Shown piece after piece: positions 1 through 64,000 of a DNA stretch of 64,000 nt. The notes beneath the pieces were generated by a model, which saw only the letters and a program-made list of their open reading frames with translations, was not told where the DNA came from and made no database searches. This DNA comes from Streptomyces sp. SCUT-3 (GTDB taxonomy: Bacteria > Actinomycetota > Actinomycetes > Streptomycetales > Streptomycetaceae): positions 1,372,501-1,436,500 of the forward strand of contig NZ_CP046907.1 of assembly GCF_014083985.1 (NCBI RefSeq), written 5' to 3'. How positions within the stretch are numbered: position 1 is the first letter of the stretch; the number at the start of each line of letters is the position of its first letter. The translations under genes and the position numbers were made by a program.

Positions 1-460
1 GCGGCTTGGCGGTGTGCTCGGTGACGGTGAGGACGTCGGCGAGCATCTGGGTGGGGTGCCACTCGTCGGTCAGGCCGTTCCAGACGGGGACGCCGGCGTG
101 GGCCGCCAGCTCCTCCACGATCTCCTGGCCGTGGCCGCGGTACTCGATGCCGTCGAACATCCGGCCGAGGACGCGCGCGGTGTCCCTGATGGACTCCTTG
201 TGGCCGATCTGGGATCCGGCCGGGTCGAGGTAGGTGGTGGAGGCGCCCTGGTCGTGGGCGGCGACCTCGAAGGCGCAGCGGGTACGGGTGGAGGTCTTCT
301 CGAAGACCAGGGCGATGTTGCGGCCCTCCAGGCGCCGGACCTCGGTGCCGGCGCGCTTGGCGGCCTTGAGGTCCGCGGCGAGCCGCACGAGACCGCGGAA
401 CTCCTCCGGGGTGAAGTCCAGCTCCTTGAGGAAGTGTCGGCCGGTGAGGTCGATCGCCAT
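1..460 (-). CDS. argF: Ornithine carbamoyltransferase, N-terminal part (runs off window)
   Basis: Transfers the carbamoyl group between carbamoyl phosphate and ornithine to give citrulline (or the reverse) in arginine metabolism; cytoplasmic. About 153 residues are visible, starting from an ATG at 458-460 with a GGGAG ribosome site 8-9 bases upstream. The carbamoyl-phosphate loop [10 protein letters not shown] lies near residue 55, followed by a stretch ending HPTQ that also matches the family. The C-terminal half lies outside the window. It sits 170 bases downstream of arginine deiminase on the same strand. It could therefore be the catabolic (ArcB) enzyme, the biosynthetic (ArgF) one, or serve both roles. 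No arcC can be seen here. Confidence 0.93.
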
Positions 461-516
461 CGTCGGGGCTCCCTGGGTCGCGTCGCGGAAGGGTCGGGGA
501 AGAAGAATTCCGGAAG

Positions 517-545
517 TCTATACGATGGCCGGTATTCCTATGCAT
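517..545 (-). promoter_or_regulatory. Candidate ornithine carbamoyltransferase promoter with ARG-box-like half site
   Basis: In the 170-base gap upstream of the carbamoyltransferase, the minus strand reads TATAGA at 522-517, a good -10 hexamer. CCATGCAT lies 17 bases further upstream, ending at 540. CCATGCAT equals one half of the Streptomyces ArgR box as I remember it, but no second half site is clear. The AT-rich patch stands out from its surroundings. Arginine-dependent repression is inferred from this. Confidence 0.4.
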
Positions 546-630
546 GGGTGGTCCGCCGCATCCGCACAGGCGGCCCGCCGCGCGCACCGCACGCCCCGGG
601 CCCGCGCGGGATCCCCGCCCGGGCGGCGTG

Positions 631-1860
631 TCACCCGGGCACGGGGTCCCGTTCGACCGGGCAGCTCATGCACCGCGGGCCGCCGCGCCCCCGGCCCAGC
701 TCGCTGCCCGGGATCGTGATCACCTCGATGCCCCGCTTGCGCAGGTACGTGTTGGTGGTGACGTTGCGCTCGTAGGCCACCACCACCCCCGGCTCCACCG
801 CCAGCACGTTGCACCCGTCGTCCCACTGCTCGCGCTCGGCGGCGTGCACGTCCTGGGTGGCGGTGAGCACCCGGATGCCGTCCAGCCCCAGCGCCGCGGC
901 GATCGCCCGGTGCATGTGCTCGGGCGGGTGGTCGGTGACCTTCAGGTCGTCCTCCTCCGCGCCCGGCTCGATCGTGTAGGAGCGCAGCATGCCCAGGCCC
1001 GCGTACTGGGTGAAGGTGTCCCCGTCGATCATCGTCATCACCGTGTCCAGGTGCATGAACGCCCTGGTCTTGGGCATGTCCAGCGCCACGATGGTGCGCG
1101 CCGACCCGGCCCGGAACAGGCCCCGCGCCAGCATCTCCACCGCCTGCGGGGTGGTGCGCTCGCTCATCCCCACCAGGACCGCGCCGTTGCCGATCACCAG
1201 CACGTCCCCGCCCTCTATGGTCGACGGGTACGCGGCCTGCCCCTCGGACCACACGTGGAAGCCGCCGCCCGCGAACAGCGGGTGGTACCGGTAGACCGCC
1301 TCGTAGTGCACGGTCTCGTGCCAACGGGCCGGCCAGCGCATCGCGTTGATGCTCACCCCGTCGTACACCCAGGCCGAGGCGTCCCGGGTGAACAGGTGGT
1401 TGGGCAGCGGGGCGAGCAGGAAGTCGTCCGGCTCCATGGCGTGGAAGCGCACCGAGGCCGGCTCGGAGTGGCCGGCGAGGAACTCCCGCTTGGTCATCCC
1501 TCCGATCAGGTGCTCCACCAGCTCCTCGGCCGGCAGCCCCTCGAACGCCTCGCGCAGGGGCCCGGTGGCCATCGGGCCGTACTCCTTCTCGTCGAGGACC
1601 CGGTCCAGGACCGACGCCCGCGCCTGGGGCACCTGCAGGGTCTCGCGCAGCAGGTCGCCGAGCAGGTGCACCTCCACCCCGCGGTCGCGCAGCACGTCCG
1701 CGAAGGCGTCGTGCTCGGCGCGGGCACGGCGCACCCACAGCACGTCGTCGAACAGCAGCGCGTCCTTGTTGGTGGGGGTGAGGCGCTTCAGCTCCAGGTC
1801 CGGGCGGTGCAGGACGACCCTGCGCAACCGCCCGGCCTCGGAATCGACGTGGAAGGTCAT
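631..1860 (-). CDS. arcA: Arginine deiminase
   Basis: Hydrolyses arginine to citrulline and ammonia, the first step of the arginine deiminase pathway; cytoplasmic. The 409-residue length is normal for the family. Visible signatures are FTRDAS in the first half, a [10 protein letters not shown] stretch, the [10 protein letters not shown] segment with its catalytic His/Asp, and the C-terminal GGPRCMSCP with the nucleophilic cysteine near residue 397. The ATG at 1860 was chosen over one 33 bases upstream because homologues begin with MxFHVDSE-like sequence. It lies 87 bases downstream of pnkp and 170 bases upstream of ornithine carbamoyltransferase, so read-through from the hen1-pnkp unit is possible. 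A full ADI pathway also needs carbamate kinase, which is not seen here. Confidence 0.95.
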
Positions 1861-1947
1861 GGTTTCATCCTGGCCCGCGGCGCCGCCCCTCAACCAGCCG
1901 GACGGCCACCGGGCCGGAAGGGAACGGCGGAACGGCCGCGGCGGCGG

Positions 1948-4497
1948 TCACAGCCGGGGGTCCACCGGCTCGGACTCCAGGGCCAGCACCGCGAACACCG
2001 CCTCGTGCACCCGCCACAGCGGCTCGCCGGCCGCGAACCGCTCCAGCGCCTCCAGCCCGAGCGCGTACTCGCGCAGCGCCAGGGACCGCTTGTGCCCCAG
2101 GGAGCGGGAGCGCAGCCGGGCCAGGTTCTCCGGGCGCGTGTACTCCGGCCCGTAGACGATCCGCAGGTACTCGCGGCCCCGGCACTTGATCCCCGGCTGC
2201 ACCCGCCCGCCCGGGACCGGGCGGAGCGGCTTGACGACCATGCCCTCGCCGCCCGCCTCCGTCAGCTCCGTCCACCACCGCACGCCCTCGGCCACCGACG
2301 CCTCGTCGCCGGTGTCGACCACCAGGCGCCGGGTCGGGGCCAGCAGGCCGGTGCGGTCGTGCTCGACCATGCGGTCGACCACGGCCAGCTGCTCGTCGTG
2401 GGGCAGCCCGGCCAGGCTGCGCCCCCGGGCGGCCAGGACCTGGAACGGCGCCAGCCGGGCCCCCTCCGTCCCGTCGGTCTCCCAGCAGTAGCGCCGGTAG
2501 GCGTCGGTGAACGCGCGGGCGTCCGCCGCCCGCCGGCGCTGCGCCTCCAGCAGGCCGCCGACGTCCGCCCCGCGGGCCTTCGCGGCCTCCAGCGCGGCCA
2601 GCGCGCCGGGGAAGGCCGCGCCGGAGGCGGCGCCGACCGCCGCGTACTGGGTGCGCAGCAGGCCGGACGCCTTGAGCGACCACGGCATCAGCTCGGCGTC
2701 CAGCAGCAGCCAGTCGGTGTCCAGCTCCTCCCACAGGCCCGCGCCGCCGACGGCCGCGCGCACCCGCTCCAGCAGCGCCTCGCAGGCTGCCGGGTCGTCG
2801 AAGAACGGGCGGCCGGTGCGGGTGTACACGGTGCCGGTCGTCCCCCCGGGGGCGTCGAAGGCGCCGCGGGCCGCCTTCTCGTCGCGGCACACCAGCACCA
2901 CCGCGCGCGAACCCATGTGCTTCTCCTCGCACACCACCTGCCGCACGCCGTCGGCGAGGTGGGCGGCGAACACTTCGGCCGGGTGCTCCAGCCAGCCGTC
3001 CAGCCGCGAGGTGGGGCAGGGGGCCATCGTCGGCGGCAGGTAGGGCAGCATCCGCGGGTCGACCGCGAAGCGGCTCATCACCTCCAGCGCGGCCGCCGCG
3101 TTCTCCTCCCGCACCGCGATTCGCCCGGCGTACCGGGTCTCCACGGTCCTGCGGCCCACGACGTCGCGCAGGTCGAGCGGGCGGCCGTCCGTCCCGCCGG
3201 GGGCGTCGGGGACCAGCGGGCGCACCGGCTCGTACCAGACCCGCTCCGCCGCCACCTCGACGGTCTCGCGCTCCGGCCAGCGCAGCGCGGTCAGCTTCCC
3301 GCCGAAGACGCAGCCGGTGTCCAGGCAGATGGTGTTGTTCACCCAGGACGCGACCGGGGTGGGGGTGTGCCCGTAGACCACGGCCGCGCCGCCGCGGTAC
3401 TCCTCCGCCCACGGGTAGCGCACCGGCAGGCCGTACTCGTCGGTCTCGCCGGTGGTGTCCCCGTAGAGCGCGAAGGAACGCACCCGGCCCGAGGTGCGGC
3501 CGTGGTACTTCTCCGGCAGGCCGGCGTGGCAGACCACCAGGGCGCCGCCGTCGAGCACGTAGTGGCTGACCAGTCCGTCGAGGAACGCGCGGACCCGCTC
3601 GGTGAACTCCCCGCTCTCGCGGCCGAACTGCTCGATCGTCTCGGCCAGGCCGTGGGTGGGCCGCACCGAGCGGCCCCTCAGGTGGCGGGCGAACTTGTTC
3701 TCGTGGTTGCCGGGCACGCACAGCGCCGTCCCCGCCTCGACCATGCCCATGACCAGCCGCAGCACGCCGGGGCTGTCCGGGCCCCGGTCGACCAGGTCGC
3801 CGACGAAGACGGCGGTACGGCCGGCCGGGTGGCGGGCGCCGACGGCCCGGCCGTCCCCGTCCCGCTCGACGGTGTAGCCGAGGCGGCCGAGCAGCGTCTC
3901 CAGCTCGGAGCGGCAGCCGTGGACGTCTCCGACGACGTCGAACGGGCCGGTCAGGTGCCGCAGGTCGTTGTAGCGCTTCTCGGTGGTGATCCGGGCCGCC
4001 TCCACCGCCTCCGTCCCGCGCAGCACGTGCACCTTGCGGAACCCCTCGCGCTCCAGGGAGCGCAGGGAACGGCGCAGTTCGCGCTGCTGGCGCGGGACCA
4101 CGTGGGCGGGCATGCCGGCCCGGTCCGGGCGGGCCGCGTTGCGCCCGGCGCAGACGTCCTCCGGCACGTCGAGGACGATCGCCACCGGCAGCACGTCGTG
4201 CTCGCGGGCGATGCGGACCAGCGCCTTGCGGGACTCGGACCGGACGTTGGTGGCGTCGACGACGGTCAGCCGGCCGGCGGCCAGGCGCTTCGCGGTGATG
4301 TAGTGCAGGAGGTCGAAGGCGTCGCCGGAGGCGCTCTGGTCGTTCTCGTCGTCGCTGACCATGCCGCGGCAGGCGTCGGAGGAGACGACCTGGGTGGGCA
4401 GGAAGTGGCGGCGGGCGAAGGTGGACTTCCCCGAACCGCTGGAGCCGATCAGGACCACCAGGGACAGGTCGGGCACGGCCAGGGTGTTCGTCGTCAT
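1948..4497 (-). CDS. pnkp: Bacterial polynucleotide kinase-phosphatase-ligase (RNA repair)
   Basis: Heals and seals broken RNA together with Hen1. The kinase phosphorylates 5'-OH ends, the phosphatase removes 2',3'-cyclic phosphate, and the ligase module adenylates itself for sealing. The 849 residues show the three family domains in order. The kinase P-loop GSSGSGKS is at 18-25. A binuclear metallophosphoesterase follows with GDVHG (190-194), GDLVDRG (233-239) and GNHEN (263-267). The nucleotidyltransferase domain has EEKHMGSR at 524-531, with Lys526 as probable AMP acceptor. The ATG overlaps the hen1 stop as ATGA (4497-4494), so the two are translationally coupled. All three active sites look intact. 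The sealing activity of this family needs Hen1 as partner. Confidence 0.95.
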   Translation of the reverse strand: MTTNTLAVPDLSLVVLIGSSGSGKSTFARRHFLPTQVVSSDACRGMVSDDENDQSASGDAFDLLHYITAKRLAAGRLTVVDATNVRSESRKALVRIAREHDVLPVAIVLDVPEDVCAGRNAARPDRAGMPAHVVPRQQRELRRSLRSLEREGFRKVHVLRGTEAVEAARITTEKRYNDLRHLTGPFDVVGDVHGCRSELETLLGRLGYTVERDGDGRAVGARHPAGRTAVFVGDLVDRGPDSPGVLRLVMGMVEAGTALCVPGNHENKFARHLRGRSVRPTHGLAETIEQFGRESGEFTERVRAFLDGLVSHYVLDGGALVVCHAGLPEKYHGRTSGRVRSFALYGDTTGETDEYGLPVRYPWAEEYRGGAAVVYGHTPTPVASWVNNTICLDTGCVFGGKLTALRWPERETVEVAAERVWYEPVRPLVPDAPGGTDGRPLDLRDVVGRRTVETRYAGRIAVREENAAAALEVMSRFAVDPRMLPYLPPTMAPCPTSRLDGWLEHPAEVFAAHLADGVRQVVCEEKHMGSRAVVLVCRDEKAARGAFDAPGGTTGTVYTRTGRPFFDDPAACEALLERVRAAVGGAGLWEELDTDWLLLDAELMPWSLKASGLLRTQYAAVGAASGAAFPGALAALEAAKARGADVGGLLEAQRRRAADARAFTDAYRRYCWETDGTEGARLAPFQVLAARGRSLAGLPHDEQLAVVDRMVEHDRTGLLAPTRRLVVDTGDEASVAEGVRWWTELTEAGGEGMVVKPLRPVPGGRVQPGIKCRGREYLRIVYGPEYTRPENLARLRSRSLGHKRSLALREYALGLEALERFAAGEPLWRVHEAVFAVLALESEPVDPRL

Positions 4498-6125
4498 GCC
4501 GCGGCCTCCTCGTTCTTCTCGGTGCGGTCGGTGCGGTCGGTGCGCTCCGTGCGGTCGGTGCGCTCCGTGCGGTCGGTGCGCTCCGTGCGGTCGGTGGTGA
4601 CGGCGGGTGCGGGGGCGCCGCGGGTGAAGGCGGCGAGCTGGGTGGGCGGGCCGACCTCCGGGTCGTCCGGGCCCACTGGGCCGAAGGCGACCGTGTAGCC
4701 GTACTGCGCGGCCGTGCGCTCCGCCCAGTCGCGGAACTCCCCCCGGGTCCACTCGAAGCGGTGGTCGTGGTGGCGGACGCGGCCGGCCGGCAGGGACTCC
4801 CAGCGCACGTTGTACTCGCGATTGGGCGTGGTCACCACGACCGTGTGCGGGCGGGCGGCGCCGAAGACGGAGTGCGCCAGGGCCGGGAGGCGGGGCGGGT
4901 CGACGTGCTCGACCACCTCGCTGAGCACGGCCGCGTCGTAGCCCGCCAGCCGCTCGTCGGTGTAGGCGAGCGAGCCCTGCAGCAGCCGCACCCTGGACGC
5001 CTGGCGCTCCGTCATCCGGTCCAGCCGCAGGTTCCGGGCCGCGTACGACAGCGCCCGCGCCGAGACGTCCATGCCGACGACCTCGGTGAACCGGGGGTCC
5101 TTCAGCAGCTCCGAGACCAGCCGCCCCTCGCCGCAGCCGAGGTCGAGGACCCGGCGGGCGCCGGCGGCGCGCAGGGCCTCCAGCACCGCGGCACGGCGCT
5201 GCTCGGCGAGCGTGGCGGGACGGCCGTCGGGCGCGGTGCCGTCGGAGGGGGCGTCGGCGTCGGGGGAGGTGCCGGCGTCGGGGGAGGTATCGGCGTCGGG
5301 GGCCGCGTTGTCGTCGGGGACCGCGTTGTCCAGCGTCTCCGGCTCGGTGTCGTCGGCCTCGGCGAGCCGTGCCAGCTCCAGCCGCTGGTGCGCCTGCCGG
5401 GTGAGGGCACGGCGGCGGGCCAGGTAGCGACGGGTGATCAGATCCCGTTCCGGGTGGGCCTCCAGCCAGCCGGAGCCGGAGCGCAGCAGTTTGTCGACCT
5501 CGTCGGGGGCGACCCAGTAGTGCTTGGCGTCGTCGAGGACGGGCAGCAGCACGTACAGGTGGCGCAGGGCGTCGGACAGCCGCTGCTCGCCGGTGAGCAC
5601 CAGGCTCACGTAACGCGAGTCGCCCCACTGCGGGAACTGCTCGTCCAGGGCGACCGGTTCGGCCTCCACCTGCCAGCCCAGCGGTTCGAGGAGCGCGCGC
5701 ACGAGGCCGGCGCCGCCGCGGGCGGACAGTGCCGGGATCTCGATGCGCAGCGGCAGCGGGGCGGCCGCCCGCTCCGGCATGGCGTTGCACCGGCCGTGCA
5801 TGGCCGTGGAGAAGACAGCGGCGATCGCGACGGCGAACAGCGAGGACGCCGCGTAGGGGCGGTCGTTGACGTACTGGGCGAGCGCGGAGTCCGGCGCGCC
5901 GCCGCGTCCCCTGCCCTTGCCCCTGCGCACCAGCGCCACGGGGTCGACCTCCAGCAGCAGCGCCGCGGTGCAGCGTTCGGGGGTCGCCTCCGGGTAGAAG
6001 ACGTGGGCCCGCCCGTGGGAGGTGGAGAACGCCTGGACCTTGTCCGGATGCTTGTGGAGCAGGAAGCCCAGGTCGGTCGCGGGCGCGCCCGCGTCGGTCG
6101 CGGTGGTGCTGATCGTCAGGAACAC
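4494..6125 (-). CDS. hen1: 3'-terminal RNA ribose 2'-O-methyltransferase Hen1
   Basis: Methylates the 2'-OH at the 3' end of cleaved RNA before Pnkp seals it, which protects the repaired site from being cut again. The N-terminal half (about 1-245) is the Pnkp-interacting domain, beginning FLTIST and containing ATDLGFLLHKHP. A low-complexity Asp/Ala/Pro linker follows (about 257-305). The methyltransferase has VLDLGCGEGRL near 326-336 and the metal-binding EVVEH near 403-407. The C-terminal tail of about 30 residues is an Arg-Thr-Glu/Asp repeat not known to me in this family. A GTG at 6125 gives the family-like start MFLTIST; a GTG at 6140 is an alternative, and neither has a strong ribosome site. 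The stop overlaps the pnkp ATG. Confidence 0.93.
   Translation of the reverse strand: MFLTISTTATDAGAPATDLGFLLHKHPDKVQAFSTSHGRAHVFYPEATPERCTAALLLEVDPVALVRRGKGRGRGGAPDSALAQYVNDRPYAASSLFAVAIAAVFSTAMHGRCNAMPERAAAPLPLRIEIPALSARGGAGLVRALLEPLGWQVEAEPVALDEQFPQWGDSRYVSLVLTGEQRLSDALRHLYVLLPVLDDAKHYWVAPDEVDKLLRSGSGWLEAHPERDLITRRYLARRRALTRQAHQRLELARLAEADDTEPETLDNAVPDDNAAPDADTSPDAGTSPDADAPSDGTAPDGRPATLAEQRRAAVLEALRAAGARRVLDLGCGEGRLVSELLKDPRFTEVVGMDVSARALSYAARNLRLDRMTERQASRVRLLQGSLAYTDERLAGYDAAVLSEVVEHVDPPRLPALAHSVFGAARPHTVVVTTPNREYNVRWESLPAGRVRHHDHRFEWTRGEFRDWAERTAAQYGYTVAFGPVGPDDPEVGPPTQLAAFTRGAPAPAVTTDRTERTDRTERTDRTERTDRTDRTEKNEEAAA
4522..4596. repeat. 18-bp tandem repeat encoding the Hen1 C-terminal tail
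   Basis: Three complete 18-base units, GTGCGGTCGGTGCGCTCC on the plus strand, lie at 4531-4548, 4549-4566 and 4567-4584, flanked by half units at both ends. Read on the coding strand they give repeats of Arg-Thr-Asp-Arg-Thr-Glu. The full units are identical, which points to recent expansion. Confidence 0.9.
5256..5302. repeat. 18-bp tandem repeat in the Hen1 linker
   Basis: Units at 5256-5273 and 5274-5291, plus a partial unit to 5302, differ at only two bases. They encode the Asp-Ala-Ser-Pro linker between the Hen1 N-terminal and methyltransferase domains. It is a second, unrelated expansion within the same gene. Confidence 0.8.
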
Positions 6126-6294
6126 GAGTGCGAGTATCACGGCGGAGTGTCCGCGGATCCCACCGGTTTTCCCGGACGGGAAACGCCCCGCACCCCCGCT
6201 CCCGCACCCGCCACCGCCGCGCCAGGCCTGCGGCACGGGGCCGGCCGGCCCGGAGCGGGGGCGGGCGCGGAGGTCCGGGCGGGATCCGGGCGGT

Positions 6295-7218
6295 TCAGCC
6301 CAGCTGGGGCATGACCCGGGAGGAGACCAGCTCCAGGTGGTCCAGGTCCTGCAGGTCGAGGATCTGGAGGTAGACGCGGGAGGAACCGGCCTCGGCGAAG
6401 CGGCCGATGCGGTCCACGATCTCGTCCGGGGTGCCGGCCAGTCCGTTGGCGCGCAGTTCGTCGGGCTCGCGGCCGATGGCGGCGGCGCGGCGGGCGACCT
6501 CCGCCTCGTCCTTGCCCGCGCACACCACGAGGGCGTTGGAGTACACCAGCTCGCCGGGGTCGCGGCCCAGCTCCTGCGCCGCGGCGCGGACCCGGCCGAA
6601 CTGCCGCTCGGTGTCCTCGACGGAGGCGAAGGGGATGTTGAACTCGTCGGCGTAGCGGGCGGCGAGCCTCGGGGTGCGGGTCGGGCCGTGGCCGCCGATC
6701 AGCACCGGGATCCTCTCCTGGACCGGCTTGGGCAGCGCGGGCGAGTCCTTGAGCGTGTAGTACTTCCCCTCGTGGTCGAACGTCTCGCCCACCGGCGTCC
6801 TCCACAGTCCGGTGATGACGGCGAGCTGCTCCTCCAGCCGGGCGAACTTGTCCTTGGGGAAGGGGATGCCGTAGGCGGTGTGCTCCGCCTCGAACCATCC
6901 CGCCCCCAGGCCGAACTCGACCCTGCCGCCCGACATCTGGTCGACCTGGGCGACCTGGATGGCCAGCGGGCCGGGGAGCCGGAAGGTGGCCGCGGTCATC
7001 AGGGTGCCGAGCCGGATGCGGCTGGTCTCGCGGGCCAGCCCCGCCAGGGTGATCCAGGCGTCCGTGGGGCCGGGCAGACCGTCGACGTCGCCCATCTTCA
7101 GGTAGTGGTCGGAGCGGTAGAAGGCGTCGAAGCCCAGGTCCTCGGCGGCCCTGGCGACCCGCAGGAGGGTGTCGTAGGTGGCGCCCTGCTGGGGCTCGGT
7201 GAAGATACGGAGATCCAT
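6295..7218 (-). CDS. LLM-class F420-dependent oxidoreductase
   Basis: A luciferase-like TIM-barrel oxidoreductase of 307 residues, of the group that normally uses reduced cofactor F420; the substrate is unknown. Family features are the N-terminal MDLRIFTEPQ strand, RSDHYL near residue 40, the GGRVEFGLGAGW motif near 105 and the IGGHGPTRTPRLAARYAD loop. ATG 7218 was chosen over one 15 bases upstream because MDLRIF starts the first beta strand. It begins 31 bases after egtD on the same strand and may be read with it, but no link to ergothioneine is known to me. The following gene is hen1. Confidence 0.85.
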   Translation of the reverse strand: MDLRIFTEPQQGATYDTLLRVARAAEDLGFDAFYRSDHYLKMGDVDGLPGPTDAWITLAGLARETSRIRLGTLMTAATFRLPGPLAIQVAQVDQMSGGRVEFGLGAGWFEAEHTAYGIPFPKDKFARLEEQLAVITGLWRTPVGETFDHEGKYYTLKDSPALPKPVQERIPVLIGGHGPTRTPRLAARYADEFNIPFASVEDTERQFGRVRAAAQELGRDPGELVYSNALVVCAGKDEAEVARRAAAIGREPDELRANGLAGTPDEIVDRIGRFAEAGSSRVYLQILDLQDLDHLELVSSRVMPQLG

Positions 7219-7249
7219 GCCTCCATCCTGCAACGTCCGGGCCGGGCCG

Positions 7250-8221
7250 TCAGACCGGCTCGGACAGGGAGAGGCCGAAGCGGCCGGCGTCGTCGGTCCA
7301 CCAGTGGCGCAGGGCCAGGCCCGCGGCGGCCAGTTCGCGTTCCACGCCCTCGCGGCGGAACTTGGCCGAGACCTCGGTGCGCATCTCCTCCCCCGCCTCG
7401 AAGGCGACGGCCAGGTCCAGGGCGGGGATCTTGGCGGTGAGGGCGGAGCGGGCGCGCAGCCGCATCTCGATCCACTCGTTCGCGGGGTCCCACACGGCGA
7501 CGTGGTCGAAACCGCCGGGGTCGAAGTCCGCGCCGAGCTCCCGGTTGATCACGTGCAGCACGTTCTTGTCGAACTCGGCGGTCACACCGGCGGCGTCGTC
7601 GTAGGCGGCCACCAGGACGGCCGGGTCCTTGACCAGGTCGGTGCCCATCAGCAGCGCGTCCCCGGGGGCGAGGCCGGCGCGCACCGAGCTCAGGAAGGCG
7701 GCCCGTTCCGCGGGCAGCAGGTTGCCGACCGTGCCGCCCAGGAAGGCCACCAGGCGCGGCCCGGGCGTGCCGGGGAGGCCCAGGTCGCCCTGGAAGTCGG
7801 CCACCAGGGCGTGCACGGCCAGGTCGGGGTAGTCGGCGAGGAGGGCCCCGGCGGCCTGCTCCAGGGCCGACTCGCTGACGTCCACCGGCGTGTAGGCGCG
7901 CAGCGTGCCGGCGCCGCGCAGCGCGTCGATGAGCAGGCGGGTCTTCTCCGACGAGCCGGAGCCCAGTTCGACGAGGGTGCGGGCCCCGGTGGCGGCGGCG
8001 ACCGCGGGGGCGCGGGCGGCGAGGATCTCGCGCTCGGCGCGGGTGGGGTAGTACTCGGGCAGCCGGGTGATCCGCTCGAACAGCTCGCTGCCTCGGGCGT
8101 CGTAGAACCACTTGGGCGGCAGCTGCTTGGGGTCGGAGGTCAGGCCCGCGAGCACGTCGTGGCGCAGGGCGGCGGCGGTGGCGTCGGCGGGCAGGCGTCG
8201 GGTGAGGGTGAACTCGCTCAC
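7250..8221 (-). CDS. egtD: L-histidine N-alpha-methyltransferase EgtD
   Basis: Trimethylates histidine to hercynine using three SAM, the first committed step of ergothioneine synthesis. The 323 residues show the family N-terminus with PKWFYDARGSELFE, the SAM-binding LVELGSGSSEKTR and the FLGGTVGNL segment. The GTG start at 8221 overlaps the egtC stop as GTGA, so translation is coupled. It is the last gene of the egtABCD run. Confidence 0.95.
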   Translation of the reverse strand: MSEFTLTRRLPADATAAALRHDVLAGLTSDPKQLPPKWFYDARGSELFERITRLPEYYPTRAEREILAARAPAVAAATGARTLVELGSGSSEKTRLLIDALRGAGTLRAYTPVDVSESALEQAAGALLADYPDLAVHALVADFQGDLGLPGTPGPRLVAFLGGTVGNLLPAERAAFLSSVRAGLAPGDALLMGTDLVKDPAVLVAAYDDAAGVTAEFDKNVLHVINRELGADFDPGGFDHVAVWDPANEWIEMRLRARSALTAKIPALDLAVAFEAGEEMRTEVSAKFRREGVERELAAAGLALRHWWTDDAGRFGLSLSEPV

Positions 8222-8970
8222 GGCTGCGGCTCCTTCAGGGGGGTGAGCTGGAGGTCGTCGGGGCCGGCGACGAGCAGGGTGCGGTCCGGGACGGCCGTCC
8301 AGTCGTCCGCGTCGTCGTGGGGCTCGGAGGCGACGGTGATGCCGCCGCCGGGGTCCCTGCGGTGGTAGAGGGTGTCGCCCCAGGTGGTGGCGGTGATCGA
8401 GACGCCGTCGGTGAGCAGCAGGTTCAGCCTGCCCCCGCAGTGCGCGGCCAGGTCGGCCACCGTCCCGGCCAGTGCGTCGCCCGGCGGCGCGCCGCGGCGC
8501 AGCCGGTGCAGCACCATCGCCCACACCAGGGCGGAGTCGGTGCGCGAGTCGACGGCGAGGAGTTCGGCCACCGGGAGGGCGGCCGCCGCGGCCGCCACCG
8601 ACTCCGGCCATCCGGGCAGGGTCCCGTTGTGGCTGAACAGCCAGGGGCCGGCCGCGAACGGGGCCGCGGCGCTCTCCCCCGGCGCGGTGCCGTCGGTGGC
8701 GGAGCGGACGGCGGCCAGCACGCAGCGGCTGCGCACCACCCGGGCCAGGTCGGGCAGGGCGGCGTCGGCCCAGGCGGGGCCCGTCCTGCGGTAGCGGGCG
8801 GGCACGGGGTCGCCGTCGGCGTACCAGCCGACGCCGAAGCCGTCGGCGTTGACCGTGCCGTGGCGCTGCCGGCGCGGCGCCCAGGACTGCCGCAGCAGGC
8901 TGTGCGGGGGGTCGGTGACGACCTCGCGCAGGGCGACGGCGGGCCCCAGGTAGGCCAGGTGACGGCACAT
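8218..8970 (-). CDS. egtC: Gamma-glutamyl-hercynylcysteine sulfoxide hydrolase EgtC
   Basis: A class II glutamine-amidotransferase-fold hydrolase that removes the glutamate from the gamma-glutamyl-hercynylcysteine sulfoxide made by EgtB. The 250 residues begin [10 protein letters not shown], placing the catalytic cysteine at position 2 after methionine removal. GFGVGWYADG and SHNGTLPGW are further family motifs. The start overlaps the egtB stop by one base (TGATG), and the stop overlaps the egtD GTG. Confidence 0.94.
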   Translation of the reverse strand: MCRHLAYLGPAVALREVVTDPPHSLLRQSWAPRRQRHGTVNADGFGVGWYADGDPVPARYRRTGPAWADAALPDLARVVRSRCVLAAVRSATDGTAPGESAAAPFAAGPWLFSHNGTLPGWPESVAAAAAALPVAELLAVDSRTDSALVWAMVLHRLRRGAPPGDALAGTVADLAAHCGGRLNLLLTDGVSITATTWGDTLYHRRDPGGGITVASEPHDDADDWTAVPDRTLLVAGPDDLQLTPLKEPQP

Positions 8971-10409
8971 CAGTCGTTCTCCGCGTCACGGGCGGTCCGG
9001 AAGCCGGAGAAGATCTGCCGGCGCACCGGGTGGTCCCAGTTGCGGAAGGTGCCGCGCACGGCGACCGGGTCGGCGGCGAACGACCCGCCGCGCAGGACCT
9101 TGTAGTCGCCGCCGAGGAAGACCGCGCTGTACTCGTCGTACGGCCACGCCGCGAAACCCGGGTAGGGGTCGAAGCCGCTGGAGGTCCACTCCCACACGTC
9201 GCCGATCAACTGGCGCACCCCCAGGGGGGAGGCGCCGGCCGGGTAGCTGCCGGCCGGCGCGGGCCGCAGGTGCCGCTGGCCGAGGTTGGCGTGCTCGGGA
9301 CCGGGGTCGGCGTCGCCCCACGGATGGCGCCGGGAGCGGCCGGTGGCCGGGTCGTGGCGGGCCGCCTTCTCCCACTCGGCCTCGGTGGGCAGCCGCCGCC
9401 CGGCCCAGCGGGCGTAGGCGTCGGCCTCGAACCAGCTGACGTGCAGCACAGGCTCGTCACCGGGCACGGGCTCGGTGACGCCGAAGCGGCGGCGCAGCCA
9501 CGTCCCGCCGTCACGCCGCCAGAACAGCGGGGCGGACAGGCCGGCCTGCTGCCGGTGCTCCCAGCCGCGCGGGGTCCACCAGCGCGGGTCGTCGTAGCCG
9601 CCGTCGTCGATGAACTCCCGGTAGGCGGCGTTGGTGACCGGGACGGTGTCGATGAGGAAGGCGTCGAGGTGCACGGCGTGGGCCGGGCGCTCGTTGTCCA
9701 GGGCCCACGGCTCGGTGGAGGTGCCCATGGTGAACGGACCGGCGGGGACGAGGACCTCGGCGGGCAAGGACGCCGCGTCGGCCGGGGCGGGGGGCGGGGG
9801 CGGCGCGTCCAGGACCGCGGGTCCGCGGCGCAGCTGGTGGGTGATCAGCATCGTCTCGTCGTGCTGCTGCTCGTGCTGGGCGACCATGCCGAACACGAAG
9901 GCGCCGTCGAGGAGGCGGCTGCCCTCCAGGGGGACCCGTTCCAGCAGGTCCATGACACGGCCGCGCACCTCGCCGGAGTAGGCGCGGGCCCGGTCGGGGG
10001 GCAGCAGCGGCAGGGAGGGGCGTTCGGCCCGGGGGTGCTCGAAGGCGTCGTAGAGGGAGTCGACCTCGGGCGGGAAGACGGGGTCGTGGCCGGCGACGGA
10101 CCGCAGCAGCCACTGCTCCTCCTGGTTGCCGACGTGGGCCAGGTCCCACACCAGGGGCGACATCAGCGGGGAGTGCTGGGCGGTCAGCTCGCGGGCGTCG
10201 ACGCAGTCGGTCAGGGCGCGGGTGCGGTCCCGGGCGGCGGCGAACACCTCGGCCACGCGCTGCCGCAGGGCGTCGCCGTACGGCCCGTCCGCGGGAGCAG
10301 GAGCGGGGGCGGGAGTGGGAGAAGGTGCGGGGGCGGCGTGCGGAGAAGTGGGAGCGGCTGCGGGCGGAGGGGCGGAGGGGTCGGCGGGGGCGGGGCGGGG
10401 GTCGGCCAC
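8970..10409 (-). CDS. egtB: Ergothioneine biosynthesis sulfoxide synthase EgtB
   Basis: A non-haem iron enzyme that joins gamma-glutamylcysteine to hercynine with oxygen, forming the C-S bond and sulfoxide. The 479 residues comprise a DinB-like N-terminal domain and a C-terminal formylglycine-generating-enzyme-like domain ending in the GFRTARD motif. Likely iron ligands are the His of [10 protein letters not shown] and the two His of QHEQQHDE. The first 40 residues are an unusual Pro/Ala-rich extension, so a later in-frame start is possible. The assigned GTG at 10409 lies two bases after the egtA stop. Gamma-glutamylcysteine as substrate fits the presence of EgtA and EgtC. Confidence 0.93.
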
Positions 10410-10411
10410 GG

Positions 10412-11821
10412 TCAGCTCTCCTTCCCGGTGGGGGACGGCGGGGCGGCCGGGCCGGCCGGCCGCGCGGGCACGGGGCGGCCCTCACGGCCGGTGACGGCGT
10501 CGAGCAGGTCGTCGGCGGGGCACCGGCCGCGGGCGACGTGGCGTTCGGCGAACGCGGCCACCAGGGCGCGGATCCGTGGCGGGGCGCCGAGGCGGGGCAG
10601 CGCCCCGCCCACCGCCTCGAAGCACTCCTGGGCGGCACGGCGCAGGGCGGGGTCGGTGAGGCCGTTCCGGGCGGCCCGCAGCCACAGGCCGTCCCGGGGG
10701 CCGCCGGGGTCGGCAGCACCGGTGGGGGCTGCGGGACGGGCAGGGCCGTCCTCGGCGAGCTCCCCCACCGCGCGGGCGGCCGCCGCGTTGGCGAGGGGGT
10801 CGTCGAAGAGGGCCGCGACCACCGCGACCGGCACGATCCACCCGTCGTCCCCGGGCTGGGCGTCGATCATGCGCAGTTCCAGGTGGCCCTGCGGCCGTAC
10901 CGGGGGGAAGAGGGTGGTCAGGTGGTAGCGCAGGTCGTCCAGGGTGGGCAGCCTTCCGGCGGGGCTGCGGGCGCCGTCGGCGATCCAGCGGCGGAAGGTC
11001 AGCCCCGCCGGGACGGTCCACGGGCGGTGCGCGCCGCCGCGCACGCACATCACCGGCGCGTCGAGTGCGTACCGGGCCCACGCCCCGCGGGGGTCGCGGA
11101 GCGGGCGGGGGGCCAGGGTGCGGTCGGGGTCGATCCGGGACCACACCGCCTGGCGGGTGGAGCGCCAGCCGGTGGGGCGGCCCTCCCGCAGCGGCGAGTT
11201 GGCGAACGCGGCGACCAGTACGGGGCCGAGCCGGTGGGCGAGCCGCCAGCGGGCGGCGAAACCGGTGGGACCGCCGTCCGCGGTGCCCGCGTCCAGGCAT
11301 ACCTGCACGGAGGCGGTGCTGCACATCATCGCCCGGCCGGCCGGGCCGAAGCGGTCGAAGTAGGACTCCATCGCCGCGTAGCGGGGGAGGTCGAGGACCC
11401 GTCGGGGCGGGCGCCAGGGGTCGTGGCCGTGGCCGTGGACGCGAAGGCCGCGGTCCTGCAGCAGGCCGCGGACGGCGGCCAGGTCGGCGGCGGTGTCGGC
11501 GACCAGGTCGGCGAGGGAGGGGGCGGGACGGGAGCTGAGCTCGATCTGCCCGCCCGGCTCGCGGCTGAACGCGGCTGCGAGGGGGAGCCGGGAGAGGTCG
11601 TCGGCGGCCGCGGCGAGCGCGGCGGGGCCGAGCGGGCGGGCCGGGTCGTCGGCCCCGTGCAGGAACCACTCCAGTTCGGTGCCGATGCGCGTGGGCGGTC
11701 CGGTCTTGAAGCAGATGCCGTGCACGTACTCCTCCGCCTGCGCCTCGGTGAGGACGCCCTCGGTTCCGGGCGTCGGCGCGGCGGGCGGCGGGTCCTCCGT
11801 ACGGGGTCTGGTGACGCTCAT
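10412..11821 (-). CDS. egtA: Glutamate-cysteine ligase EgtA
   Basis: Makes gamma-glutamylcysteine from glutamate, cysteine and ATP as the sulfur donor for EgtB. The 469-residue protein belongs to the GCS2-like family, seen in [31 protein letters not shown] and the late [13 protein letters not shown]. It is the first gene of the egtABCD unit, separated from egtB by two bases. The promoter should lie in 11822-11950, upstream of the ATG at 11821. The Ala/Pro-rich C-terminal tail is poorly conserved. Confidence 0.92.
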
Positions 11822-11953
11822 GCGGCGGTGCCTCCCGTCGTCTGGGTCTGCCCCTCCAATGCACCACGGGAGCCCCCGGGGCGCACACGATCGTTCTGCT
11901 CTGTTGGGTTTTGTGGATCCGGGTCGGGGACCGTCCCCCGGCGGACGGCGTTC

Positions 11954-11988
11954 CGCCGCCCGCACGTCTTCCCTGCGTGCGGGCGGCG
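11954..11988 (-). terminator. Stem-loop downstream of the DUF4383 gene
   Basis: Perfect 13-base arms, 11954-11966 and 11976-11988, enclose a 9-base loop. It begins 28 bases after the DUF4383 stop codon and precedes egtA. No U-tract follows. Confidence 0.6.
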
Positions 11989-12015
11989 AAACGGGGCCGG
12001 ACCGGTCCTGCGGGG

Positions 12016-12570
12016 TCAGCGTCCACGCCCCTCCGGCAGGGCGGAGACCGGACGGCGGGACCGGCCCACCGCCGCGCGCGCCGCACGGACCTCGTCCTCG
12101 CGGGCGGCCTGCTCGGGGTGGCGGCTCCTCCAGTAGGGGTTGTCGTGCGGCAGTCCGCCGCTGACCCGGCCGTACATCCCGAAGGTGAGGATCAGCAGGC
12201 CCATGACGAAGCTGAAGATCACATTCGGCATGCGGAAGGCGAGGACGTTGAACGAGGTCTCCATCAGGGCCAGGTTCACGAAACCGCTCAGGATGAACGC
12301 CGAGCCCACCGCCATGTTGAGGGTGGAGGCGACGTTGCCCCCGACGACGGCGCCCGCGACCAGCAGCAGGCCGACGACCACCGAGACGAGGCTGAGCAGT
12401 CCGTTGCTGGACAGCCCGGCGACCGTCTGCCCGTCGGTGTCGAAGAAGGCCAGCCGGTCGGCGAAGCCGAGGGTTCCGAAGACCAGGAGGACGACGCCGC
12501 AGAAACCTGCGCCGAACCGGTAGACGGTGGCCAGCGGGTGGTCCTTGGGAAGTCCGTGCTCGGGGTTCAT
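12016..12570 (-). CDS. DUF4383 family membrane protein
   Basis: A 184-residue predicted inner-membrane protein with four hydrophobic segments (about 22-42, 55-80, 85-105 and 115-132). A short basic C-terminal tail should be cytoplasmic. The FGADRLAFF-like loop after the first segment and the near-terminal YGRVSGGLP match DUF4383 as I know it. Function is unknown. It appears to be transcribed alone, with its own hairpin downstream and a 95-base gap upstream. Confidence 0.75.
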   Translation of the reverse strand: MNPEHGLPKDHPLATVYRFGAGFCGVVLLVFGTLGFADRLAFFDTDGQTVAGLSSNGLLSLVSVVVGLLLVAGAVVGGNVASTLNMAVGSAFILSGFVNLALMETSFNVLAFRMPNVIFSFVMGLLILTFGMYGRVSGGLPHDNPYWRSRHPEQAAREDEVRAARAAVGRSRRPVSALPEGRGR

Positions 12571-12665
12571 CTCTGCCTCCGCGGAGGTTTGCCGGATTCA
12601 TCACCTTTGCCCCCAGCATGGGCGGCGCGGGCACCCCCGACAAGTCGCACAGTTTGTGCGTCGTT

Positions 12666-13130
12666 TCACCCCGCGCGCCCCAGGACGGGACGGCCGCAGC
12701 GCCCGAGGAGGCGCGCCACCTCCTCGCGGGACTCGGACACGGCGTCCACCGCGTCGACGCACCCGGCATGGGCCTGCTCGTCCTCCAGGGCGCAGGCCAC
12801 CGCCAGCAGGGCCGCCCCGGCCTCGGCCAGCAGGGCGTCCAGGGCGCGGAGCGCGCCGGCCGGGTCGCGCATCCGCGACAGCCTCGCCGCACGCACCGGG
12901 CAGCCGCGCGCCCCGGCGTGGCGCCGGTGCAGCCCGGCGCAGGCGCGGCCGGCGGTCTCGCCCAGCGAGAGCGCGGCGTCCTTCAGCTCCGCGGGCCCGT
13001 ACAGGGACAGGTGGCCGCCCACCGCCTCCGCCAGGGCCTGCGCCTGCCACGCCTCCTCGGCCACGTCGCCCGCTCCCCGGGCGTGGGCCAGCGCGTGCCG
13101 GGCCGCCTCCACCAGTGCCGTCGCGTCCAT
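12666..13130 (-). CDS. DUF6099-like hypothetical protein
   Basis: A 154-residue, Ala/Arg/Leu-rich, probably all-helical protein with no signal peptide or membrane segment. The opening MDATALVEAARHALA and EEAWQAQALAEAVG resemble the Streptomyces DUF6099 family from memory. Function is unknown. It lies 126 bases beyond the start of the MazG-like gene and need not be co-transcribed with it. Confidence 0.6.
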   Translation of the reverse strand: MDATALVEAARHALAHARGAGDVAEEAWQAQALAEAVGGHLSLYGPAELKDAALSLGETAGRACAGLHRRHAGARGCPVRAARLSRMRDPAGALRALDALLAEAGAALLAVACALEDEQAHAGCVDAVDAVSESREEVARLLGRCGRPVLGRAG

Positions 13131-13256
13131 CGCGCACTCCCCGTTCCCGTTCCGGGCGGCTCCGCGCCGCCCGGAACCACTGTCGGGCCCGGCGGGCGGC
13201 CCGTCACCCCCCGCCTGCGCCGCGGTGGACGACCACCCCGCCTGTGGACAAACCGC

Positions 13257-13589
13257 TCACCCCTGCGGGTGAGGGCGGGGGAAGCGCTGCTCGTTCCGCC
13301 CGATCTTGGCGGCCAGCGCCCGCAGCGGGTCCACCCCCAGGGCCCCGCAGAACTGCAGCAGGTAGGCGAGCACGTCGGCGACCTCGTCCTCCACCCGCCC
13401 GGCCAGGTCCGCGTCCTCCATGACCCGGGCCGACTCCTCCGGGGTGAGCCACTGGAAGACCTCCAGCAGCTCCGACGCCTCCACGCTCAGCGCGGCGGCG
13501 AGGTTCTTGGGCGTGTGGTAGGGCTGCCAGTCGCGGGCCGCCGCGAACTCCGCGAGGCGGCGCTGCAGCGCGTACAGATCGTCGGTCAC
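13257..13589 (-). CDS. MazG-like nucleotide pyrophosphohydrolase
   Basis: A small (110-residue) all-alpha NTP pyrophosphohydrolase that cleaves (d)NTPs to NMP and PPi, probably for pool sanitation. It has the metal-binding pattern of the dCTPase/MazG-like group, with [11 protein letters not shown] near 38-48 and [12 protein letters not shown] near 67-78. The start is a GTG at 13589. It diverges from gltX across a 179-base gap. The exact substrate cannot be told from the sequence. Confidence 0.85.
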
Positions 13590-13768
13590 GGTCCAGGTCT
13601 ACCGCACCCGCGGCCCGCGCCCGGAGCGCCCCGGCGGCGAGCACACCCGCCGGGGCCGGGCACGGACCGGACGGACGGCCCCCCGGGCGGCGGGGCGGCC
13701 GGCGCCCGGGCCCCCGGCCGGCCGGGCGGGGGCCCGGGCGGGCGCCCGGCATCGGTACGCTTGCGAAC

Positions 13769-15181
13769 ATGTCTACCGCTCCTGTTCGTGTTCGTTTCGC
13801 CCCCTCCCCCACCGGGATGTTCCATGTCGGCGGCGCCCGCTCCGCCCTCTACAACTGGGCCGTCGCCCGGCAGTCGGGCGGGAAGTTCGTCCTGCGGATC
13901 GAGGACACCGACGCGGCCCGCAACAAGCCGGAGTGGATCGACGGCATCATCAGCGCGCTCGCGTCGATCGGGATCTCCGACGCCGACCCGGCCTTCGAGG
14001 GCCCGTTCTTCCAGTCCCACAACGCGGACCGGCACCGCGAGGCCGCCCTCCGCCTCCACAGCGAGGGGCGCGCCTACTACTGCGACTGCACCCGCGAGCA
14101 GCTGCAGGAGCGGACCGGGTCCCAGCAGCTCGGCTACGACGGCTTCTGCCGGGAGCGCGGACTGGAGCAGGCGGAGGGCCGGGCACTGCGCTTCCGCACC
14201 CCCGACGAGGGCGCGACGACGGTCGTGGACCTGATCCGCGGGGAGCCGTCCTTCCCGAACTCCGCAATCGAGGACTTCGTCGTCGCGCGCGGCGACGGCT
14301 CCCCCGTCTTCCTGCTCGCCAACGTGGTCGACGACATCGACGAGGGCATCACCGAGGTGATCCGGGGCGAGGAGCACCTGTCGAACACCCCCAAGCAGCA
14401 GCTGCTGTGGGAGGCGCTCGGCGCCACGCCCCCGGTGTGGGCGCACCTGCCGGTCATCGTGAACGAGAAGCGGCAGAAGCTCTCCAAGCGCCGGGACAAG
14501 GTCGCGCTGGAGGACTACCTGTCCGAGGGCTACCTGCCCGGGGCGATGGTCAACTACCTGATGCTGCTCGGCTGGGGCCCCGGCGACGACGTCGAGATCC
14601 GCCCGTACGAGGAGCTGGAGCGGATGTTCCGGGTCGAGGACGTGAACACCTCCCCGGCCTTCTTCGACGTGAAGAAGCTGACGGCCTTCAACGGCGAGTA
14701 CATCCGCGCGATGCCGCCGGAGGAGTTCGCCGAGGCGTGCCGGCCGTGGCTGCGCGAGCCGTACGCCACCTGGCGTCCGGAGGCGTACGACGAGTCCGTC
14801 TTCGCGAAGCTGGCGCCGCTGGCGCAGACCCGGCTGTCCGTGCTGGGGGAGATCACCCGGTACGTGGACTGGGCCTTCCTCGACGAGGCGCCCGAGGACG
14901 AGGCGTCGTGGGCGAAGGCCATGAAGCCGGGTGCCGGGGCGATCCTCAAGGACACCCGCGAGCGCTGCGTCACGGCGGACTGGGACGCCGACTCCCTCAA
15001 GGCCGTGCTGGAGGAGGTGGCCGCCGCCCACGGACTGAAGCTGGGCAAGGCCCAGGCGCCGGTGCGCGTCGCCGTGACGGGCCGCACGGTCGGCCTGCCC
15101 CTGTTCGAGTCGCTGGAGATCCTGGGCCGCGAGCGGGTCCTGGCCCGGCTGGACGCCGCGTCGGCGAAGCTCGGGGAGTGA
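13769..15181 (+). CDS. gltX: Glutamyl-tRNA synthetase (divergent type)
   Basis: Class I aminoacyl-tRNA synthetase that charges tRNA-Glu, and possibly tRNA-Gln in organisms using the amidotransferase route. The 470 residues show the HIGH-type motif HVGG at 19-22 and the KMSKS-type KLSKR at 237-241. A zinc-site pattern has Cys105, Cys107, Tyr123 and Cys127, the C-x-C...Y-x3-C arrangement seen in GluRS and GluQ-RS. Unlike GluQ-RS it has a full anticodon-binding C-terminal half. The N-terminal region ([18 protein letters not shown]) differs from the common streptomycete GluRS I remember (PHVGLVRTALFNW). It may therefore be a second GluRS. It is transcribed alone. Confidence 0.9.
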
Positions 15182-15185
15182 CCCC

Positions 15186-15222
15186 GGCCGGCCTGCCCCG
15201 CACCCCGCGGGGCGGGCCGGCC
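15186..15222. terminator. Bidirectional stem-loop between gltX and the AAA ATPase
   Basis: Sixteen-base arms (15186-15201 and 15207-15222), with one G-T position and a 5-base loop, start 4 bases after the gltX stop. The convergent ATPase gene ends at 15260. A triplicated GGGCCGGTCC follows at about 15230-15258. There is no U-tract. Confidence 0.7.
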
Positions 15223-15259
15223 CCGGGACCGGCCGGTCCGGGCCGGTCCGGGCCGGTCC

Positions 15260-16447
15260 CTACCGCACCCTGCGCGGCACCGGGACCCGGGCCCCGGCCG
15301 CGTCCAGGCGGACGACCGCCGCGCCGGGCACGTCCTCCAGGCAGCCGGCCCACTCCGCGTCGCGGACCGTGCCCAGCAGCCGGATGTGGCCCCGCTCGCA
15401 CATCCGGGCGGCCAGGGCGAGCAGCTCGTCGCACTGCCGCCGGCCCAGGGAGCGGTCCAGGTCGTCGCCGGCCACGGTCAGCAGCTGCAGTGCGGGCAGG
15501 AGCTCGGAGACCTGGTCGACCTGGAGGATCCCCGGGCCGGTGAGCAGGACCAGCGCGAAGGCCAGGAAGCGCAGCTCGCCGCCGCCCAGGAGCGAGACGG
15601 GCACCGTGCCGGACGGGCCGCCCCGGTCCACCGCGGCCAGGAACCCTCCGGGGCCTGTGCCGTCCCGGTGCCGCGAGGTCAGCGCGGCCACGGGCCGCGG
15701 GGAGACCGCGCGCAGGGCGTTCACGAGGTGGCCGTAGCGCACCGGGCACTCCTCCTCGGCCCGGGCCAGCACCGCCGACAGGTTCCCGCCGTCCCCGCGC
15801 AGCAGGGCCCGCTCCACGTCGCGGGCCCGCGCGGGCCTGCGCATGGCCCGCGGGTCGGGGTCCATCGGGAAGACGCCCCGCAGGGCGACGAGCACCTGCT
15901 CGGCGGCGGCCAGCACCGTCCGCTGCCCCTCGGTCGTGCCGGCCACCCGCAGCGGCACCAGGGCGGTGGCCAGCCGGTCGCCCGGCAGCGGGGCCCGGGT
16001 GACCGGGGCGTGCCCCGCGGTGTGCCAGGCCGCCTGGACGGTCGGCAGGCCGGGGTCGACCAGGGCGGTGCTCAGCAGCGTGCGGCCCCCGGCGGACAGC
16101 CGCTCGCCGGCGACGCGCAGTTCGGGCCCCGTCTGCACGGCCAGGTCGAGGCTGACCGGGCCGACGGGGCCGTCGACCGTGCAGCCGACGCGGAATCCGC
16201 GGCGGCCGTCGGCGTCCGGCCCGGCCTCCAGGGGAGTGCAGGCCGCGGAGGCCCCGGCCTCGGCGAGGACCGCGCCGTCGGCCAGCCGGCCGAGCAGGGC
16301 CAGGGCCCGCAGCACGGCGGACTTGCCCGCCCCGCTCTCCCCCGCGAACACCGTCAGCGGACTCAGGGGGAACACTGCTCCCCGGTGCGGGCCGAAGGCC
16401 GACAGGCGCAGCTCGACCGCCGCGGGCCGCTTGCAGGTTCCGTTCAT
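15260..16447 (-). CDS. AAA/RecF-like ATPase, orphan
   Basis: A 395-residue P-loop ATPase of the SMC/RecF/ABC-like AAA group. Walker A GESGAGKS sits at about 36-43. The ABC-type signature SLLGGGELRFLAFAL is near 285-300. The C-terminal region ends with a LLGTVRDAEW strand. Such proteins act as molecular switches, sometimes in anti-phage systems, but no nuclease or other effector is adjacent here. No ribosome site precedes the ATG at 16447. A TANNNT hexamer (TAGCGT, 16461-16456) lies 8 bases upstream, so the mRNA may be leaderless. The function is unassigned. Confidence 0.7.
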   Translation of the reverse strand: MNGTCKRPAAVELRLSAFGPHRGAVFPLSPLTVFAGESGAGKSAVLRALALLGRLADGAVLAEAGASAACTPLEAGPDADGRRGFRVGCTVDGPVGPVSLDLAVQTGPELRVAGERLSAGGRTLLSTALVDPGLPTVQAAWHTAGHAPVTRAPLPGDRLATALVPLRVAGTTEGQRTVLAAAEQVLVALRGVFPMDPDPRAMRRPARARDVERALLRGDGGNLSAVLARAEEECPVRYGHLVNALRAVSPRPVAALTSRHRDGTGPGGFLAAVDRGGPSGTVPVSLLGGGELRFLAFALVLLTGPGILQVDQVSELLPALQLLTVAGDDLDRSLGRRQCDELLALAARMCERGHIRLLGTVRDAEWAGCLEDVPGAAVVRLDAAGARVPVPRRVR

Positions 16448-16678
16448 GATCGGAAACGCTAGTCCCGGCAGGTCCGGGCGAAACCGTTCGCCTGGGCGGA
16501 CTTACCCCGAACGGGCGGGACCGGTGGACACGTTGACCTGCTCAGGAACCCGAGGCGCCGTCCCGCGGGAGGTCGGCCGTCACTCCCCCGCGCATCGCTC
16601 CTTGCGGTGCGTGCGGTGCGGGCCTGCGAGTTCGGCGTCGCCGCCCCGACGGGCCCCGCGCGGCAGAGGGGCCGTGCG

Positions 16679-17215
16679 TCAGTCTTCGTCCCGTTCGGCG
16701 CCGGCCAGGTGTTCGGCGAGGGCGTGGAGGACGAAGGAGTTCGGGGTCCCGGACGCCACGGGTCCCAGCACCTGCCACCGCCCGGCGGAGCGGACCGCGA
16801 CGGAACCGTCCGGCACCTCGTCCCGCCGGACCTGCGGCCACCGCAGGGACGTCTCCCGGAAACCGATCCCGTCCCCGGTGATCCGCACGGGGCCGAAGGC
16901 GAGCCGCGCCCCCTCGGCCGCACCGCGGGCCAGTCCGTAGCCGTACCGGCCGCGCCCGAGCACCGGGTCCGGGCACTCCCCGAGGCGCAGGATCTTGCGC
17001 CGCCGGTACACGTACACCGGCACGACGTTCGCGCCCGGCGACTCCGTCCCCCACACGCCGTCCAGCAGTTCCTGCCGGCTGACCGACCGGTCCGGGCTCA
17101 GGGCCAGAGCCGCCGGCACGGCCTGCCGGCGGACCGGGCCGACGTCCACGGGCTGCCCGGCGAGCCACACCCGCAACGGGCCGAGCACGGAGACCCGGAG
17201 CCGCGGGCCGGGCAC
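16679..17215 (-). CDS. SARP-type winged-helix domain fused to an unknown C-terminal domain
   Basis: A 178-residue protein whose first about 90 residues match the OmpR-like DNA-binding domain of SARP regulators: VLGPLRVWLAG, RQAVPAALALSPDRSVSRQELLDGVWG, then a VYRRRKIL strand and a RGRYGYGL wing. The bacterial transcriptional activation domain expected next is absent. Instead about 75 residues (FGPVRITGDGIGFRETSLRWPQV onward, in outline) look like a small beta-rich module ending in one helix, somewhat PH-like. It starts at a GTG (17215) with a weak ribosome site. It is a regulator by domain; its target is unknown. It could be a decayed SARP or a real fusion. Confidence 0.6.
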   Translation of the reverse strand: MPGPRLRVSVLGPLRVWLAGQPVDVGPVRRQAVPAALALSPDRSVSRQELLDGVWGTESPGANVVPVYVYRRRKILRLGECPDPVLGRGRYGYGLARGAAEGARLAFGPVRITGDGIGFRETSLRWPQVRRDEVPDGSVAVRSAGRWQVLGPVASGTPNSFVLHALAEHLAGAERDED

Positions 17216-17500
17216 GGGCCCCGTCCGTTGCCGGACAGCGGTCCCCGGCGCCGCCGGGCCGAGCAGGCCCTCATCAGTGTGGTCGCCATCCCCGAGGACG
17301 GCGCCGGATGGCTGGCCTTCCCCAGGTCCCTGGTCGCCCGCGGGCCGGGCGGGTCCACTGCCCCGTCTCGTGAAGGCATGGACATCAATCCGTTGAACGA
17401 ACAGATCCCAAAAGAAAGAGATCAGCCCGCCCGACGGAGTGCATGGAGCCGGCGCCGCTTTCGGAACCTCATTTCGTCCTCCAACGCCCGACGTCGTGCG

Positions 17501-17893
17501 TCAGGAAACGGGGAACCACTCCGACAGGCGCTTGGCGATGGCCGGTACGTCGATGTTGTCCTGCGCGACTTCCTCGGCGAACGGGCCGGCTACGGAGACG
17601 GGTGGCGGAGCGACACCTGCGCTGACGCCGTTGAACCTCAGAAAGACGCGCATGGCCAGCCAGGCGGTGCGCTTGTTGCCGTCGATCAGCGCGTGGTTCC
17701 GGGCGACGGAGTGCAGCAGTGCCGCCGCCTTCTCGTGCAGCGTGGGGTACAGCTCGACTCCGAAGACGTTGGCTCGGGGCCGTTCGACCGCGGACACCAG
17801 AAGCCCCATGTCGCGCACGCTGTGCTCGGTACCGTTGACCTTGCGGGCAATGGCCAGGATCTCGTCGATCCGGACGTAGCGCACTTCGGTCAC
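17501..17893 (-). CDS. doc: Doc-type (Fic family) toxin of a toxin-antitoxin pair
   Basis: A death-on-curing toxin of 130 residues. Doc enzymes inactivate EF-Tu by phosphorylation, and other Fic proteins AMPylate targets. The catalytic loop HALIDGNKR is at 67-75, with His67 and the Doc-type lysine in place of the Fic glycine. YVRIDEILAIA at the N-terminus is family-like. The GTG start at 17893 overlaps the antitoxin stop as GTGA, so antitoxin is translated first. The active-site loop looks intact. The TA role is inferred from family and gene order. Confidence 0.87.
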   Translation of the reverse strand: MTEVRYVRIDEILAIARKVNGTEHSVRDMGLLVSAVERPRANVFGVELYPTLHEKAAALLHSVARNHALIDGNKRTAWLAMRVFLRFNGVSAGVAPPPVSVAGPFAEEVAQDNIDVPAIAKRLSEWFPVS

Positions 17894-18084
17894 TTCAGGT
17901 AGTCCAGGATCTCCGCATCGCTGTCCATCAGCTCGGCCAGGACGTCGTCGACCTTCAGCTCGGCCCGTTCCTGGGCCTCACGGATGGCCTCGATGGCGAG
18001 TTCCTGCTTGCTGCGGCGCTCACGGCGAGCACGCTCGGTGAGCTTAGCGTCAAGGTCCTCGGGAAGTCGGAGTGTCATCGCCAT
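17890..18084 (-). CDS. Ribbon-helix-helix antitoxin partner of Doc
   Basis: A 64-residue protein. An N-terminal beta strand MAMTLRLPEDLDAKL and a RRERRSKQELAIEAIREA helix pair form a ribbon-helix-helix DNA-binding unit. An acidic C-terminal tail (DDVLAELMDSDAEILDYL) probably wraps the toxin. The ATG at 18084 is preceded, with 6 bases between, by TATCAT within an inverted repeat; this fits a leaderless, autoregulated transcript. A second ATG at 18078 is possible. Confidence 0.82.
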   Translation of the reverse strand: MAMTLRLPEDLDAKLTERARRERRSKQELAIEAIREAQERAELKVDDVLAELMDSDAEILDYLK

Positions 18085-18545
18085 ACGGCGATGATACCGG
18101 ACTGGTATCAGCGAGGCGCGGCCGGACAGCCGCTCGCGCCGCCGGGAACGGTGCAACGGCAGTCGGCCCGGCCCGGGCGGCACCGGTCGTCCGCTTCGTC
18201 CGAAGACCGCGGGCAAGCCCGCGCACCACGGCGCCTGTCACGGATGTGAGACTGGGCAGATGCTCGTACAGTCCTTGGCCGCGACCGGTGTCCCGGCTGT
18301 GTTGACCACGGCGTCCGGGCCGCGCACGGCCGTCATGGCCGAGCGGGCCGACACCACCCGGCCCTGATCCTCACGGTACGGAACGCGCGTCCGGCCACGG
18401 ACCCCGCGCCTGACGTCACGGTCGACGACACCGGTTCGTTCCGCCCACGCGAGTGCGCCGGGGCACCGCGTCAAAAGCGCCGACGGTGTCGCCGAGGACC
18501 GCTCGACCACCGCTCCCACCCCGCTCCCACCAGGAAAGGATCAGC
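18085..18545. other. Gene-free stretch between the antitoxin and the GNAT gene
   Basis: Besides the operator at its left end I see no credible gene. A minus-strand run at about 18239-18360 reads like part of a nucleotide-sugar epimerase or NmrA-type protein (VRGPDAVVNTAGTPVA), but it has no start, fold or continuation. It may be a remnant. The ribosome site of the GNAT gene (AGGAAAGGA) is at the right end. Confidence 0.35.
18091..18110. promoter_or_regulatory. Operator palindrome of the toxin-antitoxin pair
   Basis: TGATACC (18092-18098), a 5-base spacer and GGTATCA (18104-18110) form a perfect 7-base inverted repeat 7 bases upstream of the antitoxin ATG. The minus-strand -10-like TATCAT (18096-18091) lies inside it, so binding by the antitoxin would block transcription. 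Confidence 0.65.
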
Positions 18546-19271
18546 ATGATGTTGAACGACGACGGCCCGGTGCTCGACGACCCGGTGGGACGGTCGCTCG
18601 GCGGCCGGCACGCGCATCTCGCCCGGCGGCTCGGCCGGGCCGCCACCTACCTCACCGAAGTGGCGACCTTCTCCTCCGTGTCCGCCGACCCGGACCCGGA
18701 GGACTGGAGCGACCTGGCCCGGCTGCTCGGTCCGGGCGCCTTCGCCGACATGTTCAACTGCCCGGCCGTTCCACCGCCGAGCTGGGAGCCGGTCTTCAGC
18801 ATGGAGGGCCGTCAGATGATCCGGCCCGGTGACGGCCGCCCCGGCCGGACGGGCTCAGGGTCCGGGTTCGGCTCCGGGTCCGACACCGATGTGGTCGAGC
18901 TGGGCGCGGACAGCGTGCCCGAGATGCTGGATCTCGTCGCGCGGACCGAGCCGGGGCCGTTCCGGCCACGTACCCGCGAACTCGGCACCTACCTGGGTGT
19001 CCGGGTCGACGGCACCCTGGTGGCGATGGCCGGGGAGCGCCTGCGTCCTCCGGGCTGGACCGAGATCAGCGCCGTGTGCACCGCTCCCGAGGCACGCGGG
19101 CAAGGCCATGCCGCCCGCCTCATCAACGCCCTCACCGACCGCATCGTGGCGCGTGGCGATCGTCCCTTCCTGCATGTGGCCGAGGCGAACACCGGCGCGA
19201 TCGCCCTGTACGAACGGCTCGGCTTCAAGACCCGCAGGCCGGTCACCTTCCGAGGTTTCCGGACCCCGTGA
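18546..19271 (+). CDS. GNAT family N-acetyltransferase (FR47-like)
   Basis: Transfers an acetyl group from acetyl-CoA to an unknown amine. The 241 residues have an N-terminal helical region and a C-terminal GNAT fold. The acetyl-CoA loop VCTAPEARGQGHAARL is near 180-195, followed by FLHVAEANTGAIALYERLGF, which is the FR47 pattern. A Gly/Ser/Arg-rich insertion (about 95-112) separates the two parts. The ribosome site AGGAAAGGA is 6 bases before the ATG at 18546. It stands alone between the TA locus and the decayed carbonic anhydrase. Confidence 0.82.
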   Translation: MMLNDDGPVLDDPVGRSLGGRHAHLARRLGRAATYLTEVATFSSVSADPDPEDWSDLARLLGPGAFADMFNCPAVPPPSWEPVFSMEGRQMIRPGDGRPGRTGSGSGFGSGSDTDVVELGADSVPEMLDLVARTEPGPFRPRTRELGTYLGVRVDGTLVAMAGERLRPPGWTEISAVCTAPEARGQGHAARLINALTDRIVARGDRPFLHVAEANTGAIALYERLGFKTRRPVTFRGFRTP

Positions 19272-19332
19272 CGTTCCGCGCCGGCGGCCCGCCCGGAACG
19301 ACCGGCCGGCGGTTCGCCGGCCGTGCGACACG

Positions 19333-19650
19333 TCACCGGTCCCGAGGCTGCTCCTGCCGCCGGAGCGGGTGCCAAGGCGCGTCCGGGCGGGTGGCGCGCG
19401 CACCGGCGGCGAGCCTCAGGGCGTACACCGGCCGTTCGCCGGGGACGGGGCCGAGGTAGGTGTGGCCGGTCAGGTGACACCAGGCCGGCAGGTCGAGCGG
19501 TGCTGCGGGGTCGGTGGCGATGACGTGGACGACTGTGCCCGGCGGCGCGGCGTCGATCCGTTCGCGCAGGCGGAGCAGGAGGGTGACGCAGAGCAGGCCG
19601 GTGCCGTCGACGGTCAGGTCGGGCCCGGCGGGCGGGGAGGTGTGCGTCAC
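19333..19650 (-). CDS. TusA/SirA-like sulfur-carrier family protein
   Basis: A 105-residue protein with the TusA fold pattern: LTVDGTGLLCVTLLLRLRERI, a VVHVIATDP strand, then DLPAWCHLTGHTYLG. The usual Cys-Pro pair at the sulfur-carrier site is Cys-Val here, while the second cysteine (WCH) is kept. TusA proteins relay persulfide sulfur, for example to tRNA thiolation. The GTG at 19650 overlaps the stop of the upstream damaged carbonic anhydrase (GTGA), so its translation may still depend on that reading frame. Confidence 0.7.
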   Translation of the reverse strand: MTHTSPPAGPDLTVDGTGLLCVTLLLRLRERIDAAPPGTVVHVIATDPAAPLDLPAWCHLTGHTYLGPVPGERPVYALRLAAGARATRPDAPWHPLRRQEQPRDR

Positions 19651-20015
19651 CGGTCGGCGGGGGTCGATGCGGTCGCGGGCGCCGTGGCCCCGTCCGGCGG
19701 CAGGTCCAGGCCCCGGGAGGCGACTGTCCGCACACTGCCCTCGGCCAGGCGGTGGGTCAGGTCGGCGACCGCGGCGCGTCCGGGGACGACCCGGTCGGCC
19801 AGTCCCTTGTCGAAGACGATCTCGGCGGCCGGCCGGGAGTCGGAACGTCCGAACACCACGGCGTACGGGTGCTGGGCGGCCGCCGTGTCGGCGCGGCGGA
19901 CGGCGTCCTGGTTGGGGTGGCGGGGTACGCCGGCGGCGAAACGCAGGTTTCCGGTGGTGAGCGGGTCGAAGGCTTCGAGTGGGGTGGCGGGGGTTCTCGA
20001 GGGCACGTCACTCAT
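19647..20015 (-). pseudogene. Beta-carbonic anhydrase with internal deletion and lost zinc ligand
   Basis: The first about 75 residues match beta-carbonic anhydrase (NLRFAAGVPRHPNQDAVRR, then HPYAVVFGRSDSR and AEIVFDKGL). The frame then jumps to what looks like the family C-terminus (GRAAVADLTHRLAEGSVRTV). About 110 residues carrying the second and third zinc ligands are missing. The conserved CSDSR reads RSDSR, so the first ligand is lost too. The open frame is intact (122 codons) and still coupled to the TusA-like gene. It cannot be an active anhydrase. It could survive only as a translational leader, or simply be decaying. Confidence 0.75.
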
Positions 20016-20204
20016 GGGCCGCAGGTTACGTCCGCAGCCGACTCGTCACGGTACCGGGGGTGTACTGGACGTGGCCGGGCCGATCGCGTTCACGCGCGGG
20101 AAGCAGGCGGCACCCCGTCACGCGAGGGCCGCTCGGGCAGGGGCCGTGGGTGGACGGCGTGTTTCATCACGACGGCCGAGAGTGTCTTAGTTCCCGACCC
20201 CCGG

Positions 20205-20432
20205 CCGCGTGCGGAACCGGCCCGCCGACACGACCGCAACATGTTCCCGCTGGTCAACGTGCTCGGCATGGTGGCCGCCGAGGCCGCCTACGCGCACGGT
20301 GAGCTCTGACCGGAGGAGATGCCCACCCGCCTGCGCGGCAACCACGCCCACTTCGCGCGGTCGGCCGACTCCGCCACCTCGAAGGTGCGGGTGCTGCCGG
20401 CCGACTCCCCGTACCCGGCGTGGGCCGTACAG
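20205..20432 (+). pseudogene. Remnant of a PatB/MalY-type C-S lyase aminotransferase
   Basis: Reading in one plus-strand frame across a TGA at 20307-20309 gives FPLVNVLGMVAAEAAYAHGE, a stop, then EEMPTRLRGNHAHFA and VRVLPADSPYPAWA. This matches the segment of PatB/MalY cystathionine beta-lyases that normally reads AAEAAYxHGExWLxxLLxYLRGN followed by a YLAWLD strand. TGA probably replaced the TGG of the conserved tryptophan. Both ends of the gene are gone, including the PLP lysine. The rest of the gap 20016-20637 holds no other gene that I can see; its last bases are the ribosome site AAGGAGA of the DinB gene. Confidence 0.55.
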
Positions 20433-20637
20433 AGCAGTGATGAGGGCATTCGGCTTCCTCTCCTACCGGCTCGTGATGCGGCTCTCTACAGTGGCGGCGG
20501 TGCGCCGCGACCGGCCGCGCCGTCCGAGGCGTGCGGAGTCGTCTGCCGGCAGCGTTCTGCCGCGGCGGCCCCGTCCCTGCTCTCGTGACCTCGCCCCACA
20601 CCGGACCGGACCGGACCGGACGCCCTAAGGAGAGACC

Positions 20638-21171
20638 GTGCACGAACTGCAGGCGCTGTTGCGCGAGTACGACCGTGCCCGCGGTTACACCGACGAACTG
20701 TGGCGGGACCTCACGCCGGACGAGGTGGTCTGGCGCCCGCACGAGGACTTCAGCCCCATCGGCTGGCACCTCGGGCACCAGGCCCACGTCGCCCACTTCA
20801 TGATCCGCAACCTCACGGCCGCCGAGCCCAGCCCGGACCCGGAACTGGACGGACTCATGGACTCGGCCAACCCGGAGAAGTTCCGCGGCGCCCTCCCGAC
20901 GGTGGGGCGGCTCACGGCCTTCCGGGAGACCGTCGCCGAGCGGGTGCACGCCCGTATCGGTGACATCGCGGCCGGGAAGGTCGGTGCCCCGACCCAGATG
21001 ACCATCGTCGCGACGCATCTGCTGACCGCTCTCATCAACCACGAGTACCAGCACGACCAGTGGATCGGCGAGGTCCGCGCCGAGCACCTCGGGCACGCCC
21101 TGCCCGCCGACCCGGACTCCGACCATGTGCGCCGTATCGACGGCTACCTGTGCCTGCAGCCCTACGTGTGA
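20638..21171 (+). CDS. DinB-superfamily protein, EgtB-N-like
   Basis: A 177-residue single-domain DinB-fold protein with three histidines placed as in the metal site of the EgtB N-terminal domain: WHLGHQAHV near 37-45 and INHEYQHDQW near 133-142. Members are thiol-dependent S-transferases or of unknown function. The start is a GTG at 20638 behind AAGGAGA. A role with mycothiol or ergothioneine is only an inference. Confidence 0.75.
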   Translation: MHELQALLREYDRARGYTDELWRDLTPDEVVWRPHEDFSPIGWHLGHQAHVAHFMIRNLTAAEPSPDPELDGLMDSANPEKFRGALPTVGRLTAFRETVAERVHARIGDIAAGKVGAPTQMTIVATHLLTALINHEYQHDQWIGEVRAEHLGHALPADPDSDHVRRIDGYLCLQPYV

Positions 21172-21211
21172 CATGCGCGGTGCGCCGGGCCCGGCCCTCC
21201 GCCGGACGTGA

Positions 21212-21259
21212 CGGTCCGGGCCCGGGGCGGTCCGGGCCCGGGACGGTCCGGGCCCGGGG
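21212..21259. repeat. Three 16-bp GC tandem repeats between convergent genes
   Basis: The unit CGGTCCGGGCCCGGGG occurs at 21212-21227, 21228-21243 (one change) and 21244-21259. Each unit contains a palindrome and could form alternative hairpins, so it may act as a transcription end point for the DinB gene and the converging amine-oxidase gene. Confidence 0.7.
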
Positions 21260-21343
21260 CGAGAGGTCGGTGTCCCGGTGTCCCACAAGCGACGCGGCCG
21301 GGCGGAGTTCGAGCGCCGACCGCGGTACGGCCGGCTGCCCGCC

Positions 21344-22426
21344 TCAGCCGGTGACGGCGCCGGGGTCGTACGTCGCCGAGAGCAGGACTGCGCGTGCCGC
21401 GCGTTCTCCGGAGAGCAGGGCCCCCTCGATGTGACCGGCGTGGCCGGTGGCCGTCTCGGTCGAGGCCCAGTGCAGTCGGCCGTCGAGTGCGGGCCGCTGG
21501 TAGAGGGGGTGGCCGAAGAGGGAGTGGTCGGTGAGGGCGTGCACGGAACGCGGGGCCGTCCAGGGCTCTCGGCTCCAGTCCTGCACGTACAGGGCCTCGG
21601 GCGACGCGGCGGCGGGCCCGAAGCACGCACCGAGCTGCGCGGCCACCGCCTCTTCGAAGCCCGGCCGGACGACGCGGGCACGGGCGAAGCCGAACAGTGC
21701 CGCGGGGCGGCCGCCGGGGCCGGACATGTCGTGGATCTCCTGAAGCGGTCCCGTCCTGCTGAAGGCCGCGCCGGCGAGCCCGTCCTCCCGCCAGAAGGGG
21801 GAGGAGTAGCGGGCGACGACCTTGGCGACGGCACCCATCCACACGGGCGTGGAGCGGGCCAGACGGACGAGGCCGTCGGGAAGCGCGTCACCGAAGTCGA
21901 TGCGCTCCAGAGCCAGCGCCGGCGGGACGGCCACGACGACGTGAGCGGCCCGGAACGTCCGCCGCGGGGTGTGCACCTCCACCGTGTCACCACCGGCCGG
22001 ACGGACCGCGGTGACGGGCGTGTCCAGCAGTACGGCGTCCGCGGGCAGGCCCGCCGCGAGCGCCGAGGCCGGACGCTGTGCCCCGCCGGCGAATCGGTGG
22101 GACGGAACGTCGATCATGTTGCCCGGGAGACGGCGGGCCCCCGTTCCGTCCTGGAGGACGGTGTCCCCGGCCAGGTACTGGTCGAAGATCCCGGCCCCGC
22201 TCCGGACAGTCAGCGCGGCGACGCGCTCCTCCCCCGGCCAGAACCAGGTGGCGCCCAGATCGAGGGCACCGCCGTCGACGGGCACGCTCAGCAGACGGCC
22301 GCCGACCCGCGTCCGGGCCTCCAGGCAGAGGACACGCTGTCCGGCCTCGTGCAGCGCGGTGGCGGCGGTCAGTCCGGCGGCGCCGGCGCCGATCACGATG
22401 ACGTCATGGCTGCTGCTGCGGGGCAT
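21344..22426 (-). CDS. FAD-dependent amine oxidase (flavin monoamine oxidase family)
   Basis: Oxidises an amine or amino acid with FAD; the substrate is unknown. The 360 residues carry the dinucleotide motif VIVIGAGAAGLTAA at about 9-22, followed by EARTRVGGRL, the LDLGATWFWPG segment and the C-terminal WASTETATGHAGHIEGALLSG FAD-binding stretch (quoted in parts). That is short for the family (usually 430-460), with a compressed substrate domain. The ATG at 22426 has AAGGAAA upstream. It converges with the DinB gene, and a gene-poor decayed stretch lies upstream. Confidence 0.85.
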   Translation of the reverse strand: MPRSSSHDVIVIGAGAAGLTAATALHEAGQRVLCLEARTRVGGRLLSVPVDGGALDLGATWFWPGEERVAALTVRSGAGIFDQYLAGDTVLQDGTGARRLPGNMIDVPSHRFAGGAQRPASALAAGLPADAVLLDTPVTAVRPAGGDTVEVHTPRRTFRAAHVVVAVPPALALERIDFGDALPDGLVRLARSTPVWMGAVAKVVARYSSPFWREDGLAGAAFSRTGPLQEIHDMSGPGGRPAALFGFARARVVRPGFEEAVAAQLGACFGPAAASPEALYVQDWSREPWTAPRSVHALTDHSLFGHPLYQRPALDGRLHWASTETATGHAGHIEGALLSGERAARAVLLSATYDPGAVTG

Positions 22427-23026
22427 GGGGGCTTTCCTTCGAGACGGTGGACACGGACGCCACGGGGCCGCACGGCGGGAGCCCGCGGTACGGCGGCGCA
22501 GCGGAATCGGTCCGGTGCCGGTCACAGCACCTGGGCGGTGTGCAGAACGATACGGAACCGGGGGGCCTCGGACCGCAGGCGTGAGACGGCCTCGCCGGCT
22601 TCCCCCAGCGGCATCCGCTCGATCATGGGGCGCACGCCGTTGGTGACGGCGAAGGCCATGGCCTCCTCCGTTTCGCGGGCGCTGGTGCAGATCTTCTTCG
22701 AGGCCGTGTGGAACCCCGATTCTGCGCTGCGCACGGACCCCACCCTCCTGGCACAGGCGGTCGACGCATCCCGTTGAGGCGCACAGAACGCCAATGCCCT
22801 GGTTCAGCGGTCGCCCCTACCGGCCCGACCACCCGCCCGGTGGCCGGGCGCATCACACCTGCGAGGCGCTTGCCCGGAGACCACCGCCCGCGCGGCCCGG
22901 AGCGGACGGCAGCCCCCGCGCCCCGCTCCCCGACGGCCGACGAGGACGAGCGTCAGCCGAGCGTCCAGACGGTCGGCTTCCCCTTGCGCACGGAGAGGGA
23001 AGCTCGGCCCACTGCCCGTACACGGT
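22427..23026. other. Gene-poor decayed stretch
   Basis: It holds the alcohol dehydrogenase remnant (next entry) and little else. On the plus strand about 22684-22777 reads FFEAVWNPDSALRTDPTLLA before a stop, faintly like the end of a DsbA-fold oxidoreductase; I could not support it. From 22780 to 23026 I see no gene or clear signal. Confidence 0.5.
22522..22695 (-). pseudogene. C-terminal remnant of a zinc-type alcohol dehydrogenase
   Basis: The minus strand encodes ARETEEAMAFAVTNGVRP, then MIERMPLGEAGEAVSRLRSE and FRIVL, which closely follows the C-terminus of medium-chain alcohol dehydrogenases (typically ETxxxLAFAxxxGVRPMIExxPLxxAxEAxxRMxxGxARFRxVL). The Rossmann domain and both zinc sites are absent, and upstream sequence turns non-homologous at about 22695. 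It is a fragment, not a gene. Confidence 0.6.
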
Positions 23027-24352
23027 TCAGACGCCCTTTGCGGCGGGCTCCAGAACAGCCACGCACTCCATGTGGTGGGTCATCGGGAACAGGTCGAAGG
23101 CCCGGAGGGAGACCGGGCGGTAGCCGGACTCGCCGAAGTACTTCAGGTCCCGGGCCAGGGCGGCCGGGTCGCAGGCGACGTAGGCGATCCGGCGGGCGCC
23201 GAGGGCGGTCAGCCGCTGCACGGTCTGCCGTCCGGCACCGGCCCGCGGCGGGTCCAGGACGACGAGGTCGGCCTCGGTGATGCCGGTGCGCGGCAGCACC
23301 GCCTCGACCTTGCCGTGCTCGATCCGCACCCGCTCCAGGTCGGCCAGGTTGTGCCGGGCGTCCTCGGCGGCCCGCTTGCCCGACTCGATGCCGAGCACCG
23401 CGCCGCGCTCGCCGACCCGCTCGGCCAGGGCGCCGGCGAACAGGCCGACACCGCAGTACAGGTCCAGGGCGGTCTCCCCCTCGCGGGGGTCCAGTCCGTC
23501 GAGCACGGCGTCGACCAGGAGGTCGGCCGCCTTGGGGTGGACCTGCCAGAAGCCTCCGGCGCCCACCCGCCAGGTGCGCCCGGCCGCGCGCTCGCGGACG
23601 AAGCCGCGCCCGTGCACGCGGTGGATGCCGCCGTTGTCGTCGACGCGGGCCAGGGAGACCGGCCGGTCCAGCTCGACCAGCGGCAGCCGGCCGCCCGGCG
23701 CCGGGGTGATGATCACCTGGCGGTCGGACGAGCCGGAGGCGGCGATCGCCTCGACGGCGGCGGTCTGCGGCCAGGTCCGCTTCTCGATGCCCAGCTCGGA
23801 GACGCCGGGGGCGGCGATCAGGCAGTGGTCGACCGGCTCGACGTCGTGCGAGCGGTGCCGGCGCAGGCCGGCCCGGCCCTGCGCGTCGACGGCGTACTGG
23901 ACGCGGGTGCGCCAGGCCGGGACCTCGCCGCGGGGCACCTTGTCGCCGGGGGCCGGCTCCACCGTGCCGTCCCAGCCCGCCTCCTGGGGGGCCAGGCCGG
24001 CCAGTCGCTCCAGCTGCTCGGTGAGCACCTCGACCTTCAGCCGCCGCTGGGCGCCGGGGGCCGCGTGCTGCCAGTCGCAGCCCCCGCACCGGCCGGGTCC
24101 GGAGAACGGGCAGGGGGCCGGGACGCGGTCGGGGGACGCCTGCAGCACCTCGACGGCGTCGGCCCGCAGGAACCGCGAACCCTCGTCCCCCTCGGTGACC
24201 TCGGCGACGACCCGCTCCCCGGGGAGGGTGTGCCGCACGAACAGCACCCGTCCCTCGTGGCGGGCGATGCAGTGCCCGCCGTGGGCGACGGGGCCGACCT
24301 CGACCTCGTAGCGCTCGCCGACCAGCGACGCCTTCGTCGAATCGTTCTTCAC
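23027..24352 (-). CDS. TRAM-domain 23S rRNA/tRNA m5U methyltransferase (TrmA/RlmD family)
   Basis: SAM-dependent RNA methyltransferase that makes 5-methyluridine; the exact site is not deducible. The 441 residues begin with a TRAM RNA-binding domain (about 8-65). A four-cysteine cluster follows, beginning CPFSGPGRCGGC and completed by the later VDHC, as in Fe-S RlmD-type enzymes. Downstream are the SAM motif LDLYCGVGLFAG, VVLDPPRAG, and the VACDPAALARDL motif with the catalytic cysteine. The GTG at 24352 is preceded by AGGAG. It diverges from the lipoprotein gene. Confidence 0.88.
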   Translation of the reverse strand: MKNDSTKASLVGERYEVEVGPVAHGGHCIARHEGRVLFVRHTLPGERVVAEVTEGDEGSRFLRADAVEVLQASPDRVPAPCPFSGPGRCGGCDWQHAAPGAQRRLKVEVLTEQLERLAGLAPQEAGWDGTVEPAPGDKVPRGEVPAWRTRVQYAVDAQGRAGLRRHRSHDVEPVDHCLIAAPGVSELGIEKRTWPQTAAVEAIAASGSSDRQVIITPAPGGRLPLVELDRPVSLARVDDNGGIHRVHGRGFVRERAAGRTWRVGAGGFWQVHPKAADLLVDAVLDGLDPREGETALDLYCGVGLFAGALAERVGERGAVLGIESGKRAAEDARHNLADLERVRIEHGKVEAVLPRTGITEADLVVLDPPRAGAGRQTVQRLTALGARRIAYVACDPAALARDLKYFGESGYRPVSLRAFDLFPMTHHMECVAVLEPAAKGV

Positions 24353-24584
24353 GGGAGAGGTACTCCTGGGATCGCGGTGGGGGCACCGTGCGGTGGGAGG
24401 GCAGCCGCCCAGTCTACGCCCGCCCGCGCCCGGCCCCGACCCGCCGATCCCGGCCCACGGCAGGGCCGTGCCGTGCGGTCTTTCCGGCTGTTCCTGGCGG
24501 TTCGCGGGGAATGGGTGCCGGCGGGACCCCGGGCGGGGTGCTGCTGTACAGTCCGCGCCCCGCCGTGACACAAGGAAGAGGTCC

Positions 24585-25463
24585 ATGCGAACCCGTCTCG
24601 GATGCGCTGCACTGGTTCTCCTGCTCTCGCTCTCGTCGGCCGCCTGCGGCGCGGAGGACGGGCCGGTGGAACCGGCCGGTGCAGGGGTTCCGGCCGATGC
24701 GGCCCCGGAGTCCGCGAAGCCCACGAGGTCCCCGAAGCCCCCGAAGTCCCCGGAGGACTTCCTCGACCTCGCCGAGAAGGCGATGGCGGCGGAGGAGGCC
24801 TGGACGTTCTCCGTGGAGGGGCGGGAGGGCCTGACCTTCCAGGGGCGGAGGAGCGGCGCCGACTACCGGGCCACGGTGCGGCGGGCCATGGAGCCGGAGG
24901 CGCTGCACTCGAAGGGCGTCAGCACCAGCAGCAAGGGGTCCGTGAAGAACGAGGAGCTCTACGTGCTCGACGGCACGGCGTACCTCAAGGAGGGCGGCGC
25001 GGGCTGGAAGAGCGCACCCGCCTCCGACCCCGGGATGCGGAACAAGGCCGAGGACCTCGTCGCGGCCGTCGAGGAGTTCCGGGCGTACGCGCGGGCCGCC
25101 GGTGACGACGTCACACTGACCGCCGCGGACGGCACCGTCCGGCTGCGCGTCGGCAGCGGCAGGCAGGCGCTGAGCGCCGTGCGGGACCGGCCGTGGGTGA
25201 AGAAGGCGGTGCGCGAGTTCGAACCCACCGCCCGGCAGTTGCGGGACGCGGGCATCCCGGCGGACGACGCCCGGCTGACCCTGTCCGGCCTGGAGGAGGT
25301 GCTGGTCCTGGACGCGAGGACGTACCGCGTCGAGAGCCACCGCTTCGAGTTCGGCCTCCTCCTCCCCCACGGCGGCCGGGACATCGTGTACGAGCTGGAC
25401 GTGCGGCAGGAGAACCGGGGCGTCTTCGACGGGACGGTCGAGCTCCCCGCCGGAGTGCGCTGA
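24585..25463 (+). CDS. Secreted lipoprotein, unknown function
   Basis: A 292-residue lipoprotein: a basic start, a hydrophobic segment VLLLSLSS and a lipobox ending SAAC with the lipidated Cys21. A Pro/Lys/Ser-rich spacer follows. The rest is a soluble domain with LppX/LprG-like beta-sheet character (YVLDGTAYLKEG, VLVLDARTYRVES). Such proteins are anchored outside the membrane and may bind lipid, but this is inference. The ribosome site AAGGAAGAGG precedes the ATG. It is expressed alone, diverging from the methyltransferase. Confidence 0.75.
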   Translation: MRTRLGCAALVLLLSLSSAACGAEDGPVEPAGAGVPADAAPESAKPTRSPKPPKSPEDFLDLAEKAMAAEEAWTFSVEGREGLTFQGRRSGADYRATVRRAMEPEALHSKGVSTSSKGSVKNEELYVLDGTAYLKEGGAGWKSAPASDPGMRNKAEDLVAAVEEFRAYARAAGDDVTLTAADGTVRLRVGSGRQALSAVRDRPWVKKAVREFEPTARQLRDAGIPADDARLTLSGLEEVLVLDARTYRVESHRFEFGLLLPHGGRDIVYELDVRQENRGVFDGTVELPAGVR

Positions 25464-25581
25464 CAGGGGCGCGCCCGGACCGCCGGGCCGGACCGGACCG
25501 GGCCGCGCAGGACCATCCGGACCGCCCCCGCCCGGACCGCCCCCGCCGGGGGAGGCGGCGCCGGGGGGCGGCGGTGCGGGC

Positions 25582-27618
25582 TCACCGTCCGGAGGTGCGG
25601 TTCTCCTCGCGCGGGGGGCCGACCGGGCCGCGCCGGACCGAGCCCGGCGGGTTCCAGCGGGTCGGGTGCCTGCGCCGTTCGGAGGACTCCAGCTGCCAGG
25701 GCACCGAGGTGACCATCACCCCGGGGGTGAACAGCAGGCGTCCCTTGAGCCGCAGTGCGCTCTGGTTGTGCAGCAGCTGCTCGTACCAGTGGCCGACCAC
25801 GTACTCGGGGATGTAGACGGTGACGACGTCGCGCGGGCTGGTGCGGCGCAGGCTCTTGACGTACTCGATGACCGGGCTCGTGACCTCCCGGTAGGGCGAG
25901 TCCAGCACCTTCAACGGCACGTCGATGCCCCGCTCGGCCCATTCCCGCTGCAGTTCCTGGGTCTCGAGGGGGTCGACGTTGACCGAGACCGCCTCCAGGG
26001 TGTCGGAGCGGACGAGCCTGGCGTAGGCGAGGGCGCGCAGCGTCGGCTTGTGGACCTTGGAGACCAGCACGATGGAGTGCACCCGCGACGGCAGGACGTG
26101 CTCCTCCCGGGCCTCGACCCGGCTGAGCTCGTCGGCGACCCGGTCGTAGTGGCGGCGGATGACGGTCATCAGCGCGTAGAACCCGACCATGCCCAGCAGG
26201 GCGACCCAGGCGCCGTGGCTGAACTTGGTGACCAGCACGACCACCAGCACCGTGCCGGTGAAGAAGGCGCCGAAGGCGTTGATCGCACGGGCCCGGAGCA
26301 TCCTCCCCCGGGCGGTCCGGTCGTGCTCGGCGGCCAGGTGGCGGTTCCAGTGCCGGACCATGCCGATCTGGCTGAGGGTGAAGGAGACGAAGACCCCCAC
26401 GATGTACAGCTGGATCAGCCGGGTGGAGTCCGCGTCGTAGATCTCCACCAGCAGCGCGGCCAGGCCGGCCAGCAGCACGATGCCGTTGCTGAAGGCGAGC
26501 CGGTCGCCGCGGGTGTGCAGCTGGCGCGGCAGGTAGCGGTCCTGGGCGAGGATCGAGCCGAGCACGGGGAAGCCGTTGTAGGCGGTGTTGGCCGCGAGGA
26601 AGAGCACCAGCGCGGTGACGACGGCCAGGAGGACGAAGGGCAGCGAGCCGTCGCCGAAGACCGCCGCGGAGACCTGGGAGATCACCGGGTCCTGGTGGTA
26701 GCCCGCGCCGGCCGGTTCGCCGCCGATGAGGATGTCGTGCGCGGGCCGCTCGGCCATCTTCACGCCGGTGGTCATGGCCAGCGCGATGATGCCGCAGAAC
26801 ATGACGACCGCCAGGCCGCCCATCAGGGCCAGGGTGGTGGCCGCGTTGCGGCTCTTGGGCTTGCGGAAGGCCGGCACGCCGTTGCTGATGGCCTCCACGC
26901 CGGTCAGGGCGGCGCAGCCGGAGGAGAAGGCGCGCAGCAGCAGGAAGACCAGGGCGAACCCGGCCAGGCCGGTCTGCTCGGGGACGACCTCGTAGCCGGC
27001 GGTCGGCGCCCGCATCTCGTCGCCGAGCACGAGGCCGCGGAAGGCGCCCCAGGCGACCATGGCGAGCACGCCGGCGACGAAGGCGTAGGTGGGGACGGCG
27101 AAGATCTTGCCGGACTCGCGCACCCCGCGCAGGTTCATCAGCATCAGCAGCGCGATGATCCCGACGGCGCACAGCGTCTTGTTCTCGGCGACCCACGGGA
27201 CCGCCGAGCCGAGGTTCTCCACGCCGGAGGCGACCGACACGGCCACGGTGAGCACGTAGTCCACCAGCAGCGCGCTGGCCACCGTCAGACCGGCCCGGCG
27301 GCCGAGGTTGACGGTGGCGACCTCGTAGTCGCCGCCGCCGCTGGGGTAGGCGCGCACGTTCTGCCGGTAGGAGGCCACGACCGTGAACATCAGCACGACG
27401 ACGGCCGCGGTGATCCACGGGCTGAACCGGTACGCCGACGCGCCGGCGATCGACAGGACGATCAGCACCTCGCCGGGCGCGTAGGCCACGGAGGAGAGCG
27501 GGTCGGAGGCGAACACGGGGAGGGCGATGCGCTTGGGCAGCAGGGTCTCGCCCAGGCGGTCGCTGCGCAGCGCCCGGCCGATGAGGATGCGTTTCGGCAG
27601 GTCGGTCAGTCTGGACAC
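25582..27618 (-). CDS. APC-family permease, KimA-like potassium transporter
   Basis: A 678-residue inner-membrane transporter with about 12 membrane segments and a C-terminal cytoplasmic domain of about 160 residues. The N-terminus (GRALRSDRLGETLLPKRIAL, FASDPLSSVAYAPGE, AYPSGGGDYEVA, LLVDYVLTVAVSVASG) closely follows Bacillus subtilis KimA, a proton-coupled potassium importer controlled by c-di-AMP. The start is a GTG at 27618, before SRLTDLPKRIL. It diverges from two TrkA-type genes, which supports a potassium role. Amino-acid transport is the main alternative for this superfamily. Confidence 0.82.
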   Translation of the reverse strand: MSRLTDLPKRILIGRALRSDRLGETLLPKRIALPVFASDPLSSVAYAPGEVLIVLSIAGASAYRFSPWITAAVVVLMFTVVASYRQNVRAYPSGGGDYEVATVNLGRRAGLTVASALLVDYVLTVAVSVASGVENLGSAVPWVAENKTLCAVGIIALLMLMNLRGVRESGKIFAVPTYAFVAGVLAMVAWGAFRGLVLGDEMRAPTAGYEVVPEQTGLAGFALVFLLLRAFSSGCAALTGVEAISNGVPAFRKPKSRNAATTLALMGGLAVVMFCGIIALAMTTGVKMAERPAHDILIGGEPAGAGYHQDPVISQVSAAVFGDGSLPFVLLAVVTALVLFLAANTAYNGFPVLGSILAQDRYLPRQLHTRGDRLAFSNGIVLLAGLAALLVEIYDADSTRLIQLYIVGVFVSFTLSQIGMVRHWNRHLAAEHDRTARGRMLRARAINAFGAFFTGTVLVVVLVTKFSHGAWVALLGMVGFYALMTVIRRHYDRVADELSRVEAREEHVLPSRVHSIVLVSKVHKPTLRALAYARLVRSDTLEAVSVNVDPLETQELQREWAERGIDVPLKVLDSPYREVTSPVIEYVKSLRRTSPRDVVTVYIPEYVVGHWYEQLLHNQSALRLKGRLLFTPGVMVTSVPWQLESSERRRHPTRWNPPGSVRRGPVGPPREENRTSGR

Positions 27619-28105
27619 GTCAGGATCGTATGCCGTCGGCGGGTGCGGGGGGCGCCGCCGGGGCGGCCGCCGGGACCGCGCCGGGACGGGTCCCGCCCCG
27701 TCGACGGATGTCCGGTTGGTCCCTTTGCTGCGTGTCGCGGCGCAGGGCAGCGGCGGTGCCGGACCGGTGTGCGGCCGCCGGGGCCGGGGCTCCGGGGCGC
27801 CGGCGGGCCGGTGGCGCCGGGGGAAACCTTGACGGATTCCTAACGCGCCGCCCGGCGCGACGGGCCCGGTGCGCCCCGGGTCCGTGACACGGCTGCGCGT
27901 CACCCGGACGGACGTGGGCGTCCGCCGGGGGAACGGCCGCTACGGTTGTCTCTGCGCTGCGTACGGGCGACACTCCGGTGTTGTCACACAGCGTCACAGC
28001 CCGGGTGTGCCGACCCCCGGTGTTGCCCCGCGAGCCAGTGAGGATGTTGAAGCAGGATGTTGGTGCAGGCCGAAGCGCCGGCGAGGAGTGCGGGGTAGGA
28101 GCGCG
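27619..28105. other. Divergent intergenic region between the permease and trkA
   Basis: The 487 bases hold no supported gene. They must contain the two divergent promoters. I see only loose -10-like hexamers (for example TACGGT near 27940 on the plus strand), and the ribosome site GGTAGGAG before 28106. I looked for a ydaO/c-di-AMP riboswitch and could not recognise one. Confidence 0.5.
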
Positions 28106-28774
28106 ATGCACATCGTCATCATGGGCTGCGGCAGAGTGGGCGCCACTCTCGCGCAGGCCCTGGAACATCAAGGACACACCGTCGCCGTGATCGATCAGGA
28201 CCCCACCGCGTTCCGGCGCCTGGGGTCCGGGTTCGGCGGCCGCCGGGTCACCGGCGTCGGCTTCGACCAGGACACCCTGCGCGAGGCCGGCATCGAGGAG
28301 GCGGGAGCCTTCGCGGCGGTCAGCAGCGGGGACAACTCCAACGTCATCGCGGCCCGCGTGGCGCGCGAGATGTTCGGCGTGGAGAACGTCGCCGCCCGGA
28401 TCTACGACCCCCGGCGCGCCGAGGTCTACCAGCGGCTGGGCATCCCCACCGTGGCCACGGTGCGGTGGACCGCCGACCAGATGCTGCGGCGGCTGCTGCC
28501 CTCCGGCGCCGAGCCGCTGTGGCGCGACCCCAGCGGGGGCGTGCAGCTGGCCGAGGTGCACACCTCCGTGGCCTGGGTGGGGCACCGCATCAGCAAGCTG
28601 CAGGAGGAGACGGGCGTGCGGGTGGCCTTCCTCACCCGTCTGGGTGAGGCCGTGCTGCCGACGGCCGACACGGTCCTGCAGGAGGGCGACCTGGTGCACG
28701 TGATGATGCGCACCGACGAGATCGCCGAGGTCGAGGCGGCGTTCGCCAAGGGGCCCGAGGAGGCGCACCGATGA
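28106..28774 (+). CDS. trkA: TrkA-type NAD-binding potassium-channel regulator (first)
   Basis: A 222-residue cytoplasmic gating subunit: an RCK/KTN Rossmann domain (MHIVIMGCGRVGATLAQALE, then an acidic strand end VIDQDP) and a TrkA-C domain (about 140-215, ending LVHVMMR). Such proteins bind NAD(H), ATP or c-di-AMP and control potassium permeases. Its stop overlaps the ATG of the second trkA as ATGA, so the two are probably made in equal amounts. It diverges from the KimA-like permease, its likely client. Confidence 0.88.
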   Translation: MHIVIMGCGRVGATLAQALEHQGHTVAVIDQDPTAFRRLGSGFGGRRVTGVGFDQDTLREAGIEEAGAFAAVSSGDNSNVIAARVAREMFGVENVAARIYDPRRAEVYQRLGIPTVATVRWTADQMLRRLLPSGAEPLWRDPSGGVQLAEVHTSVAWVGHRISKLQEETGVRVAFLTRLGEAVLPTADTVLQEGDLVHVMMRTDEIAEVEAAFAKGPEEAHR

Positions 28775-29502
28775 GAGTCGCCATCGCCGGGGCCGGCGCG
28801 GTCGGCCGTTCGATCGCGGCCGAGCTGCTGGAGAACGGGCACGAGGTCCTGCTGGTCGACAAGTCGCCCGGGGCCATCTCGGTGGAGCGGGTCCCGCAGG
28901 CGGAGTGGCTGCTGGCCGACGCCTGCGAGATCACCTCCCTCGACGAGGCCGCCCTGCAGCGCTGCCACGTGGTGATCGCCGCCACCGGCGACGACAAGGT
29001 CAACCTCGTCGTCTCGCTGCTGGCCAAGACCGAGTACGGGGTGCCGCGGGTGGTGGCCCGGGTGAACAACCCGAAGAACGAGTGGCTGTTCACCGAGGCG
29101 TGGGGCGTGGACGTCGCGGTCTCCACCCCGCGCCTGATGTCCGCGCTGGTCGAGGAGGCGGTGAGCGTCGGCGACCTGGTGCGCCTGATGCGCTTCAGCC
29201 AGGGCGACGCCAACCTGGTGGAGCTGACGCTGCCCCCGGAGGCCGCGCTGGTCGGCACCCGGGTCGGTGACGTGCAGTGGCCGCAGGACACCTCGCTGGT
29301 CACCGTCATCCGCGGCTCCCGGGTGCTCACCCCGAGCGCGGACGACGTGCTGGAGGCCGGTGACGAGCTGCTGTTCGTCGCCGCGCCCTCCCGCGAGGAG
29401 CCGCTGGAGGAGCTGCTGTCGCTCCGGCGCGAGGAAGGCCCGGCCCCGGGCGCCCGGGACGCGGACGGCGAGGAGCCGGACGGCGTCGACACGGAGCAGT
29501 GA
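28771..29502 (+). CDS. trkA: TrkA-type NAD-binding potassium-channel regulator (second)
   Basis: A 243-residue paralogue of the preceding protein: MRVAIAGAGAVGRSIAAELL Rossmann motif, VLLVDKSP strand, an ADACEITSLDEA loop and a TrkA-C domain to about residue 215, followed by an acidic tail (EEGPAPGARDADGEEPDGVD). It is translationally coupled to the first gene. The two may form a hetero-oligomeric ring on the permease; that is inference. A very strong hairpin follows the stop. Confidence 0.88.
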   Translation: MRVAIAGAGAVGRSIAAELLENGHEVLLVDKSPGAISVERVPQAEWLLADACEITSLDEAALQRCHVVIAATGDDKVNLVVSLLAKTEYGVPRVVARVNNPKNEWLFTEAWGVDVAVSTPRLMSALVEEAVSVGDLVRLMRFSQGDANLVELTLPPEAALVGTRVGDVQWPQDTSLVTVIRGSRVLTPSADDVLEAGDELLFVAAPSREEPLEELLSLRREEGPAPGARDADGEEPDGVDTEQ

Positions 29503-29515
29503 CGCGGGAGTGACG

Positions 29516-29565
29516 GGGGCGGGGTGCGCCGCCGGGGCCGAGGTCCCGGCGGCGCACCCCGCCCC
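29516..29565. terminator. Perfect 21-bp stem-loop between convergent trkA and DUF3159
   Basis: Arms 29516-29536 and 29545-29565 pair perfectly around an 8-base loop, 13 bases after the trkA stop and 23 bases from the DUF3159 stop. It can serve both strands. There is no U-tract. Confidence 0.8.
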
Positions 29566-29588
29566 GTCGTGCTGCGGTCGTGCCGCGG

Positions 29589-30377
29589 TCAGCGCGGCGG
29601 CTCGGCCGCCGCGGCGGCGGCCCGTTCCTCCTCGGCGCGCTCCTCGGCCTCCATCTCGGCGATCACGTCGATCGGCGGCGGTGCCTTGGCCAGGAAGATC
29701 CACGTCAGGTAGACGGCGAGCAGGAACGGCGGCACCCCGAGGGCGACCTTGACCCAGCCCAGCTCGGTGACGTCCCCCCACAGGTACAGCGGGAAGAGGA
29801 TCGCCGACTTCACCAGCAGGATGATCCCCCAGGCCCAGGTGGCCTTGGTGTAGGCGCGGAAGCGGCCCGGGTTGCGGGTGCGCCAGGAGAGGTTCTCCCG
29901 CAGGACCGGGCCCAGCATGAGGCCGATCAGCGGGTACCGCGCGATCGCCGAGACGACGTAGGCCGCGGCCAGGCCGAGGGTGTAGAGCATCCCCGGCAGG
30001 TAGAAGTCCTTGGCGTTGCCCGACATCATCGCGAAGAACGCGCCGAAGGCGACGCCGAAGACGCCGCCGAAGGCGTGCTTGAGGGTCTGCCGGCGGGCCA
30101 GCCGCACCAGCGCCAGGACCAGGCTGACGGCCAGGGCGGCGACCGCCGAGACCTTCAGGTCCCGGTCGACGGTGTAGCTGACCACGAAGACCAGTCCGGG
30201 GACGGTCGTCTCGACCATCCCCCAGAAGCCGCCGAAGGCCTCCAGGAGCGCGGTCCTGGCAGCGTCCCTGCCGCCCTCCTCCCGGTCCTCCCGGTCCTCC
30301 CGGTCCTCCTGCGTCTTCGGTCCGGGCCGCGCTCCGGCGGCCGCGGCGTGCTTGCCCGTTGGGCCCGTGTCCGTCAC
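29589..30377 (-). CDS. DUF3159 family membrane protein
   Basis: A 262-residue actinobacterial membrane protein of unknown function. A hydrophilic N-terminus with a short DRE-DRE-DRE repeat (CGGTCCTCC direct repeats near 30288-30312) precedes about six hydrophobic segments. An acidic Glu/Ala-rich tail follows. SWRTRNPGRFRAYTKATWAWG is a recognisable signature (positions about 155-175). The start is a GTG at 30377, five bases after the OB-fold gene stop, so the two are one transcript. It lies between the trkA and kdpDE genes. Confidence 0.82.
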   Translation of the reverse strand: MTDTGPTGKHAAAAGARPGPKTQEDREDREDREEGGRDAARTALLEAFGGFWGMVETTVPGLVFVVSYTVDRDLKVSAVAALAVSLVLALVRLARRQTLKHAFGGVFGVAFGAFFAMMSGNAKDFYLPGMLYTLGLAAAYVVSAIARYPLIGLMLGPVLRENLSWRTRNPGRFRAYTKATWAWGIILLVKSAILFPLYLWGDVTELGWVKVALGVPPFLLAVYLTWIFLAKAPPPIDVIAEMEAEERAEEERAAAAAAEPPR

Positions 30378-30381
30378 GCGG

Positions 30382-30783
30382 CTACTCCTGTCCGACGGGG
30401 CGCAGTTCGTACTTGGGGTTGAACAGCAGCGGACGGCCGCGGTTGAGGGCCACCCGGCCCGACGCGATGATCTTCCGTCCCGGCTCTATGCCGGCTATCG
30501 CACGCCGTCCCAGCCACACCACGTCCAGGGCGCCGGTGCCGTCGAAGATCTCCGCCTCGAGGGCGGGGACCCCGGCCCGGGGGCGCTGGGTGACGGCACG
30601 CAGGGTTCCGGCCACCGTGATCACCTCCCGGTCGGCGCACGAGGCTATGGGCCTGCAGCCGCGCAGCCCCCGGGTCTCCTGCTGCAGCTCCTCGGCCTGG
30701 ATCTCCTCCTGCGAGGAGGCGAGCCTGCCGAGCATGCGGCGCAGCCGGCCCTGCTGCCGGTCGGATCGGGTGGCACCACTCAT
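30382..30783 (-). CDS. OB-fold nucleic-acid-binding protein
   Basis: A 133-residue protein whose C-terminal about 80 residues form a single OB fold (VITVAGTLRAVTQ, LEAEIFDGTGALDVVWLGRRAI, ASGRVALNRGRPLLFNPKYEL; quoted in pieces), as in tRNA anticodon-binding and RecG-wedge-like domains. The N-terminal part is a helical, basic SQEEIQAEELQQE stretch. It probably binds RNA or single-stranded DNA; the partner is unknown. It is five bases upstream of the DUF3159 gene, in the conserved actinobacterial order OB-fold then DUF3159. Confidence 0.8.
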   Translation of the reverse strand: MSGATRSDRQQGRLRRMLGRLASSQEEIQAEELQQETRGLRGCRPIASCADREVITVAGTLRAVTQRPRAGVPALEAEIFDGTGALDVVWLGRRAIAGIEPGRKIIASGRVALNRGRPLLFNPKYELRPVGQE

Positions 30784-30848
30784 GCGGGCAGCGTACCCGG
30801 CCCGGGCCCGTGACCGGGACCTCCCCGGACGGGCGGGTTCCGCCCGCC

Positions 30849-31535
30849 TCACCTCTCGAAGCGGTACCCCATCCCCGGTTCGGTGATCAGGTGGCGGGGG
30901 CGGGTGGGGTCCGCCTCCAGCTTGCGGCGCAGCTGGGCCATGTAGACCCGCAGGTAGTTGGTCTCGGTGCCGTAGGCGGGCCCCCAGACCTCCTTCAGCA
31001 GCTGCGTGCGGCCGACCAGGCGGCCGGCGTTGCGGACCAGTACCTCCAGCAGGTGCCACTCGGTGGGGGTCAGGCGCACGTCCCTGCCGTCCCGGGCGAC
31101 CTTCTTGGCGGCCAGGTCGATGGTGAAGGTGTCCGTCTCGACCAGCAGGGGGCCGGAGTCCTCCTCCCCCGCCGGGGCGGCCCGGCGGACGGCCGCGCGC
31201 AGCCGGGCGAGGAGTTCGTCCATGCCGAACGGCTTGGTGACGTAGTCGTCGGCGCCCGCGTCCAGCGCCTGGACCTTCTCGCCGGAGGCGTGGCGGGCGG
31301 AGAGGACGATGACCGGGACCCGGCTGCGCTCCCGCAGCCGCCGGATCACCTCGACGCCGTCCGTGTCCGGCAGGCCGAGGTCCAGGAGGACGACGTCGGG
31401 CCGGCGGGCGGCGGCGAGCCGCAGTGCCTCGGCCCCGTCGGGGGCCGCGTCGGTCTCGTAGCCACGGGCCCGGAGGTTGATCACCAGGGCCCGCACGATC
31501 TGCGGCTCGTCGTCGACGACGAGCACCCGGGTCAT
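30849..31535 (-). CDS. kdpE: Response regulator KdpE
   Basis: An OmpR-type response regulator of 228 residues, partner of KdpD. The receiver domain has VLVVDDEPQI, the phosphorylated Asp in VVLLDLGLPDTDG and the lysine of TKPF. The winged helix begins at about 130 (LTPTEWHLLEVLVRNAGRLV) and ends GMGYRFER. In the usual system it activates kdpFABC under potassium limitation, but no kdpFABC is in this window. ATG 31535 was chosen because MTRVLVVDDE is the conserved start. It follows kdpD after a 118-base gap. Confidence 0.92.
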   Translation of the reverse strand: MTRVLVVDDEPQIVRALVINLRARGYETDAAPDGAEALRLAAARRPDVVLLDLGLPDTDGVEVIRRLRERSRVPVIVLSARHASGEKVQALDAGADDYVTKPFGMDELLARLRAAVRRAAPAGEEDSGPLLVETDTFTIDLAAKKVARDGRDVRLTPTEWHLLEVLVRNAGRLVGRTQLLKEVWGPAYGTETNYLRVYMAQLRRKLEADPTRPRHLITEPGMGYRFER

Positions 31536-31653
31536 GGGCGTCCGCCTTTCGCGGGGGCCGCCTCCCCGGGCGCACCGGGGGGCGGGACGGGTACGGCAGG
31601 GAGAGGGCGGCAAGGCGTCGCGGGACGGCGGGGCGTCACGGGGCGGCGGGGCG

Positions 31654-34191
31654 TCACGGGGCGGCCTGCGCGGGCGGGCGGGGACGGGCGGGCGGCGGCC
31701 CGTGGACGGCCTGCAGGGTCAGCACCATGGTGAGCCCTCCGCCGGGGGTGTCCTCGGCGCGCAGCGACCCGCCCATCGCCTCGGTGAAGCCGCGGGCGAC
31801 GGCCAGGCCGAGGCCGACGCCGCTGCCCCGCGGCGCGTCGCCGAGCCGCTGGAAGGGCTCGAAGACCGACTCCTTGGCGCTGTCCGGCACGCCGGGGCCC
31901 CGGTCGACGACCCGCAGCTCGACGCGCCCGCCCAGCGCGCTGGCCGCGACCAGCACCCGCCGTCCGGCGGGGCTGTGGGCGACCGCGTTCTCGACGACGT
32001 TGGCGACCGCCCGCTCCAGCAGGCCCGGGTCGGCGAGGACCATGGGCAGGGCCTCGGGGACGTCCAGGACGACCGAGCCGGCCGGGACCCCGCCGAGGGC
32101 GACGGGGACCACCTCGTCCACGTCGATCTCCTGCATCAGCGGGGTGACGCTGCCGGTGTGCAGGCGGCTCATGTCGAGGAGGTTGCCCACCAGGTGGTCG
32201 AGCCGGTCGGCGCCCGCCTCGATCCCCGCCAGCAGTTCGGCCTCGTCCTCCGGCGAGAAGGCCACGTCGTGCGAGCGCAGCGAGCTGACCGCGGCCTTGA
32301 TGCCGGCCAGCGGGGTGCGCAGGTCGTGGCTGACCGCGGCGAGCAGGGCGGTGCGGATGCGGTTGCCCTCGGCCAGCCGGCGGGCCTCGGCGGCCTCCCC
32401 GACCAGCCGGTCGCGGTCCCGGGCGACGGCGGCCTGGGCGGCGAAGGCCGACAGCAGCCGGCTGTCCTCGGCGGGGAGCGCGCGGCCGGCCAGGGCCAGG
32501 CAGGTGTTCGCGTCGACGGGCACCTCCACGTCGGCGTCCTCGGGGCGGGTGCACGGGCGCGGGCCGGCGTAGCGGACGCAGGACCAGGCCGCGTACCCCT
32601 CCCGGCGCTCCAGCAGGGCCACCGAGTCCATCCCGAAGGTCTCCCGCACCCCCTGCAGCAGCGCGTCGAGCGCGTTCTCGCCCCGCAGGACGCTGCCGGC
32701 CAGGAAGGAGAGCGCCTGCGCCTCGGCGTGCAGCCGGGCCGCCCGGTGGGCGCGGCGGGCCGCCAGGTCGACGGAGGACGCCACCGCGACGGCGACGCCG
32801 ACGAAGACGGCCAGCGCCAGCAGGTCGTCGCGGTCGGACACGGCGAGGGTGCGGGTGGGCGGGGTGAACCAGTAGTTCAGGAGCAGGGAGGCGGCGAGCG
32901 CGGAGGCCACCGCGGGCAGCATGCCGCCCAGCAGCGCCGCGGCCACCGTGCAGGCCAGCAGGAGCAGCATGGCGGTGGCCGGTCCCGGGCCGGCTCCGGC
33001 GGCCACCAGCAGCGCGGTCAGCGCCAGGGGCGCGGCCAGGCCGGTGAGCCAGGCGGCGGTCCGGGCGCGGCCGGGACGGGCGGCACGGGCGCCGGGCGGG
33101 CGCAGGCCGCCGGCCGCCGCCTCGTGGGTGACGATGTGCACGTCGATGTCGCCGGCCCCGCGGGCCACGGTGGCGCCGACGCCGGGCCCCAGGAGGTACT
33201 GCCAGGGCTTGCGGCGGCTGGTGCCCAGGACGATCTGGGTGGCGTCGACGCCACGGGCGAAGTCCAGCAGGGCGGCGGGGACGTCCCGGCCCAGGACGGA
33301 GTGGAAGGAGCCGCCCAGGCCCTCCACCAGGGAGCGCTGGCGGTCGAGCTCCTCGGTCGGGGCGGCGGCGCGGTCGTCGCTGCGGGCGATGTGGACGGCC
33401 AGGATCTCGCCCCCGGAGCCCCGGGCCGCCATGCGGGCGGCCCGGCGCAGCAGGGTGCGGCCCTCGGGGCCGCCGGTGAGGCCGACCACGATGCGCTCGC
33501 GGGCCTGCCAGGCGGAGGAGATGCGGTGGTCGGCGCGGTAGCGGCGCAGGTACTCGTCCGCCCGGTCGGCGACCCACAGCAGGGCGAGTTCGCGCAGGGC
33601 GGTGAGGTTGCCGGGGCGGAAGTAGTCGGCCAGGGCCGCGTCGACCCGGTCGGGGGCGTAGATGTTGCCGTGCGCCATGCGGCGGCGGAGCGCCTCGGGG
33701 TCCATGTCCACCAGCTCCAGCTGGTCGGCGCGGCGCACCACCTCGTCGGGCACGGTCTCGCGCTGCCGGACCCCGGTGACGGACTCGACCACGTCGCCGA
33801 GCGACTCCAGGTGCTGGATGTTGACCGTGGTGACGACGTCGATGCCGGCGGCGAGGACCTCCTCCACGTCCTGCCAGCGCGCCGCGTTGCGGCTGCCGGG
33901 GGCGTTGGCGCGGGCCAGCTCGTCGACGAGGACGACGGCTGGGCGGCGGCGCAGCACCGCCTCCACGTCCAGCCCGGCGGGCCCCCCGCCCCCGGGGGCC
34001 GGGGCGCGGCGCGGCAGGACCTCCAGGCCGTCCAGCAGCTCCCGGGTGCGGGGGCGGCCGTGGTCCTCGACGAGGCCGGCCACCACGTCGGTGCCGCGCG
34101 CGGCGCGGCGCCGGCCCTCGGAGAGCATGGCGTAGGTCTTGCCGACCCCGGGGGCAGCCCCGAGGTAGATCCGTAGCGTTCCGCGGGCCAT
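31654..34191 (-). CDS. kdpD: Sensor histidine kinase KdpD
   Basis: An 845-residue membrane sensor kinase. The N-terminal KdpD domain has Walker A GAAPGVGKTYAM at about 10-21 and VVLVDELAR near 100. A USP-like domain follows (about 235-350), then four closely packed membrane segments (DUF4118, about 385-490), a GAF-like region and the kinase core with HDLRTPLAGIKAA, NVVENAVAHS and GSGVGLGLAVARG. Domain order and length are normal. It controls KdpE in response to potassium or turgor. Its neighbourhood (KimA-like permease, TrkA proteins) suggests it could regulate another potassium uptake system here. Confidence 0.93.
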   Translation of the reverse strand: MARGTLRIYLGAAPGVGKTYAMLSEGRRRAARGTDVVAGLVEDHGRPRTRELLDGLEVLPRRAPAPGGGGPAGLDVEAVLRRRPAVVLVDELARANAPGSRNAARWQDVEEVLAAGIDVVTTVNIQHLESLGDVVESVTGVRQRETVPDEVVRRADQLELVDMDPEALRRRMAHGNIYAPDRVDAALADYFRPGNLTALRELALLWVADRADEYLRRYRADHRISSAWQARERIVVGLTGGPEGRTLLRRAARMAARGSGGEILAVHIARSDDRAAAPTEELDRQRSLVEGLGGSFHSVLGRDVPAALLDFARGVDATQIVLGTSRRKPWQYLLGPGVGATVARGAGDIDVHIVTHEAAAGGLRPPGARAARPGRARTAAWLTGLAAPLALTALLVAAGAGPGPATAMLLLLACTVAAALLGGMLPAVASALAASLLLNYWFTPPTRTLAVSDRDDLLALAVFVGVAVAVASSVDLAARRAHRAARLHAEAQALSFLAGSVLRGENALDALLQGVRETFGMDSVALLERREGYAAWSCVRYAGPRPCTRPEDADVEVPVDANTCLALAGRALPAEDSRLLSAFAAQAAVARDRDRLVGEAAEARRLAEGNRIRTALLAAVSHDLRTPLAGIKAAVSSLRSHDVAFSPEDEAELLAGIEAGADRLDHLVGNLLDMSRLHTGSVTPLMQEIDVDEVVPVALGGVPAGSVVLDVPEALPMVLADPGLLERAVANVVENAVAHSPAGRRVLVAASALGGRVELRVVDRGPGVPDSAKESVFEPFQRLGDAPRGSGVGLGLAVARGFTEAMGGSLRAEDTPGGGLTMVLTLQAVHGPPPARPRPPAQAAP

Positions 34192-34284
34192 GGGTCACGA
34201 ATCCTCCGCCGCCCGGGCGCCGGGGCCCCGCGCTGGGGAGGCCCCGGCGGGGCCTCCCCGGTGCGGGGCGTTCCGCGGCGCCGG

Positions 34285-35055
34285 TCAGCGCACCTCGGTG
34301 ATCTCCGGGCCGCGGCGCATCGGGTCGATCCCGTCGGCGAACCTCGACTGCTCGCCGGCCTGCTCGCGGGCGACGCCCTCGGGCACCATCTGCGCGTCGT
34401 TCGGCAGCTTCAGGACGATCGGGTCGCGCGGCGCCATCGGGCTGTCCCCGCGCACGACCACGCACTCGCGGAAGACCTGCTCGAGCACCCCGGCGGTCTG
34501 CGGCTGGGCCGCGCCCTGCCCGGAGACGACCCCGCGCAGGAACCAGCGCGGACCGTCGCAGCCGACGAAGCGCACCATCTGCACGCCGTTGGTGCCGTCC
34601 GGCAGCTGCACCGGGACCTGCGCCCGCAGCTCCCAGCCGAGCGGGCCCTCGACCTCGTCGACGACGCCGCCCTGCTTGGTGATGCCGGCGGCGATCTCGT
34701 CGCGTACCTCGCCCCAGATGCCCTCGGACTTCGGGGCGGCGAACGCCTGCAGCTGGACGGCGCTGTCGCGCAGCACCACCGTGGCGGCCACGATGGAGTC
34801 CCCGGCGACCTCGACCCGCAGCTCCATGCCCTCAACGCCGGGCACGTACAGGCCGCCGAGGTCGACGCGGCCCTCGCCGGGATCGGTCACCTCGCTGACG
34901 TCCCACGGTCCGTCCGGCCTCGGGGCCGGCGGCAGGCTGTAGCGGCGGGGCTCGTCGGAGGCGGCCCCGCCGGTGTCCTCGGACACCTCGTCCGCGACCG
35001 CGCTCTCCACGGGCTCGTCGGCAGTGGTGCCGCGCTTCTTGCGACGACCGAACAC
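34285..35055 (-). CDS. DUF3710 family protein
   Basis: A 256-residue cytoplasmic actinobacterial protein of unknown function. A basic start FGRRKKRG is followed by an acidic low-complexity stretch. The conserved domain runs from about 60 to 245 and includes VDLGGLYVPG, MELRVEV and RWFLRGVVSGQGA. GTG 35055 was chosen because homologues begin MFGRRKK and AAGGA lies 9-10 bases upstream; an ATG 45 bases upstream is less likely. It begins one base after the dut stop, so it is co-transcribed with dUTPase. Confidence 0.85.
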   Translation of the reverse strand: MFGRRKKRGTTADEPVESAVADEVSEDTGGAASDEPRRYSLPPAPRPDGPWDVSEVTDPGEGRVDLGGLYVPGVEGMELRVEVAGDSIVAATVVLRDSAVQLQAFAAPKSEGIWGEVRDEIAAGITKQGGVVDEVEGPLGWELRAQVPVQLPDGTNGVQMVRFVGCDGPRWFLRGVVSGQGAAQPQTAGVLEQVFRECVVVRGDSPMAPRDPIVLKLPNDAQMVPEGVAREQAGEQSRFADGIDPMRRGPEITEVR

Positions 35056-35056
35056 G

Positions 35057-35593
35057 TCATTGTCCTTCCCGGTCTGCAACGACCGAAGAGTATCCGTCAC
35101 CGGTTCCGGGCGCTCCGGCCCCGGCGCGGCCCCCGGCGGTCCGGAAGCCCCCGGTGGACCCGAAGCCCCCCTCCGCCCTGGCCGATCCGGGAAGCTCCGC
35201 GACCTCGTGGAAGCGCACCTTCTCGACCTGCTGGACGACCAGCTGGGCGATCCGGTCGCCGCGCTCGAGGACCACGGCTTGGCGCGGGTCCAGGTTGACC
35301 ACGATCACCTTGATCTCCCCACGGTACCCGGCGTCAACCGTTCCGGGGGCATTCACCAGGGAGACACCGCAGCGGGCCGCGAGGCCGGAACGCGGGTGGA
35401 CGAAGGCGGCGTACCCGTCGGGCAGCGCGATCGCGATCCCGGTGGGCAGCACCGCCCGCTCGCCGGGGGCGAGCTCCGCCCCGGCCGCGGCCACCAGGTC
35501 CACGCCCGCGTCGCCCGGGTGGGCGGGGGCAGGCAGCGGCAGGTCCGGGTCGAGGCGGCGCACGAGGACGTCCACCGGGGGGCGGGGGGTCAC
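35057..35593 (-). CDS. dut: dUTP diphosphatase
   Basis: Hydrolyses dUTP to dUMP and PPi, keeping uracil out of DNA and feeding dTMP synthesis; trimeric and cytoplasmic. The 178 residues show all five motifs: [32 protein letters not shown] with the catalytic aspartate, RIAQLVVQ, and the C-terminal [10 protein letters not shown] Gly/Ala-rich tail extends about 25 residues past motif 5. The GTG start at 35593 overlaps the thioesterase stop (GTGA), and DUF3710 follows after one base. Confidence 0.95.
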
Positions 35594-36195
35594 GGGTTGA
35601 CCTCGAAGGCGCGGGTGGCCTTGACGGTGTCCGGGTCGGACATCGCCGCGTTGATCTCCTCCTCCCGGCCGTTGGCCGTGAAGTGGTCGACCTTCACCTC
35701 GATGAACAGGGCCCGGGCGCGCAGCGCCACCGGCCCGTCGGGGCCGTCCAGGCGCCCCTCGGCGACGCTGTAGTACTTGCGGCCGTGCACGGCCTCGCAG
35801 CGGGCGGACAGGTGCAGCACGGTGCCGACCGGCACCGGCAGCAGGTAGTCGGTCTCCAGCCGGCCGGTGACGGTGATCGCCCGGAACAGCCAGGACAGGG
35901 CGCCGAAGGTCTCGTCCAGGGCCGAGGCCAGCAGCCCGCCGTGGGCGAGGCCGGGGGCGCCCTGGTGCTCGGGGCGCACGGTGAACTCGGCGGTGACGGC
36001 GACGCCCTCGTCCGCCCGGGCGGACAGGTGCAGGCCGTGCGGCTGGTTGCCGCCGCAGCCGAAGCAGTTCTCGTAGTGCGAGCCGATCGGCTCGCCCGGG
36101 GCGGGGGCGTCGGGGTGGCGCACCGGCGCCACGGCGTCCGCGGGCGGGGCCAGGGGCGCCTTGGCGCCGGTTTCGGAGGCAGTTGGTCCACTCAC
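35590..36195 (-). CDS. PaaI-family (hotdog) thioesterase
   Basis: A 201-residue hotdog-fold acyl-CoA thioesterase; substrate unknown. [18 protein letters not shown] is followed by the hotdog helix with [19 protein letters not shown], which carries the catalytic-type HGG. GTG 36195 gives the family-like start MSGPTA; an ATG at 36228 is possible. It is the first gene of a thioesterase-dut-DUF3710 run and diverges from the SDR gene across about 130 bases. Confidence 0.82.
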
Positions 36196-36325
36196 GTGTG
36201 CTGACACTACCGTCGGCGGACACCCCACGGGTTACCGGCGGTCCCACCGCCGGACCGGATCTTTTGCCCGCCCGCGACCGTTGGCCACGGCGGGGGCCGT
36301 CCACCGTCACCATCCCGGAGCAGCC

Positions 36326-37207
36326 ATGACCAAGACCGTCGTCGTCACCGGAGCCAACCGCGGCATCGGGCTGGCCACAGCACTGGAGCTGGCCCGTGCC
36401 GGCTTCGACGTGATCGGCACGGCGCGCAGCGAGGAGGGGTCGCGGGAGCTGCACGCCGGTGCGGAGCGGGCCGGCACCCGGGTGCGCACGGTGCTGCTGG
36501 ACGTCGCCGACGCCACCTCCACGGTGCGTGCCTTCACCGAGATCGCCCAGATGACCGGCGGCGGCCCGTGGGCGGTGGTCAACAACGCCGGCCACGCCCA
36601 GCCGGGCGCGGTGGAGGACGTGGACGACGAGCAGGTGCGGGCGCAGCTGGAGGTGAACCTGGTGGCGCCGGCCCGGATCGCCCGGCTGGTGCTGCCGGAG
36701 ATGCGCAGGCGCCGCTCGGGCCGGATCGTCAACGTCTCCTCGATCGCCGGGCGGGTGTCGATGCCGATGCTCGGCTGGTACTGCGCCAGCAAGCAGGCCC
36801 TGGAGACGGTGAGCGACGCCCTGCGGATGGAGGTCGCCCCGTTCGGGGTGCAGGTGGTGCTGATCGAGCCGGGCTCCTACGGGACCGGGATCTGGGAGCG
36901 CGGCATCGCCTCGCTGCCGGCCCGGGAGCACTCCGCCTACCGGAAGCAGTACGCGGCGGCCGACGAGGTGCTGCGCGGCGCCGGGGACCTGCCCGGCCCC
37001 CGCCCGGTGGCGAGGGCGGTGCTGAGGGCGCTGACGGCCCGCCGTCCGCAGCCGCGCTGCCTGGTGGGTTCCGGCGCCCGCTCCACGGCCCTCCTGGACG
37101 CGCTGGCGCCCACGGCGGTCGCCGACTGGGCCAAGTCGACGGCGGTCGGCCTGCGCAGCGGACCGCCCCGGGCGGTGCGCGCCCTGGAGCGGCTGCGGCG
37201 CAGGTAG
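36326..37207 (+). CDS. Short-chain dehydrogenase/reductase
   Basis: An NAD(P)-dependent classical SDR of 293 residues. The cofactor motif TGANRGIG is at 8-15, NNAG near 88-91, the catalytic serine in NVSSIAG, and Tyr/Lys in WYCASK. The arginine in TARSEE after the second strand suggests NADPH preference. The substrate is unknown. ATG 36326 directly precedes the first strand. It stands alone, diverging from the thioesterase. Confidence 0.88.
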
Positions 37208-37293
37208 AGGGCGCGGGCGGGGCGGCCGGACGGGGCGGGCGGGGCGGCCGGACAGGCGGCCCGGGCCGTCCGGGGCCCGGGTACTTTGGGGGC

Positions 37294-37740
37294 ATGCAGC
37301 CATACGACGAGCGCCTGACCGCGCCACGGTCCTGGTGGGGCCTGAGTGTTCTGGCCGGCCTGACGACGGGCCTGATCCTGCTTCCCCTGGGCACCCTGCC
37401 CGCGCTGGCGGGCGCGGCCGCGGGAGCGGCCCTGGCGGCGGCGGGGATCAGCACGTACGGATCCGCGCGCATCCGGGTGGTGGCCGGTTCACTGGTCGCG
37501 GGCAGCGCCAGGCTGCCGGCCTCGGCGCTGGGCGCGGTCGAGGTGCTGGACGAGGAGGAGGCGCTGGCCTGGCGCCGTCACCGGGCCGACCCGAGGGCCT
37601 TCATGCTGCTGCGCGGCTACATCCCCACCGCGGTGCGCGTGGAGGTGGACGACCCGGACGACCCGACGCCGTACCTGTACCTGTCCACCCGCGACCCGCA
37701 GCGGCTGGCGGCGGCGGTGGAGTCGCTCAAGGTCGGGTAG
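37294..37740 (+). CDS. DUF3093 family membrane protein
   Basis: A 148-residue actinobacterial membrane protein: [15 protein letters not shown] start, a two-pass hydrophobic region (about 18-55) and a soluble C-terminal domain with [20 protein letters not shown] (split here: [16 protein letters not shown]) and YLYLSTRDP. Function unknown. It lies 86 bases after the SDR gene on the same strand and is followed by a perfect hairpin. In related genomes it sits near dut and DUF4193, as here. Confidence 0.82.
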
Positions 37741-37762
37741 CGCCCGGCCGGCGTCCGGGCCG

Positions 37763-37798
37763 GCCCCGGGCGCCCCGGAGGTCCCCGGCGCCCGGGGC
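37763..37798. terminator. Perfect 12-bp stem-loop after DUF3093
   Basis: GCCCCGGGCGCC (37763-37774) and its exact complement (37787-37798) flank a 12-base loop, 22 bases after the DUF3093 stop. The rest of the 366-base gap 37741-38106, between convergent DUF3093 and DUF4193, is GC-rich and holds no gene that I can support. Confidence 0.75.
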
Positions 37799-38106
37799 GG
37801 CGTGCGGGAGGGGGTGCGGCCGGCGGCGCGGTGGTACCGGCCGGCCCGGCCCGGGCTCTTCCGGGCGCCCCGGCCCGGTCCCGCGGCCGGCCCACGGGCG
37901 AGCGAGGCCGTCCGACCCCGCTCGCTTCGCTGCTCCGCCGGAGGGGCCCCGCCGTGCGGCCCGGCCGCTTCCCGGGCGGGGCTGCAGGGTCGGCGGGGCT
38001 GCCGGGTGGGCGGGTGGGGCGTCGCCGTCGTCCGCCGGGCGTGCCGGGCCCGGGCGGTGCTTCCCGAACGGTCCGACGCCGGTCACGGCCGCCGGTGCCC
38101 GGCCGG

Positions 38107-38406
38107 TCAGGCCGCGCAGTCGCGGCAGATCGGGTGGCCGTTCTTCTCCGCGGCCAGCTGGCTGCGGTGGTGCACGAGGAAGCAGCTCATGCAGGTGAAC
38201 TCGTCGGCCTGCCGCGGGAGGACCCGCACCGACAGCTCTTCGTTGGAAAGGTCCGCTCCGGGAAGCTCGAGTCCCTCGGCCTGGTCGAACTCGTCGACGT
38301 CGACCGAGGAGGTCGACTTGTCGTTCCGCCGGGCCTTCAGTTCCTCAATGCTGTCCTCGTTGAGCTCGTCGTCGGTCTTGCGTGGGGTGTCGTAGTCCGT
38401 GGCCAT
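38107..38406 (-). CDS. DUF4193 family small acidic protein
   Basis: A 99-residue soluble actinobacterial protein. The N-terminus is acidic and includes MATDYDTPRKTDDEL. The C-terminal third carries two Cys-x-x-Cys pairs (CMSC near 76-79 and CRDC near 94-97), suggesting a small zinc ribbon. Function unknown, though widely conserved in streptomycetes near cutRS and dut. The ATG at 38406 follows a very strong purine-rich ribosome site GGAGGGGGAGAG. Confidence 0.85.
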   Translation of the reverse strand: MATDYDTPRKTDDELNEDSIEELKARRNDKSTSSVDVDEFDQAEGLELPGADLSNEELSVRVLPRQADEFTCMSCFLVHHRSQLAAEKNGHPICRDCAA

Positions 38407-38753
38407 ATCGCTCTCCCCCTCCGGGTGTCTGTGGTGTCTCCAGCGCACGTAACGCATGAGAGGCCGGACTTGTGCCCGACCCGAAGCGGAGATTTTGCCT
38501 TACATCAAGGCCTGTTACTCAATCGACACCCAACCGCACCTTCCAACAGGTGACCGGCCGGGACGGCGTTCGGGTTCCAGGCTGCGGAAACGGCGCGTCC
38601 CGCTCACGTTCGCACGTGTACTTCCCGTGATTCACCCCCGGGGAAACGTCCCTTTTTCCTGAGCCTTGTCACCCCGGGAGGAATCACGGAGAGTAGCACC
38701 TTTTCGGACGGGACCACGAAGCGGGACGTGGCCGAAAATGCGTGTGCGATGCA
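38407..38753. other. Promoter region upstream of DUF4193
   Basis: The 347 bases separate the cutS stop from the DUF4193 start, both on the minus strand. No coding potential is seen. An AT-richer patch at about 38490-38530 is the most likely place for the DUF4193 promoter. I cannot name a convincing -35/-10 pair. Confidence 0.45.
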
Positions 38754-40010
38754 TCACAGGGGAATGGCCACCCGGACCACCAGTCCCCCGCCCTCGCGCG
38801 GCTCGGCCGCGATCGCCCCGCCGTGCGCCCGGGTGACCGACCTCACGATGGAAAGTCCCAGGCCGACGCCCTTGTCGCTCTGGGTCCGGTCCGCCCCGCG
38901 CAGCCGCCGGAACGGCTCGAAGATGCTGTCGACCTCGTAGGCCGGGACCGTCGGGCCGGTGTTGGAGACGGTCAGCTCCGCCCGGCCGGGCAGCACCTCG
39001 GTGCGCACCTGCACCCAGCCGCCGGCGGTGTTGTAGCGCACGGCGTTCTGCAGCAGGTTCAGGGCGATCCGCTCCAGCAGCACCCCGTTGCCCTGCACCA
39101 CCGCCGGCGCCAGCTCGCTGCGCAGCTCCACCCCCTTGGCCCCGGCCTCCTCCCGCACCTGGTCCAGCGCGCGCCCGCACGCCTCGGCCAGGTCGACCGG
39201 TTTGCGGTCGGTCAGCTCGTTCTCGCTGCGGGCGAGCAGCAGCAGGCCCTCCACCAGCTGCTCGCTGCGCTCGTTGGTCGCCAGCAGGGTGCGGCCCAGC
39301 TGCTGCAGGTCGGGGGAGGTGTTCGGGTCGGCCAGCTGGACCTCCAGCAGGGTGCGGTTGATCGCCAGCGGCGTGCGCAGCTCGTGCGAGGCGTTGGCGA
39401 CGAAGCGCCGCTGGGAGTCGAAGGCCCGGTCCAGCCGGTCGAGCATGTCGTCGAAGGTGTCGGCGAGCTCCTTGAGCTCGTCGTCCGGGCCGTCCAGCTC
39501 GATCCGGCGGTGCAGGTCGGAGCCGGCCACGCCGCGCGCGGTGCGGGTGATCCGCCCCAGCGGCCGCAGCACCCGCCCGGCCATCACGTAGCCGAAGGCG
39601 AAGGCGACGGCCGTGAGGACCACCAGGACCAGCAGGGAGCGCTTGAGCAGGTCGTTGAGGGCCTGGCTGATCTGGAAGTCCATGTACTGGGCGACGCAGC
39701 GGTTGAAGTCGTCCAGGTCGGTCAGCGAACTGCAGACCCGGAACGGGGTCTCCACGACCACGTTGCCGGTGACCACCTGGATCGGCAGCTTGAGGTTCTC
39801 CTGCAGGCTGTCGGCGACCAGCAGGTACACCACGGCCAGCAGGACGACGCCGGCCATCATGAACATGCCGCCGTACAGGACGGTCAGCCGGAACCGGATG
39901 GTGGGGCGCAGCCAGGGGCGCTGCGGCACCTGGGGGCGCGGGTCCCACAGGGGCTTGGGCGGCGCCGAGGGGGGCGGCGGGGCGGCGGGGGCGGGTTCGG
40001 CGGGCATCAT
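38754..40010 (-). CDS. cutS: Sensor histidine kinase CutS
   Basis: A membrane histidine kinase of 418 residues, partner of CutR. A proline-rich cytoplasmic N-terminus precedes TM1 (about 43-66). The short extracytoplasmic loop holds two cysteines, Cys93 and Cys105, and TM2 is at about 124-145. HAMP, HisKA (NASHELRTPLA) and HATPase motifs (NLLQNAVRYN, DKGVGLGLSIV) follow. The paired cysteines fit a sensor of disulfide formation outside the membrane, as proposed for CutS. The ATG overlaps the cutR stop (ATGA). In S. lividans this system was found as a repressor of actinorhodin production. Confidence 0.9.
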   Translation of the reverse strand: MMPAEPAPAAPPPPSAPPKPLWDPRPQVPQRPWLRPTIRFRLTVLYGGMFMMAGVVLLAVVYLLVADSLQENLKLPIQVVTGNVVVETPFRVCSSLTDLDDFNRCVAQYMDFQISQALNDLLKRSLLVLVVLTAVAFAFGYVMAGRVLRPLGRITRTARGVAGSDLHRRIELDGPDDELKELADTFDDMLDRLDRAFDSQRRFVANASHELRTPLAINRTLLEVQLADPNTSPDLQQLGRTLLATNERSEQLVEGLLLLARSENELTDRKPVDLAEACGRALDQVREEAGAKGVELRSELAPAVVQGNGVLLERIALNLLQNAVRYNTAGGWVQVRTEVLPGRAELTVSNTGPTVPAYEVDSIFEPFRRLRGADRTQSDKGVGLGLSIVRSVTRAHGGAIAAEPREGGGLVVRVAIPL

Positions 40011-40663
40011 CGGATCCGGTATCCGGACCCGGGGACCGTGATGATCACCGGGGGCTCCCCGAGCTTGCGCCGCAGTGTCATCACGGTCACCCGGACCACG
40101 TTGGTGAACGGGTCGGTGTTCTCGTCCCACGCCTTCTCCAGCAGCTGCTCGGCCGAGACCACGGAGCCCTCGCTGCGCAGCAGCACCTCCAGGACCGCGA
40201 ACTCCTTGGGGGCCAGGTGGACCTCCCGGCCGTCCCGGAAGACCTCGCGCCGGTTGGGGTCCAGTCTGATGCCGGCCCGCTCCAGGACCGGCGGCAGCGC
40301 CGTGGTGGTGCGCCGGCCCAGGGCCCGCACCCGGGCGACCAGCTCGGTGAAGGCGAAGGGCTTGGGCAGGTAGTCGTCCGCCCCCAGCTCCAGCCCCTCG
40401 ACCCGGTCGCTGACGTCGCCGGCCGCGGTGAGCATCAGCACCCGGGCCGGCAGCCCGCGGGCCACGGCCTGCCGGCACACCTCGTCGCCGTGGACGACCG
40501 GCAGGTCGCGGTCCAGAACCACGACGTCGTAGTCGTTGACCCCGATGCGCTCCAGGGCCGCGCCGCCGTCGTAGACGACGTCCACGGCCATGGCCTCCCG
40601 CCGCAACCCGGTGGCGACGGCATCGGCGAGCAGTTGCTCGTCCTCCACGACCAGTACGCGCAA
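40007..40663 (-). CDS. cutR: Response regulator CutR
   Basis: An OmpR-family response regulator of 218 residues. The receiver runs from RVLVVEDEQLLADAVATGLR through the phospho-Asp of VVVLDRDLPVVHGDE to the lysine of LPKPF. The winged helix (HLAPKEFAVLEVLLRSEGSV onward) ends VPGSGYRIR. The sequence is nearly the CutR I remember from S. lividans/S. coelicolor. The best start is a TTG at 40663, behind GAGGAGG and giving MRVLVVEDE. It is followed by the overlapping cutS, and a direct repeat upstream may be its own binding site. Confidence 0.92.
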   Translation of the reverse strand: MRVLVVEDEQLLADAVATGLRREAMAVDVVYDGGAALERIGVNDYDVVVLDRDLPVVHGDEVCRQAVARGLPARVLMLTAAGDVSDRVEGLELGADDYLPKPFAFTELVARVRALGRRTTTALPPVLERAGIRLDPNRREVFRDGREVHLAPKEFAVLEVLLRSEGSVVSAEQLLEKAWDENTDPFTNVVRVTVMTLRRKLGEPPVIITVPGSGYRIR

Positions 40664-40760
40664 CGCGGTGTCCCTCCTCGGTGAATTTCCTGCGTGCTCC
40701 GAACGGCGCCCCGGTGTCGCGGAACGGCCGTCGGTGGTTCCATCCTGCACCGGACGGGCA

Positions 40761-40777
40761 TAAGCCAGCGGTAAGCC
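40761..40777 (-). promoter_or_regulatory. Direct repeat upstream of cutR, candidate OmpR-type operator
   Basis: TAAGCC occurs at 40761-40766 and again at 40772-40777, an 11-base period typical of tandem OmpR-family regulator sites. It lies about 100 bases upstream of the cutR TTG and within the 316-base divergent gap (40664-40979), which otherwise holds no gene. Autoregulation by CutR is inferred. Confidence 0.45.
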
Positions 40778-40979
40778 GATTTTCCTGCGCCGGTCGAGGT
40801 TTCTCCCGTGACGCGCCTGGGGAAAACGTCTGCACACCCGAGATCACGCTGTGCGCGCCGCGCGTAACACCGCGCGGCCACCGGTGCCTGTGCCAGCCGC
40901 AGGAGGGCACCGGGAACCGTGATCACACCACCGCACACCGGCACTTCCGTGTCACCGACCCACGACGAGGGGGCGCACC

Positions 40980-41153
40980 ATGGACGCGTTCACCGCAGGC
41001 ATCCTGCACCGCATACGCACCACCGAGACCGACCTCACTCGCGCCGTCGAGACGGGCGACGAGTTCCTCGCCGACGTCGAGCGCGCGGAGCTGGAGGACC
41101 TCCGCCGGCTCGCCAGGGAGCACGGCGTGGACGTGCTCCCCATGTCCGCCTGA
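40980..41153 (+). CDS. Small conserved-type hypothetical protein, 57 residues
   Basis: A short gene reading MDAFTAGILHRIRTTETDL and then AVETGDEFLADVERAELEDL, ending VLPMSA. It is mostly charged, helical and soluble, with regular third-position G/C bias. A ribosome site GAGGGGG lies 6 bases before the ATG. It diverges from cutR. I recall similar small proteins beside cutR in other streptomycetes, but no function is known. Confidence 0.72.
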   Translation: MDAFTAGILHRIRTTETDLTRAVETGDEFLADVERAELEDLRRLAREHGVDVLPMSA

Positions 41154-41301
41154 GACGAGCCGCAGCCACGGGGGGCTCGCCCCGGACGCCCGAGGGGCGC
41201 CGGGGCGTTCGCACGTCCGGCGGCCGGGCACCACGGTGCCCGGCCGCCGTTCCGTTCCGGGTCGCGCCGGGCCGGGTCGCGCCGTTCCGGGTCGGGCGCC
41301 G

Positions 41302-42105
41302 TCAGTCGTGCCAGGCGCCGAGGTCCTCCAGGAGCTGCTGGAGGGGCTCGAACAGGCCCGGGGAGGCGGCCACGGTCAGCCCGCCGTCCGCGGGGGCCCC
41401 CGGGCGGCCACCGGTCAGGGCCCCCGCCTCGCGGGCGAACAGCTCGCCGGCCGCCCAGTCCCACGGCTGCAGGCCGCGCTCGTAGTAGGCGTCCAGCCGG
41501 CCGCAGCCGACGTCGCACAGGTCGATCGCCGCACTGCCGCCCCGGCGGACGTCGCGCACCCTGGGCAGGAGCCTGCCGACCACCGCGGCCTGCGCGGCCC
41601 GCCTCTCGGCCAGGTACCCGAAGCCGGTGGCGACCAGCGCCCGGGAGAACTCGGGCGCGGGGCGGCAGCGCGCCGGGGCTCCGTTGACCATGGAGCCGCC
41701 GCCGAGCACCGCCTGGTACGTCTCGCCGCGCAGGGGCGCCTCGACCACGCCGACCACGGTGCGCCCGTCGACCTGCGCCGCGATGCTGACCGCCCAGGAG
41801 GGCAGCCCGTACAGGTAGTTGACGGTCCCGTCGAGCGGGTCGACGATCCAGCGCACCCCACTGGAGCCCTCGGTGGTGCCGCCCTCCTCGCCCAGCACGG
41901 CGTCGTCCGGGCGGCGCCCGGTGATCACCTCGCGGATCAGCTTCTCGGCCGCGAGGTCCATCTCGGTGACCACGTCGACCGCGCTGGTCTTGGTGGCCGC
42001 CACCCCCAGGTCCGCGGGGCGGCCGGTGCGCAGCAGCTCACCGGCGCGCCGGGCGGCCTCCAGGGCGGTCTCCAGCAGTTCCCCGAACGGGGCGTCGGTG
42101 CTCAT
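41302..42105 (-). CDS. Inositol monophosphatase family protein
   Basis: A Mg-dependent, Li-sensitive-type phosphatase of 267 residues acting on inositol phosphate or a related sugar phosphate. The metal-binding motifs are all present: GEEGG near 72-76, DPLDGTVNYLYG near 90-101 and WDWAAGELFAREAGA near 220-234. In actinomycetes these enzymes feed phosphatidylinositol or mycothiol synthesis, though histidinol-phosphate is another family substrate. It begins three bases after the ferrochelatase stop, so the two are co-transcribed. Confidence 0.88.
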   Translation of the reverse strand: MSTDAPFGELLETALEAARRAGELLRTGRPADLGVAATKTSAVDVVTEMDLAAEKLIREVITGRRPDDAVLGEEGGTTEGSSGVRWIVDPLDGTVNYLYGLPSWAVSIAAQVDGRTVVGVVEAPLRGETYQAVLGGGSMVNGAPARCRPAPEFSRALVATGFGYLAERRAAQAAVVGRLLPRVRDVRRGGSAAIDLCDVGCGRLDAYYERGLQPWDWAAGELFAREAGALTGGRPGAPADGGLTVAASPGLFEPLQQLLEDLGAWHD

Positions 42106-42108
42106 CGC

Positions 42109-43218
42109 TCAGTCCTGTCCGGCGGCGGCGGGGCGGGGGCCGCGCGGGTTGGGGCAGCACCCGGCGGGGCAGACGTCGTGGCTGGGGCCGAGCGCGCCCA
42201 GGGCGCAGCGGCGCGGGCTGCCGCCGCGTTCGGCCTCGGCCCGTTCCAGGACCATCTCGCGCACCGCGGCGGCGAACCTCGGGTCGGCGCCGACGGTGGC
42301 CGCGCGGGCGACCGGCAGCCCGAGTTCGGCGGCCTTGGCCGCGGCCTCGGTGTCGAGGTCGTACTTGACCTCCATGTGGTCCGAGACGAACCCGATCGGC
42401 ACCATCACCGCCGCCGGCGCCCCGGCCTCGCACAGGTGCTGGAGGTGGTCGCAGATGTCCGGTTCCAGCCACGGCACGTGCGGGGCGCCGCTGCGGGACT
42501 GGTAGACCAGCCGCCAGCGCCGGTCCGCCCCGGTCGCCTCGCGCACCGCCTCGGCGACCGCCTCGGCGACGTCCAGGTGCTGGGCCACGTAGGCGCCGCC
42601 GGCCGGGCCCGAGCTCTCGGCGGCCGCGGTGGGGATGGAGTGCGTGGTGAACGCCAGGTGGGCGCCGTCGCGGACGTCCTCGGGCAGCTCCTGCAAGGCG
42701 GCCAGCACCGCGTCGACCATCGGCCGCACGAAGCCGGGGTGGTTGAAGTAGTGGCGCAGCTTGTCCACCCGCGGCACCGGCAGGCCCTCCTCGGCCAGCG
42801 TCCGCAGCGCGTCGGCGAGGTTCTCCCGGTACTGGCGGCAGCCGGAGTAGGAGGCGTAGGCGCTGGTGGCCAGCGTCAGGACGCGGCGGCGGCCGTCGCG
42901 GACCATCTCGCGCAGGGTGTCGGTCAGGTAGGGCGCCCAGTTGCGGTTGCCCCAGTAGACCGGCAGGTCCAGGCCGTTGGCGGCGAAGTCCTCGCGCAGC
43001 GCCGCCAGCAGCTCGCGGTTCTGGGCGTTGATGGGGCTGACACCGCCGAAGAGGAAGTAGTGCTGCCCGACCTCGGCCAGCCGCTCCCGCGGGATGCCTC
43101 GGCCGCGCGTGACGTTCTCGAGGAAGGGGACGACGTCCTCGGGTCCTTCCGGGCCGCCGAAGGACAGCAGCAGGAGGGCGTCGTAGGGGTCGGTGACGGG
43201 GTCTGTTCGGTCGGACAT
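42109..43218 (-). CDS. hemH: Ferrochelatase (coproporphyrin III type)
   Basis: Inserts ferrous iron into coproporphyrin III (the actinobacterial route) or protoporphyrin IX. The 369 residues show [15 protein letters not shown] at the start, the [13 protein letters not shown] loop, the catalytic His in FTTHSIP and [16 protein letters not shown]. The C-terminal cysteines (RRC...DVCPAGCC) fit the [2Fe-2S] cluster known in actinobacterial ferrochelatases. The ATG is at 43218. It forms an operon with the downstream inositol monophosphatase and diverges from the MFS gene. Confidence 0.94.
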
Positions 43219-43352
43219 GGAACCGATCCTGCCACTCCCGGGGGCGGGGGACCCACGGGACCGGCGGGCCGGGCGGCGGGAAACCCGCTTGCCGTGCCGC
43301 GTAATCTGTAAAGGCTGATTTCATTCCTTACGGACATTCCGCGGAGCGCCCT

Positions 43353-44639
43353 GTGCCCAGTCCCTACCGTGCGATCTTCGCCGTCCCCGGCACCCGTGCG
43401 TTCTCCGCGGCGGGCCTCGTCGGCCGCATGCCGCTGTCGATGCTGAGCATCGGCATCGTCACCATGGTCTCGCAGGTCACCGGCAGGTACGGCCTCGCGG
43501 GCGCGCTGGCGGCCACCACCGCCGTGTCGGGTGCGGTGCTGGCCCCGCAGGTGTCGCGGCTGGTGGACCGCTTCGGGCAGCGCCGGGTGCTGCGGCCGGC
43601 CGCGGCGGTGGCGGTGGCGGCGGTGGCCGGGATGCTGCTGTGCGTACGCCTGGGAGCACCGCAGTGGACTCTGTTCGCCTTCGCCGCGGCGGCCGGCTGC
43701 ACGCCCAGCGTGGGCGCGATGGTCCGCGCCAGGTGGGCGGCGCTGTACCGGGGCACCCCGCGCCTGCACGCCGCGTACTCCTTCGAGTCCGTGGTCGACG
43801 AGATCTGCTTCATCGTCGGGCCCGTCCTGTCCATCGGGCTGTGCACCGTCTGGTTCCCCGAGGCGGGCCCCCTGCTCGCGGCGGTCTTCCTGGCCGTCGG
43901 GGTGGCGCTGCTGACCGCGCAGCGCTCCACCGAGCCCCCGCCGCACCCGGTGGCGCACCACCGCGGGCCGTCCCCGCTGCGCTCGGGGGGACTGCGGGTG
44001 CTGGTCGCCGTCTTCGCCGCCACCGGCGCGGTCTTCGGTGCCGTCGACGTGGCGACGGTGGCCTGGGCCGAGGCGGCCGGCCACAAGACCGCGGCCGGCC
44101 CCGTGCTGGCCGTCTACGCCCTGGGCTCGTGCCTGTCGGGAGTGGTCTTCGGACTGCTGAGCCCCCGCGGCCACGCGTCCCGCCGCTTCCTGATCGGGGT
44201 GGCCGCGATGTCCGTGAGTATGATCCCCCTCCTACTGGTCGGGAACCTGCCGTCGCTGGCGGTGGCGCTCTTCGTCGCGGGCATGTCCGTCTCCCCGACG
44301 ATGGTCACCACCATGGCGCTGGTCGAGGAGCTCGTGCCGCGCACCCGTCTCACCGAGGGGATGACCTGGACCGGCACCGGTCTGGCGGTCGGCGTGGCGA
44401 TCGGCTCCTCGGCCGCCGGACGGGCCGTGGACGCGGTCGGGGCGCACGCCGCCTTCGGGGTGGCCGTGGCCGCCGGTGCGCTCGCCTCGGTGGTGGCGTT
44501 CCCCGGGTACCGCCGGCTGCGGCCGGCGCCGGAGGAGGGGAAGGCCCGTGCGAACGAGCACCAGCACCACCAGGACCACCACGAGGACCGCGGGGACGGG
44601 GCGGGGCGGAACGGCACCGTGGCGCAACTGGGCGGGTAA
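43353..44639 (+). CDS. MFS transporter
   Basis: A 428-residue major facilitator protein with about 12 hydrophobic segments. The loop after TM2 carries the MFS-type VDRFGQRRVLRP. The substrate is unknown; efflux is likely for this subgroup. The start is a GTG at 43353. The C-terminal about 30 residues are hydrophilic and His/Asp-rich (NEHQHHQDHHEDRGD). They are encoded by the region that overlaps the next gene by 92 bases in another frame. Confidence 0.85.
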   Translation: MPSPYRAIFAVPGTRAFSAAGLVGRMPLSMLSIGIVTMVSQVTGRYGLAGALAATTAVSGAVLAPQVSRLVDRFGQRRVLRPAAAVAVAAVAGMLLCVRLGAPQWTLFAFAAAAGCTPSVGAMVRARWAALYRGTPRLHAAYSFESVVDEICFIVGPVLSIGLCTVWFPEAGPLLAAVFLAVGVALLTAQRSTEPPPHPVAHHRGPSPLRSGGLRVLVAVFAATGAVFGAVDVATVAWAEAAGHKTAAGPVLAVYALGSCLSGVVFGLLSPRGHASRRFLIGVAAMSVSMIPLLLVGNLPSLAVALFVAGMSVSPTMVTTMALVEELVPRTRLTEGMTWTGTGLAVGVAIGSSAAGRAVDAVGAHAAFGVAVAAGALASVVAFPGYRRLRPAPEEGKARANEHQHHQDHHEDRGDGAGRNGTVAQLGG

Positions 44640-45906
44640 CGTCACCGTCCGGCCGCGGCGGACTGTGGCCCCCGCCTCCGCCGAGGAGGTCGCCGACGCG
44701 GTGCGGCGGGCGGCCGGGGAGGGGCTGCGGGTCAAGGCGGCCGGCACCGGCCACTCCTTCACCCCGGCGGCGGCCACCGACGGCGTCCTGCTCCTGCCGC
44801 ACCGGCTCGACGCGGTGCACCGGGTCGACCTGGAGGCGATGACCGTCACCGTCGGGTCCGGCATGCCGCTGAAGCGGCTCAACGCCGGGCTCGCCTCGCT
44901 GGGACTGGCCCTGACCAACATGGGCGACATCATGGAGCAGACGGTCGCCGGGGCCACCTCGACGGGCACCCACGGCACCGGGCGCGACTCCGCCTCGGTC
45001 AGCGCGCAGATCGAGGCGCTGGAGATGGTCACCGCGGACGGCTCGGTGGTGCGCTGCTCCGCCGCCGAGCGCCCCGACCTGTTCGCCGCCGCCCGGATCG
45101 GGCTGGGCGCGCTGGGCGTGGTCACCGCGGTCACCTTCCGGGTGGAGCCGGCGTTCCTGCTGCACGCCCGGGAGGAGCCGATGACGTTCGACGAGGTGAC
45201 GGACGGCTTCGACCGGCTCGTCGCGGAGAACGAGCACTTCGAGTTCTACTGGTTCCCGCACACCGAGAACTGCACCACCAAGCGGAACAACCGCAGCCCG
45301 GGCCCGGCCGCCCCGCTGCCCCGGCTGCGCGGCTGGGTGGACGACGAGCTGCTGTCCAACGGCGCCTTCCGCGCCGCCTGCGCCCTGGGCCGGGCGGCCC
45401 CCTCCAGCGTCCCGGCGGTGGCCGGCCTGGCCGGCCGGGCGCTGTCGGCCCGCAGCTACACCGACACCTCCTACAAGGTCTTCACCAGTCCCCGGCGGGT
45501 GCGCTTCGTGGAGATGGAGTACGCGCTCCCCCGGGAGGCCGCGGTCCCGGCCCTGCGCGAGCTCAAGGGGATGATCGACCGCTCGGGGCACCTGGTGAGC
45601 TTCCCCGTCGAGGTCCGCACCGCCCCGGCCGACGACATCTGCCTGTCCACCGCGTCCGGCCGCGACTCGGTCTACATCGCGGTGCACATGTACCGGGGCA
45701 CTCCCCACCAGGAGTACTTCGGCGACGTCGAGGACATCATGACCACGCACCTGGGCCGCCCGCACTGGGGCAAGCTGCACAGCCGCGACGCCGCGCAACT
45801 GGAGGCGGTGTACCCGCGCTTCGGCGAGTTCACCGCGCTGCGGGACCGGCTGGACCCGCAGCGGGTGTTCGGCAACGACTACCTGTGGCGCGTGCTCGGC
45901 GGGTGA
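44548..45906 (+). CDS. FAD-linked oxidase, D-arabinono-1,4-lactone oxidase family
   Basis: Oxidises a sugar lactone or alditol with covalently or tightly bound FAD. The 452 residues have the conserved WRNWAGN start of the fold. The FAD-binding segment GTGHSFTP contains the His that often carries FAD, followed by GATSTGTHGTG, and the C-terminus has HWGKLH and FGNDYLW. GTG 44548 was chosen because GGAGGAGGGG precedes it; this start adds a Thr/Arg-rich N-terminus of about 28 residues. It overlaps the MFS gene by 92 bases, so coupled expression is likely. Confidence 0.82.
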   Translation: MRTSTSTTRTTTRTAGTGRGGTAPWRNWAGNVTVRPRRTVAPASAEEVADAVRRAAGEGLRVKAAGTGHSFTPAAATDGVLLLPHRLDAVHRVDLEAMTVTVGSGMPLKRLNAGLASLGLALTNMGDIMEQTVAGATSTGTHGTGRDSASVSAQIEALEMVTADGSVVRCSAAERPDLFAAARIGLGALGVVTAVTFRVEPAFLLHAREEPMTFDEVTDGFDRLVAENEHFEFYWFPHTENCTTKRNNRSPGPAAPLPRLRGWVDDELLSNGAFRAACALGRAAPSSVPAVAGLAGRALSARSYTDTSYKVFTSPRRVRFVEMEYALPREAAVPALRELKGMIDRSGHLVSFPVEVRTAPADDICLSTASGRDSVYIAVHMYRGTPHQEYFGDVEDIMTTHLGRPHWGKLHSRDAAQLEAVYPRFGEFTALRDRLDPQRVFGNDYLWRVLGG

Positions 45907-45915
45907 CGGACCGCG

Positions 45916-45954
45916 GTTCCGCCGGCCCGGTCGGACCGCCGGGTCCGGCGGAAC
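45916..45954 (+). terminator. Stem-loop after the FAD oxidase
   Basis: Arms 45916-45930 and 45939-45954 pair with one bulged base, starting 10 bases after the stop. In the remainder of the 392-base gap to sepH (45907-46298) a TAGTGT hexamer at about 46072 may be a -10. A 55-codon open frame at 46102-46269 is possible but unsupported. Confidence 0.6.
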
Positions 45955-46298
45955 GGCCGGGCCCGGCGGAACGGCACGCTCCGTTCGGGGAGATTTCGTG
46001 AACATCGCCGTGCCGTCGCGGCGCGCCGGTGAAGTTCCGCGCGCGGTGCTGCTCCCCCGGGGGCGGATGCAGTAGTGTGACGAACCCGGCCCCCTCCGGA
46101 CATGTACTTCCCGAACGACGCAACCGACTACGGGGAGTCATCGACAGGTAACGGTTGCTGCGGCGGCAGCTCGCGTCGGGCGAGCGACACGCCGGGCGAA
46201 TCTGCAAGGTTGTGGCTGGCTGTACCCGGGCAGGTCACACTCGTTCATCGGGAGCAGCGACGCACGTGACGTCGGCAGGCACCATCCGGGAGGTACCC

Positions 46299-47293
46299 AT
46301 GCCCGATCTGCGTGTCGTGGCCGTCAGCAACGACGGCACACGATTGGTGCTCAAGGCTGCCGACAACACGGAATACACGCTTCCGATCGACGAGCGCCTC
46401 AGAGCCGCCGTACGCAACGACCGCGCCCGGCTCGGCCAGATCGAGATCGAGGTCGAGAGCCACATGCGGCCCCGGGACATCCAGGCCCGGATAAGGGCGG
46501 GAGCCACCGCCGAGGAGGTCGCCCAGCTCGCCGGCATCCCGGTCGAGCGGGTGCGCCGCTTCGAGGGCCCCGTGCTCGCCGAGCGGGCGTTCATGGCCGA
46601 GCGGGCCCGCAAGACCCCCGTCCGCCGGCAGGGCGAGAGCACCGGCCCGCCGCTCGGCGAGGCGGTCAGGGAGCGGCTGCTGCTGCGCGGCGCCGAGAAG
46701 GACAGCGACCTGTGGGACTCCTGGCGCCGCGACGACGGCGTCTGGGAGGTCCTGCTGGTCTACCGGGTCGCCGGCGAGCCGCACTCCGCCAGCTGGACGT
46801 ACGACCCGCCCCGGCGGCTGGTCCAGGCCGTGGACGACGAGGCCCGCGCGCTGATCGGCGAGAGCTTCGACCAGCCCGAGCCGACCTTCCCCTTCGTGCC
46901 GCGCATCGCCCGGCTGCCCCGCGACCGCACGCAGCCCCGCGACGACGGCCACGACGCCGCCCCGGCGGCGGAGGAGCGCGACTCGCTGACCAGCCTGCTG
47001 GAGGCCGTGCCGAGCTTCCGCGGCGACATGGTGGTGCCCGAGGCCCCGGCGGCGTCCGCCCCGGAGCCGGAGGAGGACGAGGCCGCCGAGGCCGCTCCGC
47101 CCGCCCCGCGGCGAGCGCCGGAGCGGCCTACGCCGACATCCTGATGCCGCGTTCGGTGGCGGGCCACCGCGACCGCCTGGTGGGCAGCACCGACCGCCAG
47201 GCGGAGGCGGACGGCGTCCGCCCGGGGCGCCGGGCGACCGTGCCCAGCTGGGACGAGATCGTCTTCGGCAGCCGCCGCAAGAAGCAGGACTAG
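46299..47293 (+). CDS. sepH: Cell-division protein SepH, apparent frameshift near the 3' end
   Basis: SepH binds FtsZ and promotes Z-ring assembly during sporulation septation in Streptomyces. Residues 1-170 match the DUF3071 domain with its helix-turn-helix (MPDLRVVAVSNDGTRLVLKA, then GATAEEVAQLAGIPVERVRR, quoted in parts). The first frame stops at 47142-47144 after 281 codons. From 47105 the -1 frame (codons starting 47105, 47108 and so on) continues with the conserved tail (SAGAAYADILMPRS, VPSWDEIVFGSRRKK) to 47293. A single G or C missing near 47106-47110 would restore about 331 residues. Sequence error is the simplest explanation; real truncation is the alternative. The start ATG has GGGAGG upstream. 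Confidence 0.85.
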
Positions 47294-47320
47294 CCGGGGC
47301 GCGCACGCGCGCGCACCGTC

Positions 47321-47358
47321 CGGGCCCCGGCCCGCCGTTCGCGGCGGCCCGGGGCCCG
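47321..47358. terminator. 17-bp stem with TTCG loop between sepH and the sulfurtransferase
   Basis: Arms 47321-47337 and 47342-47358, with one mismatch, close a TTCG tetraloop, the most stable RNA loop type. It lies 27 bases after the sepH stop and 25 bases from the convergent sulfurtransferase stop. Confidence 0.75.
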
Positions 47359-47383
47359 CGGGCGTCGGGGCGGCCGGGAGGGC

Positions 47384-48223
47384 TCAGCCCGGGGCGGGGC
47401 CGGTGGCCACCTCCCTGGCCGGGTCGGCGCACCACTCGCTCCAGCTGCCGGGGTAGAGGGCGGCCGCGATCCCCGCCCGCTCCAGGGCGAGCACCTGCTG
47501 CGCCGCCGACACCCCCGAGCCGCAGTAGACGCCGACCGCGGTGCCGGGCCGCACGCCGAGCGCGGCGAAGCGGTCGGCCAGCTCCTGCGGTGTGCGCCAC
47601 CGGCCATCGGGCGTGAGGTTCTCCCCCGTCGGGGCGCTCAGCGCCCCGGGGATGTGGCCGGCCGCCGGGTCGACCGGCTCGGTCTCGCCCCGGTACCGTT
47701 CCGCGGCGCGGGCGTCCAGCAGTACGCCCGTGCGCGCCAGCGCCGCGGCGCCGTCGGCGGTGAGCACGGGCACGGCACCCGGCCGGGCGGTGAAGTCGCC
47801 CTCCGCCGGCGCCGGGGTGGCGGTCTGCAGCGGCAGCCCCTCCTCCCGCCAGGCGGCCAGGCCGCCGTCGAGGACGCGCACCCGCTCGTGGCCCGCCCAG
47901 CGCAGCAGCCACCAGGCGCGGGCGGCGGCCCACCCGGTGCCGCCGTCGTAGGCGACCACCTCGCTGCCGGTGCACACCCCGGCCCGGCGCATGGCGGCGG
48001 CGAACGCCTCGGGCTCGGGGAGCGGGTGGCGGCCGGCCCGGCCGGGCGGGCCGGCGAGTTCGGTGTCCAGGTCCACGTACACGGCGCCGGGCACGTGGCC
48101 GCGTTCGTACTCCTGGCGTCCGGGTGGTCCGCCGAGTTCCCAGCGGACGTCGAGCACGACGGGCGCGGCGCCGGACGCCCTCTGCGCACGGGCCAGTTCG
48201 GCTGCGGTGATCACGGTGTCCAT
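47384..48223 (-). CDS. Thiosulfate/3-mercaptopyruvate sulfurtransferase (two rhodanese domains)
   Basis: Moves sulfane sulfur to cyanide or thiols via a cysteine persulfide. The 279 residues form two rhodanese repeats (about 1-125 and 150-275). The inactive first domain has VVLDVRWELG and VVAYDGGTGWAAARAWW. The second carries the active loop VYCGSGVSAAQ with Cys near 241, a loop intermediate between rhodanese and mercaptopyruvate types. ATG 48223 starts MDTVITAAELA. It is transcribed alone, diverging from the VOC gene. Confidence 0.87.
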   Translation of the reverse strand: MDTVITAAELARAQRASGAAPVVLDVRWELGGPPGRQEYERGHVPGAVYVDLDTELAGPPGRAGRHPLPEPEAFAAAMRRAGVCTGSEVVAYDGGTGWAAARAWWLLRWAGHERVRVLDGGLAAWREEGLPLQTATPAPAEGDFTARPGAVPVLTADGAAALARTGVLLDARAAERYRGETEPVDPAAGHIPGALSAPTGENLTPDGRWRTPQELADRFAALGVRPGTAVGVYCGSGVSAAQQVLALERAGIAAALYPGSWSEWCADPAREVATGPAPG

Positions 48224-48422
48224 GCGCCCATTGTGGTCCCGGGCGCCGCCGCCCCGCCCGGGGCGCCGGCCCTCCCGGAGGGGCGAAACGGCCGTAACCG
48301 GACGGACGGGGCGGCGGGCGGCCAAGTGCCGCCGCGACACCGGCGCGGCCGGGGCGCACCGCGCGCCCAGGAGTGACAGCATCGGATACGGCACGGCAAC
48401 CACACCCACAAGGAGTGCGTCG

Positions 48423-49199
48423 ATGACCGAGGCAGCGGCCTCCCGCCCGCAGGGGTCACCCTGCTGGGTCAGTCTGCTCACCCCCGACCTGCGTGCGACG
48501 CAGGAGTTCTACAACGCCCTGTTCGGCTGGGAGTTCCGGAAGGTCGAGCTGTCCTTCGGGCCCTACGCGGGGGCCGTGCTGGGGGAGTACCAGGTGGCCG
48601 GGATCGGCGAGATCCCCCCGGGCCGCCGGAACCTGCCGGTGATGTGGACGGTCTACCTGCTGAGCGAGGACATCGACCAGACCGCCGAGGCAGTCAGGGA
48701 GTGCGGGGGGACGGTGGCGGTCGGCCCCCTGCACGCGGACGAGGCGGGGCGGATGGTGATCGCCTCCGACCCCGCGGGCGCGGTGTTCGGGGTGTGGCAG
48801 CCCGAACTCCTCCAGGGCGCGGACACCCCCGGCACGCCGGGCACCCTGGTGTGGAACGAGCTGGTGACCCGTGAGACGGCCTCGGTGGAGAAGTTCTACA
48901 CCTGCGCCTTCGGCGTGGAGGCGGAAGCGGCCGGCTCCCCCGGGTACGACTACGCCGTGCTCAGGTCGGCGGGGGTGCCCGTCGCCGGGATCCGCGGCAT
49001 CGGCACGCCGATGCCGCGCGGCCGGGGCCCGCGGTGGGTCCCCCACTTCGCCGTCGAGGACGCGGACGCGACGGCCCGGCGGGCCGTCGAGCTGGGCGGC
49101 GACGTGGTCCGCGAACCCCACGACACCCCGCACGGACGGCAGGCGGAGCTGACGGACCAGGCGGGGGCCGCGTTCGTCGTGGTCGCCGCAGGACGGTAG
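48423..49199 (+). CDS. VOC superfamily protein (two glyoxalase-like modules)
   Basis: A 258-residue protein with two vicinal-oxygen-chelate modules (about 12-125 and 138-255), each with the pattern strand-helix ATQEFYNALFGWEFR / SVEKFYTCAFGVEA. Related proteins occur as hydroxylases or glyoxalase-like resistance proteins; no substrate can be assigned. The ATG is at 48423, with AAGGAG 8-9 bases upstream. It is monocistronic. Confidence 0.83.
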   Translation: MTEAAASRPQGSPCWVSLLTPDLRATQEFYNALFGWEFRKVELSFGPYAGAVLGEYQVAGIGEIPPGRRNLPVMWTVYLLSEDIDQTAEAVRECGGTVAVGPLHADEAGRMVIASDPAGAVFGVWQPELLQGADTPGTPGTLVWNELVTRETASVEKFYTCAFGVEAEAAGSPGYDYAVLRSAGVPVAGIRGIGTPMPRGRGPRWVPHFAVEDADATARRAVELGGDVVREPHDTPHGRQAELTDQAGAAFVVVAAGR

Positions 49200-49292
49200 G
49201 CCCGGCACCCGTACCGGTCTCCCCCGCACCGGCGCCCCCGCATCGGCGCCCCGCAGGAGGGCACACGGCCCCGCAGGGCGCCGGGATGCACG

Positions 49293-49355
49293 GGCACGCG
49301 GACACCGGGCACGCGGAGCACCGTGCACACGGAGTACCGTGCACGCGGGGCACCG
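49293..49355. repeat. Four degenerate 15-16 bp tandem repeats
   Basis: Units at 49293-49307, 49308-49323, 49324-49339 and 49340-49355 follow GGCACGCGGAGCACCG with a few changes each. They lie between the convergent VOC and thymidine-kinase genes and are outside coding sequence. Confidence 0.75.
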
Positions 49356-49375
49356 GCGGGTGCTCCCCTGGGTGT

Positions 49376-50047
49376 TCAGCCCCGCGCGTCCGCCGGCAGT
49401 GCCTGCCGGTGGACGGCGGCCGCACGCGCGGTCGCGGCCGTGGCCCGGAGCCGGTGGTGCCGGCGGCACAGCACCTCGTAGCCGACGACCGCCCCGGCCG
49501 CGCCGTCCGCCTCGGGCCGGCCGACGTCGCCGACCACGACCTGCGCGCCCTCCACGACCATCCGGCCCCCGACGGTACGGGCGTTGTGGGTCGCCCGCGC
49601 CCCGCACCAGCACAGCGCCTCGACCTGGAGCACCTCGACCCGGTCGGCGAGTTCGACCAGCCGCTGGGAGCCGGGGAAGAGCTTGCTGCGGAAGTCGGTG
49701 GTGATGCCGAAGGCGAAGACGTCGACGCCCAGGTCGTCGACAATCCCGGCCAGCTGGTCCACCTGCTCCGGGGTGAAGAACTGGGCCTCGTCGGCTATGA
49801 CGTAGTCGGTGCGGCCGCCGGCGGCCAGGTGGGCGACGACGTGTGCGTGGAAGTCGAAGGCGTCGTCGGCCTCGATCGCCGGGGTGGACAGGCCCAGGCG
49901 GCTGGAGAGCACGCCCTGTCCGGCCCGGTCGTGCCGGGTGAAGATCATTCCCCGTCGGCCGCGCGCGGAGTGGTTGTGGTCCATCTGCAGGGCCAGCGTG
50001 CTCTTTCCGCAGTCCATCGTCCCTGAGAAGAAGACGAGTTCGGGCAT
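49376..50047 (-). CDS. tdk: Thymidine kinase
   Basis: Salvages thymidine to dTMP with ATP. The 223 residues show the P-loop FFSGTMDCGKST at about 6-17, the DEAQFF Walker-B-type motif near 87-92, the lasso cysteine pair CWC with the later Cys/His of LCRRHH (zinc site), and the VVVGDVGRPE stretch. This is the type II (human TK1-like) enzyme. ATG 50047. It lies 67 bases downstream of the phosphatase gene on the same strand. Confidence 0.93.
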   Translation of the reverse strand: MPELVFFSGTMDCGKSTLALQMDHNHSARGRRGMIFTRHDRAGQGVLSSRLGLSTPAIEADDAFDFHAHVVAHLAAGGRTDYVIADEAQFFTPEQVDQLAGIVDDLGVDVFAFGITTDFRSKLFPGSQRLVELADRVEVLQVEALCWCGARATHNARTVGGRMVVEGAQVVVGDVGRPEADGAAGAVVGYEVLCRRHHRLRATAATARAAAVHRQALPADARG

Positions 50048-50114
50048 GCGTGCGGGGACCTTTCGGTGCGGTGGCCGTCTCGGGCCGGTCGGGGCGGGCG
50101 CCGGCGGGCGCGGG

Positions 50115-51311
50115 TCAGGTGCGGAGCTCGAGGAGCGGGACGAGCTGCTCGACCGGGGTCATCGAGCCGTGCAGACCGATCATCGAAGACTCCCCCGGCT
50201 CGGCGCGGCTCGCGACGACCGCGACGTCGTCGCAGGCGGCGGCGACCACGTCCCCGATCCGGCCGCGGACGCGCTCGTCGACGACGGGGCCGAACCAGCC
50301 CGCGTCGATCGCCTCGTCGCGGGTGGCCACCCACATCCGGTCGCCGAGCACCTCGCTCCACACCGCGTGCACGTCCCCGGCGGCTCCCGGGACCGCGTAG
50401 ACGTGGCGGGCCCGGCCCTCGCCCCCGAGCAGGGCGACGCCGGCGCTCAGTTCCCAGTCCTCGTCGAAGTCGATCCGGTCCTCGGGGGCGATGTCGATCA
50501 TCCCGTGGTCGGCGGTGACGTACAGCGCGGCGCGGGGCGGCAGCTGCTCGGCGAGGCGCCGGGCGAGCCGGTCGACCGTCATCAACTGCCCCCGCCAGGC
50601 GTCGGAGTCCACGCCGTAGCGGTGGCCCGCGGCGTCCAGGTCGCTGTAGTAGGTGTAGACCAGGGTGCGGTCGGCGGCGGCCAGCCGCTCGGCCGCCAGG
50701 TCCATGCGCTCCTCACCGGACATCAGGCCGAAGAACGTGCCGCCGGAGAGCGCGACCTTCGTCAGCGGGGTCGTGGCGAACAGCGGCGAGGAGACCTGGC
50801 AGGTCTCCACCCCGGCGGCGTGCGCGCGGGCGAAGACCGTGGGGTGGGGCTGCCAGGCGTGCGGGTCGGTCCACGGCTCCCAGCGCAGCTGGTTCATCAG
50901 CTGCCCGGTGCCGGGGACGGCGACCTTGTAGCCCGCCAGTCCGTGCTGCCCCGGCGGCAGGCCGGTGCCGACCGAGGCCAGCGAGGTGGCGGTGGTCGAG
51001 GGGAACCCGGCGGTCAGCGGGGTGCCGGTGCCGCCGGTGGAGGTGTGCAGCAGCGAGGTGAGGAACGGTGCCTCGTCGGGGTGGGCGCGCAGCAGTTCCC
51101 AGCCGAGGCCGTCGACGAGGAAGACGCAGACCCGGTCGGCCGGGGCCAGCTCCAGGCCGGAGGCGGCACCGGGCACTTCGAGGCCGGCGGCGAGGGCGGG
51201 CAGCAGGTCCGCCAGCGAGGCGCTGCCGTAGCGGGGGACGGGGGCCGAGCGGTGGTCCAGGATCTCGGGGTCCTCCCAGCCGTAGGGGGAGGACCGCACC
51301 GGGTGTGCCAT
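50115..51311 (-). CDS. Alkaline-phosphatase-superfamily (nucleotide pyrophosphatase-like) protein
   Basis: A 398-residue metal-dependent phosphodiesterase/phosphatase. The metal ligands appear as FLVDGLGWELL, the nucleophile in GFPSTTATSLASVGTGLPPGQHG (positions about 100-122), the YSDLDAAGHRYG segment and TADHGMID. It has no signal peptide, so it is probably cytoplasmic. Substrate unknown. Its ATG overlaps the DUF5998 stop by one base (TGATG), so it is made from the same mRNA. Confidence 0.85.
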   Translation of the reverse strand: MAHPVRSSPYGWEDPEILDHRSAPVPRYGSASLADLLPALAAGLEVPGAASGLELAPADRVCVFLVDGLGWELLRAHPDEAPFLTSLLHTSTGGTGTPLTAGFPSTTATSLASVGTGLPPGQHGLAGYKVAVPGTGQLMNQLRWEPWTDPHAWQPHPTVFARAHAAGVETCQVSSPLFATTPLTKVALSGGTFFGLMSGEERMDLAAERLAAADRTLVYTYYSDLDAAGHRYGVDSDAWRGQLMTVDRLARRLAEQLPPRAALYVTADHGMIDIAPEDRIDFDEDWELSAGVALLGGEGRARHVYAVPGAAGDVHAVWSEVLGDRMWVATRDEAIDAGWFGPVVDERVRGRIGDVVAAACDDVAVVASRAEPGESSMIGLHGSMTPVEQLVPLLELRT

Positions 51312-51898
51312 CAGCGGGCGGCCGCGGCGGTGGCCTCGGAGAGCGCCTGCGCGAAGGCGAGGGTCTGCCGCACCGTCTCGGGGCCGTCGCCCGCCTCGCT
51401 GACCCGCAGCGACAGGTCGTCGGCGGTCGAGGAGCCGGTGTAGCCGTGGTCGGCCTCGCAGTTGGGGTCGGCGCAGCCGGCCGGCTCGAGGTCGATGCGG
51501 TTGACCGCGCCCCAGCCGATGGTCAGGACGACCTCGCGCGGCAGGGTCCGCGGCGTGTACGCCTCGGGGTTGGCGACGACCCGGCTGAGGACCACCGAGG
51601 AGATCCGGTCGATCCGCACCGACTCGGTGGAGGTCGTCGCGTGCGGGGTCGGGGAGTTCTCGTCGACCGCCTGCTCGTCGGTGTGGCTGACGATGAAGCG
51701 GTGCGGGGTGAGGACGAGCACGGTGACGTGCCGGCGGACCTCGTTGGCGTCGAAGGTGGTCTCCTGGTGGACCAGGTAGGACACCACGGGGTCGCCGCCG
51801 ACCGCGGTCTCCACGGCCTCTGCCACAAGAGCCGGGTAGTAGCCGCTGCGCTCGATGGCCGCGCGCAGCCCCTGGGTCGTCGTACCGGTCTTCGCCAT
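51311..51898 (-). CDS. DUF5998 family protein
   Basis: A 195-residue actinobacterial protein of unknown function. Conserved-looking segments are GLRAAIERSGYYPALVAEAV, the SYLVHQETTFD strand and the cysteine-containing AGCADPNCEADHGYTG. ATG 51898 (MAKTGTTTQGL) was preferred over one 9 bases upstream because homologues start MAKT and AGGATGGAG precedes it. First gene of the DUF5998-phosphatase pair, possibly read on into tdk. Confidence 0.82.
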   Translation of the reverse strand: MAKTGTTTQGLRAAIERSGYYPALVAEAVETAVGGDPVVSYLVHQETTFDANEVRRHVTVLVLTPHRFIVSHTDEQAVDENSPTPHATTSTESVRIDRISSVVLSRVVANPEAYTPRTLPREVVLTIGWGAVNRIDLEPAGCADPNCEADHGYTGSSTADDLSLRVSEAGDGPETVRQTLAFAQALSEATAAAAR

Positions 51899-52015
51899 GG
51901 GCTCCATCCTAAGCCGTGGCGGGGGCCGGGTCGTGACGGCCGCGGCGGCTCCCCTCCCCGCAGCGGCCCCGGCACCGGTCCCGGCGCCGGGGCCCGTCCC
52001 GGCACCGCATGCGGC

Positions 52016-54837
52016 CTACTCGGCGGTGGACCACGGCGCCAGGGCCCTGGGGCCGAGATCGGTGCGCGCCGGCGGGCGCGCGATGCGCACCGAGGCGCCG
52101 AGCACGGACAGGCCCTGCGGGGCCACGACCACCGGTTCCAGGTCGACCCCGACGACCTCGGGGATGTCGTCGAGCAGGACCGCGACCCGCAGGAGCAGTT
52201 CCTCCAGCGCCGCGGTGTCGACGGGCTGGGCTCCCCGGTACCCGAAGAGCATCGGGGCGGCCCGGATGGAGCGGACCAGTTCGGCGACGTCGCGGTCGGT
52301 GGCGGGCAGCAGGCGGTGGGCGAGGTCGCCGAGCAGTTCGGAGGGGGCGCCGGCCAGGCCGAAGCCCAGGACCGCGCCCAGCCTCGGGTCGACGGTGGCG
52401 CGGACCACGGTGTCCACCCCGCGGGGCGCGAGCCGCTGGACGACCGGGCGGATCTCGTCCGGCTTGCCCAGGCGCGACGTCAGTTCGCCGTAGGCGCGGC
52501 GCAGTTCGGCGGGGCCGGCGAGGTCGAGGTGGACCCCGCCGAGGTCGGCGCGGTGGCGCAGGTGGGGTGCGGTGGCCTTGAGCGCGACGGGGTAGCCGAG
52601 GCGTTCGGCGGCGGCCAGGGCGGCTTCGGCCCCGGGCGCGGGCAGGGCGGGGTGGACGGTGATGCCGTAGTGGGCCAGCAGCCGGGCTGCGGTGTCCTCG
52701 GCCAGGGGCACGCCGGGGCCGTCGGGGGCCGCGGCGCCGGGGCGCTCGGCGTCGGCCGCGTCCAGCCAGGCGGCCACGTCCCTGGCCGCCTCGGCGGGCC
52801 GGATGTCCTCGAACTGCGGGACGCGGCCGGGGGTGGCGGCCCGGCGGCGCCAGTCGGCGTAGTGGACCGCCTCGGTCAGGGCCCGCACCGCCCGCTCGGC
52901 CGAGGGGTAGGCGGGGATGCGGGTGGCGGGACCGGCGAGCCTGCCGGGCAGCTGGTCGAAGGCGAAGTGGACGACGAGGACGGGCTTGTCGCTGCCGAGG
53001 GCCGCCTCGCGCAGCGCGTCGGCGAGCTCGCGGTCGCCCCGGCCGTCCGGGTCCTGGGCGGTGTCGACCCGGGGGATGGCGGTGACGACGACGGCGTCGC
53101 ATCCGGGGTCGGCCACGGCCGCGGCCAGCGCGCGCCGGAAGTCCTCGGGGACGGCCTCGGTGGTCAGGTCCAGCGGGTGGCGCGGGCTCAGCCGGCGGTC
53201 AGGCAGGCGTCGTAGGTGAGCAGCCCGAGGGACTCGGAGTTGCCCAGGACCGCGACGCGGGGCCCGGCGGGCAGGGGCTGGAAGGCGAGCAGCAGGCCGG
53301 TGTCGAGCATGTCGGTGACGGTCTGGGCCCGGATGACGCCGGCCTGGCGGAAGAGCGCGTCGACGGTGGAGTCGGGTATGCGGGTGTGCGGGACGCTGTG
53401 CCCGGCCGGGACGGCGCCGGGGTGCCGCCCGCTCTTGACGACGACCAGCGGCTTGGCGGCGGCGGTACGGCGGGCCAGGCGGGTGAACTTGCGCGGGTTG
53501 CCGAAGGACTCCAGGTACATCAGGACGACGTCGGTGGCCGGGTCGTCGTGCCAGTACTGGATCAGGTCGTTGCCGGAGACGTCGGCGCGGTCCCCGGCGG
53601 AGACGAAGGAGGACAGGCCGCCGCCGCGGTGGTGCACCTCGTCGAGCAGGGCGAGGCCGATGGCGCCGGACTGGGTGAACAGTCCGATCCGGCCCGCGGC
53701 GGGTGCGTGCGGGACCAGGGAGGCGTTGAGCCGGACCTCCTCGGCGAGGTTGATCACACCGAGGGCGTTGGGGCCGATGATCCGCATCCCGTAGGAGCGG
53801 GCCCGGCGCACCAGGGAGCGCTGCCACTCGCGGCTGTCGACGGCCGCGGCGGGGGCGTGCGCCGGTGCGGGGGCGCCGGGGGCGCCCGCGCCGGGGAGGG
53901 CCGGCGGGTGGGGGTGGCCCGAGGTGAGCACGACCAGCCCCTGCACCCCGTGGGCGCCGCAGTCGTCGATCACGGGGACGACCTGGTCGGCGGGGACGGC
54001 CACGACGGCGAGGTCGACAGGCTGCTCGATCTCGGAGACGCTGCGGTGGGCCGGGATCCCCTCGGGCTCCAGGACGTGCTGGTCCGCGGGGTAGGAGCGG
54101 TTGACCGCGTGGACGCGGCCGGTGAACCCCGCCTCCAGCAGGTGCCCGACGACGCTGCGGCCCACCGAGCCGGGCGAGCGCCCCGCGCCGATCACCGCGA
54201 CCGAGCGCGGGGTGAGCAGCCGCTGCACGGAACGTGCCTCGGCGCGCTGCTCGCGGGCCCGCATGACCTCCACGGACGCCTCGGTGGGCTCGAGGTCGAA
54301 CTCCAGGTGGACCACGCCGTCGGCGAAGCTGCGCCGCTGGGTGTAGCCGGCGTCCGTGAAGACCTTGATCATCTTGCGGTTGGCGGGCAGGACCTCGGCG
54401 ACGAAGCGCCGGATGCCGCGTTCGCGGGCCACCGCGGCGATGTGCTCCAGCAGCGCCGAGGCCACGCCGCGCCCCTGGTGGGCGTCCTGCACGAGGAAGG
54501 CCACCTCGGCCTGCGCCCCGTCCGAGGCCGAGCGGCCGGCGCCGTCGGTGCGGTCGTAGCGGACGGTGGCGATGAACTCGCCGTTCACCAGGGCCGCCAG
54601 GCCGACCCGGTCCACGTAGTCGTGGTGGGTGAAGCGGTGCACGTCGCGGTCGGACAGCCTCGGGTACGGGGCGAAGAAGCGGTAGTACTTCGACTCGTCG
54701 GAGACCTCCGAGTAGAAGTGGACGAGCCGCTCGGCGTCGTCGGGGGTGATGGGGCGGACGTGCGCGGTGCCGCCGTCCCGCAGCACGACGTCCGCTTCCC
54801 AGTGGACCGGGTAGGCACGCTCCTGCGAGGTCTGCAT
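52016..54837 (-). CDS. GNAT/acyl-CoA synthetase (NDP-forming) Pat-type protein lysine acetyltransferase, frameshifted
   Basis: Pat-type enzymes acetylate metabolic enzymes such as acyl-CoA synthetases. The N-terminal GNAT domain (about 15-170, with VQDAHQGRGVASALLEHI) is followed by the NDP-forming acyl-CoA ligase modules: SVAVIGAGRSPGSVG CoA-binding, GLFTQSGAIGLALLDE, and an ATP-grasp part with LGYPVALKATAPHLRHRADL. The first frame ends at a TGA (53190-53188) after LTYDACLTAG. Inserting one C at that point gives LTAG-LSPRHPLDLT and an open frame to 52016, about 940 residues, the usual length. It is therefore a one-base deletion or a sequence error. The ATG at 54837 diverges from ptsH. Confidence 0.85.
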
Positions 54838-54984
54838 GGGCACAGGGTATGCGTACAGGGCCGTTTCCGGGGCGTCCCCCGGTTCGCGGCGGCGCACCGC
54901 ACCGGGCACCGTGGGAGGGACCGCGCGCGGCCCGCGTCCGCGCCGGGACGCCCGCGACCGCCAACCGTTCGGAGGACTTCCGCC

Positions 54985-55278
54985 ATGGTCGAACGCCGCG
55001 TCACCGTCGGCTGGCCCGAGGGCCTGCACGCCCGCCCCGCCTCGATCCTCGTGCGCGCGGCCGCCTCCTGCGGCGTCCCCGTGACGATCGCCAGGGCCGG
55101 CGGCGGCGCCGGCACCGGTCCGGTCAACGCCGCCAGCATCCTCGCCGTGCTCGGCCTGGGCGCCGAGGGCGGCGACGAGGTGGTCCTGGCCTCCGGCGCC
55201 GAGGGCGCCGAGGCCGCTCTGGACCGGCTGGCCGAGCTGGTCTCCGAGGGGCTGGACGAGCTTCCCGGGACCGCCTGA
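54985..55278 (+). CDS. ptsH: Phosphocarrier protein HPr
   Basis: Carries phosphate from PTS enzyme I to sugar-specific EII proteins. The 97 residues have the active histidine at position 15 in GLHARPAS and a Ser51 in NAASILAVLGLG where HPr serine sits. Streptomycetes use HPr for fructose and N-acetylglucosamine uptake. GGAGG precedes the ATG by 7-8 bases. Enzyme I is not in this window. Two hairpins follow, the second a true U-tract terminator. Confidence 0.93.
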   Translation: MVERRVTVGWPEGLHARPASILVRAAASCGVPVTIARAGGGAGTGPVNAASILAVLGLGAEGGDEVVLASGAEGAEAALDRLAELVSEGLDELPGTA

Positions 55279-55284
55279 AGGCCC

Positions 55285-55303
55285 CCGGGGAATTCCTCCC
55301 CGG
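55285..55303 (+). terminator. Short stem-loop directly after ptsH
   Basis: CCGGGGA and TCCCCGG (55285-55291, 55297-55303) flank a 5-base loop, six bases after the ptsH stop. No U-tract. It may stabilise the mRNA end or pause polymerase ahead of the main terminator. Confidence 0.5.
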
Positions 55304-55387
55304 CGCGGTGGACGCCGATTCACGCCGACGGGAGAATCCCGGGACGTCCGCCCCGGGGAGAGCCGCCCGGGAAATCCCGTGCCGGAC

Positions 55388-55423
55388 GCCGGGGGAATTC
55401 CTCGGAATCCCCCCGGCTTTTCT
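55388..55423 (+). terminator. Canonical intrinsic terminator of ptsH
   Basis: Fourteen-base arms (55388-55401 and 55404-55417, one mismatch) are followed immediately by TTTTCT. It is the only hairpin with a U-tract that I found in the window. Confidence 0.8.
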
Positions 55424-55479
55424 ACGTCATTGTTGTCAAGCACGGGTACCGGGAATGTTTACGGCAGGTTTCGGCACGC

Positions 55480-56169
55480 TCACCGGGCGCCGGCGCCCCG
55501 CGGCGCGGCCGTGCGCGGCGGGTGCCGCAGCCGGTGGGCGCCCGCGGTCCGCTCCACGTGCCCGGCCGCCGCCCGGCGCGCCCGCTCGGCGTCCCGGCGG
55601 GCCACCGCGTCGACGATCGCCCCGTACTCCTCCCAGGAGTGCGCGGCGGCCGCCTGCCCGTCCACCGTGAACACCCAGGCGATCTTCCGGCGCAGGCCGG
55701 TCAGGACCCGGGCCAGGCTCGGACTGCCCGACGCCCGCGCCAGGGTGTCGTGGAACCACTCCTCCGGCGGGGCCGCCCCGGGGACGCCGTCCCGGGCGGT
55801 CGTCCGCTCCCGGCCCAGGGCGACCAGCCCGCGCAGCACCCTCAGATGGGCCTCGGTGCGCCGCCGGGCGGCCCGCTCGGCGGCCAGCGGCTCCAGCAGG
55901 GCGCGCATCTCCAGCAGGTCGGCCGCCTCGTGCTCGGAGGGCTCGGCCACGGAGGCGCCCGCGTGCCGCCGCACGGTCACGAAGCCCTCGGACTCCAGGG
56001 TGCGCAGGGCCTCGCGCACCGGCACCCGGGAGACCCCGTGGCGGCGGGCCAGCGACTCCTCGGTGAGCCTACTGCCCGGCGGGTGGAACCCGGCGACGAT
56101 GTCGTCTCTGATCGCCCGGCACACCGACCGGACGGGGACGCGCACGTCCCCGTCGCCCTTCCCGTTCAC
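55480..56169 (-). CDS. GntR-family (FCD) transcriptional regulator
   Basis: A 229-residue regulator. The N-terminal winged helix has RSVCRAIRDDIVAG, PGSRLTEESLARRHGVSRVP and VREALRTLESEGFV. The C-terminal FCD helical ligand domain follows (about 80-215), with its metal-ligand-type EMRALLEPLAAERAA and a WFHDTL helix. The effector is unknown; FCD members usually sense small carboxylic acids. The start is a GTG at 56169 with a weak ribosome site. It diverges from nothing close. The neighbouring M16 pair is on the same strand 270 bases upstream. Confidence 0.87.
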   Translation of the reverse strand: MNGKGDGDVRVPVRSVCRAIRDDIVAGFHPPGSRLTEESLARRHGVSRVPVREALRTLESEGFVTVRRHAGASVAEPSEHEAADLLEMRALLEPLAAERAARRRTEAHLRVLRGLVALGRERTTARDGVPGAAPPEEWFHDTLARASGSPSLARVLTGLRRKIAWVFTVDGQAAAAHSWEEYGAIVDAVARRDAERARRAAAGHVERTAGAHRLRHPPRTAAPRGAGAR

Positions 56170-56274
56170 AACCGATTCCGCATCGCCGGTCCCCTGCCCC
56201 GAATTCCCGCAGCACCGCGGAAGACTGACATCCTTCCGCGACTCTATTCCAGGGGAGCGGATTCTCCGACCGCG

Positions 56275-56300
56275 CCGGGAAATCCATGGTGATTTCCCGG
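56275..56300. promoter_or_regulatory. Perfect 10-bp inverted repeat between the M16 pair and gntR
   Basis: CCGGGAAATC (56275-56284) and GATTTCCCGG (56291-56300) flank CATGGT. It lies 106 bases upstream of the GntR start and 140 bases beyond the M16 stop. No U-tract. It could be an operator for the regulator or the end signal of the peptidase transcript. Confidence 0.5.
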
Positions 56301-56439
56301 CCGGAGTCCCCGGACGCGGATTCCGGGCCCGGACGCGGCGCCGCCCCGGCCCCGACGCGCGGGTGCGCGTCGGGGCCGGGGCGGCGGGCGGCGGGCGGGG
56401 CCGCCGGTCCGGGCGGGCCGGGCGGGCCGGGCGGGCGGC

Positions 56440-57831
56440 TCAGCCGCGGACCACCCGGACCGGGCCCAGGCCCAGGGCGGTCACCGGCTCCTCGATCCGC
56501 GCGGCGTCGCCCACCAGGACCACGACCAGCCGGTCGGTGGGGAAGGCGTTCACCACGGCCGCGGTCGCCTCCACCGTGCCGGTGGACGCCATGCGGGCGT
56601 ACAGCCGGGCCTGGAAGTCGTCCGGCAGGTGCTGCTCGACCTGGTCGGCCAGGGTGTCGGCGACGGCGGCCGCCGTCTCGTACTTCAGCGGGGCCACGCC
56701 GACCAGGTTCTGCACCGCGACGTCGCGCTCGTCGTCGGTCAGCCCCTCCTCGGCGAGCGTGCGCAGCACCTGCCAGGCGTCCTCCAGCGCCGGCGCGGTC
56801 ACCTCGGTGGCCACCGAGCCGCTGATCGCCAGCATCGACGCCCCGCCGGCCCCGTCCGGGCCCGAGCGCAGCACCTGCCCGAAGGCCCGCACCCCGTAGG
56901 TGTAGCCCTTCTCCTCGCGCAGCACCCGGTCCAGCCGGGAGGTCAGCGTGCCGCCCAGGCAGTAGGTGCCGAGCACCTGCGCCGGCCAGACCGCATCGTG
57001 CCGGTCGGGCCCGGTACGGCCGATCAGCAGCTGGGTCTGGACCGCGCCGGGGCGGTCGACGATCACCACGCGGCCGGCGTCGTCGGAGGTGATCGCCGGC
57101 ACCGGGCGCGGCTGCGCCGCACCGCCGCTCCACTCCCCCACGGTCCGCTCCAGCAGCGCCACCGGGTCGGTGCCGGTGAGGTCGCCGACCAGGACCAGGG
57201 TCGAGGTGGACGGGCGGGCGTGCGCGGTGTAGAAGGCCCGCGCCGCGTCCGCGTCGATGCGCGCGACGCTCTCCGCGGTGCCCTGCCGCGGCCGGGAGAT
57301 GCGGGAACCGGCCGGGAACAGCTCCTTGTACAGGGCCATCGCGGCGCGGCGGGCCGGGTTGGCCAGCTCGTGCGGGATCTCGTCCAGCCGGTTGCCGACC
57401 AGCCGCTCGATCTCGGCCCGGTCGAACGCCGGGGTGCGCAGGGCGTCCGCCAGCAGGCCCAGCGCCCGCTCCAGGCGCGAGGCCGGCACCTCCAGGGAGA
57501 CGCGCATCCCGGGGTGGTCGGCGTGCGCGTCCATGGTGGCGCCGCAGCGCTCGAGCTCGGCGGCGAACTCCTCCGCGGAGTGCCGGGCGGTGCCCTCGTT
57601 CAGGGCCCGGGCCGCGATCGTGGCGACGCCGTCCAGGCCCTCGGGCTCGGCGTCCAGCGGCGCGTCCAGCAGCACCTCCACCGCAACGACCTGCTGGCCG
57701 GGGCGGTGGCAGTGCAGCACGGTCAGGCCGTTGCCGAGGACGGCCCGCTCGGGGGCGGGGAAGTCCCACGGCCTGGGCGGGCCGCCCTGCGGCTGCGGGT
57801 GGAACGTCATGGTGGCTGCGGTGTCCGTCAT
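56440..57831 (-). CDS. M16-family protein, non-catalytic partner
   Basis: A 463-residue pitrilysin-fold protein that lacks the zinc motif HxxEH: the equivalent stretch reads GLDGVATIAARALNEGTARH. It retains the fold (ERAVLGNGLTVLHCHRPGQQ start, then GGTLTSRLDRVLREEKGYTYGV, quoted in parts) and the R/Y pair near the C-terminus that shapes the active site of the partner. Two-subunit M16B peptidases pair one zinc subunit with one like this. Its ATG overlaps the upstream M16 stop (TGATG), which favours equal synthesis. Confidence 0.87.
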   Translation of the reverse strand: MTDTAATMTFHPQPQGGPPRPWDFPAPERAVLGNGLTVLHCHRPGQQVVAVEVLLDAPLDAEPEGLDGVATIAARALNEGTARHSAEEFAAELERCGATMDAHADHPGMRVSLEVPASRLERALGLLADALRTPAFDRAEIERLVGNRLDEIPHELANPARRAAMALYKELFPAGSRISRPRQGTAESVARIDADAARAFYTAHARPSTSTLVLVGDLTGTDPVALLERTVGEWSGGAAQPRPVPAITSDDAGRVVIVDRPGAVQTQLLIGRTGPDRHDAVWPAQVLGTYCLGGTLTSRLDRVLREEKGYTYGVRAFGQVLRSGPDGAGGASMLAISGSVATEVTAPALEDAWQVLRTLAEEGLTDDERDVAVQNLVGVAPLKYETAAAVADTLADQVEQHLPDDFQARLYARMASTGTVEATAAVVNAFPTDRLVVVLVGDAARIEEPVTALGLGPVRVVRG

Positions 57832-59222
57832 CAGGCGTCCTCGCCCTTCGCCTCGTTCTCCTCGCCGGCCTCGCCGCCGGCCGCCTCGTCGCCGGCCTCG
57901 CCGGCCGGGCCCTCCGCCGGGGCGGTCGGCTCGTAGACGAGCACCGCCCGGTTGTCGGGACGCAGCCGGGCCGCGGCCTGCGCGCGCACCTCGTCCGCGG
58001 TCACCTCCAGCACCCGCCCCACGGCGGTGAACGCCAGCTGGGGGTCGCCGAAGAGCACCGCGTAGCGGCACAGTTCGTCGGCCCGGCCGGCCACCGTGCC
58101 CAGCCGGTCCAGCCACTCGCGCTCGATCTGCGCCTGGGCCCGCTCCATCTCCTCCGGGGTCGGCCCCTCCTGCGCGAAGCGGGCGAGCTCCTCGTCGACG
58201 GCCGCCTCGATCACGGGGACCTCCACGCCGCCGGACGCCTTCACGTCCAGCCAGCCCAGCGACGGCGCGCCGGCCAGGCGCAGCATCCCGAAGCCCGCCG
58301 CCACCGCCGAACGGTCCCGGCGCACCAGCCGGTTGTACAGGCGCGAGGACTCGCCCCCGCCCAGCACGGTCAGGGCCAGGTCGGCGGCGTCCGCCTCGCG
58401 GGTGCCGTCGTGCGGCAGCCGGAAGACCGACATCAGGGCGCGCGAGGGGACCTCCTCCTCGACGACCTCCCGCAGCTGCCCGCCGATCACCTCGGGCAGG
58501 GAGCCGTCGCGCGGGGCGGGCTTGCCGTCGTGGCCGGGGATCGAGCCGAAGTACTTCTCCACCCAGGCCAGGGTCTGCTCCGGGTCGATGTCGCCGACCA
58601 CCGACAGCACCGCGTTGTTGGGCGCGTAGTAGGTGCGGAAGAAGGCCCGGGCGTCCTCCAGGGAGGCCGCGTCCAGGTCGGCCATCGACCCGATCGGGGT
58701 GTGGTGGTAGGGGTGCCCGTCCGGGTACGCCATGGCCACCAGGCGCTCGAACGCCGTGCCGTAGGGGACGTTGTCGTAGCGCTGGCGGCGCTCGTTCTTG
58801 ACGACGTCGCGCTGGTTCTCCAGGCTCTCCTCGTCGAGCGCGGTCAGCAGGCTGCCCATCCGGTCCGCCTCGAGCCACAGCGCCAGCTCCAACTGGTGCG
58901 CCGGCATGGTCTCGAAGTAGTTCGTCCGCTCGAAGCTGGTGGTGCCGTTGAGCGACCCGCCCGCGCCCTGCACCAGCTCGAAGTGGCCGTTGCCGTGCAC
59001 GTTGGCCGAGCCCTGGAACATCAGGTGCTCGAAGAGGTGGGCGAGCCCGGTGCGCCCCTTCACCTCGTGCCGCGAGCCGACGTCGTACCACAGGCAGACC
59101 GCGGCCACCGGGGTCAGGTGGTCCTCGGAGAGCACGACGCGCAGGCCGTTGGCCAGGCGGTGCTCGGTCGCTTTCAGGCCGCCCGATCGCGCCTGGGGTG
59201 TGGCCGTGTGGCCCATGAGCAT
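57831..59222 (-). CDS. M16-family zinc metallopeptidase, catalytic subunit
   Basis: A 463-residue zinc peptidase. The inverted zinc motif HLFEH lies in [16 protein letters not shown], and the third ligand glutamate is expected in the [17 protein letters not shown] segment. No signal peptide, so it probably degrades or processes peptides in the cytosol. The C-terminal tail is rich in Glu/Gly/Ala. ATG 59222 (MLMGHTATP) was chosen for the GGAAGGAC site upstream; an ATG at 59216 is possible. It diverges from parC across about 210 bases. Confidence 0.9.
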
Positions 59223-59430
59223 GATGTCCTTCCGGTCGCGTGACGTCCTTGGCAGCACTCTATGGAAGCGTGCCCGCGTACCGCGAAGTTCCCGCGCCGG
59301 GAGCGCTGCGGACCGGGGCACGGTCACGGTTGTCGGCGGCGAGGTCCACAATGGTGCGCGTCAGCCATGTCCAGGCCCCAGGCACCGCAACGGCACGAAC
59401 ACCGAAACGCCACGAAGGAGCAGCCGCCCG

Positions 59431-61887
59431 ATGGCCCGCCGCAGCACGAAGACCCCGCCGGGAGACGACTACGAGGAGCGCATCCTCGACATCGACGTCG
59501 TCGACGAGATGCAGGGCTCCTTCCTCGAGTACGCGTACTCGGTCATCTACTCGCGCGCGCTCCCCGACGCCCGCGACGGGCTCAAGCCCGTGCACCGGCG
59601 GATCGTCTACCAGATGAACGAGATGGGGCTGCGCCCCGAGCGCGGGTACGTCAAGTCCGCCCGCGTCGTCGGCGAGGTGATGGGCAAGCTCCACCCGCAC
59701 GGCGACGCCTCCATCTACGACGCGCTGGTGCGCATGGCCCAGCCGTTCTCCATGCGCCTGCCGCTGGTCGACGGCCACGGCAACTTCGGTTCCCTGGGCA
59801 ACGACGACCCGCCCGCCGCCATGCGCTACACCGAGGCGCGGATGGCCGGCGCCGCCTCGTTGATGGTGGAGTCCATCGACGAGGACACCGTCGACTTCGC
59901 CCCCAACTACGACGGCCAGGAGTCCGAGCCCGTCGCCCTGCCGGCCGCCTTCCCCAACCTGCTGGTCAACGGCGCCTCCGGCATCGCGGTCGGCATGGCC
60001 ACCAACATGCCCCCGCACAACCTGGGCGAGGTCGTCGCCGCCGCGCGGCACCTGATCCGGTACCCGAACGCCGACCTCGACGCCCTGATGCGGTTCGTCC
60101 CCGGCCCCGACCTGCCCACCGGCGGCCGGATCGTCGGGCTGAACGGCATCCGCGACGCCTACGAGAAGGGCCGCGGCACCTTCAAGATCCGCGCCACCGT
60201 CTCGATCGAGAACGTCACCCCCCGCCGCAAGGGCCTGGTCGTCACCGAACTGCCCTTCACCGTGGGCCCGGAGAAGGTCGTCGCCAAGATCAAGGACCTG
60301 GTCAACGCCAAGAAGCTCCAGGGCATCGCGGACGTGAAGGACCTCACCGACCGCGAGCACGGGCTGCGCCTGGTCATCGAGATCAAGAACGGCTTCGTCC
60401 CCGAGGCCGTGCTCGAGCAGCTGTACAAGCTCACGCCGATGGAGGACTCCTTCGGCATCAACAACGTCGCCCTGGTCGACGGCCAGCCGCTGACGCTGGG
60501 GCTCAAGGAGCTCCTGCAGGTCTACATCGACCACCGCTTCGAGGTCGTGCGCCGGCGCAGCGAGTTCCGGCGCGGCAAGCGGCGCGACCGCCTCCACCTC
60601 GTCGAGGGCCTGCTCACCGCCCTGGTCGACATCGACGAGGTCATCCGCATCATCCGCTCCTGCGACAACGCCGCCCAGGCCAAGGAGAGCCTGAAGGAGC
60701 GCTTCTCGCTGACGGACGTGCAGACCCAGTACATCCTCGACACCCCGCTGCGCCGCCTCACCCGGTTCGACCGCATCGAGCTGGAGGGCGAGCGCGACGA
60801 CCTGCGGGCCGAGATCGAGAAGCTGACCCGGATCCTGGACTCCGACGCGGAGCTGCGCAAACTGGTCTCGGGCGAACTCGCCGCGGTCGCGAAGAAGTTC
60901 GGCACCGAGCGGCGCACCGTCCTGCTGGAGTCCGCGGCGGCGCCGGCCGCCTCGGTGCCGCTGCAGGTCGCCGACGACCCCTGCCGCGTCCTGCTCTCCT
61001 CCACCGGGCTGCTGGCCCGCACCCCCGGCGGCGACCCGTTCGAGGCGCCGGAGGAGGACGCCCGCCGCACCCGGCACGACGTGATCGTCTCCGCCGTGCC
61101 CGCCACCGTCCGCGGCGAGGTGGGCGCCGTCACCAGCACCGGCCGCCTGCTGCGCCTGCCGGTCGTGGACCTGCCCGCGCTGCCGCCCGGCACGACCGCG
61201 CCCAACCTGGCCGGGGGGGCCGCCGTCTCCGAGTTCCTCGCCCTGGGCGAGGACGAGCGGGTGCTGTGCCTGACCACCTTCGACGAGTCCTCCCCCGGCC
61301 TGGCGCTCGGCACCGAGCAGGGTGTCGTCAAGCGCGTGGTGCCCGACTACCCGGCCAACAAGGAGGAGCTGGAGGTCGTCTCGCTGCGCGAGGGCGACCG
61401 GATCGTCGGCGCGGTGGAGCTGCGCACCGGCGAGGAGGACCTGGTCTTCATCACCTCCGAGGCGCAGCTGCTGCGCTACCCGGCGTCCCAGGTCCGCCCG
61501 CAGGGACGGGCGGCCGGCGGCATGGCCGGGATCAAGCTCGGCGAGGGCGCGAGGGTGCTCTCCTTCACCGCCGTCGACCCGGCCTCCGACGCGGTCGTCC
61601 TGACCGTCGCCAACGCCGCCGACACCCTCGACGGCTCCGAGCAGGGCAGCGCGAAGCTGACCCCCTTCGAGCAGTACCCGCGCAAGGGCCGGGCCACCGG
61701 CGGCGTGCGCTGCCAGCGGTTCGTCAAGGGCGAGAACCGGCTGGTGTTCGCGTGGGCCGGGCAGGCGCCCGCCCTCGCGGCACAGGCGGACGGCCGGCCG
61801 GCCGAGCTGCCCGAGCGCGACCCGCGCCGCGACGGCTCGGGCATGCCGCTGGCCGGCCCGGTCGCCGCGGTCGCCGGGCCCGTGTGA
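59431..61887 (+). CDS. parC: DNA topoisomerase IV subunit A
   Basis: The type IIA topoisomerase breakage subunit that decatenates chromosomes with ParE. Of 818 residues, the N-terminal part holds [15 protein letters not shown] and the catalytic Tyr133 in [10 protein letters not shown] coiled region follows, then the C-terminal beta-pinwheel (about 510-800). The quinolone region reads [11 protein letters not shown], with alanine (residue 93) where E. coli GyrA/ParC has serine. No GyrA box is obvious. GGAG precedes the ATG at 59431. A 19-base-stem hairpin follows. Confidence 0.93.
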
Positions 61888-61909
61888 CCGGCCCCGTGTG
61901 ACCGGGCCG

Positions 61910-61950
61910 GCGCGCCCGGGTGGGAGCAGCCTGCTCCCACCCGGGCGCGC
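61910..61950 (+). terminator. Perfect 19-bp stem-loop after parC
   Basis: Arms 61910-61928 and 61932-61950 pair perfectly around a three-base loop, 22 bases after the parC stop. No U-tract. A directly repeated GCGCCCGGGGATCCG follows before the next promoter. Confidence 0.8.
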
Positions 61951-61987
61951 CCGGGGATCCGACCGCGCCCGGGGATCCGGCACGGGT

Positions 61988-62000
61988 TAGGCTGCCCTGA
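61988..62000 (+). promoter_or_regulatory. Leaderless promoter and iron-box-like site of the sucrase/ferredoxin-like gene
   Basis: TAGGCT at 61988-61993 lies 7 bases before the GTG at 62001, with no ribosome site between, the layout of a leaderless streptomycete transcript. TTAGGCTGCCCTGA (61987-62000) matches 11 of 14 positions of the DmdR/IdeR iron box TWAGSCTWACCTWA as I remember it. Iron repression is inferred. Confidence 0.45.
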
Positions 62001-62912
62001 GTGATCACCTGTGCGACCGCTTCCCGCGAACTGGACGAGCCGCTCACCGCGACCGCGGCGACGGCCCGCACCTGGCTGCTGGTGGAGCAGCCCGGCCCCT
62101 GGGGCGCCAAGGCCCTCACCTCCGGCCACCTCGACCCCGCGCTCGGCCGGGAACTGGAGGCGTCGGCGGAGGGCACGGGCACCCGGATCGCGCTCGTCCG
62201 CCGCCCGGGCCGCCACGCCGACCGCCACGGGCCCGCGCGTCACCACGTCTTCCTCGCCCACACCGCCCCCGGCAACTCCTGGATCCGCCACGCCGTCCTC
62301 GACGACCCGGCCGGGCTCCGCGGCCTGGACCCGGCCGCGGCCGGGCACGGCGACCACGGCGGCTGGGGCGAGCCGTGGACCGGCGACCCGCTGGTGTGCG
62401 TGTGCACCAACGGCAAGCGCGACCGCTGCTGCGCGCTGCTGGGACGCCCCCTGGCCGGCGACCTGGCGCACCTGGACGGCGCCGAGGTCTGGGAGATCAC
62501 CCACATCGGCGGCCACCGCTTCGCCCCCACCGTCCTGGTCCTGCCCCACGGCTACGCCTACGGCCGCGTGGACGCCCGGCACGTCAAGGAGGTCGTCGAG
62601 GGGGTGCGGGAGGGGCGGGTCGTCACCGGGCTGTGCCGGGGGCGCTCCACCTGGGACCGCCCCGGCCAGGCCGCCGAGCTGGCGGTGCGCGCCCTCACCG
62701 GCGAGGACCGCGCCGACGCGCTGACGGCGGAGCCGGCCGCGGGGGCCGCCCCGCACCGGACCGTCCTGGTGCGCCACACCGACGGGCGGCGGTGGCGGGT
62801 CGCGGTCGAGCAGGGCTCCTCCGTACCGCCGAGGCCCGAGAGCTGCGGCGCGGAACCGGCCTCCCCCGCCCGCTTCACCGCCCGCGACGTGCACCCGCTG
62901 CCTCCCGCGTGA
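62001..62912 (+). CDS. Sucrase/ferredoxin-like family protein
   Basis: A 303-residue thioredoxin-like ferredoxin family protein. A cysteine-rich motif VCVCTNGKRDRCCALLGRPL near 133-152 and the WEITHIGGHRFAPTVLVLP segment are typical of this family, which is related to [2Fe-2S] ferredoxins. Redox function is likely; the partner is unknown. The start is a GTG at 62001, probably on a leaderless mRNA. It converges with the DUF485 gene 37 bases away. Confidence 0.85.
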   Translation: MITCATASRELDEPLTATAATARTWLLVEQPGPWGAKALTSGHLDPALGRELEASAEGTGTRIALVRRPGRHADRHGPARHHVFLAHTAPGNSWIRHAVLDDPAGLRGLDPAAAGHGDHGGWGEPWTGDPLVCVCTNGKRDRCCALLGRPLAGDLAHLDGAEVWEITHIGGHRFAPTVLVLPHGYAYGRVDARHVKEVVEGVREGRVVTGLCRGRSTWDRPGQAAELAVRALTGEDRADALTAEPAAGAAPHRTVLVRHTDGRRWRVAVEQGSSVPPRPESCGAEPASPARFTARDVHPLPPA

Positions 62913-62949
62913 CCCCGCCCGCGCCGGGCCGGGGCCTTCGGCGCGCCGG

Positions 62950-63405
62950 TCACCGGAGCCTGTCCCGGACCTCCCAGCGCAGGTCCAGCGCCGCCCGGTC
63001 GCGCCGCAGCCGGGCGTGCCGCGCGTACGCCCCGGCCAGCAGGAACGTCGAGGCGAGCTGCCCCAGCCCGGCGACCGCGGCCACGTTCAGCGGGCCGGCC
63101 ACCCGGAGCGCCATCAGTCCGGGCGCGGTCACGGCGGCCACGACGTAGGCCAGGTACCACAGCAGGGCGAACGCGGCCGCGGGGAACGCGAACCGCCGGT
63201 ACCGGCCGCGCAGCTCGCGGAACGCCTCGCCGCGCTGCACCTCCAGGTGGACCGCCGCGCGGTCCGCCCCCCGGTCCGCGGACCGTGCGGGGCGGTGGTC
63301 CGGGCCGCGGGCCGCGTCACGGACCCCCGGCCGGGTCCCCGTCCGCCCGTGCCGGGCGCCGGGGGCCCCGAGCACTCCCGGGCGGCTGCGGTCCTGCTCT
63401 CCCAC
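62950..63405 (-). CDS. DUF485 family membrane protein
   Basis: A 151-residue protein whose second half is a DUF485 domain: a REAFRELRGRYRRF-like helix (EAFRELRGRYRRFAFP here) and two membrane segments (about 73-95 and 103-127), then a basic/acidic helix. DUF485 proteins usually accompany acetate/cation symporters (ActP), but none is adjacent. The N-terminal about 50 residues are Arg/Gly-rich and atypical. GTG 63405 was chosen for the GAGGAGG six bases upstream. It is downstream of parE. Confidence 0.75.
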   Translation of the reverse strand: MGEQDRSRPGVLGAPGARHGRTGTRPGVRDAARGPDHRPARSADRGADRAAVHLEVQRGEAFRELRGRYRRFAFPAAAFALLWYLAYVVAAVTAPGLMALRVAGPLNVAAVAGLGQLASTFLLAGAYARHARLRRDRAALDLRWEVRDRLR

Positions 63406-63420
63406 CGGTGCCTCCTCGCT

Positions 63421-63456
63421 TCTCCCACGGGCCCCGGGCCCGGGGCCCGTGGGAGA
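63421..63456 (-). terminator. Perfect 17-bp stem-loop between parE and DUF485
   Basis: Arms 63421-63437 and 63440-63456 pair perfectly around two bases. It ends only a few bases before the DUF485 ribosome site, so it may also lie in the DUF485 leader. Confidence 0.6.
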
Positions 63457-63471
63457 CAGCATGGGGCGGTT

Positions 63472-63499
63472 CGCGGCCGGCCCGCGCGGGCCGGCCGCG
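63472..63499 (-). terminator. Perfect 28-bp palindrome after parE
   Basis: Two 14-base halves (63472-63485, 63486-63499) are exact complements, 56 bases after the parE stop. It can form a hairpin in RNA with a small central loop. Probably the main parE end point. Confidence 0.6.
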
Positions 63500-63555
63500 A
63501 CGTTCACACCATCCGGTGACGGGCGAAGGCCCTCCGCCAGCGGTTCCGGGACCGG

Positions 63556-64000
63556 TCACACGTCGATGCGGGAGCGGTCCAGGGTCGCGGCGGAGTTGGT
63601 GATGAAGTCCTTGCGGGGGGCGACGTCGTTGCCCATCAGCAGGTCGAAGGCTGCCTCGGCGGCCTCGATGTCGCCGATGTTGATCCGGCGCAGGGTGCGG
63701 TGGCGCGGGTCCATCGTGGTCTCGGCCAGCTGGTCCGCGTCCATCTCGCCCAGGCCCTTGTAGCGCTGGATCGAGTCCTTGTAGCGGACGCCCTTGCGCT
63801 CGAACTCCATCAGCTTGTTGCGCAGCTCGTTGTCGGAGTACGTGTACACGTACTTGTCCTGGCCGCGCTTGGGCTGGACCAGTTCGATGCGGTGCAGCGG
63901 GGGGACGGCCGCGAAGACCCGTCCGGCCTCGACCATGGGCCGCATGTACCGCTGGAAGAGGGTGAGGAGCAGGCAGCGGATGTGGCTGCCGTCGACGTCG
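63556..64000 (-). CDS. parE: DNA topoisomerase IV subunit B, C-terminal part (runs off window)
   Basis: The last about 148 residues of the ATPase subunit that pairs with ParC. Just inside the window edge is the metal-binding DVDGSHIRCLLLTL of the TOPRIM domain. It is followed by QRYMRPMVEAGRVF, the RYKGLGEMDADQLAETTMDP motif and the terminal GNDVAPRKDFI, all diagnostic of type IIA B subunits. I call it ParE rather than GyrB because parC is 1.7 kb away. The remaining two thirds lie outside. Confidence 0.9.
   Translation of the reverse strand, partial: DVDGSHIRCLLLTLFQRYMRPMVEAGRVFAAVPPLHRIELVQPKRGQDKYVYTYSDNELRNKLMEFERKGVRYKDSIQRYKGLGEMDADQLAETTMDPRHRTLRRINIGDIEAAEAAFDLLMGNDVAPRKDFITNSAATLDRSRIDV

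Follow-up and report, generated by a model that had tools for sequence, protein, structure and literature searches.

The sepH gene of Streptomyces sp. SCUT-3 is interrupted in the genome assembly by a single shift of reading frame. This lesion is very probably an uncorrected single-base assembly error in a G/C-rich stretch, and the organism very probably has an ordinary full-length SepH. The gene lies in a window of 64,000 nucleotides, the whole stretch of DNA analysed, which corresponds to positions 1372501-1436500 of the single contig (C1) that makes up the 6,075,149-base genome. In the same contig, 5,000 bases (C1:1525001-1530000) appear as N, either masked or withheld, in the genome's own sequence.

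As assembled, the sepH frame begins with an ATG at 46299 on the forward strand and closes at a TGA at 47142-47144, encoding 281 amino acids (46299-47144). We assigned the product to SepH, as had been predicted, through its HMMER match to the family profile NF040712, which gave 303 bits against a cutoff of 40 and covered profile positions 1-277 of 351. A profile search further showed that the N-terminal DUF3071/HTH domain (PF11268) is intact, with 203 bits over residues 1-168, and the first 209 residues are 90-94% identical to those of close relatives. This domain is followed by a variable linker, and the final 11 residues (RRAPERPTPTS) are out of frame. The two motifs of the far C-terminus, a 10-residue string and a K/R patch, are encoded in the DNA, but they lie in the -1 frame and not in the frame of the ORF.

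The frame moves by a net -1 within a stretch of 17 nucleotides composed only of G and C (47097-47113, forward strand), across which the relatives read ...(A)PAAS... in one frame. The longest mononucleotide run at the break is four C at 47104-47107, and the native frame is lost near 47104-47113. A net shift of -1 is the parsimonious description, with +2 as a formal alternative. The original prediction had placed a one-base shift in the -1 direction inside a C/G run, and the ORF and the tail are indeed found in different frames on the two sides of this stretch. The remainder of the gene occupies the -1 frame at 47112-47293 on the forward strand, where HMMER and the relatives identify the SWDEIVFG string and the R/K patch ahead of a closing TAG. 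HMMER also assigned this piece to NF040712 (profile positions 216-351 of 351), and it contains the normal SepH tail, YADILMPRSVAGHRDRLVGSTDRQAEADGVRPGRRATVPSWDEIVFGSRRKKQD, which begins at 47129, bearing out the claim that a normal tail continues to 47293.

The stop comes 149 bases (about 50 codons) early, and the earlier statement that the frame ends 50 codons early is correct for the stop position. Because the frame fails before the stop, near 47104-47113, the loss of native sequence is larger: about 61 residues at the normal end are missing, and 11 foreign ones are gained. The premature stop overlaps the ATG of the conserved LMPR motif as TGATG (47142-47146, forward strand). Since the Leu-Met codon pair CTG-ATG reads TGA when shifted, any -1 shift just upstream ends at 47142-47144.

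We then compared sepH among genomes of the Streptomycetaceae, a set in which the SCUT-3 genome alone represents its own genus. The gene was found in 150 of the 150 genomes drawn from the family, and its full sequence was read in 109 relatives, of which 29 came from the family search and 80 from named records. The tail is in frame in 108 of these 109, with total lengths of 334-383 amino acids (median 348); homologues that also ended at the shorter position, which would have spoken against a lesion, were looked for in this set, and a shorter SepH common to the lineage was therefore rejected. Of 54 positions, the SCUT-3 tail carries the consensus residue of the 108 relatives at 48, and at each of the other six its residue also occurs in some relative. 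Over 50 codons, the mean number of codons that differ from the relatives is 14.2 for synonymous and 5.0 for non-synonymous changes, and the GC content of third codon positions (GC3) in the -1 frame is 0.98. The results show no visible decay and clearly suggest that the lost tail was under normal purifying selection until very recently, or may still be. Because the tail is nearly perfectly conserved, the shift must have occurred very recently if it is real at all. We rejected an old pseudogene, as the tail gives no sign of relaxed selection and its loss is not common to the relatives.

Only one other genome, that of Streptomyces sp. I6 (L085), the exception among the 109 relatives, carries a -1 lesion at the same site of sepH. 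Its shift falls in the same stretch, and it too runs into a stop at the conserved Leu-Met codons (CTG-ATG to TGA), giving the same TGATG arrangement. The murC gene of I6 lies in three frames. It has been reported that the I6 genome was sequenced on PacBio RS II and assembled with HGAP/Quiver at 6-fold coverage, with Illumina not mentioned (PMC6346202). In a further genome (G073; L171), sepH is broken at another place, and that assembly is 76% complete in 4 contigs. The assemblies in which sepH is broken therefore also bear other, independent marks of indel errors.

Frame breaks elsewhere in the SCUT-3 assembly were surveyed by tblastn over 400 kb around sepH against the matching regions of four relatives, a break being scored when one relative's gene matched two adjacent frames. 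The coding DNA actually matched by the relatives amounted to about 150-176 kb. The results revealed clean breaks in sepH and in three other genes, namely murC, a HemY-type oxidase gene and a GNAT/acyl-CoA synthetase gene. The last, a Pat-like gene combining GNAT, CoA-binding, succinyl-CoA-ligase-like and ATP-grasp regions (about 52019-54846), lies in the window 6 kb from sepH; it has a net -1 break at 53188-53200 (about 53190) on the reverse strand and is one frame in all four relatives, which place the break at one and the same point. The other two genes lie outside the window. One, which we take to be murC, is split between two frames (C1:1333327-1334713, break at C1:1333995, shift +1 or -2); the other, presumably a HemY-type protoporphyrinogen/coproporphyrinogen oxidase gene, is likewise in two frames (C1:1339157-1340538, break at C1:1340224, shift -1) and was picked up only under a looser filter of the survey. 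Both names were recognised from the relatives' proteins and not through a family search. An apparent break in a gene of 136 amino acids (position 192111 of the SCUT-3 stretch) recurs in most of the compared genomes and was dropped as an alignment artefact.

MurC is indispensable for the synthesis of peptidoglycan in the cell wall. The two murC pieces are the sole good MurC match in the whole SCUT-3 genome, the next match having 29% identity and an E value of 4e-8, and the HemY-type pieces are likewise the sole good HemY match. Because MurC is essential and no second murC backs up the split one, the murC break at least must be an error, and the broken single-copy murC is the strong point in favour of assembly error. 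As controls, one genome (G015) gave 1 candidate break over 101 kb and another (G012) gave 2 over 164 kb, all of them with gaps of 63-110 nt in divergent stretches, while a relative (G108) may have one clean break in the 33 kb compared. Four breaks in SCUT-3 against none in the controls are suggestive, the numbers being small.

It has been documented that indel errors fragment genes in long-read-only bacterial assemblies (PMC12007338, PMC8812927), the I6 genome being a further case (PMC6346202). Since the SCUT-3 assembly breaks its only murC and other single-copy genes, the shift in sepH is most likely an error as well; we infer that it shares its cause with the other breaks and that the DNA is unbroken in the organism itself. 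The original prediction had rightly named a sequence error and a truncated protein as the two alternatives and made no choice between them, whereas the broken murC, HemY-type and Pat-like genes favour the error. Shortened G/C homopolymers, a signature of one specific kind of sequencing error, were not found, long G/C runs not being depleted genome-wide relative to the relatives. Together with an estimated assembly completeness of 99.08%, this indicates that errors are occasional and not pervasive. With the error corrected, SepH of the organism would be full-length, about 342 residues, and would be expected to promote the assembly of the Z-ring, as SepH does elsewhere in the Streptomycetaceae.

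By comparison, it is improbable that the frameshift is real and arose very recently in the isolate that was sequenced, for example in culture. The lesion consists of one clean shift, and the G/C run that holds it is also a plausible place for replication slippage. A strain carrying the lesion would live, given that a sepH deletion is viable in S. venezuelae, in which the N-terminal domain partly suffices (PMC7968930). The product would be a SepH of 281 amino acids that keeps the FtsZ-binding domain and loses the far-C-terminal motifs, with weaker tetramers, weaker septal recruitment and partial function to be expected. However, such a mutation leaves the broken only murC and only HemY-type gene of the same assembly unaccounted for, the tail shows no decay, and the one other genome broken at this site is a low-coverage PacBio assembly.

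It is very unlikely that the -1 shift is real and that SepH is made in two parts, the tail being translated as a separate 49-residue peptide by re-initiation at TGATG or fused to the first part by frameshifting or slippage. The overlap of the stop with the ATG of the tail frame and its recurrence in I6 speak for such a mechanism, but the overlap stems from the conserved Leu-Met CTG-ATG of intact relatives, the split architecture is absent from those relatives, and the longest run is only CCCC, with no evident slippery heptamer. Programmed frameshifting and transcriptional slippage were rejected for want of a long run or evident heptamer and because of the in-frame reading in the relatives. The fact that SCUT-3 and I6, two independent genomes, share the position of a -1 shift could also be read as a mutation hotspot at the G/C-rich junction that reversibly and repeatedly trims the tail, giving phase variation of sporulation septation; we consider this equally far-fetched. 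An assembly error remains our preferred explanation.

We also considered what a real truncation would do. In S. venezuelae, the N-terminal domain of SepH (residues 1-186) binds FtsZ and stimulates its GTPase, binding and assembly stimulation depend on the N-terminal HTH, and this domain alone rescues sporulation partially from the native promoter and to a wild-type-like level if expressed constitutively (PMC7968930). Tetramer formation and efficient localisation require the C-terminal half, and the two conserved motifs at the far C-terminus are without an assigned role (PMC7968930). Because the 281-residue product keeps the N-terminal domain and loses the motifs, a mild or partial sporulation defect would be more likely than a null phenotype, by analogy with S. 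venezuelae. The claim that the truncation should affect sporulation septa is accordingly too strong, given the partial rescue of sporulation by this domain in that species. Should the truncation prove genuine, SCUT-3 would offer a natural way to test the role of the conserved far-C-terminal motifs.

These findings make the sepH break a quality flag on the SCUT-3 assembly, and apparent gene losses here and in low-coverage long-read actinomycete assemblies should be checked against relatives before they are read biologically. As in long-read-only assemblies, the single-base shifts lie in G/C-rich stretches, number several per few hundred kb and strike conserved, essential single-copy genes. Unlike those cases, SCUT-3 shows no overall loss of long homopolymers. 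Compared with SepH of the intact relatives, the frame assembled here has 281 amino acids instead of 334-383 and is without the 10-residue string and the K/R patch. The N-terminal DUF3071/HTH domain, the linker and the sequence of the tail that mark SepH (septation protein H; PF11268, NF040712), characterised in S. venezuelae as vnz_27360 (PMC7968930), can all be found in the SCUT-3 gene.
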